Below the pieces are notes generated by a model. That model worked only from the letters and a program-made list of their open reading frames with translations. It was not told where the DNA came from and ran no database searches. From the NCBI GenBank assembly GCA_017534535.1, contig JAFXVZ010000035.1:1-37323 (forward strand): a stretch of DNA of 37,323 bases, given 5' to 3'. The position numbers and the translations under genes are program-made. Within the stretch, counting starts at the first letter, position 1. The number at the start of each line of letters is the position of its first letter. Of this stretch, positions 1 to 37,323 are shown piece by piece. The DNA is from Bacteroidaceae bacterium (GTDB lineage Bacteria > Bacteroidota > Bacteroidia > Bacteroidales > Bacteroidaceae).

Positions 1-60
1 ACATATATGGAACAGGAATCGATAGAAATCAATAACTAATGCCAAACCCCTTAAAACGGC

Positions 61-93
61 AAATCCGTGTAACTCGTTGAGCTACACGGATTT
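61..93 (-). terminator. Hairpin terminator after dnaK
   Basis: A perfect 11-bp stem (61-71 with 83-93) encloses an 11-nt loop that can itself pair CTC with GAG. It lies 34 bp past the dnaK stop. On the minus strand it is followed by GCCGTTTTAAGG, so the U-tract is short. The intrinsic-terminator role is inferred. Positions 1-60 show no gene. Confidence 0.65.
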
Positions 94-126
94 GGTTTCC
101 GATTGTTATTGTTTGTTATCTTTGAA

Positions 127-2073
127 CTAGTGGACCTCCTCAAAGTCGTCATCCTGTACGTTATCACCGCCCTTGTTGTTGTCCTGAGGACCAGCCTGCT
201 GACCTCCGTTAAAACCTGCACCGCCGTTAAAGCCTGCGCCACCCTGAGGACCAGCCTGTGGGCCACCCTGCTGAGCATACATCTGTGCACTAGCAGCCTG
301 CCAAGCGGTGTTAATCTCAGCCATAGCAGCATCAATTGCAGCCAAATCCTGTGCCTTGTGAGCATCTTTCAGCTTCTGCAGAGCAGCTTCAATAGCTGGC
401 TTCTTATCAGCTGGAATCTTATCGCCCAACTCGGTTAACTGATTTTCAGTAGTAAAGATCATTGAGTCAGCCTGGTTCAGCTTATCAACTTTCTCACGTT
501 CCTTCTTATCAGCAGCCTCATTAGCCTGAGCCTCAGCCTTCATGCGAGCAATCTCATCGTCGCTCAAGCCACTGGAAGCTTCGATACGGATAGCCTGTTC
601 CTTACCAGTAGCCTTATCCTTAGCTGTTACCTTCAAGATACCATTAGCATCGATATCGAATGTTACCTCGATCTGAGGAACACCACGACGTGCAGGAGCA
701 ATGCCTGTCAGGTTGAACTGACCGATACTCTTGTTCTGAGCTGCCATAGGACGCTCACCCTGCAACACATGGATCGTTACTTCGGTCTGGTTATCTGCTG
801 CGGTAGAGAAGGTTTCACTCTTCTTCACAGGGATAGTAGTATTAGCCTCAATCAGTTTGGTCATCACACCACCTAAGGTTTCGATACCCAAGGTAAGAGG
901 AGTTACATCCAGTAATACCACATCACCTACACCCTTCTCGTTATTTAGAATAGCACCTTGGATAGCAGCACCTACAGCTACCACCTCATCAGGGTTTACA
1001 CCCTTTGAAGGTACCTTACCGAAGAAGTTCTGTACCAGTGTCTGAACAGCTGGAATACGACTAGAACCACCCACCAGTATAACCTCGTCAATATCCGCCG
1101 GCTGCAGGTTAGCATCGCTCAGTGCCTTTTGGCAAGGAGCCAAGCAAGCCTGAATCAAACCATGAGCCAACTGCTCAAACTTAGCACGGGTGAGTGTCTT
1201 TACTAAGTGCTTTGGCACACCACCTACTGGCATAATGTAAGGCAGGTTGATTTCAGTAGAAGTAGAAGATGACAACTCAATCTTTGCCTTCTCAGCAGCT
1301 TCCTTCAGACGCTGCATAGCCATTGGGTCAGCCATCAGGTCAGCACCCTCGTCGTTCTTGAATTCCTGTACCAGCCAGTTGATGATTACCTGGTCGAAGT
1401 CATCACCGCCCAGGTGAGTATCACCATTGGTTGACAATACCTCAAACACACCACCACCGAACTCCAGGATAGAGATATCAAATGTACCACCACCGAGGTC
1501 GAACACTGCAATCTTCATATCCTTGTTGGCCTTGTCGATACCGTATGCCAAAGCAGCAGCAGTAGGTTCGTTCACTATACGCTTTACATTTAAACCAGCA
1601 ATCTGACCAGCCTCTTTAGTTGCCTGACGTTGTGAGTCTGAGAAATAAGCAGGAACAGTAATCACAGCATCTGTTACTTCCTGTCCCAGATAGTCCTCGG
1701 CAGTCTTCTTCATCTTCTGCAGCACCATAGCTGAGATTTCCTGAGCAGTATAGAGACGGCCATCAATGTCAACACGTGGCATATTGTTGTCGCTACGCAC
1801 CACCTTGTAAGGCATGCGAGGAATTTCCTTTTGTACTTGATCCCAGTTCTCACCCATGAAACGTTTGATAGAGAAAACTGTCTTTGTTGGGTTGGTGATA
1901 GCCTGACGCTTTGCAGGATCACCCACCTTACGTTCACCACCCTCTACGAATGCTACGATAGAAGGGGTTGTGCGTTTACCTTCGCTATTCGCGATTACTA
2001 CAGGTTCGTTGCCCTCGAATACAGCAACGCATGAGTTAGTAGTACCTAAGTCAATACCAATAATCTTTCCCAT
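127..2073 (-). CDS. dnaK: Chaperone DnaK (Hsp70)
   Basis: Cytosolic ATP-dependent chaperone that binds exposed hydrophobic peptides, working with DnaJ and GrpE (neither is in this window). The 648 residues are the usual length. The ATPase domain opens with the phosphate-1 loop [10 protein letters not shown] (residues 5-14) and contains the second phosphate motif FDLGGGTFD. The substrate-binding domain and helical lid follow, then a Gly/Gln/Asn-rich tail with a repeated GAGFNG unit, ending FEEVH. The acidic tail is normal for bacterial DnaK. Start ATG at 2073 gives the canonical [10 protein letters not shown]. The gene stands alone between a terminator and a divergent gene. I saw no CIRCE element (TTAGCACTC-N9-GAGTGCTAA) and no convincing TAnnTTTG box upstream; an 8-bp direct repeat CCCATGCC lies at 2116-2123 and 2160-2167, of unknown meaning. 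Confidence 0.98.
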
Positions 2074-2252
2074 AATTCTTATTTTTTATTTGTTATTATT
2101 CAAATTATCTATTGTCCCATGCCTGTTGATAGACTTTCGGACACTTGATTTGTGCAAAGCCCATGCCATACTTTGCTATATGTCAGTTTGGCAGATAATA
2201 CGACAAATAAAAAATGTTTGGCTTGGGGAATGGATTATTGAGAATAATGTTA

Positions 2253-2260
2253 TATCTTTG
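2253..2260 (+). promoter_or_regulatory. -7 box TATCTTTG of the polyamine dehydrogenase gene
   Basis: TATCTTTG matches the Bacteroidota -7 consensus TAnnTTTG and lies 40 bp before the ATG at 2300. No TTTG element is found at the usual 19-bp spacing, so this is a half-supported promoter. The rest of the 226-bp divergent dnaK intergenic region shows no gene. Confidence 0.5.
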
Positions 2261-2299
2261 CGAAGAAAAGAAATAACTTAAATAAACAAAAGAAGAAAA

Positions 2300-3523
2300 A
2301 TGGGAAAAGTGCTAATTATCGGAGCAGGCGGTGTAGCTACCGTAGCTGCATTTAAGGTCGCTCAGAATCCTGACGTGTTTACTGACATCACCATTGCCAG
2401 TCGTACAAAGGCTAAATGTGACAAGCTGGCTAAGGCCATTGGCAATCCAAATATTAAGACCGCACAGGTAGATGCTGACAATGTGGAAGATTTGGTGAAG
2501 TTGTTCAATGAGGTAAAGCCCGACATAGTGATGAACCTAGCATTGCCTTATCAAGACCTCACCATCATGGAGGCTTGCCTAAGGACTGGCGTGAATTACT
2601 TAGATACCGCCAACTATGAACCTCGTGACGAGGCACACTTCGAGTACAGCTGGCAGTGGGCTTATAAGCAACGTTTTGAAGATGCAGGCTTGACTGCCAT
2701 CTTGGGATGTGGCTTCGACCCAGGTGTGAGCGGCGTATATACTGCCTATGCAGCCAAGCATCATTTCGATGAAATTCACGTGTTGGATATTGTGGACTGC
2801 AACGCTGGTAACCACCACAAGGCATTTGCCACCAACTTCAACCCTGAAATCAATATCCGAGAAATTACCCAGAAGGGCTTGTATTATAAAGATGGTGAAT
2901 GGATAGAAACAGAGCCGCTGGAAATCCACCAGCCTATCACCTATCCTAACATCGGTCCTCGTGAGTCATACTTGATGCACCACGAAGAATTAGAGTCATT
3001 GGTGAAGAACTACCCCACCATCAAGTTGGCTCGTTTTTGGATGACATTTGGTGAGCAATACCTGAAGTACCTTGATGTTATTCAGGGCATTGGTATGAGC
3101 CGCATCGATGAAATTGAATATGAGGCTCCATTAGCCGACGGTACAGGCAATGCAAAAGTAAAGATAGTACCATTGCAGTTCCTGAAAGCTGTACTGCCTA
3201 ACCCACAGGATTTGGGTGAGAACTATGAGGGTGAGACTTCCATTGGTTGCCGCATTCGTGGCGTCAAGGACGGTAAAGAGCGTACCTATTACGTATATAA
3301 CAATTGCAGTCATCAGGAAGCATACAAAGAAACAGGTATGCAGGGCGTGAGCTATACCACTGGTGTACCAGCAATGATTGGTGCGATGATGTTCCTCAAG
3401 GGGTTGTGGAAGCGTCCTGGCGTGTGGAACGTGGAAGATTTCGACCCAGACCCATTCATGGAACAGCTCAACAAGCAGGGTTTACCTTGGAATGAGGTGT
3501 TTGATGGTGATCTTGAACTTTAG
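2300..3523 (+). CDS. Carboxynorspermidine/carboxyspermidine dehydrogenase (saccharopine dehydrogenase family)
   Basis: Predicted NADPH-dependent enzyme that condenses aspartate semialdehyde with putrescine or diaminopropane to carboxyspermidine or carboxynorspermidine, the alternative polyamine route. The N-terminus has a Rossmann nucleotide-binding loop, [11 protein letters not shown] (about residues 6-16). Blocks [41 protein letters not shown] and SYTTGVPAM follow the pattern remembered for the Vibrio carboxynorspermidine dehydrogenase rather than true lysine-pathway saccharopine dehydrogenases. The 407-residue length fits. The decarboxylase partner NspC is not in the window. recA starts 37 bp downstream on the same strand, so readthrough is likely. 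Family assignment is strong; the exact diamine used cannot be told from sequence. Confidence 0.88.
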
Positions 3524-3560
3524 TGTAAAATTAAACATTCATATACAAATTGTAATTATT

Positions 3561-4604
3561 ATGGCAAAAAACGAAGAAATTAATTTTGACAAGCCTGTGC
3601 CATCAGCTGACAAGCTGAAAGCGTTGCAGGCAGCAATGTCGAAAATCGAAAAAGATTTCGGCAAAGGCTCTATTATGAAATTGGGCGATGATCACATTGA
3701 ACAGGTAGAAGTAATACCCACAGGTTCAATCGGTTTAAATGTTGCGTTAGGTGTAGGTGGCTATCCTCGTGGTAGAATCATCGAGATTTTTGGTCCAGAA
3801 TCATCAGGCAAAACTACTTTGGCTATTCATGCTATAGCTGAGGCACAGAAACAAGGAGGTATCGCTGCATTCATCGATGCAGAGCATGCTTTCGACCGTT
3901 TCTACGCTGCTAAGTTAGGTGTGGATGTAGATAACCTGTTGATTTCTCAGCCTGATAATGGTGAGCAGGCACTCGACATTGCCGAACAACTGATACGTTC
4001 ATCAGCTATCGACATCATCGTTATCGACTCTGTGGCTGCGTTGACTCCTAAGAAGGAGATTGAGGGTGAGATGGGTGACTCTGTTGTGGGCTTGCAGGCT
4101 CGTTTAATGAGTCAAGCTTTACGTAAACTTACCGCTACGGTAAGCAAAACTCGCACTACTTGCATCTTCATCAACCAATTACGTGAAAAAATTGGTGTGA
4201 TGTTTGGTAATCCTGAAACCACCACAGGTGGTAATGCGCTGAAGTTCTATGCAAGTGTTCGTCTTGACATCCGTAGTTCATCACCCATCAAGAATGGCGA
4301 GGATGTGATTGGTCGCACCACCCGTGTGAAAATCGTGAAGAACAAGGTGGCTCCTCCATTTCGCAAGTGTGAGTTCGACATCATGTTTGGCGAGGGCATC
4401 AGCAAGGCAGGTGAAATTTTAGACTTGGGTGTGGAGTATGATATCATCAAGAAGAGTGGCAGCTGGTTCAGTTATAACGACACCAAGTTGGCTCAAGGTC
4501 GTGATGCTACCAAGCAAGTGATAGCTGATAACCCTGAATTGGCAGAGGAACTGGAAGCTAAGATCTCAAAAGTTTTGCAAGGGAATGGGACTATAGATGC
4601 ATAA
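3561..4604 (+). CDS. recA: Recombinase RecA
   Basis: Forms ATP-dependent filaments on single-stranded DNA, catalyses homologous strand exchange and stimulates LexA-type autocleavage. The 347-residue protein has Walker A GPESSGKT (78-85), the Walker B region [10 protein letters not shown], the L2-loop region [22 protein letters not shown], and the short C-terminal domain typical of Bacteroidota. A start upstream at 3492 is open but would add 23 residues unlike any RecA; ATG at 3561 gives MAKNEEINF, the expected N-terminus. It lies 37 bp after the polyamine dehydrogenase gene and ends at a convergent terminator. No LexA box of known type was recognised in the short upstream gap. Confidence 0.98.
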
Positions 4605-4628
4605 TAAAGAGCACTTCTTCAAAACAAC

Positions 4629-4657
4629 AAGGGCAGTTACCATTGGTAGCTGCCCTT
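4629..4657. terminator. Bidirectional terminator between recA and the fructokinase gene
   Basis: AAGGGCAG pairs with CTGCCCTT, and inner TACC with GGTA, around a short loop. U-rich tracts follow on both strands (TTTATTT on plus, TTGTTGTTTT on minus). It separates the convergent recA (+) and PfkB (-) genes. Confidence 0.85.
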
Positions 4658-4679
4658 TATTTCTATGTAATTTGATTTT

Positions 4680-5564
4680 TTACAGTTGTTTTTTCAGATC
4701 CTCGGGGAGAACAGGCATAGCACCACTTTGTGTGCAAACAAATGCGCTGACCTCCACAGCCAACTTATGTGCCTCCTCAACAGGCTTGCCTGCCAGGATA
4801 GCAGCAGTGAAAGCACCTGTAAAGCTATCGCCGGCACCAACGGTATCAGCAACCGCCACACGTGGTGTAGGTTGGAAAGACATCTTGCCAGGAGTAAACA
4901 CATAGCTACCATCTACACCACAGGTAAGGATAAGCATCTTTAAACCATACTTAGCGAGCAACAACCAGCACTTATCAGCTTGGGAGATAGAAGAGAAGTC
5001 AAACATACGGCTCACCAGCTCCAATTCTTCATCGTTTATCTTCAAGATATTACAATGCCCCATTGACTCCTCCAGCAACTCAGGGGTATAGAAACTCTGA
5101 CGCAGATTGATATCAAAGATCTTCAAGGTGTCATCATCTTTTGGCATCTCATCGAGGAATTTCACAATTGTATCATGACTCACCGCATTGCGTTGTGCCA
5201 AAGAGCCAAAGCAAACGGCACGGGCATTATGAGCCAACTCTTTCAGTTCACTGGTAAATGGAATATTGTCCCAAGCTACGCCTTTCTTGATTTCATAAGA
5301 AGGAACGCCCTTCTCATCAAGCGTCACTTGTACGGTTCCTGTGGGAAAAGGTACACGCTCAATCAGCGTATTCAATCCTCTCTGGTTGAAAATGCGCAAG
5401 ATCTCATCTCCATCCTCATCGTTGCCAACGGCACTCACCACACAACTATTGAACCCAAACTGTGATACATGATAGGCAAAATTTGCAGGAGCACCACCTA
5501 TCTTCTTCCCTTCAGGCAGGCAATCGAACAACGCCTCGCCAATTCCTACAACAATATCTTTCAT
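4680..5564 (-). CDS. PfkB-family fructokinase
   Basis: Predicted to phosphorylate fructose taken up by the adjacent permease to fructose 6-phosphate. The 294-residue ribokinase/PfkB fold has the early GG motif (KIGGAPANFAYH, 21-32) and the C-terminal signature DTVGAGDSF (240-248), where Asp246 is the expected catalytic base and GAGD the anion hole. It is the last gene of a four-gene minus-strand operon, 5 bp after the permease stop. Fructokinase rather than ribokinase is inferred from the GH32 and permease partners; the same kinase-permease-GH32 combination is known from fructan loci of Bacteroides. Confidence 0.9.
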   Translation of the reverse strand: MKDIVVGIGEALFDCLPEGKKIGGAPANFAYHVSQFGFNSCVVSAVGNDEDGDEILRIFNQRGLNTLIERVPFPTGTVQVTLDEKGVPSYEIKKGVAWDNIPFTSELKELAHNARAVCFGSLAQRNAVSHDTIVKFLDEMPKDDDTLKIFDINLRQSFYTPELLEESMGHCNILKINDEELELVSRMFDFSSISQADKCWLLLAKYGLKMLILTCGVDGSYVFTPGKMSFQPTPRVAVADTVGAGDSFTGAFTAAILAGKPVEEAHKLAVEVSAFVCTQSGAMPVLPEDLKKQL

Positions 5565-5569
5565 ATAAA

Positions 5570-6736
5570 TTATGCTTTAACTTGTTTGATAAACGACAAC
5601 AGATAAATAACGCCTATGGCCATCACTATCACAGCACCTCCCTGGCCTACAGCATCGCTGGCAAAGCCCATAATCAATGGGAAGATGGTACCACCAAACA
5701 GACCCATAATCATTAAACCGCTCACTTCGTTCTGCTTATCGGGCACAGAGAGCAACGCTTGACTGAACACAATGGAGAAGATATTGGAGTTGCCGTAGCC
5801 AACCAAAGCGATACCTGCATAGAGTGCCCACTGAGACTGTCCGGCAAACAAGAGTGCCATACTCAACGCCATCATCACAACACTGATGATAAAGAAGGTG
5901 CGTGTCTTCAAGACGCGAAGGAAGAACGAACCTGTCAAACATCCCAGTGTACGGAAGATGAAGTAGAGACTGGTAGCAAAGGCAGCTTCATTCAGTGTCA
6001 TCCCCAAACGTTCCATCAAAATTTTTGGAGCGGTGGTGTTAGTGCCGACATCGATACCTACATGGCACATAATGCCAAAGAAAGAGAGTAATACAATAGG
6101 CTTACCCAATAGTTGCAAGCACTCTATAAAGGTAGAAGGCTTGCCTTCAATAGGTTCTTCGTCAATCTTTGTAACACCTAACGCTAACGTAGCAATAATT
6201 CCTACCACCAAGAAGATAGCAAATAGTACTCGCCAGTCGTATCCAAAATCAGGAATAACATGGGTAGCTCCCCACATAGCCAGATAAGGTGCAATAAACG
6301 ATGCGATGGCCTTGATAAACTGTCCGAATGTCAAGGTCGATGCCAGGTTTTTGCCACCAATGATGGATGATACCAAAGGATTGAGCGAGGTCTGCATCAA
6401 AGCATTACCGATACCCAGCAAAGAGAATGCCACCAGCATGATACCAAACGAATTACCGAACAAAGGCAATAGCAGTGAGAACACCGTCACGATGAGCGAA
6501 AGTAACACTGTCTTCTTACGACCTATCTTATTCATCAGCATGCCAGTAGGCACTGAGAAAATCAGGAACCAGAAGAATACCAACGACGGGAATATATTGG
6601 CGACTGAGTCCGTCAGCTGCAAGTCGTCTTTTACATAGTTTGAGGCAATGCCGACCAAATCGACAAAGCCCATAGCGAAGAAGCACAGCATCACAGGCAC
6701 CAACTTCGCCATCTGAGATTGATTTTGATTACTCAT
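5570..6736 (-). CDS. FucP-like MFS sugar permease (probable fructose importer)
   Basis: Inner-membrane major facilitator protein of 388 residues with about 12 hydrophobic segments. The TM2-TM3 loop carries the MFS motif-A-like stretch GMLMNKIGRKK. The overall pattern fits the FHS/L-fucose:proton symporter branch common in Bacteroidales sugar loci. It sits between a secreted GH32 and a PfkB kinase, so fructose is the most likely substrate. It starts 54 bp after the GH32 stop and ends 5 bp before the kinase. Substrate is inferred from context. Confidence 0.88.
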   Translation of the reverse strand: MSNQNQSQMAKLVPVMLCFFAMGFVDLVGIASNYVKDDLQLTDSVANIFPSLVFFWFLIFSVPTGMLMNKIGRKKTVLLSLIVTVFSLLLPLFGNSFGIMLVAFSLLGIGNALMQTSLNPLVSSIIGGKNLASTLTFGQFIKAIASFIAPYLAMWGATHVIPDFGYDWRVLFAIFLVVGIIATLALGVTKIDEEPIEGKPSTFIECLQLLGKPIVLLSFFGIMCHVGIDVGTNTTAPKILMERLGMTLNEAAFATSLYFIFRTLGCLTGSFFLRVLKTRTFFIISVVMMALSMALLFAGQSQWALYAGIALVGYGNSNIFSIVFSQALLSVPDKQNEVSGLMIMGLFGGTIFPLIMGFASDAVGQGGAVIVMAIGVIYLLSFIKQVKA

Positions 6737-6790
6737 ATTACTTGTTTATTAGTTTTTCTGTATTAAGTTTATCAACCAATGGTAAAACCA

Positions 6791-8587
6791 TCAAAAACTG
6801 TAAACAGTGAAATTCTTCACACTTACACTTCCACCTGTTGCACTGAATACCACCTTGTTATATGGTGTATGAGGGAACACCAAGTTGGTCATCACAAAGC
6901 GACCATCATTCACAAAAGCCTCCACACTACTACGGTCCACCAGGAAACGCAACTGCAAATCGCCACCATCCACCTGTGTTACAGTAGGTGTGATGAAGTC
7001 CTTACTAAATCCTGCAACACCACTCTTGTCGCGGAAACAGGTCAGCTCACGCTTCGCCATATCCAACTTATACTCTATCTCCTCGCCTTGTCCATTCATC
7101 AATCGGAAGCTGAGGGTACCTTGCTTCTTCTGACGTACTGTCATCAGCACCTCATACGTGCCAACGTTGTTATCCATCAGTTTTTCGATGACATACTCCT
7201 TGCCGACACTGAATGACTTGCTCATCACCTTACTCTTTCGCAAAGCCAATAATTCTGGCGAAGGAGCCGATTGCATATAGGTCACGCCATCCTTCACGAA
7301 AAGTTGAAGATCACGAGGCACAGAGTTAGAACTGCGATATTGCATAGTAGGAACCTCGTTGGCATATTGCCAGTTACTCATCCACGCCAACGCAATCACA
7401 CGGTTCTGAGGTGCATTGCTCCATGTAACGGTAGCATAGTGATCTTTGCCAAAATCCATCCACTTGGTAGCCTTAGGCGATTCGTTTACAAACTTATGTC
7501 CGTCGAACGAGCCCACGAAATACTGAGTAGCACTGCCTCCAAACGGACCACCTGGATTGATGTTCACTATCAACACCCACTTCTTCTGATTGGTACCTGC
7601 TACGGGCAATTCAAACAAATCAGGGCATTCCCAAACACCATCATGCACACCTTGTCCCTCGCCAAAATTGCTTTCATAAGTCCAATCTTTCAAATTAGGT
7701 GATGAATAGAAGCGAATCACTTGTTGTACAGCCAAAGCCATAATCCATTTTTGCGAACCCTCATGCCAAATTACCTTAGGGTCACGAAAATCAGCTATCT
7801 CACCTGTCAAAACAGGATTGCCGGCATATTTCTTGAACGTACGGCCATTATCAGTACTATAGGCAATGCTCTGCATCTGTCGGGCACTCGCCTGAGTATA
7901 GAATGCCACGATGGCACCAGCGCCAAAGCCTGCAGTATTGTTCTTATCCACCACTGCAGAGCCACTGAAGATAGTACCCAGTCCATCAGGAGCAATCGCT
8001 ATAGGCATATGTTGCCAAGACACGAGGTCACGACTGATAGCATGTCCCCAATTCATATTGCCCCAACGAGAACCATAGGGATTATGCTGATAGAACAGAT
8101 GATACTCGCCATCCTTGTAAACCATACCATTGGGATCGTTCATCCAACCCCACTGAGGCGCAAAGTGATAGACAGGACGCCACAATGTCTCCTTGTTGGA
8201 AGCATCATAGCTGTTGGCCAAAGCCAAGTTGTTGCTGAAAACCGCCTCCTTTACTTTCGGACGGGCTCCCCCTCTCTCCTGAGGGTTCATGGCGAAGCGC
8301 AACACAACATGCTTACCTGCATACTTAGACAATTCGTAAGGCACTGTATAATCCACCTTATTGAGGGCTAGACGTACAGTGAACGTCTCTACCTGCACAT
8401 TGTCTACCATCACACTGATACTTACATCAGGTGCTGAATCTTCCACTGGCAGAATGAGATATTTCTGCGTGGGGTTAATGCGGACCATTCCGTGGCCATC
8501 ACCCAAATCAACAATCTCAACATCACCAGCTACAGCAAATGTTGCAAGGGCAAATAAGCCCATCAAACAAAACAACAGTCTTTTCAT
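6791..8587 (-). CDS. GH32 glycoside hydrolase (levanase/inulinase/invertase type)
   Basis: Exported enzyme expected to cleave beta-fructofuranosides (sucrose, inulin or levan) and release fructose. The 598-residue protein starts with a signal peptide (about 1-20, ending ALATFAVA). An N-terminal beta-rich region of about 110 residues precedes the five-bladed propeller. All three GH32 catalytic motifs are intact: WMNDPNG with nucleophile Asp151, RDP with Asp269, and ECP with acid/base Glu320. A C-terminal beta-sandwich follows. There is no clear lipobox cysteine at the signal peptide end, so periplasmic location is more likely than surface anchoring. Its ATG overlaps the symporter stop by 4 bp (ATGA). 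No SusC/SusD pair lies in the window. Specificity (exo or endo, inulin or levan) cannot be read from motifs alone. Confidence 0.95.
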   Translation of the reverse strand: MKRLLFCLMGLFALATFAVAGDVEIVDLGDGHGMVRINPTQKYLILPVEDSAPDVSISVMVDNVQVETFTVRLALNKVDYTVPYELSKYAGKHVVLRFAMNPQERGGARPKVKEAVFSNNLALANSYDASNKETLWRPVYHFAPQWGWMNDPNGMVYKDGEYHLFYQHNPYGSRWGNMNWGHAISRDLVSWQHMPIAIAPDGLGTIFSGSAVVDKNNTAGFGAGAIVAFYTQASARQMQSIAYSTDNGRTFKKYAGNPVLTGEIADFRDPKVIWHEGSQKWIMALAVQQVIRFYSSPNLKDWTYESNFGEGQGVHDGVWECPDLFELPVAGTNQKKWVLIVNINPGGPFGGSATQYFVGSFDGHKFVNESPKATKWMDFGKDHYATVTWSNAPQNRVIALAWMSNWQYANEVPTMQYRSSNSVPRDLQLFVKDGVTYMQSAPSPELLALRKSKVMSKSFSVGKEYVIEKLMDNNVGTYEVLMTVRQKKQGTLSFRLMNGQGEEIEYKLDMAKRELTCFRDKSGVAGFSKDFITPTVTQVDGGDLQLRFLVDRSSVEAFVNDGRFVMTNLVFPHTPYNKVVFSATGGSVSVKNFTVYSF

Positions 8588-9747
8588 ATTTTCTTTTTCT
8601 TAAATTTGTCAATAACAAGTGCAATAGCTCCATCGCCTGTTACATTGCAAGCAGTTCCAAAACTATCCATAGCAATATACATACCTATCATCAATGCCTG
8701 AGCCGCATCATCGAAGCCCAACATCGACTGCAACACACCCAAAGCTGCCATAATGGCTCCACCTGGCACACCTGGAGCTGCCACCATCGTGATGCCCAAC
8801 ATGCAGATAAAGCCTGAAAACATACCAATGCTATAGGGCATTCCCTGCATAATCATCAGCGCCAAAGCACAAGACACAATCTTCAACATACTACCCGACA
8901 AATGGATGGTGGCGCAAAGTGGAATCACAAAACCAGCTACTTCGTTGCTTACACCATTCTTCTTTGCCTGCTCCAGTGTTACAGGAATGGTAGCTGCAGA
9001 TGACTGTGTACCCAATGCCGTAAAATAGGCTGGTAACATAGTCCAAAGCAACTTAAACGGATTGCGATGTACCAAACTTCCTGTAACCACATAAAGCATT
9101 AACAACCAGAAGATGTGCAAAGCAAAAATGATACCAATAATCTTGATAAATACCACCAAGATAGAGAACACCTGCCCTGTGTGCGTCATATTCAGGAAGA
9201 TACCGAAGATATACAACGGCAACAATGGTAGAATTACACTGCTAATTGTCTTGATGATAATCTGTTGGAAGTCGCGTGCCACATTCTTCAAATGATCACT
9301 ATCCAGCGTCGCAGCTCCTAACCCCAACACAAAAGCCATGACCAAAGAGGTCATCACATCCATCAGTGGAGGAATTTTCACGCTGAAGTATGGCTCCACA
9401 CCTTGCGCCTCTGAAATCTCCTCCAAAGGAATGCCAGATGTAATGAGTGAAGGAAACAGTGAAAGTCCGGTAAAAAGCGACAGGAAACCAGCCAGAAGCG
9501 TACATCCGTAGGCCAGTAACACTGTAGCCAACAGCATCTTACCGGCACCACGACCGATATCGGCAATGGCGATTGTGACCAATCCCACAATGATCAAAGG
9601 AATACAGAAGCCCAGGAACTGACTGAAGATAGAGTTGAATGTTTCAAACACACGCACCAAGCCAAGGGGGAATACTTGACCAATGATGATGCCCAGCAAG
9701 ATAGCTATCAGTATCCGAGGCAAAAGCCCTATCCTTATCTTCTTCAT
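8584..9747 (-). CDS. SDF/DAACS-family sodium:dicarboxylate symporter
   Basis: Inner-membrane cation symporter of 387 residues with hydrophobic segments throughout. The family signatures are present: the serine-rich GTQSSAATIPVT block (hairpin-loop region) and DSFGTACNVTGDGA near the C-terminus, equivalent to the substrate and cation site of GltPh-type carriers. It is the first gene of the operon, translationally coupled (4-bp overlap) to GH32. The family normally carries dicarboxylates or neutral and acidic amino acids, so its placement in a fructan operon is odd. It may import an amino acid or take a different substrate. Confidence 0.88.
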   Translation of the reverse strand: MKKIRIGLLPRILIAILLGIIIGQVFPLGLVRVFETFNSIFSQFLGFCIPLIIVGLVTIAIADIGRGAGKMLLATVLLAYGCTLLAGFLSLFTGLSLFPSLITSGIPLEEISEAQGVEPYFSVKIPPLMDVMTSLVMAFVLGLGAATLDSDHLKNVARDFQQIIIKTISSVILPLLPLYIFGIFLNMTHTGQVFSILVVFIKIIGIIFALHIFWLLMLYVVTGSLVHRNPFKLLWTMLPAYFTALGTQSSAATIPVTLEQAKKNGVSNEVAGFVIPLCATIHLSGSMLKIVSCALALMIMQGMPYSIGMFSGFICMLGITMVAAPGVPGGAIMAALGVLQSMLGFDDAAQALMIGMYIAMDSFGTACNVTGDGAIALVIDKFKKKKI

Positions 9748-9768
9748 GCTTTCACGGTTAATTTAAGG

Positions 9769-9799
9769 CAAAGATACGAAAAACTTATAATAGCACAAA
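9769..9799 (-). promoter_or_regulatory. Promoter of the symporter-GH32-permease-kinase operon
   Basis: On the minus strand TTTG (9799-9796), then exactly 19 bp, then TATCTTTG (9776-9769), a full match to the Bacteroidota housekeeping promoter. The expected start site is near 9763, giving a leader of about 16 nt before the ATG at 9747. The TTTG element lies within the U-tract of the valS terminator. Confidence 0.82.
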
Positions 9800-9831
9800 A
9801 AAATCCCCCCTTTTTTAAGAGGAGGGATTAG
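9797..9831 (-). terminator. Intrinsic terminator of valS
   Basis: A G/C-rich hairpin (AATCCC with GGGATT plus inner CC/GG and T/A pairs) is followed on the minus strand by ATTTTTTTG. It lies 20 bp past the valS stop. Confidence 0.85.
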
Positions 9832-9850
9832 AAATATGCAATAAAAGCTT

Positions 9851-12535
9851 TTACTTCTTCAACGCAGCTATGCTTTCCTTGAGCGAAGCAATGATACTCT
9901 CTGCATCATGCTGCTTCTTGCGTTCCAAAGCCACCACAGCTTCTGGTGCATTAGCCACGAAGCGCTCGTTGTTCAGTTTAGCAAGCACACCCTTCAGGAA
10001 ACCTTCCTTAGCCTTGAGTTCCTTCTCCATGCGGGCAATCTCTGCCTCGGCATCAATCAGGTTGCCCAGAGGCACCGCATATTCTGTAGTACCTACCATG
10101 AAACTTGAAGCGCCATCTGATTTATTATCAACTATCTCAATGTTAGACAAATTGCACATTTTGTTCAACAAAGAATTAAAGTCTGCTACAGGATTCGTAC
10201 CTACCACCTGTAAGGTCAGTTGCTCCTTCTGCGCAATGTTCTTCTGCACACGGATGGCACGCACACCACTGATGACTTCCTTCACAGCTTCCACCTGTTT
10301 CAACAGGTTCTCATCTACCTTGCCCACAGGTTGCATCGGGCTCACCATCAGGCTCTCGCCTTCCTTGCGCTCGGTGATGTGCTGCCACAACTCCTCACTG
10401 ATGAATGGCATGAACGGATGCAACAGATGCAACAGGTTGTCGAAGAATTCGATGGTTTTCTCCATCACCTTACGAGGGATAGGTTGCAGATATGCAGGCT
10501 TAATCAACTCAAGGTACCAAGCCGAGAACTCATCCCAGAACAGCTTATACACAGCCATCAACGCTTCACTCAGACGATACTTGCTGAACAGGTCGGCCAC
10601 CTCTAAGGCTACAGCGTTTTGCTTGCTCTCAAACCATTTCATTGCGATTTCTGATGCCTCTGGCACCTCGATATCAGCTACCTCCCAGCCCTGAATCAGT
10701 CGGAAAGCATTCCATATCTTGTTGCAGAAGTTACGTCCCTGCTCGCACAATGCGTCGTCAAACAAGATATCGTTGCCTGCAGGAGCCGAAAGCATCATAC
10801 CCATGCGCACACCGTCAGCACCATATTTGTCAATTAGTTCCAATGGATCGGGCGAGTTACCAAGACTCTTCGACATCTTGCGTCCCAGCTTGTCTCGTAC
10901 AATACCCGTGAAGTACACATCCTTGAATGGATAAGTACCCATATACTCTTCGCCAGACATAATCATGCGGGCCACCCAGAAGAAGATGATATCAGGAGCT
11001 GTTACCAATACACTGGTAGGATAATAATATTTGATCTCCTCATTGCCCGGATTGTTGATGCCTTTGAACAATGAAATAGGCCACAACCAAGAGCTGAACC
11101 AAGTATCAAGGGCATCTTCATCCTGACGCAAATCACTCAACTGCAAATTATTATTGCCAGTTTTCTCACGTGCCAGTTTAAGTGCATCTTCTGGAGTCTC
11201 TGCCACCACAAAATCATCATCGGTATCGTAGTAGTAAGCTGGAATACGATGTCCCCACCACAACTGGCGACTGATACACCAGTCCTGGATATTCTCCAAC
11301 CAGTTCTTATAAGTATTCACATATTTCTGTGGATAGAAGTGCATCTCACCCTCCATCACAGGCTTCAGTGCTATCTCGGCAAAATGCTCCATCTTGAGGA
11401 ACCACTGCAAAGAGAGACGTGGCTCGATAGCGGTGTCTGGGTTACGCTCAGAATAACCTACCTTGTTGGTATAATCCTCCACCTTCTCCATCAGACCAGC
11501 TTCCTGCAAGTCCTTGGCAATCACCTTACGGCAATCAAAGCGGTCCATACCCACATACAGAGGGCTCTGCTCTGAGATAGTACCGTCAGGATTGAATATA
11601 TCGATAGTCTCCAGATTATGTGTCTTGCCCAGCATATAGTCATTCGTATCGTGGGCAGGAGTCACCTTCAAGCAACCCGTACCGAACTCGATATCCACAT
11701 AGCGGTCCTCAATCACAGGAATCACCCTGTTCACCAATGGCACAATCACCTTCTTGCCCTTCAGCCACTGTGTCTTCGGGTCTTTAGGGTTCACACACAT
11801 CGCCGTATCACCCATGATGGTCTCAGGACGTGTGGTAGCCACTACTGCATAATAGCCTTTGGCATCCTTGTGAATCACATTGCCCTCACCACTCTCGTCG
11901 ATAGTATCTTGGTATTCAGGAGCCACATAGTATTTCAGATAGAACAGATGGCTCTGCTCCTCCTTGTAGATCACCTCTTCGGTAGAGAGAGCCGTCAGTG
12001 CCTTGGGGTCCCAGTTCACCATACGCAGACCACGATAGATGTAGCCCTTGTTATACAGGTCAACAAATACCTTGATCACACTCTTGCTACGCTCCTCGTC
12101 CATTGTGAAGGCCGTACGGTCCCAATCGCATGATGCACCCAACTTCCTCAACTGCTGCAAGATAATGCCACCGTGCTCATGTGTCCACGCCCAGGCGTGC
12201 TCCAGGAACTGCTCACGCGTCAGGTCGCGTTTCTTGATACCCTCACCTGCCAGTTTCTTCACCACCTTAGCCTCAGTAGCGATAGAAGCGTGGTCGGTAC
12301 CAGGCACCCAAAGGGCGTTCTTGCCCTCCATGCGGGCACGACGCACCAGAATATCCTGTATGGTATTGTTCAGCATATGTCCCATGTGCAACACACCCGT
12401 GACATTAGGTGGTGGAATCACGATGGTATAGGGTTGCCTTCCATCAGGTTTCGAACTAAAAAGCTTATGGTCAGTCCAATACTGATACCATTTCCCCTCC
12501 ACTTCTGCGGGACTGTACTTACTTGCTAACTCCAT
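9851..12535 (-). CDS. valS: Valyl-tRNA synthetase
   Basis: Class I aminoacyl-tRNA synthetase that charges tRNA-Val and edits Thr-tRNA. The 894 residues include the HIGH-type motif HMGH (50-53) after PPPNVTGVL, the editing-domain block TTRPET (234-239), the zinc-free [10 protein letters not shown] region, the KMSKS loop (553-557), an anticodon-binding domain, and a C-terminal coiled coil of the ValS arm type. An in-frame upstream start at 12655 would add 40 residues with no family match; ATG at 12535 ([13 protein letters not shown]) is the normal N-terminus and leaves room for the TACCTTTG promoter box. Single-gene unit with its own terminator. Confidence 0.98.
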
Positions 12536-12573
12536 TTTATCTAACTTTTGATTGTTTTTGCAAAATTTGAGTG

Positions 12574-12581
12574 CAAAGGTA
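12574..12581 (-). promoter_or_regulatory. valS -7 box TACCTTTG
   Basis: TACCTTTG on the minus strand, 39 bp before the valS ATG. The nearest TTG is 22 bp further upstream, a little farther than usual. It supports the shorter valS start. Confidence 0.55.
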
Positions 12582-12614
12582 ATAAAAAAAGAGGAGAAAC
12601 TGGCAATCTGCTTA

Positions 12615-13487
12615 TTATTTTTTCTTCCACACTCGCATAGATTGAAGGAGGACACTCAGTATAATCAGCAAGATGCCCAAATAAAAAGAGAAATTTATCT
12701 CTCGTCCTTCGCCAAAGATAAGGAAAGCCAAAATGATGGTATAGCAGGGTTCAAGGTTGTAAGTTAGATTTACGGTAAAGGCTGAGAGTCGTTTCAGTGC
12801 CTGAATCTGAAGCAGATACATACCTACGGTACAGAATAACGCATGACAGAGCATCAACCAAAGATTGGTGCCTTCAGGAATCACCACCACAGGCTGATTG
12901 CTGGGGAAAAACCATAGATAAACAGGAATAATGAACGAAACGACAAACAAGCCTCCCGACATCTGATAGAATAATACCGTCCTGCTACGCACTCCTACGC
13001 TGGCTTTTTTATTGCAAATGGAATACAGGGCACAAATAGCCGTTGAAACCACACCTATCATAATGCCATAACGATAACGGGCATCGAAAGAGAAGATGCA
13101 AAGCACACCTATTACAGTGATGAAAGAGAAGAGAAACTCCCATCCCGAGAACCTTTTCTTGAAAATAAGGGGCTCGAAAATGGCAGTGAAGAAACCCACC
13201 AACGAGAAACAAATCACCCCAATAGACACATTAGAAGCCTTGATGCTGCCATAAAACAATATCCAATGCAATCCCAAGAGGGCTCCGCAACCGCAAAGTT
13301 GCCAGAATTTACGCCATTCTATACGAGGAAGCCCGATGAAAACCACCAGAATCAGACTGGTAAAAAACATACGATACCAAACGATATCGACTTCGTTTAG
13401 CGTAATCAGTCGCCCGAACAAACCCGTAAAGCCTGCCAACAACACACTCAGGTGCAACTGAATAAATCCTTTCTTTGTCTCGCTCAT
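12615..13487 (-). CDS. EamA/DMT-family membrane transporter
   Basis: Inner-membrane protein of the drug/metabolite transporter superfamily, 290 residues with about ten hydrophobic segments arranged as two EamA repeats (the first begins [19 protein letters not shown]). Members export amino acids, metabolites or drugs; the substrate here is unknown. GTG at 13511 and ATG at 13505 are open in frame, but a -7 box at 13514-13521 would put the transcription start on top of them, so ATG at 13487 (MSETKKGF) is preferred. Divergent from the DUF3810 gene. Confidence 0.82.
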
Positions 13488-13513
13488 ATTATAAATTGAC
13501 GCCATGGACACTG

Positions 13514-13521
13514 CAAAGTTA
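13514..13521 (-). promoter_or_regulatory. -7 box TAACTTTG before the EamA gene
   Basis: TAACTTTG on the minus strand matches TAnnTTTG. No well-spaced TTTG is seen (candidates at 14 and 24 bp). It decides the EamA start in favour of 13487. Confidence 0.45.
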
Positions 13522-13572
13522 ATGTATTATTCTAACAAATGAAAACAAGCTGACAAAAAATAGTAAGTTCAT

Positions 13573-13603
13573 TTTGTTAAGTCTTCGGCTTGCACTATCT
13601 TTG
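13573..13603 (+). promoter_or_regulatory. Promoter of the DUF3810 gene, close to the start codon
   Basis: TTTG (13573-13576), 19 bp, TATCTTTG (13596-13603): a full consensus match. The box ends 5 bp before the ATG at 13609, so the transcript would begin at or next to the start codon. Confidence 0.75.
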
Positions 13604-13608
13604 CAAGC

Positions 13609-14655
13609 ATGAAACGAAAGAGTCATATTAATTGGAGACGATGGCTTTTAGGCATACTGATTGTAGCCGTAATCGCCTTGATGCTAATACCTGGTGGTAA
13701 CGCATTGTATGCAAGAAACATATATCCATGGATTGGGACCATATTGTCGAATATTTCATCATGGATTCCGTTTCCTGTGGGCGACGCATTCGTGATTTTG
13801 AGCATTGCGTGGGTGATTCTTTACCCCATCTATGCGCTCATCCATCCCAAGAAAAAGTTCGGTAAGGCCTTGGGGAATGTAGTGGAATATTTGCTGTGGT
13901 TGTTTGTGTGGTTCTACATGGCTTGGGGCTTGAACTATGGCCAGCCAAACTACTACCAGCGTACGAACACGCAACCAGTGGCGTTTGACGAACAAACCTT
14001 CAAGGACTTTGCGAAGCGATATGTGGAGGCGTTGAACAGCAACTATACAGTGATTGAGACCAAGGACGAAGAGAAAATAAAGACAAATGTGATGGCAGCC
14101 TATAAGCTGCACGGATTCAATCGCATACGCTATGTAAACCCACAAGTAAAGACCATGCTCTACACACCATTGGCATCGATGGTAGGGGTAACAGGCAGTA
14201 TGGCTCCTTTCTTCTGCGAGTTTACAGTAAATGGTGATGTGCAGCCACATCGGTTTGCTGAGGTATATGCACACGAATATGCTCACCTTCAGGGAATCAC
14301 GTCGGAGGGAGAAGCGAATTTCTATGCCTACATCGCCACAACACAATCTACCGACAAGGGCATCCGCTTCAGTGGGTATTATGGAATCCTGGGACATGTC
14401 TTCAATAATGCTCAAAGACTTCTAAACCAAGATGATTACAGGGCTTTGTATGACAATCTCAGGCCTGAAATCAAGACGCTGCTGGAGGAGGATATGGCGT
14501 ATTGGGAAGCGAAATACAGCGAGAAATTAGGGAAGGTGCAGGACTATCTGTTTGACTTGTATCTCAAATTTCACAAAGTTGAAGGTGGCAGGAAGAATTA
14601 CTCTGAGGTGATTGGACTGATCATAGCCAATGAACAAAGAACAATGACTTTTTAG
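13609..14655 (+). CDS. DUF3810 membrane protein with HEXXH metalloprotease motif
   Basis: Bacteroidota protein of 348 residues. Three N-terminal hydrophobic segments (about 12-30, 58-78, 92-108) anchor a large domain of about 240 residues. That domain holds HEYAH (222-226), an HEXXH zinc site, followed by SEGEANF, where Glu233 or Glu235 could be the third ligand (gluzincin-like layout). The family is DUF3810; peptidase activity is a prediction from the motif and no substrate is known. The last codons (ending RTMTF) lie inside a 104-bp intergenic repeat that runs on to mazG, so the C-terminal tail may have been altered by the repeat. Expression appears to start at or near the ATG. Confidence 0.9.
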   Translation: MKRKSHINWRRWLLGILIVAVIALMLIPGGNALYARNIYPWIGTILSNISSWIPFPVGDAFVILSIAWVILYPIYALIHPKKKFGKALGNVVEYLLWLFVWFYMAWGLNYGQPNYYQRTNTQPVAFDEQTFKDFAKRYVEALNSNYTVIETKDEEKIKTNVMAAYKLHGFNRIRYVNPQVKTMLYTPLASMVGVTGSMAPFFCEFTVNGDVQPHRFAEVYAHEYAHLQGITSEGEANFYAYIATTQSTDKGIRFSGYYGILGHVFNNAQRLLNQDDYRALYDNLRPEIKTLLEEDMAYWEAKYSEKLGKVQDYLFDLYLKFHKVEGGRKNYSEVIGLIIANEQRTMTF

Positions 14656-14730
14656 AGCAGCGAGGGCAGAGCCAAGCTTGCTTGAGCTATGCCGAGTCGC
14701 GATAAAATTGATGCAAAGCATAATAATGAA
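14627..14730 (+). repeat. 104-bp dispersed repeat, copy 1 (DUF3810-mazG junction)
   Basis: Starts at CCAATGAACAAAG in the DUF3810 3' end and runs to ATAATGAA just before mazG. It is near-identical, with about seven differences by eye, to the minus strand of 21605-21502. It contains the palindrome CAAGCTTG and a promoter-like pair TTG (14682-14684), 18 bp, TAAAATTG (14703-14710, one mismatch to TAnnTTTG). Confidence 0.85.
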
Positions 14731-14734
14731 TAAT

Positions 14735-15520
14735 ATGCATACCAAAGAAGAAAAAATGGAGGCCTTCGGGCGACTGCTCGACATTATTGACGAGCTGAGG
14801 GAGAAGTGTCCGTGGGACAGGAAACAGACCAATGAGAGTCTGCGTCCAAACACCATAGAGGAAACTTACGAGTTGTGTGACGCCCTGATGCGTAACGATA
14901 GCCCCGAGATTTGCAAGGAGTTGGGCGATGTGCTGATGCACGTTTGCTTCTATGCAAAGATGGGAGATGAGAAGGGAGAGTTCGACATCAAGGACGTGTG
15001 CGACCGATTGTGCGACAAACTGATTTATCGTCATCCACATATCTATGGCGATACTGTAGCCAACAGTGTGGGAGAAGTGTTGCAGAATTGGGAGCAACTG
15101 AAAATCAAAGAGAAAGGTGGTAACAAGATGGTGCTGAGTGGAGTACCCACATCACTACCAACCCTCATCAAATCATATCGCATTCAGGACAAGGCCCGCA
15201 ATGTGGGATTCGACTGGGAGGATGCTTCAGGTGCTTGGCAGAAAGTAAAAGAGGAAATCGCTGAGTTTGAAGCTGCGGTTACGGATATGAGCAAGGAGGA
15301 GGCAGAGGCTGAGTTCGGTGACGTGATGTTCAGCTTAATCAATGCTGCTCGTCTGCATCATATCAATCCAGATAATGCCCTGGAACACACAAACCAGAAG
15401 TTCATCCGACGATTCAATTATGTGGAAGAACATAGCATCAAGCAGGGACGGAACCTGAAGGATATGACGCTGGAGGAGATGGATGCCCTTTGGGAGGAAG
15501 CCAAGAAGAATGAACAATGA
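14735..15520 (+). CDS. mazG: Nucleoside triphosphate pyrophosphohydrolase MazG
   Basis: Cytosolic all-alpha NTP pyrophosphatase that hydrolyses NTPs and dNTPs to monophosphate and pyrophosphate. From ATG 14735 the protein has 261 residues and two MazG domains. The first carries CPWDRKQT, EETYEL and ELGDVLMHV, the acidic residues that bind magnesium; the second carries KEEIAEFEAA and EAEFGDVMFSL. ATG 14726 and ATG 14756 are alternatives; the TTG start at 14678 is rejected because that extension is encoded by the dispersed repeat and is shared with the extension in front of dsbD. The gene ends at a convergent terminator. Its stop codon overlaps an AATGAACAATGA motif seen after other genes here. 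Confidence 0.95.
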   Translation: MHTKEEKMEAFGRLLDIIDELREKCPWDRKQTNESLRPNTIEETYELCDALMRNDSPEICKELGDVLMHVCFYAKMGDEKGEFDIKDVCDRLCDKLIYRHPHIYGDTVANSVGEVLQNWEQLKIKEKGGNKMVLSGVPTSLPTLIKSYRIQDKARNVGFDWEDASGAWQKVKEEIAEFEAAVTDMSKEEAEAEFGDVMFSLINAARLHHINPDNALEHTNQKFIRRFNYVEEHSIKQGRNLKDMTLEEMDALWEEAKKNEQ

Positions 15521-15540
15521 GTATTCACCTTTCAAATAAA

Positions 15541-15566
15541 TAGGGGATCGTCAACACGGTCCCCTA
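15541..15566. terminator. Terminator between mazG and gcvT
   Basis: TAGGGGA pairs with TCCCCTA, with an inner CGT/ACG extension. It lies between two convergent genes and probably works on both; the downstream U-tracts are weak. Confidence 0.7.
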
Positions 15567-15580
15567 CTCTTTACTGATTC

Positions 15581-16669
15581 TTACTTACGGAATGGTGGTT
15601 TCTTAACCACAGCCTTGAGCTTGCGACCACGCATATCTATCAGGATATCGGTGTCTGGCTTGCTATATGCTGGCTTCACGTAGCCCATACCGATGCCAAT
15701 CTTGCGAGTGGGTGACATAGTGCCACTGGTTACCTCGCCAATTTCTTCACCATCGACGTTAAGGAGCTTATAGTGCTCACGAGGGATACCACGATCTATC
15801 ATCTCGAAGCCTACGAGCTTGCGGCTTACACCTTCTTTCTTCTGACGTTCTAACTCAGCACGATTGGTGAAATTCTTGCCATCCACAAACTTGGTAATCC
15901 AACCCAAACCAGCTTCTATAGGTGAAGTTGTATCGTTGAGGTCGTTACCATAGAGGCAGAAGCCCATCTCCAAACGCAGGGTATCGCGAGCGCCTAATCC
16001 AATAGGAGCAATGCCAAACTCCTTACCAGCCTCGAACACAGCATTCCATATCTGCTCGGCATCCTCGGGATAGAAGTAAATCTCAAAACCACCAGCACCG
16101 GTATAGCCCGTGTTGGAGATAATCACATCCTTGGCTCCGGCAAATGGACCGTGCGTAAAATGATAATAAGGAATAGCACTGAGGTCGATGGAGGTCAGCT
16201 TCTGCAGGGTAGCCAAAGCCTTAGGTCCCTGAACTGCCAACTGAGCCGTATTGTCGGAAGCGTTCTGCAGCTCTGCACCTATTTGATTATGAGACACACA
16301 CCAGTTCCAGTCCTTGTCGATATTGGCTGCATTCACCACCAACAGGTATTTCTCTGGCTCGTAGTAATAAACAAGGAGGTCGTCAACAATACCACCCTGT
16401 TCGTTAGGGAAGCAGGTGTATTGAGCCTGACCGATGGTCAGTGCTGCTACGTTGTTAGAGGTTATCTGCTGCAGGAAAGGCAGAGCATTAGGACCTTTCA
16501 CCCAAAACTCGCCCATGTGAGAAACATCGAACACACCCACCCCGTTGACAACGGTCATGTGTTCCTGAATGATACCTGTAGGGTACTCAATAGGCATGTT
16601 GTAGCCTGCAAATTCGTGCATCTTTGCACCCAGTGCAATGTGCTTTTCGGTAAATGGAGTATTTTTCAT
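15581..16669 (-). CDS. gcvT: Glycine cleavage system T protein (aminomethyltransferase)
   Basis: Transfers the aminomethyl carbon from lipoylated H protein to tetrahydrofolate, giving 5,10-methylene-THF and ammonia. The 362-residue length is typical. Motifs include the N-terminal [11 protein letters not shown] block, [11 protein letters not shown] (acidic Asp96/Asp97 in the folate site), [13 protein letters not shown], and a C-terminal [11 protein letters not shown] barrel region. It starts 5 bp after pepT and is last in the purF-like, pepT, gcvT set. GcvH and GcvP are not in the window. Confidence 0.97.
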
Positions 16670-16674
16670 AAGGT

Positions 16675-17901
16675 TTATCTTTTAGCGGTTAGTTCTGCTA
16701 TCTTAATCATAACGTTCATGGCCTTCTCCATACTCGGTATAGGTACATATTCATAGCGTCCGTGCATATTCATGCCACCAGCGAAGATGTTGGGGCAAGG
16801 CAAACCCTTGAAGGAGAGCTGTGCACCATCGGTACCACCACGGATAGCCTTGACCACAGGCTCAACACCAGCTGCTAACATAGCTTCCTTGGCGATGTCG
16901 ATGACATACATCACAGGCTCAATCTTCTCACGCATGTTGTAATATTGGTCACGAAGTTCCAGTTTCAAAGTACCCTCACCATACTCTGCATTGATTTTTT
17001 GGGTAAGATGCTGGAACTCACGTTTGCGACTCTCGAAACGCTCACGACTATGATCGCGGATGATGTAGCTCACGGTGGTCTGCTCTACAGAGCCATTGAA
17101 GCTAATCACGTGATAGAAGCCCTCATAGCCCTCTGTATGCTCAGGCGTCTCGTGTGAAGGCAACATCGAGATAAAGCGATTAGCAACACGGATGGAGTTA
17201 ATCATCTTATTCTTAGCTGTTCCAGGATGCACATTGCGACCTGTGAAGGTAAGCTTGGCAGCTGCTGCGTTGAAGTTCTCGAACTCCAACTCTCCCACCT
17301 CACCACCGTCGAAGGTATAGGCAAAGTCGCATCCGAAGCGCTCCACATCAAACTTATGGGCACCCAAGCCAATCTCCTCATCTGGATTAAAGGCAATGCG
17401 AATCTTACCGTGCTCAATCTCAGGATGCTGCATCAGATATTCCACACCAGAGATAATCTCGGCAATACCAGCCTTATCGTCAGCACCCAGCAAAGTATGG
17501 CCATCGGTCACGATAAGGTCTTCACCCACATGGCTCTTCAGCTCAGGAAACTGTTCAGGGGTCAGCACAATATTGTCATCGGCACTCAGTACGATGTCGC
17601 CACCGTCGTAGTTCTCAACGATGCGGGGGGTCACATTCTTGCCACTCATATCGGGAGCAGTATCCATGTGGGCGATGAAGCCCACAGTAGGAACCTGCTT
17701 ATCGGTATTGGCTGGCAGGGTGGCATAAAGATAACCGTTGTCATCCAGGAACACCTCCTGCAGCCCCATCCCCTCCAACTCATCTTTCAAATATTTTGCC
17801 AGCACCATCTGACCAGGGGTAGATGGAGTTACGCCTGACTCTTCATTGGAAGTGGTCTCAAAAGACACATACTTTAGAAATCTGTCAATTAGTTTGCTCA
17901 T
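16675..17901 (-). CDS. pepT: Peptidase T (aminotripeptidase, M20B)
   Basis: Cytosolic dizinc tripeptidase that removes N-terminal residues from tripeptides. The 408 residues carry the M20 metal and catalytic positions: His78 and Asp80 in HMD, Asp141 in GADDKAG, the Glu pair 175/176 in PDEEIG, Asp198 in FDGG, and a C-terminal His in [10 protein letters not shown]. Start ATG 17901 gives [16 protein letters not shown], as in the family. It lies 28 bp after the purF-like gene; the gap holds an AATGAACAATGAAC repeat motif. Confidence 0.97.
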
Positions 17902-17929
17902 GGTATTATTCTTTGTTCATTGTTCATTA

Positions 17930-19339
17930 TTAAAAGTGACTACTGCCATCGAAGCAATGGGTACAAATCTTGCACTTCGGCAATCCGATAGCTTTTACCA
18001 CATTATCCACCGTATTGAATTTCAAAGTGTTGAGACCGAACTTCTGACGCATAATCTCCACCATCTTGTTATATTCGGGTGTATGGGCAGTAGCATACTT
18101 GTCGAGCTTAGCATTGGCATCGCCCTCCACATCCTTGATGATGCGACGGGTCAGCAATTCCAAATCGCCCTTAGAAGCTGTGTAGCCCACAAACGGACAA
18201 GAATAAATCAATGGTGGGCAACTGATACGGATATGTACCTCCTTGGCGCCATACTCGTAGAAGGTCTTCACATTGTCATGCAACTGGGTTCCTCGCACGA
18301 TAGAGTCGTCACAGAACACCATCTTGCGGTCTTGCAGCATGCAGCGGTTCGGAATCAGCTTCATCTTTGCCACCAGGTTACGCATCTCCTGATTGGCAGG
18401 GGTAAAGCTGCGAGGCCAGGTTGGCGTATATTTGGAGATGGCACGATGATAAGGCACACCCTTACCTTCAGCATAGCCCAAAGCCATACCCACGCCCGAC
18501 GATGGAATACCGCAAACGCAATCTACATCGGCATCATCTTGCTGTCCCATTTGCATACCCAAGCTAAAACGCACCGACTCGGTGTTGATGCCTTCGTAGC
18601 TGGAGGTAGGGAAACCGTAGTAAATCCACAGGAACGAGCAGATCTGCATATCCTCATTGGGTTGCCGCATCTGTTCCCAACCATCTGCACGTACTCGTAC
18701 AATCTCACCAGGACCCATATAATGGTCGCGATGATAGTCGAGGTTGGGAAAACTGCTTGTCTCACTGGAGACGGCATAAGCATCGTCTTTCTTGCCAATG
18801 ATCACAGGGGTACGTCCCAACCTGTCGCGAGCAGCAATGATGCTATCCTCAGTGAGGATGAGCAGAGAACAAGAACCCTTGATTTTGCTGAACATATACT
18901 CAATGCCTTCTACCCAGCTCTTCCCTTGTATGATGAGCAAGGCAATCAACTCAGTCTGGTTGGTCTTGCCTGAGTTCAGTTCGGCAAAGTGTAAATTACG
19001 GTCAAGTATCTCTTGTTCCAGTTCAGCCAGATTGAAAACCTTCGCCACTGTAACGATGGCAAATCTGCCTAAGTGCGAATTGAATATAATGGGTTGAGGG
19101 TCAGTATCACTGATAATGCCGATACCGGAATTACCCTTGAACTTGTCTAACTCGTCTTCGAATTTGCTTCGGAAATAATCGCTGTCCAGTTTGTGGATGG
19201 AGCGTGCAAAGGTGCCTTCTTCCTGATCAAAGGTTACCAGACCTCCACTTCGGGTACCGAGGTGTGAATTGTAATCTGTACCGTAGAACAGGTCAGCTGT
19301 GCAACTATGCTTAGCAATGGTGCCAAAAAAACCTCCCAT
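17930..19339 (-). CDS. PurF-like amidophosphoribosyltransferase lacking the N-terminal cysteine
   Basis: Related to glutamine PRPP amidotransferase (469 residues; first step of purine synthesis). The phosphoribosyltransferase half is intact: PRPP loop FCDDSIVRGT (342-351). Cys234, Cys381, Cys459 and Cys462 sit where the Fe-S ligands of Bacillus-type PurF lie, including a C-terminal CxxCxxC. The N-terminal half resembles the Ntn glutaminase domain (SHLGTRSGG), but the protein begins MGGFFG, so there is no Cys at position 2 to act as nucleophile after Met removal; the nearest Cys is 13. Bacteroidota often encode such a form. It may use ammonia or be a paralogue with another role, so no gene symbol is given. 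First gene of a set with pepT and gcvT. Confidence 0.88.
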   Translation of the reverse strand: MGGFFGTIAKHSCTADLFYGTDYNSHLGTRSGGLVTFDQEEGTFARSIHKLDSDYFRSKFEDELDKFKGNSGIGIISDTDPQPIIFNSHLGRFAIVTVAKVFNLAELEQEILDRNLHFAELNSGKTNQTELIALLIIQGKSWVEGIEYMFSKIKGSCSLLILTEDSIIAARDRLGRTPVIIGKKDDAYAVSSETSSFPNLDYHRDHYMGPGEIVRVRADGWEQMRQPNEDMQICSFLWIYYGFPTSSYEGINTESVRFSLGMQMGQQDDADVDCVCGIPSSGVGMALGYAEGKGVPYHRAISKYTPTWPRSFTPANQEMRNLVAKMKLIPNRCMLQDRKMVFCDDSIVRGTQLHDNVKTFYEYGAKEVHIRISCPPLIYSCPFVGYTASKGDLELLTRRIIKDVEGDANAKLDKYATAHTPEYNKMVEIMRQKFGLNTLKFNTVDNVVKAIGLPKCKICTHCFDGSSHF

Positions 19340-19388
19340 AAATGTAGTATATTTTTAATTTCTGTCTCAACTCTTCAAATTGAGGTCA

Positions 19389-19396
19389 CAAAGATA
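19389..19396 (-). promoter_or_regulatory. -7 box TATCTTTG before the purF-like gene
   Basis: TATCTTTG on the minus strand, 50 bp before the ATG at 19339 and just beyond the dsbD stop. A TTG lies 22 bp upstream, inside the dsbD 3' end. Confidence 0.55.
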
Positions 19397-19397
19397 A

Positions 19398-21506
19398 TCA
19401 TTTTTGTTGATAATTCCTCAATCCTGTCTGTAAAAACTCCACATATTTTGCAACATCTTCATCGTAGGCATACGACTTATTTAGTGGTTTCCCATCATTA
19501 TCAATAAGTACATAGAACGGCTGGGCATTGGCACCAAATTTCACCCTTTGCAGGTAACTCCATTTGTCGCCCAAAGTACGCAAGGTGCGCTCCTTGCCAT
19601 TCTCGGTAACCTTGATGGGTTCGGGAAGCTTGGTCTTATTATCCACATAGAGGGTTATGAGCACATACTCGTTGTTCATCAGGTTGCCCACCGTTGGGTC
19701 TGTCCACACAGCCAGCTCCATCTTACGGCAATTCACACAACCATAGCCTGTGAAGTCGAGCATCACGGGCTTCCCTACCCTTCGGGCATATTCCATACCC
19801 AGGTCATAGTCGTCAAACTGAGCACGTACCTCATTCTTATACAGGTTGAAATCCTGTGTGTACAAAGGGGGAGCAAACGCACTCACAGCTTTCAGGGGTG
19901 CACCCCACAAGCCAGGCACCATATAGACAGCAAATGCCAATGAGGCAATGGCCATGAACAAGCGTGGCACACTCACACGGGTATCGTCGTCATCATGCGG
20001 GAACTTAATCTTACCCAAGAGATAGACACCCAAGAGGGCGAATATCACAATCCACAAAGCCAGGAAGGTCTCTCTGTCAAGGATATGCCATCCGTATGCT
20101 AAGTCAGCCACTGACAGGAACTTCAGGGCAAATGCCAACTCGATGAAGCCAAGGCTCACCTTGATGACATTCATCCATCCACCCGACTTGGGAACTTGCT
20201 TCAGCCATGTAGGGAACAAAGCAAAGAGGGTAAAAGGCAAAGCCAGCGCGATGGCGAAGCCCAACATACCAATCGCCGGAGCTGTAATGCTACCAGAAGT
20301 GGATACCTCCACCAACAGGAATCCGATGATAGGACCTGTGCATGAGAAGGATACCAAAGCCAAGGTGAACGCCATCAGGAAGATGCTGAGCAAGCCTGTG
20401 GTCTTCTCTGCCTTGCTATCTACAGCAGTGCTCCACGATGAAGGCAGGGTAATCTCGAATGCGCCGAAGAAGGATGCGGCAAAGACTACCAACATCAAGA
20501 AGAACAGGATGTTGAAGATGGCATTGGTAGAGAGGGCATTCAGGGCACTGGCGCCAAACAGCAGAGTTACCAACAAGCCCAAAGCCACATAGATAACCAC
20601 AATGGAGAGTCCGTAGGTCATCGCATCACGGATGGCTTTCTTCTTGTCCTTGCTGCGCTTGAGGAAGAAGCTCACCGTCATGGGGATGATGGGCCACACA
20701 CAAGGGGTGAACAATGCCAACAAACCTCCTAAGAATCCCGTAAGGAAGATGTAGAGCCAAGAACGATCTACGGTGCCAGCCGACTCGCCAAAAGCACGGA
20801 GTTCATCAATAACAGGACTCCACCAAGCTGATTGACCGTTGACGATTGACGATTGACCATTGGCCATTGACGATTGACCATTGGCCATTGACGATTGACC
20901 ATTGGCCATTGACGATTGACTATTGACAATTGACGATTGACTATCGGCGGTTGACGAAGTTTCATCGTCAGATTGAGTTTCTTCTTCATCCTGCTCTACA
21001 GGTGCAGATGCAGCTACATCGGCGGTGCCTGTAAACATAAAGGGAACCTCGCTGGGAGGCAAACAATTCTGGTCATTGCAGGCAGCATATTCCAAATAGC
21101 CCTCAATGCGATAAGGACCACCTTCAAGCTTGATACGCTGCACAAACTTGGCAGTCTTCTCGAAATAGCGCACCTCCATCTCGAACAGCTTGTCGAACAC
21201 AGCCTGCTCATTGCCCACAGGCAAGAGCTTCCCATCCACATGCGCCCCTGTTACCTTATCTATATTAAAGGACGCGGCAATGGGTCCACCCTCCCCCAAA
21301 TCGGTGGAATAGATGTGCCACCCCGGGTCGATGGATGCAATGAACACCACCTCCGCCACATCGTCGGAAATCTTGTTGAACTCCGTCTGGAATGTCACGG
21401 GGTCCAGTATCTGGGCCTGCACACACAAAGCCATCAGCCACAACCCCAACCCAGAGAAAAATCTCTTGCTAATTCTATTTAATATCGACTTCACCCTATT
21501 CTTCAT
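19398..21506 (-). CDS. dsbD: Thiol:disulfide interchange protein DsbD
   Basis: Inner-membrane carrier that passes reducing power from cytosolic thioredoxin to periplasmic thiol proteins. Starting at ATG 21506 (MKNRVKS) it has 702 residues: signal peptide to about residue 31, N-terminal beta domain with a Cys pair (143 and 148), a low-complexity linker at about 188-226 made of SSMANGQ heptads, about eight membrane segments with TPCVWP (Cys269) and SFSCTGP (Cys389), and a thioredoxin-like C-terminal domain with GCVNC (590-593). The TTG start at 21554 is rejected because it reads through the 104-bp repeat. The linker is encoded by 21-bp tandem repeats and may vary in length between strains. Confidence 0.95.
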   Translation of the reverse strand: MKNRVKSILNRISKRFFSGLGLWLMALCVQAQILDPVTFQTEFNKISDDVAEVVFIASIDPGWHIYSTDLGEGGPIAASFNIDKVTGAHVDGKLLPVGNEQAVFDKLFEMEVRYFEKTAKFVQRIKLEGGPYRIEGYLEYAACNDQNCLPPSEVPFMFTGTADVAASAPVEQDEEETQSDDETSSTADSQSSIVNSQSSMANGQSSMANGQSSMANGQSSIVNGQSAWWSPVIDELRAFGESAGTVDRSWLYIFLTGFLGGLLALFTPCVWPIIPMTVSFFLKRSKDKKKAIRDAMTYGLSIVVIYVALGLLVTLLFGASALNALSTNAIFNILFFLMLVVFAASFFGAFEITLPSSWSTAVDSKAEKTTGLLSIFLMAFTLALVSFSCTGPIIGFLLVEVSTSGSITAPAIGMLGFAIALALPFTLFALFPTWLKQVPKSGGWMNVIKVSLGFIELAFALKFLSVADLAYGWHILDRETFLALWIVIFALLGVYLLGKIKFPHDDDDTRVSVPRLFMAIASLAFAVYMVPGLWGAPLKAVSAFAPPLYTQDFNLYKNEVRAQFDDYDLGMEYARRVGKPVMLDFTGYGCVNCRKMELAVWTDPTVGNLMNNEYVLITLYVDNKTKLPEPIKVTENGKERTLRTLGDKWSYLQRVKFGANAQPFYVLIDNDGKPLNKSYAYDEDVAKYVEFLQTGLRNYQQK
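20830..20955 (-). repeat. 21-bp tandem repeat inside dsbD
   Basis: About five units of period 21 (three identical: 20851-20871, 20872-20892, 20893-20913; two diverged: 20914-20934, 20935-20955), preceded by partial units. Plus-strand unit GATTGACCATTGGCCATTGAC. As 21 is a multiple of three, changes in copy number keep the frame and alter only the linker. Confidence 0.92.
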
Positions 21507-21605
21507 TATTATGCATTGCATCAATTTTATCGCGACTCGGCATAGCTCAAGCAAGCTTGACTCTGCCCTCGCTGCTCCGAAAAGTCATTGTTCATTATTC
21601 ATTGG
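21502..21605 (-). repeat. 104-bp dispersed repeat, copy 2 (Dabb-dsbD junction)
   Basis: Minus-strand copy of the element at 14627-14730. It covers the last codons of the Dabb gene and the first codon of dsbD. The position is the same as at copy 1: gene 3' end on one side, next start codon on the other, both in the sense direction. Confidence 0.85.
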
Positions 21606-21900
21606 TTTCGTAGTCCACGCATGAGCGACTCTCCTTCACCTCTGCCAACAGCTTGGCAGCAGCCACATGCGCAGGATGAAAAGCGTATGCCTTCACTTCC
21701 TCCAACGTATTGAACTCACTATAGAGCGCAATGTCCCACTGCTCATCGGGATTGATGTTCACACCCACCTCAACATGAATGATAAAGGGAATAACCGACG
21801 GCAAATTCTCGATTGCAGACTTAAATTTCAGGGCTACAGCCTGCTTTTCAGCAGCTGGAATCTCATTTTTCAGCTTAAAAAGCACAATGTGTTTAACCAT
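21595..21900 (-). CDS. Dabb (stress-responsive alpha-beta barrel) protein
   Basis: Small cytosolic protein of 101 residues with the Dabb pattern: MVKHIVLFKLK start, a central NLPSVIPFIIHVEVG strand, DIALYSEFNTLEEVKAYAFHPAHV, ending near the stop inside the dispersed repeat. Members form dimeric ferredoxin-like barrels; most have no known reaction. It is divergent from udk with overlapping promoters. No function beyond the family can be given. Confidence 0.9.
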   Translation of the reverse strand: MVKHIVLFKLKNEIPAAEKQAVALKFKSAIENLPSVIPFIIHVEVGVNINPDEQWDIALYSEFNTLEEVKAYAFHPAHVAAAKLLAEVKESRSCVDYETNE

Positions 21901-21903
21901 ATC

Positions 21904-21946
21904 TTTGTTTGTTTAATGATTTTATCTATATTTGCCTGCAAATATA
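21904..21946. promoter_or_regulatory. Overlapping divergent promoters of udk and Dabb
   Basis: Plus strand, for udk: TTTG (21904-21907), 19 bp, TATATTTG (21927-21934), a full match. Minus strand, for Dabb: TATATTTG (21946-21939). The two -7 boxes form a perfect inverted repeat TATATTTG-CCTG-CAAATATA, so the two polymerases would compete for the site. The -33 element for Dabb is weak. Confidence 0.72.
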
Positions 21947-21977
21947 AGGTTTTTTATTCACATAAAATCTTAAGAAG

Positions 21978-22589
21978 ATGTTAATTATTGGTATTGCTGG
22001 CGGAACTGGCTCTGGAAAGACCACCGTCGTGAAGAGAATTATGGAAAAGTTGGACAAGGATGAGGTGGTGCTGCTACCTTTGGACTCTTATTACAAAGAC
22101 AGTAGTCATGTGCCACCCGAGAAGCGTCAACTCATCAATTTCGACCATCCCAATGCGTTCGACTGGGATTTGCTGCGCTCGCACATCGCTTTGCTGAGGG
22201 AAGGTAAGAGCATCGAGCAACCCATCTACGATTACATCACCTGTACCCGACAGCCCGAGACAATACATATTGAGCCAAAGAATGTGATTATCTTCGAAGG
22301 CATTATGTCGCTCTACGATCAGGAGATTCGTGATATGATGGACTTGAAGATTTTTGTGGATGCCGACTCAGATGTGCGCCTGATTCGCAACATTGAACGT
22401 GATATTGTGTCGCGTGGCAGAACATACGAGGATGTGATGGAGCGTTATACACGCGTACTGAAGCCTATGCACGAGCAGTTCATCGAGCCTACCAAGCGTT
22501 ATGCCGACTTGATTGTGCCACAGGGTGGACAGAATAAGGTGGCGATTAAGATTTTGACGATGTATGTAAAAAAGCATGTGAACGATTGA
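21978..22589 (+). CDS. udk: Uridine/cytidine kinase
   Basis: Cytosolic pyrimidine salvage kinase: uridine or cytidine to UMP or CMP. The 203 residues begin with a P-loop GGTGSGKTT (8-16). The substrate region LDSYYKD, the FDHPNAFDWD block, the YDYITCTR block and the lid RLIRNIERDI are all present. The stop TGA overlaps the TTG start of the next gene, so the two are translationally coupled. Confidence 0.96.
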   Translation: MLIIGIAGGTGSGKTTVVKRIMEKLDKDEVVLLPLDSYYKDSSHVPPEKRQLINFDHPNAFDWDLLRSHIALLREGKSIEQPIYDYITCTRQPETIHIEPKNVIIFEGIMSLYDQEIRDMMDLKIFVDADSDVRLIRNIERDIVSRGRTYEDVMERYTRVLKPMHEQFIEPTKRYADLIVPQGGQNKVAIKILTMYVKKHVND

Positions 22590-23971
22590 ACATTAAGTCG
22601 TTGTACATATTGATTGGTATGTTGCTACTGTCTGTGGCAATGGGTTGTATCAACCGCCCTATGGAGGTAGAGAAACCTGTGTATGATTTAGAGCAGATAC
22701 AAGACAGTGGCGTGCTGAGGATGCTCACGCTCTACAGCTCAACCAGCTATTTCCAATACCGAGGTCAGGAGATGGGTTTCCAATATGAATTGGCTGATCA
22801 GTTCGCCGCTTATCTGGGGGTAAAGCTGGAGGTGGTGATAGCTCGCAGCCCCCATGAGTTGGCCTCCATGCTCTTAGCCGGGAAAGGCGACTTGATAGCA
22901 TTCAACCTGCCCGTAACAAACGAGTGGAAAGATAGCATCGAGTATTGCGGTGAGGAGACCATCACCCATCAAGTATTAATCCAACGTAACCGATGGAAAC
23001 CTGGTCCGCTGAAAGATGTAACGGAACTGATAGGCAAAGAGGTGTATGTGAAGCCAGGCAGGTATCTGCAACGCATGAACAACCTGAATCAGGAGATTGG
23101 CGGAGGCATCATCGTACACAATGTGGAGAATGACAGTCTGTCGTTAGAGGACCTAATTACGCAGGTGGCTCAGGGCAAGATTGACTATACGGTGGCAGAC
23201 AATGACTTGGCTAAGCTGAACCAGACGTACTACCCTAATCTGGAAGTGAGCATGGCTGTGAGCCACGACCAACGAGCCTCGTGGGCAGTAAGGAAAGAGT
23301 GTGTGAAACTGGCTGAGGCAGTGAACCGTTGGCACGACGAGAATACCACATCGACCAAATATACTGCCAGCATGAAACGATATTTCGAGTTGAGCAAGAC
23401 CAAGATCTTCTACCCCATCATGTCGGCGGCGCAAGGCAAGATTTCACCTTACGATAGCCTGTTCAGGAAATATGCCAAGGAGATAAACTGGGATTGGCGC
23501 TTGTTGGCTTCATTGGCTTACACGGAATCGAATTTCGACACCACAGCTGTGTCGTGGGCAGGAGCCAAAGGTCTGATGCAGCTGATGCCTCGCACGGCCA
23601 GGGCTATGGGAGTACCCGAGGGCATGGAACAGAACCCGGAAGAGAGCATCAAGGGAGCCGTAAAGTACATTGGTCTGACAACCGGCACTTTCAGTGGAAT
23701 ACCACAGCCTGAACGGATGAAGTTCATCCTGGCAGCCTATAACTCAGGCAATGGCCACATATTGGATGCAATGGCGCTGGCTGAGAAATATGGGGCAAAC
23801 AAACACGTGTGGGATGACAACGTAGAGAAATACATTCTCTTGAAAAGTAACGAAGAATACTTCTCCGACCCTGTGTGCAAACACGGTTATTTCCGAGGCA
23901 TCGAAACCTATAATTTCGTGCGTGAAATCATTCAGCGCTATAATCGCTACAAAGAGGTGATTAAAGAATAA
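22586..23971 (+). CDS. MltF-like lytic transglycosylase lipoprotein
   Basis: Predicted outer-membrane lipoprotein that cleaves peptidoglycan glycan strands to 1,6-anhydro products. The best start is TTG at 22586, overlapping the udk stop (TTGA); ATG at 22619 is the alternative. A signal peptide ends at lipobox SVAMGC with Cys21. Residues about 40-270 form a periplasmic solute-binding-like domain (SBP_bac_3), as in MltF, and about 300-430 an SLT domain with catalytic Glu314 in YTESNFD and the AKGLMQLMP block. A second role in sensing muropeptides is known for some relatives but not shown here. Ends at a strong convergent terminator. Confidence 0.93.
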   Translation: MNIKSLYILIGMLLLSVAMGCINRPMEVEKPVYDLEQIQDSGVLRMLTLYSSTSYFQYRGQEMGFQYELADQFAAYLGVKLEVVIARSPHELASMLLAGKGDLIAFNLPVTNEWKDSIEYCGEETITHQVLIQRNRWKPGPLKDVTELIGKEVYVKPGRYLQRMNNLNQEIGGGIIVHNVENDSLSLEDLITQVAQGKIDYTVADNDLAKLNQTYYPNLEVSMAVSHDQRASWAVRKECVKLAEAVNRWHDENTTSTKYTASMKRYFELSKTKIFYPIMSAAQGKISPYDSLFRKYAKEINWDWRLLASLAYTESNFDTTAVSWAGAKGLMQLMPRTARAMGVPEGMEQNPEESIKGAVKYIGLTTGTFSGIPQPERMKFILAAYNSGNGHILDAMALAEKYGANKHVWDDNVEKYILLKSNEEYFSDPVCKHGYFRGIETYNFVREIIQRYNRYKEVIKE

Positions 23972-23975
23972 AAAA

Positions 23976-24003
23976 AGAGGCTGCAAAATTAATGGCAGCC
24001 TCT
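23976..24003. terminator. Terminator between the lytic transglycosylase and M15 peptidase genes
   Basis: AGAGGCTGC (23976-23984) pairs with GCAGCCTCT (23995-24003) around a 10-nt loop. On the minus strand it runs straight into TTTTTT, so it best fits the accessory module; on plus it also follows the transglycosylase stop. Confidence 0.88.
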
Positions 24004-24007
24004 CTCT

Positions 24008-24520
24008 TCATCCCAACATATACCGAACCTTCTTCCGGTTGTTATCAGGCCTTACCGCAAAGTGAATCCAGTAATCATACTTAGGTGGCTTACCTTCCTC
24101 TTTTTCCTTCAAGCGGCGCTCCAGGAACAACTCATCGAAGTCACGGTTGTTGGTTTCCGACATCTTGTTCAGAATCTGCATATACCTATCAGCCTGCAAC
24201 TTGTTCTTGCAGCGGATATCCACCGCACAGCCTCGCAAATGATTGGAAGTCTTGCTGGGCTTCAATCCTGCCTTCGCCATCTTCTCAGAAACCTGAACCG
24301 AGCGAAAACCATGATTGATGATAATCCCCTGCTCCTTAGGTCCCTTTACATACAACTTGTTATAGGTTCTACGCAGTTCCTCCAACCAATACTCACAAAT
24401 GCCCACCAGATTCTCGACAGCCTCCAGCGGAGGCTCATTCCCGTCAGCTGTCTTGTAACTCGTCTTGGTCAACTCACCCAGCGTGAAGTGCTGGGAGAGT
24501 TTGAATGTTTTGTCTAACAT
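24008..24520 (-). CDS. M15-family peptidase (endolysin-like D,D- or L,D-peptidase)
   Basis: Zinc peptidase of 170 residues with the peptidase M15_3 layout: FTLGELTKT near the N-terminus, FRSVQVSEKM, then zinc ligands His94 and Asp101 in SNHLRGCAVDI and His153 in YWIHFAV. There is no signal peptide, as in phage endolysins. Such proteins commonly sit next to VirE/DUF3987 genes in Bacteroidales genomes. It follows the DUF3987 gene by 12 bp and ends at a terminator, so it is last in the operon. Cell-wall cleavage is inferred from the family. Confidence 0.88.
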   Translation of the reverse strand: MLDKTFKLSQHFTLGELTKTSYKTADGNEPPLEAVENLVGICEYWLEELRRTYNKLYVKGPKEQGIIINHGFRSVQVSEKMAKAGLKPSKTSNHLRGCAVDIRCKNKLQADRYMQILNKMSETNNRDFDELFLERRLKEKEEGKPPKYDYWIHFAVRPDNNRKKVRYMLG

Positions 24521-24532
24521 AATTTCAACGCG

Positions 24533-26866
24533 CTATTTATCACTTCTGAATCTATCGCTCTTCTGGAAACTGTATTCTGTATTCTGTATCACATACCCAC
24601 GATTCATCCACGCCCTAATCATCTTCATGGCTTTATCTTGGGCGTTCGTAAAGCCCTCTTGCTGCCTCACCATCTTTACATCGTTCAAGGTGAATTCATC
24701 TTTCAGCAGCTGCAACAGGTTTCTTGGGCCACGGGTACCAATACGGGCATCATCACCATTGGAAGCCTTCTCGATGTCGTTGCCAAAGAACTGCATCTTG
24801 CACCACAAGTCGTATTCCAGACTCCAACGGATGAAATCCTCAATCGAACGCTCCCACTTCTGACCATTCGCCACATACAGTACACATGCCTTCAACCAGG
24901 CAATCACGATGGCACGATGCGACAGGTTCCAATAGACTTCAGATTGCGATAGTCTTGCAAACTCGGCACACTCTTGCTGCAACCTCCTTGCCAGCTTATA
25001 AGCCTGCTGACAATCAATCAATCCGCGAGCTGAAACCAAATTGTCAATATAGGGTTTCAACGCTTCGTCAAAGGCAGCGTCATATTGACCATAAATGGGT
25101 TGCTCTGCACCAATTTCTGTCTCTGGTATCGTGCAGAAATTGATTCTGCTGATAGGGCCATCCGTCAATACTCGGCTGAAGAACCTGCGACCTTTCAATA
25201 TAGTTGTACAGGCATTCCAGTTGAAACGACATTCAGGACGGGCAGTAACCGACTGCGTGCCCACACGTGTTTGTCCATACTCTGCTCCCGGGTCAAAAGC
25301 CAGGCACATCAGTTGGAAATGCTGCTTGCCCGTCTGCCCTTTCAGCTGCTCAAACAAATCCAGTTCGTTCAGCTTCACATAAACGAAGTGTCCTTCTGCC
25401 TCATCCATACGTGTTACTAAGGCTGGTTTCGTCATATCTGCATCTATAATCTGAATCACCAGTCCCTCGGGACGCATCATCTTGTCCTTATTGGCACCCC
25501 TTTTCTGACAATCCTTCTTCCACTCGGCCTCGCGCCTTTCATTCTCCTGGTCACGTCTTTTTATGTCAGCCATGATGTGACGAATAGGCTCGTCTATGCA
25601 ACCCTTACCGGCTCCTGTTCCTGCCATCAGGCAGTTCATCAATGTAGCCTCATGCTCCACATTGTCGGTATAAGAAAAGCGCACGTCGCACAAATGTGTA
25701 GCCAATGGTGGGAACACTGCATGAGCCACCGCAGCCTTATAGATATCAGGCGTATTCGAGGTGAGCAACTGAATCAGTTTCGGTATCTTGGCTGGCATTA
25801 CTGGCGGTTCGCTTTGCTGTACGTCGATGCTTGTCTGCTGATTCTCATCCAGGCTCTTCCCATCTGAGAGCCTCCTGCTTCGGGCAAACACACGCCGTTG
25901 AAACTGCGTCATCTTCTGATGAGGGTCGGTATATTTCTGGTAGAAGTCGCTCACCAAGTCCTGTATGTTCTTGTCTGCCCAGTTGGCAGGCATCATCTCA
26001 CTCAGCACGCCACAAAACTCGGCTTTCGTCAACAGCTGCGCAGCCCCCACGCTCAAGATACTCTTTACAGCCTCGTGCCTGGCACCTTCCTCCACCAGCA
26101 CCTTAGCCTCCAACTCACACTCCTTCATGCAGGCATTGAAGATGTAGCGTGTCCGCTCGGTAGCAGGAGAAAAAGGAATGTTTTCATCCTGTGTCCGCGC
26201 TGGGCTTTCCGCATGTTCCTTACCCGCCATTTTTCTGCCATCCACATCCAGACCTCTTTGCAAGAAAGCTTCCCTACGTTCTTCCAGTTCTTGCCCTGCA
26301 ATCGGTTCCAGCCAATGCTCAGAGCGATATATTTCCTCATCTATGCCTGTCAGGTAGATAAACCTTTCAGGCGTGGTGCACGACTCATCATAGGGCACAT
26401 CAATCTCCTTGCAGAAAGCCTTTTGTGCCTCTTCTATGGTCATCCCTTTGGGGATGCGTATGTAGATATGCACCTTCTTACGGGCAGAATACTCCATGCG
26501 CAGCACCTGGTCGAACCACTCCGAATAGGTGTCGGCATTCAGTTCCAAAGACCGTTGTATGGCTTTGTCAACCAATTCTTTGTCATCCACATCCACACAA
26601 GTCATATAGGTAAAGGCTTCGGGTATGATGTCTGCCTGTGCGCGGTGATTGTTGTTGAAGCGTGAATAGTGGGGACAGATGAAAGGCAAACTGTCCTTCA
26701 GCTTCTCATTGCCGTCTCTGATCTCGGCCACCCTCTTTCTCAGCCAGTCTTCTGAGAGCAGGCTGTCCACCTGCTCCGAAGTCTTGGTTACCGCATACCC
26801 TCGGTTGTCGTAACGTCCGTTACCGGTATGCATAGTGTTTATGGCTATCAGTCTTTTTTCTTCCAT
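24533..26866 (-). CDS. BT4734/VirE-type protein with DUF3987 helicase/primase-like domain
   Basis: A 777-residue replication-type protein of the kind found in Bacteroidales mobile elements and prophage remnants. Residues about 1-190 resemble the BT4734/VirE N-terminal (primase-like) domain, with FICPHYSRF, VDVDD and ARKKVHIYIRIP. Residues about 230-340 form a VirE-type linker. From about 355 there is a DUF3987 ATPase region with a P-loop-like GTGAGKG (416-422). The C-terminus ends YVIQNTEYSFQKSD, encoded by a short GATACAGAATACAG repeat found again at the right edge of the window. Ten bp after the 124-residue gene, 12 bp before the peptidase. Enzymatic activity is not demonstrated for this family as far as I know. 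Confidence 0.85.
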   Translation of the reverse strand: MEEKRLIAINTMHTGNGRYDNRGYAVTKTSEQVDSLLSEDWLRKRVAEIRDGNEKLKDSLPFICPHYSRFNNNHRAQADIIPEAFTYMTCVDVDDKELVDKAIQRSLELNADTYSEWFDQVLRMEYSARKKVHIYIRIPKGMTIEEAQKAFCKEIDVPYDESCTTPERFIYLTGIDEEIYRSEHWLEPIAGQELEERREAFLQRGLDVDGRKMAGKEHAESPARTQDENIPFSPATERTRYIFNACMKECELEAKVLVEEGARHEAVKSILSVGAAQLLTKAEFCGVLSEMMPANWADKNIQDLVSDFYQKYTDPHQKMTQFQRRVFARSRRLSDGKSLDENQQTSIDVQQSEPPVMPAKIPKLIQLLTSNTPDIYKAAVAHAVFPPLATHLCDVRFSYTDNVEHEATLMNCLMAGTGAGKGCIDEPIRHIMADIKRRDQENERREAEWKKDCQKRGANKDKMMRPEGLVIQIIDADMTKPALVTRMDEAEGHFVYVKLNELDLFEQLKGQTGKQHFQLMCLAFDPGAEYGQTRVGTQSVTARPECRFNWNACTTILKGRRFFSRVLTDGPISRINFCTIPETEIGAEQPIYGQYDAAFDEALKPYIDNLVSARGLIDCQQAYKLARRLQQECAEFARLSQSEVYWNLSHRAIVIAWLKACVLYVANGQKWERSIEDFIRWSLEYDLWCKMQFFGNDIEKASNGDDARIGTRGPRNLLQLLKDEFTLNDVKMVRQQEGFTNAQDKAMKMIRAWMNRGYVIQNTEYSFQKSDRFRSDK
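24566..24593 (-). repeat. GATACAGAATACAG repeat in the DUF3987 3' end
   Basis: The minus strand reads TGTGATACAGAATACAGAATACAGTTTC, apart from a variable number of (A)ATACAG units the same as plus-strand 37175-37210. The two copies are in inverted orientation and about 12.6 kb apart. Confidence 0.75.
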
Positions 26867-26876
26867 GATGCCCTCC

Positions 26877-27251
26877 TTAGTCCATTAACTCTCTAATTAC
26901 CTTGTTGGCTATCACGCTGGCCTGTCTTACCAGCTCGGCAGGCAGCTCGTCTAACAGCTGCTTGGGCAGCGAGAAGAAGAAATAGTACCTGTCGTCCTTG
27001 CCTAATGAGAACGAACTGTTGTCGTCCCTGAAGATTGGCGTGTTCTTTTCGCGCTTGGGTACCTCTGTCATATACACGTTGCCGTCACGCATCCTCTTTA
27101 CCTTGAACTGGCCGCAATGCTCCTCCATCTCTACTGCTTCCAGGCACTGGAAATCCAATGTCTTCATACCATTCTCCAACTGACCATAGGTCATAGTTCC
27201 TTCAGCCTCAATAGGCTTCAATACTGTTTGTTTTTTTAATTTCTCATTCAT
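26877..27251 (-). CDS. Hypothetical protein, accessory module
   Basis: Not recognised. 124 residues, soluble, no signal peptide or membrane segment. Charged and Met-rich N-terminal half, then KREKNTPIFRDDNSSFSLGKDD and YYFFFSLPKQLLDELPAELVRQA, which looks like a small alpha/beta fold ending in a helix. It is 10 bp from the DUF3987 start and probably cotranscribed with it. Coding is supported by tight spacing and the good ATG; no function can be stated. Confidence 0.75.
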   Translation of the reverse strand: MNEKLKKQTVLKPIEAEGTMTYGQLENGMKTLDFQCLEAVEMEEHCGQFKVKRMRDGNVYMTEVPKREKNTPIFRDDNSSFSLGKDDRYYFFFSLPKQLLDELPAELVRQASVIANKVIRELMD

Positions 27252-27335
27252 TTTCTAAGTTGTTTGCGAGAGAAGTTTTGAGAGTTCCGTTGGCCAACTT
27301 TAATCACGTGAAGACCTCTTCCGCTTCAACTCAGG

Positions 27336-27605
27336 TTAATTAATTTGAACGATCTCGTTCACCATAATGTCCTGATAATAGACACCATTATTCTCATGCG
27401 TTGAGAACTTCAGCCCCACCGCCACCAACTGCCCGTGAGCGAACTTGCTTTTGGCAATACCACCCAGCATCGAACACTGGTACTCGTCGGAATAATCGTT
27501 ACCAAGCTCCTTGAGTCTGATAAAACACTTGGCCTTCTCGCCATCCTTCGTCTGCACCTTGATTACTTCGGTCTGTGCAACGACCTTCAAAACTTTTGTT
27601 ACCAT
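27336..27605 (-). CDS. Small OB-fold-like protein, possible single-strand DNA binder
   Basis: 89 residues from ATG 27605 (MVTKVLKVVAQ); an upstream in-frame start at 27644 adds an unlikely AT-rich extension. Alternating beta pattern (TEVIKVQTKDGEKAKCFIRLKE, then LVAVGLKFSTHENNGVYYQDIMVNEIVQI) suggests a five-stranded barrel like SSB or DUF3127 proteins. Placement upstream of a helicase/primase-like gene fits a DNA-replication accessory. The assignment is by pattern only and could be wrong. The 84-bp gap to the next gene holds no visible element. Confidence 0.72.
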   Translation of the reverse strand: MVTKVLKVVAQTEVIKVQTKDGEKAKCFIRLKELGNDYSDEYQCSMLGGIAKSKFAHGQLVAVGLKFSTHENNGVYYQDIMVNEIVQIN

Positions 27606-27627
27606 ACTTGAATAAATGATTAAATAA

Positions 27628-27744
27628 TTATAGGAATAAACCAATTAGTGATTGATCAACCACATATCCTTTTTCTGTCTGACCCTCATCTACGATTTTG
27701 GCTAAATCATCAAGAGTGCCTACCAATAAAATTTTCTTTTTCAT
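27628..27744 (-). CDS. Small ORF, 38 residues
   Basis: ATG at 27744 to TAA at 27628 encodes a peptide beginning MKKKILLVGTLDDLAKIVDEG and ending SLIGLFL. The composition is protein-like (KKK start, hydrophobic strand, acidic helix) and it lies 22 bp before the OB-fold gene in the same direction, where an operon start would be expected. No family recognised. It might instead be a leader peptide. Confidence 0.45.
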   Translation of the reverse strand: MKKKILLVGTLDDLAKIVDEGQTEKGYVVDQSLIGLFL

Positions 27745-27768
27745 ATTCTTAAAACAATAAAAATTAAA

Positions 27769-27801
27769 CACCAGTGAAATCCGTCGTGGAAATCACTGGT
27801 G
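27769..27801 (-). terminator. Hairpin between the coiled-coil gene and the DUF3987 module
   Basis: CACCAGTGA (27769-27777) pairs with TCACTGGTG (27793-27801); an inner TCC/GGA pairing is separated by a symmetric AA/AA bulge. On the minus strand it is followed by TTTAATTTTTATTG. It can serve as terminator for the upstream coiled-coil gene, or as a leader structure of the module operon. Confidence 0.65.
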
Positions 27802-27834
27802 CAAATATTCTGAATTACTTTTTATGTCTGCAAG

Positions 27835-27920
27835 AAATCTTGGAAGAAAATTACGGATGTAAAACACTGAAAATTAAGCCGTTCCAAGATTTCCTTGATT
27901 TTCCTAAAAGAAATTCAAGG
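27835..27920 (-). repeat. Paired inverted repeats just after the coiled-coil gene
   Basis: Two structures in tandem. CCTTGATTTTC (27893-27903) pairs with GAAATTCAAGG (27910-27920) with one mismatch and a 6-nt loop. AAATCTTGGAA (27835-27845) pairs perfectly with TTCCAAGATTT (27882-27892) across a 36-nt loop. They begin 5 bp past the gene's stop codon. Function unknown; the stem-loops could protect or process the mRNA 3' end. Confidence 0.65.
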
Positions 27921-27924
27921 AAAT

Positions 27925-28686
27925 TCAAGAAATAAATCTTCTCAGAAGTCCTTCAAATATGCCCATTAAGACCTTTTGCTCTTGGCTGGTTGACTTGTCG
28001 CTTAGTTTGGCCGAGAGTGTTTTCTTGCTTGGATAGTATTCGTTGAAAGCAAAAAGCACATCAGCAATTTGAAGCGTTGGGGCATTGATAATATTCATTC
28101 TTAACACATGACCTATAAAGAAACATATTTTGGTGACCTGCGTATTATGCAAATTGCCACCCAGGAACGCAATCAGTTTGTCAGTATGTTCAGCAACCAA
28201 AACATCCAATGCCTTGCAAAAGCAGGTGTCATTAACATGATAGATGTAAGATGAACTATGTCCTTTGGCTCGGCACTCTATAATCTGACCGTTCTTTGTC
28301 GCTATAATTCGGAAGATGGATTTCAGCCTATCAGAAAAAGTTTCAGTATGGAGAGGTGGAACAACTATGGGCAATGGTGTTTCTTGAATAATCGCTGGCA
28401 GATTTATCATTTCCACGCCCTGATCATCCTTTTTGATGTCAACACTACCTGACACATTCAAGGTAACAAGAGGTCCTTTCTTTGACCAGACGTCCCTATA
28501 CTCTTGGTGAATCCTGTTTATGTTTTTCTCCACAGCCAACTCTCTTTCAAGTTTTTCACAATGTTGGCACTTTTGGTTATACTTGTCAGCTTCACCATCT
28601 ATTCTTTCTTGCATCCGCTTGATGGTAGCTTCATGTTGGTCGATAATACCCTGCAGGTATTTTACATTCTCTTCGTTATTTTTCAA
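27925..28686 (-). CDS. Hypothetical protein with N-terminal coiled coil
   Basis: Not recognised. 253 residues, no signal peptide or membrane segment. Residues 1-65 are a heptad-rich coiled coil that includes CQHC (about 40-43). A hydrophilic middle with VTLNVSGSVDI and PLPIVVPP follows, then a C-terminal half of about 130 residues with predicted helices (KALDVLVAEHTDKLIAFLGG; ADVLFAFNEYYPSKKTLSAKL; VLMGIFEGLLRRFIS). The gene is flanked on both sides by structured non-coding DNA, with a palindrome-embedded promoter about 230 bp upstream, and is separated by hairpins from the DUF3987 module. It could be a mobile-element protein or part of a small defence unit; neither is shown. Confidence 0.8.
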   Translation of the reverse strand: MKNNEENVKYLQGIIDQHEATIKRMQERIDGEADKYNQKCQHCEKLERELAVEKNINRIHQEYRDVWSKKGPLVTLNVSGSVDIKKDDQGVEMINLPAIIQETPLPIVVPPLHTETFSDRLKSIFRIIATKNGQIIECRAKGHSSSYIYHVNDTCFCKALDVLVAEHTDKLIAFLGGNLHNTQVTKICFFIGHVLRMNIINAPTLQIADVLFAFNEYYPSKKTLSAKLSDKSTSQEQKVLMGIFEGLLRRFIS

Positions 28687-28696
28687 ATTTGATTAA

Positions 28697-28712
28697 AATA
28701 ATTGGAATTATT
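28697..28712. promoter_or_regulatory. AT-rich palindrome before the coiled-coil gene
   Basis: AATAATT-GG-AATTATT, perfect 7-bp arms, 11 bp upstream of the ATG at 28686. Position suits an operator or a translation-blocking hairpin. Confidence 0.45.
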
Positions 28713-28762
28713 GACTCCGTGAATTTAAAGAAAGAGGGTGGCATCAGTAGAAAAATAGCAAG

Positions 28763-28874
28763 CCCTTCAACACCACTTGTCCTGCCTGTTACAAACTACC
28801 AATGCTCACACCTCCGATGAGTGTGAGTCGGTAGCTTCGGCTTCAGGACTATCTATAAAATTGGTGTTGAAGGG
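28763..28874 (-). ncRNA. Four-helix nested RNA-like structure
   Basis: Four inverted repeats nest in order. P1 is 13 bp perfect (28763-28775 with 28862-28874). P2 is GTCCTG/CAGGAC (28779-28784 with 28844-28849). P3 is CTACC/GGTAG (28796-28800 with 28830-28834). P4 is CTCACAC/GTGTGAG (28805-28811 with 28821-28827) with a 9-nt loop. Internal loops are asymmetric. On the minus strand P1 is followed by GCTTGCTATTTTTC, a terminator-like U-run. It lies downstream of the minus promoter at 28920-28951 and upstream of the coiled-coil gene, so it is either a long structured 5' leader or a separate small RNA. No known class was recognised. Confidence 0.65.
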
Positions 28875-28913
28875 AATCCGAAAAGCATCGAGCTCTACCC
28901 TAATTAATATGTC

Positions 28914-28951
28914 TTGGTGCAAAGATAAAAAATGTATCTTAATGCACCAAA
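28914..28951 (-). promoter_or_regulatory. Promoter inside a long palindrome
   Basis: TTGGTGCA-AAGATA ... TATCTT-AA-TGCACCAA (28914-28950) is a near-perfect inverted repeat. The minus strand has TTTG (28951-28948), 20 bp, TATCTTTG (28927-28920), so the palindrome covers the whole promoter, as expected for a repressor operator. Predicted start near 28914. Confidence 0.62.
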
Positions 28952-29017
28952 TGGTATCTAAAATTAATGCATATTTTCCTCACTTTCCTATTAAAAATGA
29001 TTACTATACTTACCTCT

Positions 29018-29105
29018 AAAAAAGATGGGCGATTCTCGAAACCTAATTGCCAAGCGGGCTCAGTAAGTATGTTCAGATGGCGCACAGCCGTTTCTATTTA
29101 TAAGA
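29018..29105 (-). ncRNA. Predicted small RNA of about 88 nt
   Basis: A minus-strand transcript begun near 29105 by the promoter at 29112-29141 would end at a hairpin, AATTGCC (29045-29051) with GGCGATT (29028-29034, one G-U), followed by CATCTTTTTT (to 29018). The body, TAAATAGAAACGGCTGTGCG and onward, has no ORF of note. Boundaries are predicted, not observed. Confidence 0.5.
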
Positions 29106-29111
29106 TTGGCG

Positions 29112-29141
29112 CAAAGGTACGCTATTTTTTCCACACTTCAA
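29112..29141 (-). promoter_or_regulatory. Promoter of the predicted small RNA
   Basis: Minus strand TTG (29141-29139), 19 bp, TACCTTTG (29119-29112). The stretch 29142-29296 between here and the mcrC stop holds no gene or clear terminator. Confidence 0.58.
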
Positions 29142-29296
29142 GGTATATTGTCCTTTTTTTATAAAACTTGATGAAATTTTTATACTCATGTACACATTAA
29201 CTTTTGCTATCTCACGTTTTGAGGTTGATGGGTTATTTGTAAATGATATTGTAATCTCTGGGCTTAGTGGTACACTTTCAGATTACTATTTCCATT

Positions 29297-30346
29297 TTAG
29301 GTACCTTTGAGACTAACAAAACTATTTAATTGTTCCTTTATTGTCTCAAAATCTGTGTTCAAATCCAGTGTCCGAAAGTAAATAGAGTTACCATCCTTAC
29401 GCTTAATATGACCATTGGGAACTATATCCTCTTGTGTTTTTGCGTAGAGCAGCATACCATCCACATTTCCTTTGTGTTCATCATCATATTCGGTCACATA
29501 GGTATGTATCTGAAACAAATTATGTGAATGAATACTAGACTTATCGAATTGTTTCTGAATAGTACGTGAGTAATACTTTGTGTCAATAATCAATGTTCGT
29601 TCTCCTATTGTCAGCAGAATATCTGTCTGCATATCCGGAAGAATATTAGTAGTTGACTCTTCAGTAATAATACTCCATTTTATCTGTGCTGCACAAGGGT
29701 TTAACTCAGGATGATGTTTTTTATAAAACTCCAGCACAAATTTCTCGAATAGTCTGCACATATGCTCATCAGAGAAGCTTCGCATTTTATATTCTCCTTC
29801 ATCTGTTGTCAAAAGCCACTCTCTTATTATGAAATAGCAGAGATATGTTAACATGCGATAGTTTCTGTTGTTGCGATCAAAATGAAGTGCATTCCAACGA
29901 ACGGCGCGAACATCTATTGTTTGAACATTTTGAAAGAAAAGCATGAGCTGTTTGAGTTTCGCTTTTTTATCCTTCTGTACATCCGAATGCTTAATCAGAA
30001 TGGTAGCTGTTGTTAAAAGTATCTGATTGTATATGTTATTCTCGGACAATTCATCATAATTGCAAGAAATTTGACGATTATTGCGCATTTTGTTTGCTAT
30101 GGTACCATTTATATCAATCTTTCCTTTAACAGTAAGCAAAGATTCCTTGCGAACCACATACTCACGGTGTAATCCCTGCTTTAGTTGATACGAGATACCT
30201 CTAGCCAAAATTTCAGCAAAAAGGTCGTAAATATCATCAAACTTCTCGCCTATAATTTCTGCATAGTTATTCTGCCTAAGCTCTTGGAAAGCATAGGCTA
30301 ACATATAGTAAATGTTACGAATCAATATGCCTTTATCTTCTGTCAT
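29297..30346 (-). CDS. mcrC: McrC-type nuclease subunit
   Basis: 349 residues. Partner of the GTPase McrB in a modification-dependent restriction complex that cuts DNA carrying modified cytosines. The N-terminal region has LIRNIYYMLAYAF, typical of McrC. The C-terminal PD-(D/E)XK site is intact: Asp242 in MQTDI and Asp255-Thr-Lys257 in IIDTKYY, with the same 13-residue spacing as I recall for E. coli McrC. It overlaps the mcrB stop by 4 bp (ATGA), so the two are translationally coupled and expected in fixed ratio. Last gene of the defence operon. Confidence 0.92.
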   Translation of the reverse strand: MTEDKGILIRNIYYMLAYAFQELRQNNYAEIIGEKFDDIYDLFAEILARGISYQLKQGLHREYVVRKESLLTVKGKIDINGTIANKMRNNRQISCNYDELSENNIYNQILLTTATILIKHSDVQKDKKAKLKQLMLFFQNVQTIDVRAVRWNALHFDRNNRNYRMLTYLCYFIIREWLLTTDEGEYKMRSFSDEHMCRLFEKFVLEFYKKHHPELNPCAAQIKWSIITEESTTNILPDMQTDILLTIGERTLIIDTKYYSRTIQKQFDKSSIHSHNLFQIHTYVTEYDDEHKGNVDGMLLYAKTQEDIVPNGHIKRKDGNSIYFRTLDLNTDFETIKEQLNSFVSLKGT

Positions 30347-32823
30347 TTAAGAGCATTCCTCAGTTTTTGCACCTCTTGTTCAAATCGGTCATTATTATCA
30401 AACCAATACTCTCGGAGCATAGGAATAATGTCGTATTCTACGATATTACTCAAATCGTAATGCCCTCCAAGATTGCACAGATAGCTATGGCCAATACAGA
30501 ATCCAGAACCCAACGAGTCATCATCTTCAATAACCTTATTCAAATCAATAATTGCTTTAACAAGATTATTTAAATGTGGGTCCATCAACTTCTGAATATA
30601 CTCCATAAACTGTGGCGACTCAAACCCAGGCTTCATCTCGAAGAAGCTGAATCTGCGACGAAGTGCATAGTCAATCATCGCTAAAGAGCGGTCAGCTGTG
30701 TTCATCATACCAATGATGTACAAGTTGCCTGGCACAGAAAACATTTCATCTCGGTACGACAATTGTATGGGCTTATCACGATAATCGTTTTCAATCAGCA
30801 TAAGCAGTTCACCAAAAATCTTACTCATGTTGCCACGATTAATCTCGTCAATAATAAAGAAATACTTGTTGTCTCTATCAGCGCGCGCTTTTTGGCAAAA
30901 CCTATAAAAGACTCCTTCTTTCAAATCAAAGCCACCATCTTCGTTGGGTTTATAGCCCATTACAAAATCTTCATAGCTATAGTTCTGATGGAATTGTACT
31001 TGCATCACCCTACTCTCGTTTTTTTCTCCCATAATGGCATATGCAAGTCTTTTAGCTGCATATGTTTTACCAACACCTGGGGCACCTTGAAGAATAAGAT
31101 TTTTCTTTCGAAGAAGTAAATTCTCTAATTGGTCAAATTCTTTATAAGTAACAAAAACATCATCAAGGAAATTAGACTTGTCATATGTCTCGATGACCTC
31201 TTCCTTAGGTAACGGATTCTCATCACGAATTATATCCATGATGACATCAAATTCATCTGGAGTAACCTTAAATAAAGATCCTTGTGGGTTCTTCATATAC
31301 TCCATGTTTTTGAGTTCTTGTATCTTCTTAAATGATGACAAATCAATAGGCGTTGGCAGTTTTTCAGCCATCTTAAAATAGAGAGATTTCTCATCTGCAG
31401 CTTTACTTATTTCGAGTAATCCAACTATCTGTTTTGTTGGCGTAGCCTCATAACCAATAACCACATCACCTGCTTTAGCATCTAAGAAGTTTTGAAATAT
31501 CTTTCTCTTATTTCCTCTCTCATTATATAGAGTATAATCCTGTTCTTCACCCACTTTCATGCTCGCCAGGCTCCAAATTTTAGGCTTAGCACACAACCAC
31601 CAGTATTGATTTCCTTTTGTTTCTTCTTGAACAATTGCAGTTTTTGCATCGAATAAACTATTCAGTTTATCCACATAATCAGCATATGATGTAATATTGG
31701 TCAGAGTCTTCATAACATTCTTCCCACTTGCTTCCCACTCACCAATATTGGTCCATCTTACCCTTCTTATATTTTTATAGTGAGAACGATCATTATCAAA
31801 CATATAGTCTGATTCAACTATTCCACGACCAATGATTTTGTACATCCCTTTCTTGGCAAACACAATATCACCAGGTTTCATTTCTCGTGAGAATTGCCAA
31901 ACAGCCAAAGAGTCATTTACTGCCGACCCGTCTTTAGATCTCAGTCTTTTGACTTCATATCTCATTTCTTCACGTGATTTGTATTTTCTCAAATCTCCCA
32001 ATTCATCCCACCCAATACACATAAAACCTTTATCAGTACAATCAGTCCATTCTGAAGCATTCTCTCCTGGTGAATAAATCCAATAATTTTTTGTTGAAGA
32101 GGATGATATGGTTGTCTTTTCCAGGGGATCATCTCTTTTACTTGCTCCGTCATTGTCGATATAAGCATCATATGAAAATTCTGCAAAGTTAGAGCAACCT
32201 GGGATTGTTCCATTCTGAATCTTTTCACTCAGACTCAGCATAATACTATTGTATTCCTTAAACGGGACAAACTTTCCATTGAAAGAAGCAATACCCAATA
32301 AAGTCAATTTTTCTCTATTGTGGCCATCTAATGCAAGATATTTATCTGGTCGTATCCAAAATAATCCAAATGTAATATTATATTTGATGATAAACTGGCC
32401 ATTAAGTGCGTCATAGTCATCACGAATATCTTTATCAAGTACCGCATCTTCAAATACACTCCATAGTCTTTCTATATCACCGTCTTCCCTATCCTTCCCA
32501 TAACCAATAAAGCTACTAAGCATGTTATTCATTTCAGGAACACCATGAAAATCATTAGGAGTATCTGAGGAAATATCTAAGAAACGCTTAAACTTAGCAC
32601 ATATTTCGTATTTTTTGTCATACGAAATTTGGCGATTAATGATGGCCATTACAGTAAAAGGGTCTAAATCAGGAAGCCTTATGCCATCTTGCGTATCTTT
32701 CAGATGGGTAATATGCCCTTGTAAATTACTATATATCCAGTCTACTAACGGTGCTCTGTTATTTTTATATCTCAAGAGTTTCTGCGCGAACTCTGTATAA
32801 AAAGGAATCCAAGTAAATGCCAT
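30343..32823 (-). CDS. mcrB: McrB-type AAA+ GTPase with two PUA/EVE-like reader domains
   Basis: 826 residues, much longer than E. coli McrB (about 460). Residues 1-240 form an unassigned N-terminal domain containing LFWIRPDKYLALDG. Residues about 246-370 (YWIYSPGENASEW, MCIGWDELGDL, GDIVFAKKG) and about 407-490 (YWWLCAKPKIWSL, FQNFLDAKAGDVVIGYE) are PUA-superfamily readers; the second is a good EVE domain. The AAA+ motor follows: Walker A GAPGVGKT (580-587), Walker B FFIIDEINRGN (655-665), the McrB signature MNTADRS (707-713) and the arginine-rich DYALRRRF. EVE domains bind modified bases, so this protein probably selects 5-methyl- or hydroxymethylcytosine DNA. Thirteen bp after the ORF6N gene. 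Confidence 0.93.
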   Translation of the reverse strand: MAFTWIPFYTEFAQKLLRYKNNRAPLVDWIYSNLQGHITHLKDTQDGIRLPDLDPFTVMAIINRQISYDKKYEICAKFKRFLDISSDTPNDFHGVPEMNNMLSSFIGYGKDREDGDIERLWSVFEDAVLDKDIRDDYDALNGQFIIKYNITFGLFWIRPDKYLALDGHNREKLTLLGIASFNGKFVPFKEYNSIMLSLSEKIQNGTIPGCSNFAEFSYDAYIDNDGASKRDDPLEKTTISSSSTKNYWIYSPGENASEWTDCTDKGFMCIGWDELGDLRKYKSREEMRYEVKRLRSKDGSAVNDSLAVWQFSREMKPGDIVFAKKGMYKIIGRGIVESDYMFDNDRSHYKNIRRVRWTNIGEWEASGKNVMKTLTNITSYADYVDKLNSLFDAKTAIVQEETKGNQYWWLCAKPKIWSLASMKVGEEQDYTLYNERGNKRKIFQNFLDAKAGDVVIGYEATPTKQIVGLLEISKAADEKSLYFKMAEKLPTPIDLSSFKKIQELKNMEYMKNPQGSLFKVTPDEFDVIMDIIRDENPLPKEEVIETYDKSNFLDDVFVTYKEFDQLENLLLRKKNLILQGAPGVGKTYAAKRLAYAIMGEKNESRVMQVQFHQNYSYEDFVMGYKPNEDGGFDLKEGVFYRFCQKARADRDNKYFFIIDEINRGNMSKIFGELLMLIENDYRDKPIQLSYRDEMFSVPGNLYIIGMMNTADRSLAMIDYALRRRFSFFEMKPGFESPQFMEYIQKLMDPHLNNLVKAIIDLNKVIEDDDSLGSGFCIGHSYLCNLGGHYDLSNIVEYDIIPMLREYWFDNNDRFEQEVQKLRNALK

Positions 32824-32836
32824 ATTTAATTAATCT

Positions 32837-34033
32837 TTATTGTTTCAATAATTGTAATATCGTTTCTGGTGAGACCTCCATCTTCGTGACAGCACACAAG
32901 CTAAGGCCCATATCTTTCACACTGGCACCAAGCAGATAGACATCATCGTCAATTATTAAGAACCTATCGTGGTTCTTTTGTGGTAGTTGCACGAACTTGA
33001 TTTCACGATTCTGCTCATTGTGCTTTTTCAAATCCGTTTGGAACGACTCATAGTAGCGAGTATGAATCGTAGCATCCACATTATCTGCACGCTTGTCCAA
33101 AAGAGACAGCACACGATCATCCACGAAATTGTCTATCAAAACGATCCGCTGCTTGGCACTCCTCACCAAGTCTGACACGTAAGCCCATGCATCCCATACG
33201 CAACCTGTAGGAAAAATCTGCTCTGACAACAGCTTAGGCGATTGCTCGTCCATCTTTGAAAGAATTGTATTGATTTTATCGTCTGTCTGCTCCATCCATA
33301 GCTTACTCTCAATTTGTTGCCTTTCCACTCGATCAAGGCGCTGGAAAATATGGGCATTTGCTGCCAGATAGCGGCGCATACCAACAAAGGCATCCATAAT
33401 TCTGATACTGGTGTCAACTGCTTTCTGACTGGTCACAACTGCCGATAGCATCGATATTCCCTGTTCAGTAAAAGCGTAGGGAGCCGAAGAAGAGTGTTTT
33501 AAACTCTCGAACCGGTCACAATTTGTGACCAGTTCCTTCGTTTCTTGTTTTGTCAGTTGGAATCTGAACCTTTCAGGGAAACGAGCAACGTTTCTTTTTA
33601 CCTGTTGGTTTAGAACCTTTGTTCCCACCTTGTAAAGCATCGCTATATCCCTGTCTATCAACACTTGTTTGCCTCTTACGACAACAATAAGCTTTGCAAT
33701 ATCAATATCTTCCTCAGAAGTAGATTCAACAGTAACCAACTGGTCGTAATTCGCGACCAGTTCTTTGGACCGGTCACAATTTGTGACAGGTTCCTCGCTC
33801 TCGCTATTATCTTTGATTGATTGTAACATCCCCAGCATTGGTTCAAATTTTGAATTCAGAGCATAAAACATGAACTGGTTTCGTCTATCCTTTGAGAATT
33901 TTATCTGCTCAAGATATGTTACACAGTTATTGATCCAAGTATAGTACTTAGTTGAGTTGCTACGGCTTTTGATATTAGTGGTCTGTAGCTTTTTTCCTTC
34001 AGCTATAAGTTCGTCTATTGTCATATCAATCAA
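32837..34033 (-). CDS. ORF6N-domain protein with degenerate phospholipase D-like C-terminus
   Basis: 398 residues. Residues 1-75 are helical. About 112-215 is an ORF6N (KilA-N-related) DNA-binding domain: VLIDRDIAMLYKV, FPERFRFQLT, YAFTEQGISML. A coiled segment (225-262) leads to a PLD-like domain (about 275-398) with HDRFLIID at 355-362: H-x-R-x4-D, the HKD motif with Arg for Lys, so catalysis is doubtful. It lies between the MmeI-like gene (6 bp) and mcrB (13 bp) in one operon. It may regulate the operon or assist DNA recognition; unproven. Three peptide repeats (EPVTNCDRS, ELVANYDQLV, ELVTNCDRF) are encoded by palindromic DNA. Confidence 0.88.
   Translation of the reverse strand: MIDMTIDELIAEGKKLQTTNIKSRSNSTKYYTWINNCVTYLEQIKFSKDRRNQFMFYALNSKFEPMLGMLQSIKDNSESEEPVTNCDRSKELVANYDQLVTVESTSEEDIDIAKLIVVVRGKQVLIDRDIAMLYKVGTKVLNQQVKRNVARFPERFRFQLTKQETKELVTNCDRFESLKHSSSAPYAFTEQGISMLSAVVTSQKAVDTSIRIMDAFVGMRRYLAANAHIFQRLDRVERQQIESKLWMEQTDDKINTILSKMDEQSPKLLSEQIFPTGCVWDAWAYVSDLVRSAKQRIVLIDNFVDDRVLSLLDKRADNVDATIHTRYYESFQTDLKKHNEQNREIKFVQLPQKNHDRFLIIDDDVYLLGASVKDMGLSLCAVTKMEVSPETILQLLKQ
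33509..33535. repeat. 27-bp palindrome in the ORF6N gene, copy A
   Basis: GAACCGGTCACAA-T-TTGTGACCAGTTC: 13-bp arms with one mismatch around a single base. It encodes ELVTNCDRF on the minus strand, inside the ORF6N domain. Confidence 0.88.
33738..33794. repeat. Two further palindromes in the ORF6N gene, copies B and C
   Basis: Copy B (33738-33762) is AACTGGTCG, 7 nt, CGACCAGTT. Copy C (33767-33794) is GGACCGGTCACAATTTGTGACAGGTTCC, nearly the sequence of copy A. They lie 4 bp apart and encode the linker before the ORF6N domain. A half-copy ACTGGTCACAACT occurs at 33428-33440. Confidence 0.85.
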
Positions 34034-34039
34034 ACTATT

Positions 34040-37000
34040 TTATTTCGTCTTTTCACTATATAACTTAAACAGTTCGGCTACACACATGCTTTCAGTAAAT
34101 TGACTACCAGCTTTCCAGCCGTATGCCTCCATAACGGCACGGTCGTTATCTTGGTGGGCTTTGCGAAGCTCAACAGGCATAGTCAGATCGTCATACAAGT
34201 CAGCTAAAGAACTATCTGGATATAAAGCGCGGGCATCCAATATAGCCTGGGCAGTTTTCTCAATCTTTGCTTGATAGGCTGGTGGCTCTATTGGCTCAGA
34301 CCAAGGATAAGACGTTACTGTTCCTTTTGGCCAAGGGAAGTTATTATATACAATATCCTTTGAGTAACGATAACGCATTTCTAACCTTCCACAAACGGCT
34401 CTCACCCAAGCCATGTGAACGTTGCTCTGCAAAACACCGAAATGATAGAGATTAGCATCAGTTAAAACAAATACCAAGTCACTCGCTAATGCATCTGGTG
34501 ACATAAAACCCATCGGAATATAACGACGCTTTTCTGAGGAAACTTTAGGAATGATAATAAAGTTTGAGTCTGGCATGTTTTCCACATGAAAACGAGTAGG
34601 TCGTTCAGCAAGCTTTTGGGTTCCTGCACTAACACTAGCTAAACGTAAATCACGAACGGCTTCTACTCTCTTCAAGCAATGTGGCATGGTACGCAATTCA
34701 GCAGGAGAGCAATGACCTAACCACAAGCAATAACGAGGTTTCTGGTGAATAAATTCCTCAGAACCATACCAAAGCTTAAAGTACTTAGCAGATTTGGGCT
34801 CTACCTTTATAAAATCTTCCATCTCCTCTTTAGTAAAGAGGTAGTTGCCACCATCTATAGGTTTATTTCCTATCTTTATCCATGGAACATCGCAAAGCGG
34901 CGCTATACGGCTTTCAACAAACACATTAGGAGCATCAAGTAAATAAGGGTTGATATTCTTAGCCTTGATGACCTTATCATTATCGAATATTGTTCCTTCC
35001 TTATAGTCGGTAAGTGCATCATATTGTGGTTTATCCAAAGAAGTAATGCCTGGTATATGATCTTGAGGTTTCCAATTTTCTGGTCCTTCTTTTCTACTGA
35101 AACCTACAATCACACAATGTACATGGGCTTTGATTGTAGCTTCACTGTCCCATCTAAAAGTTCGATGGGCAAAGTCAATACAAAGTCCTCTTTCCATCAA
35201 AGGCTTCCACAAATTAGCCACTTGCTCACCTTGACAAATACTATTAGTTGACACGAAAGCCACTTTAGCCCCTCCACATTGTCTTGATTGAAACGCTTTC
35301 ATATACCAACAACAAACATAGTCCAGGTTGCCCACATTCTTCCATTTCTCACCAAATATGTGAAGCACATCCTCTTTTTGTTCCTTGCTCATTTGACGAG
35401 CCCCAACAAATGGTGGATTACCCATAATGTAGTTATAATGTACCAAAAGACCATATTTCCATTCTTTTGCTTCTTCTGGTCTTTCTTTGGTGGTAACAAT
35501 AAAACGATCAGCTTGGGTGTCTTGGAAATAAGCAGGTACTGTACGAGCAGCTAATTTATCTGGAATTCCATAAGGACATTCAACTAAATTCCAGTTCTCA
35601 CGCAAAGCATTGCCTTCTTTAATATTGGTATAGCTCTTCAGTGGCAAGAAGTCAATATCCTTGTGGATGATATGCTCTGTCTTTGTCAGCATCTGTGATT
35701 CTGAAATCCACAAAGCAGTTGTGGCAACAGTAACGGCAAAGTCGTTAATTTCAATGCCATAGAATTGGTTGATATTGACCTTAATAGGATTCAGGAACTC
35801 ACCTATCATGCCTTGTCCATGATACATCTCACGAATGACCTCATTCTCCAGACGACGCAAGCTAAGATAGGTCTCTGTCAGGAAATTACCACTACCACAG
35901 GCTGGATCCAAGAAAGTAAGGCTTGCCAGTTTGTCTTGATATGCCGCTAACTTGCCGACTCGCTTTTTCTCTACTTTCTCTTCCAAAATGGTATCCAGCT
36001 CTTGACGCAGGTCGTTCAAGAACAAAGGGTCTATCACCTTATGTATATTCTCTATCGAGGTGTAGTGCATACCTCCACTTCGGCGTGTATCTGGATTCAA
36101 AGTACTTTCAAACACGGCACCGAAAATGGTGGGCGATATCTCGCTCCAGTCAAAATCCAGGCTGGCATTGTGGATGATGATGTCTCTTAACTGCTCGGTA
36201 AACTGTGGTATCTCAATTTCTTCCTCAAACAAGCCACCATTGGTATAAGGAAATGCCTTGAGGTCGTCTTTCAAATATTTGCTGCGCTTTTCTTCAGGTG
36301 ACTTCAACACGTCAAACAGTCGGATAAGTGCATTGCGAAAATCATCGGCCTCATAATGCGAGAGATAATTGCAGAACTGATCATGTGAAAATATGCCAGC
36401 ATCCTCGGCATACAAGCAGAACACCAAGCGAACGCAAAGAATGTTAAGCCAACGCTGTGCTTGGGGGCTGTTATCAGCGTATTGTTCCTTCAAAGCATCG
36501 TAGATGCGACCCACAATCTGGCCTGCCTCCATCGAGACACGTTCTTCTTTCTTAATATGCTCGCTCTTTTCGTTAACCAAAAACTGCAGACGATAATACT
36601 CCTTACCCAAGTTTGCCAGCAATATCTGCTCAGGCTCACCATTGGGCTGCTCCATATCATATACCAGGAACTCTTGAAAGTTGCAGGTAACCACCCAACG
36701 GGGATGCTCACTCAAAGGCATATTGGCTATGTAGCGCTTGGCTTGTTGAAAGGGTGTAAACTTGGACCCATCACTCTGTAGAACGGGCAACCGAAGATCT
36801 TTGTCAATGGATTTCTGTTCTATCAAGACTTTGGTAGAGCGTATATGGCCATCTATGAAATTGGTCTTGTCAACCTTTACCTGTTCCTCATAGCGGATAA
36901 ATGTGGATGGGGTTTCTACTCCAAAGACACTGGAGAGCAAATCAAACCAGAAAGGCTGTGAATCACCTTTTTCGTAACCACGCCCTTCCCATCGTTTGGC

Positions 37001-37042
37001 AAACTCGGCAGCTGCCGCCGCCATCTGTTTTTCTGTTTTCAT
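34040..37042 (-). CDS. MmeI-like (type IIL) fused restriction endonuclease-methyltransferase
   Basis: Single polypeptide of 1000 residues that should both cut and methylate DNA. N-terminal nuclease site: Asp64-x10-Glu75-Gln-Lys77, the D-ExK layout of MmeI. A helical spacer follows (about 170-360), then an N6-adenine methyltransferase domain with SAM motif FLDPACGSGNFL (377-388) and catalytic NPPF (542-545). The target-recognition region (about 640-880) and a C-terminal helical part complete the MmeI_N/hel/Mtase/TRD/C order. All key residues are present, so an active enzyme is likely; its recognition sequence cannot be read. First gene of the defence operon; ATG 37042. Confidence 0.93.
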   Translation of the reverse strand: MKTEKQMAAAAAEFAKRWEGRGYEKGDSQPFWFDLLSSVFGVETPSTFIRYEEQVKVDKTNFIDGHIRSTKVLIEQKSIDKDLRLPVLQSDGSKFTPFQQAKRYIANMPLSEHPRWVVTCNFQEFLVYDMEQPNGEPEQILLANLGKEYYRLQFLVNEKSEHIKKEERVSMEAGQIVGRIYDALKEQYADNSPQAQRWLNILCVRLVFCLYAEDAGIFSHDQFCNYLSHYEADDFRNALIRLFDVLKSPEEKRSKYLKDDLKAFPYTNGGLFEEEIEIPQFTEQLRDIIIHNASLDFDWSEISPTIFGAVFESTLNPDTRRSGGMHYTSIENIHKVIDPLFLNDLRQELDTILEEKVEKKRVGKLAAYQDKLASLTFLDPACGSGNFLTETYLSLRRLENEVIREMYHGQGMIGEFLNPIKVNINQFYGIEINDFAVTVATTALWISESQMLTKTEHIIHKDIDFLPLKSYTNIKEGNALRENWNLVECPYGIPDKLAARTVPAYFQDTQADRFIVTTKERPEEAKEWKYGLLVHYNYIMGNPPFVGARQMSKEQKEDVLHIFGEKWKNVGNLDYVCCWYMKAFQSRQCGGAKVAFVSTNSICQGEQVANLWKPLMERGLCIDFAHRTFRWDSEATIKAHVHCVIVGFSRKEGPENWKPQDHIPGITSLDKPQYDALTDYKEGTIFDNDKVIKAKNINPYLLDAPNVFVESRIAPLCDVPWIKIGNKPIDGGNYLFTKEEMEDFIKVEPKSAKYFKLWYGSEEFIHQKPRYCLWLGHCSPAELRTMPHCLKRVEAVRDLRLASVSAGTQKLAERPTRFHVENMPDSNFIIIPKVSSEKRRYIPMGFMSPDALASDLVFVLTDANLYHFGVLQSNVHMAWVRAVCGRLEMRYRYSKDIVYNNFPWPKGTVTSYPWSEPIEPPAYQAKIEKTAQAILDARALYPDSSLADLYDDLTMPVELRKAHQDNDRAVMEAYGWKAGSQFTESMCVAELFKLYSEKTK

Positions 37043-37075
37043 GCGTTGTTATTAAAATTAATTGTTAAGACCGTG

Positions 37076-37105
37076 CTAAGGTAAGAAAAATCTCGGTGAT
37101 ACAAA
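37076..37105 (-). promoter_or_regulatory. Likely promoter of the defence operon
   Basis: Minus strand TTTG (37105-37102), 18 bp, TACCTTAG (37083-37076), one mismatch to TAnnTTTG. It gives a leader of about 28 nt to the ATG at 37042. Confidence 0.55.
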
Positions 37106-37176
37106 ACATTTGCCCGTTATTTTTTTGCACCTTCCCTGAAAACCATGTTACACCCGGGTTCAAAGACTGTGCTTGT

Positions 37177-37282
37177 GATACAGAAATACAGAAATACAGA
37201 ATACAGTTTCTTTGGGGAGAGGTATCAACAGACTTCTGATACAGTAATACAGAATACAGTTTATTTGGGGAGAGGTATCAAC
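37177..37282 (+). repeat. Two direct repeats at the right edge
   Basis: Copy 1 (37177-37229) and copy 2 (37238-37282) share GATACAGWAATACA, an extra GAAATACA in copy 1 only, GAATACAGTTT and TTTGGGGAGAGGTATCAAC. Start-to-start spacing is 61 bp. The window ends 41 bp later, so more copies may follow. Reading frame +, 37177 on, spells VIQ-like words similar to the DUF3987 C-terminus. The remaining right-edge sequence is AT-rich with no gene seen. Confidence 0.8.
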
Positions 37283-37323
37283 GGTAAGTAAAAAAATAGA
37301 ATTATAAATTTTATTATTATATA

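Follow-up and report, generated by a model that had tools for sequence, protein, structure and literature searches.

A structured RNA of the Bacteroidales, preceded by a predicted promoter of its own, is best explained as a bistable leader that would switch the following gene in cis, a reading to which a probability of roughly 55% is assigned. It was recognised on the minus strand of the window, i.e. the whole 37,323-nucleotide stretch of DNA that was analysed, which is an entire contig of a 2.7 Mb genome rated 89% complete. Comparison of the family members shows that the predicted pairing of four nested helices (P1–P4) is conserved while the sequence of P1 and P2 changes almost freely, and that the predicted apical part, P3/P4 with a short bulge, is conserved as well. 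Comparison also shows complementarity of an element 3′ of P1, termed D, to the P4 3′ arm; D could take the place of the 5′ arm of that helix. The RNA is probably the 5′ leader of the gene behind it; we infer that it acts in cis on a sensed signal.

The hairpin, its predicted promoter and its relatives

The sequence-only reading had described four nested inverted repeats of 13, 6, 5 and 7 bp, and all their arms are present where it had placed them. Read along the minus strand, with the 5′ arm given before the 3′ arm, P1 pairs 28862–28874 with 28763–28775 (13 bp, the inverted repeat extending to 16 nt at 94%), P2 pairs 28844–28849 with 28779–28784 (6 bp), P3 pairs 28830–28834 with 28796–28800 (5 bp), and P4 pairs 28821–28827 (CTCACAC) with 28805–28811 (7 bp). 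The minus-strand RNA adds A-U and G-U pairs to the core of P3, giving about 10 bp, and the 3′ arm of this helix lies 3′ of the short conserved bulge. Fold and covariation support P1, P2, P3 and the 5′ arm of P4, joined for P1 by the repeat search. The minus-strand RNA folds at −54.1 kcal/mol (z −6.05) and the plus-strand RNA at −49.0 kcal/mol (z −6.15); for neither strand was any of 200 dinucleotide shuffles as good, which bears out the earlier claim that the nesting exceeds chance. The more stable strand in the window is the minus strand, reading toward a coiled-coil gene. The structured unit is larger than 28763–28874, as it also includes a small 5′ hairpin, P0 (GAGC...GCTT, 28895–28883, minus strand), and the downstream element D (TGCCACCCTCTTTC, 28743–28730, minus strand). 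A GAGC-type motif (GAGC, GGGCC or CAGCTG) corresponding to P0 occurs in 24 of 25 loci.

A promoter just upstream of the hairpin had been proposed, and one is indeed predicted on the coding strand of the hairpin, with a −33 element TTTG (28948–28951) separated by a 20-nt spacer from a −7 element TATCTTTG (28920–28927). This arrangement, TTTG-N20-TATCTTTG (28951–28920, minus strand), we take to be a promoter of the Bacteroidetes type by its consensus; such promoters are outside the reach of the sigma-70-type scan that was run. From the position of these elements, transcription would start near 28912–28916. Of the 26 members, 22 have a −7 box of the form TAnnTTTG in the 150 nt searched, as against 7.6% expected per locus, and 4 have none there; in 19 members it lies 99–127 nt before the 3′ arm of P4. 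The minus-strand U-run pointed out earlier (CTTGCTATTTTTC) exists as a U-rich stretch, but its T's start about 8 bases past the stem and no terminator is called there; the terminator scan, which among the family loci covered the window only (28500–29320, minus strand), called none.

Relatives of the hairpin were recognised upstream of homologues of the coiled-coil gene. A homologue with 77% identity, on contig CACYLU010000019.1 of the uncultured Bacteroidales RUG12062 (treated as the same contig as G171:C19), has upstream of it a nested hairpin of quite different sequence, which stands behind a DpnII-type restriction system, and a 44%-identical homologue in genome G026 has a third. A covariance model built from these two hairpins and that of the window (R1) yielded two further copies, both in G191, one before a different coiled-coil gene and the other before an unrelated gene. 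A two-sequence model (R2) missed locus L016, while R1, built with L016, recovers the G191 pair. A five-member model (R3) gave 6 places in 4 of the 158 genus genomes (E≤0.5), 22 places in 17 of the 399 family genomes (E≤0.1), of which two, both in the genome of the window, had been counted before, and a single additional place in the 198 order genomes. The last, in G713 from another family, is the sole match of the order sample outside the own genome, and itself carries the promoter box, P4 and D. From 27 distinct places, L072 (31.2 bits) was dropped because the conserved apical part is missing, leaving 26 copies: 6 in 4 of the 158 genus genomes, 19 more in the family sample and 1 in another family.

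Twenty-one of the 26 places are independent of the building of R3; the window scores E 6e-31 but is one of the five building sequences. The R3 E-values are rough and calculated per genome, so that some chance matches are possible at E≤0.1. Prevalence is a lower bound because the wide searches scored only part of the first-look candidates in each genome (e.g. 7 of 204), and rescoring of 22 genomes with 101–130 candidates each added no copies. Carrying genomes hold one or two copies, and the second copy of the window's genome (G000:C42:36877–37050; L060/L081) was detected only by the covariance model. By eye, this copy precedes another coiled-coil ORF. No copy was found in the plasmids and phages searched, nor in viral contigs by protein or pattern search. 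The four short matches (L002–L005) obtained by blastn of 181 bases against 148 relatives were set aside as chance, L002, by eye, falling within a long reading frame. The apical hairpin, searched as a DNA pattern, gave matches in 15 of the 158 genomes; beyond the own genome, G171 and G026, the other 12 showed no nested hairpin on folding, and the isolated apical-like hairpin at the G187 pattern place (R1 E 4.6) was excluded from the counts.

Conserved pairing and replaceable stems

The conservation of the structure is evident from folding as well as from alignment. Across 25 loci, the fold z-scores range from −3.2 to −6.5, and the fold of the coding strand beats that of the opposite strand in all 25, as expected because G-U pairs count in RNA. 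In a structural alignment (A8) of the 20 members with E≤0.001, the weaker L096–L100 being left out of the 25 loci, 87.3% of the cells are paired and double-sided changes occur in 30 of 42 pairs, including 4 of the 9 pairs of P4; since the alignment was fitted to the structure, these counts lean toward it. Its covariation score is 0.514 as compared to 0.189 ± 0.012 after shuffling (0 of 500 as high) and at most 0.102 with slid partners. The 26th copy, L101, stands outside A8, the 25-locus folds and the energy sets for the pairing of D with P4 and P0. A sequence-only alignment of 12 members recovered P3/P4 but not P1/P2, and single-sequence folds give the outer stems without a model. As the loci are related, the shuffle and binomial figures overstate independence.

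Compensatory changes in homologues, the check that the sequence-only reading had itself proposed, are therefore present, and they support its suggestion of a folded RNA outside the known classes, which might be a riboregulator. It had left the choice between a folded RNA and a cruciform; the former is upheld, and the strand preference and the promoter box speak against the latter. On the same two grounds, its further suggestion of a mobile-element end is not supported.

The inner part of P1 and P2 are hypervariable, and three loci display how they vary. The first genes of L096 and L097 are identical at 474 of 480 nucleotides (159 of 161 residues in the protein), the flanks at 37–40 of every 40 positions in alignment windows 80–200 and 320–480, and the apical core at 35 of 38. 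The windows that hold the strands of inner P1 and P2, in comparison, are identical at just 13 of 40 and 20 of 38 positions, and each RNA nevertheless folds into paired stems. Conversely, the RNAs of L097 and L098 are identical at 180 of 184 positions, whereas their first genes share only 236 of 468 nucleotides. By these patterns, the stems are replaced together and apart from the gene. The wholesale replacement of paired stems between near-identical loci with a fixed core is puzzling. It may be that inner P1 and P2 form an exchangeable identity module, recombined independently of the gene and selected to be different but paired, with the constant core and D as the working parts; this explanation is regarded as rather doubtful. 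If true, it would point to, e.g., an RNA that, in defence and mobile islands, determines self versus non-self or partner specificity.

Competing helices and the leader model

The 3′ arm of P4 (GGAGGTGTGAGC, 28804–28815, minus strand) has two possible partners, the 5′ arm of P4 and D, as indicated by covariation and duplex energy. The complementarity to D covers the 3′ strand of P4 and the next bulge base. The duplex energies of the P4 3′ arm with D sum to −371.5 in the 25 loci, as compared to −223.9 ± 9.7 for shuffled sets, the best of 300 such sets reaching −267.2. Individually, p≤0.05 is reached in 18 of 25 loci with D-side shuffles and in 16 of 25 with arm shuffles, the best partner in L090 and L058 depending on the stretch searched. 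The helix of the window itself is imperfect (p 0.053 with D-side and 0.224 with arm shuffles). Pair types covary between the P4 3′ arm and D, e.g. GACGUGG with CCACGUC in L086. The bulge base, unpaired in the hairpin, forms A-U with D in 16 and U-A in 4 of 26 loci and is unpaired in 6; the four U-A loci are close relatives and may represent a single event. P4, furthermore, often keeps a mismatch that is absent from the pairing with D. At the family level, two mutually exclusive helices, P4 and that of its 3′ arm with D, each have covariation support. Their energies differ by −8.9 to +4.4 kcal/mol, with D favoured in 15 of 26 loci, in what is a rough comparison of a hairpin with a duplex. A further possible partner of the D region is the 5′ strand of P0: over 24 loci, the energy is −213.5 as against −162.9 ± 8.6 after shuffling, with p≤0.05 in 8 of 24 loci (window, 0.130). 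D sits tens of bases before the start codon, without covering it.

The genes that follow the RNA are diverse. In the window, the first downstream gene (27925–28686, minus strand) encodes a 253-aa coiled-coil protein with a long helix and a small helical domain; its listed start is TTG, whereas the 77%-identical homologue starts with ATG. The protein has no Pfam match, and its predicted fold (mean pLDDT 72) no match among solved structures, the best Foldseek E being 0.99. This family occurs in few genomes (4 of 158 in the genus sample and 2 of 399 in the family sample, the own included in both), and the loci of its distant relatives L017–L020 gave no R1 match at E≤5. It also provides the first gene in L012 and L016, while the first genes of L084 and L086 encode S24-peptidase proteins and the first large genes elsewhere encode an HU-HIG protein (L087) or DUF6261 proteins (L090, L093, L100), several having no Pfam match. 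As the downstream genes are unrelated, the RNA is no private partner of the coiled-coil protein, and the earlier proposal of a non-coding partner is not borne out.

In 22 of 25 loci a same-strand ORF begins no more than about 350 nt away, its start overlapping the end of the model match in L088 and L092; of the exceptions, L081 has one by eye, L083 reaches the contig edge and in L095 none was seen. This close ORF, together with the RNA's own promoter, suggests that the RNA is the leader of that gene. In the model proposed, state 1 would have P4 closed and D free, and in state 2 D would be paired with the P4 3′ arm and, in part of the family, also with the RNA's 5′ end. The balance between the two may be set by a protein or small ligand that recognises the conserved bulge at the apex, and this would alter expression of the downstream gene in cis through termination, processing or translation.

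The main rival of the bistable leader is a stand-alone, trans-acting RNA, released by termination after P1 or by processing after D, whose partner would be an island protein, as in toxin-antitoxin or defence RNAs, and in which D would be a long-range closing helix and no switch. This reading is judged distinctly less probable. It agrees with the RNA's own promoter, with the exchangeable stems and with the pairing of the 5′ end to D over shuffles in the 24-locus set, as if closing the RNA, although the end-closing pairing is significant in just a third of those loci. It is also in keeping with the restriction-modification genes that lie upstream of the RNA at 7 of the 25 loci. The unrelated downstream genes, however, leave no shared adjoining partner, and no terminator is called in the window. 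It is unlikely that the RNA is instead a leader for processive antitermination or operon control, with a factor loaded on RNA polymerase at the P3/P4 bulge reading through a long island operon. The conserved apical part with free outer stems and a gene of the 777-aa protein cluster within about 4 kb in seven loci (window, L012, L016, L058, L081, L086, L098) would suit such a role, but the genes behind the first one are on the opposite strand in L087, L089, L092 and L093, and no factor gene was recognised.

That the hairpin is a DNA element (cruciform, integration site or transposon end), with its palindrome acting in single-stranded DNA, is very improbable. In favour of this are the long inverted repeat, the swapping of stems between loci and, in the window, L012 and L016, a location with variable cargo on one side and constant genes on the other; against it are the strand asymmetry, the promoter box, the conserved apical mismatch and bulge, the pairing with D and the low copy number. 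A test for a transposon end or MITE gave one DNA match in the own genome and, by eye in the window, no flanking duplication. Retron ncRNAs likewise have a long variable hairpin and ends able to pair, the latter seen here between the 5′ end and D in some members. A retron-like or reverse-transcribed RNA is nonetheless hardly credible and largely refuted, as RVT_1 matches occur in 10 of 20 genomes but never on an RNA-bearing contig, and the incomplete genomes of the window, G171, G026 and G191 have none. A chance palindrome or an ordinary intrinsic terminator, to which the U-rich stretch 3′ of P1 might point, has practically no probability left, being refuted by the covariation and the fold z-scores over shuffles, besides the lack of a terminator call. 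The RNA may nevertheless be linked with mobile islands, given that some loci have it at the border of variable cargo and constant genes.

Known RNAs and neighbouring features

The bistable leader resembles riboswitches and attenuators, in which two mutually exclusive helices share one strand ahead of a gene. It differs in that D would invade the apical hairpin rather than the base, that the downstream genes are unrelated and that neither a terminator nor sequestration of the start codon was found in the window; it is a candidate switch. The Bacteroidales are an important order in gut and rumen, and to them is added a structured RNA family of 26 copies with a concrete, testable two-state model.

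The family was found in none of the catalogues searched. Rfam 15, whose families likewise include structured bacterial RNAs with a conserved apical core, gave no match, in line with the earlier statement that the hairpin matches no familiar RNA class: its 4227 covariance models returned nothing at gathering score in the window, just a below-threshold hit to a human lncRNA family that falls outside the hairpin, at E≤5 in 28600–29300, and nothing at E≤1 in 17 further members. In the literature search, no publication on the family came up. Bacteroidetes motifs are present among the candidate RNAs from the human microbiome (PMC8040213) and in a 2010 set of 104 motifs (PMC2864571). One of them, HMP2_4078, is a 109-bp palindrome near phage-type domains, and two others, Bacteroides-2 and GUCCY-hairpin, have no Rfam number in the published table. 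The family was compared with these 104 motifs and with the 3161 microbiome candidates by description, and may overlap with one of the latter.

The RNA of the window lies between two groups of same-strand genes. Downstream (24008–27605, minus strand), proteins of 89–102 aa and 124 aa, a 777-aa protein of a primase/ATPase-like cluster and an endolysin-like protein are encoded. The 777-aa protein has no Pfam match of its own, but falls in the same single-linkage cluster as an L012 protein with a BT4734-like N-terminal domain, also downstream of the RNA; the passages on BT4734-like primases in the paper on that family mention no RNA leader (PMC5862659). Upstream (29297–37042, minus strand) are defence genes for McrC, an McrB-like protein with an EVE domain, an ORF6N/PDC-S05 protein and an MmeI-type IIG restriction-modification enzyme. 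Residues 247–359 of the McrB-like EVE/AAA protein (30343–32823, minus strand) match the candidate defence family PDC-S02. Among the neighbours scanned, restriction-modification genes stand no more than about 1.1 kb upstream of the RNA in the window, L012, L057, L082, L083, L086 and L088, and other loci have ordinary upstream genes, e.g. glutamine synthetase in L089. With restriction-modification genes as neighbours, the RNA may be a regulator of island or defence genes.

A second conserved leader, with promoter box TACCTTTG and about 100 nt, occupies 28995–29128 (minus strand) of the window, where no ORF of at least 40 aa stands close behind it. Eleven copies of it occur in the genus sample, spread over 7 of 158 genomes with 3 in the own genome; it precedes three unrelated small-ORF families in 8 of the 11 loci and displays strong sequence conservation with almost no covariation. 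A short hairpin leader, TTTGCACCAGTGATTTCC...GGATTTCACTGGTG, follows the coiled-coil gene at about 27765–27805 (minus strand), and similar ones were seen by eye behind the distant homologues L008–L011. In G192, a distant coiled-coil homologue (L009/L017) stands directly behind a CRISPR array, and no copy of the RNA was found there. Tandem repeats of 42 nt, differing in sequence, separate the RNA from the next large gene in L093 (7438–7617) and L091 (6587–6765); similar-looking repeats were seen by eye in L087, L089, L090, L094, L095 and L100, some of them after a short ORF with GRPPP.
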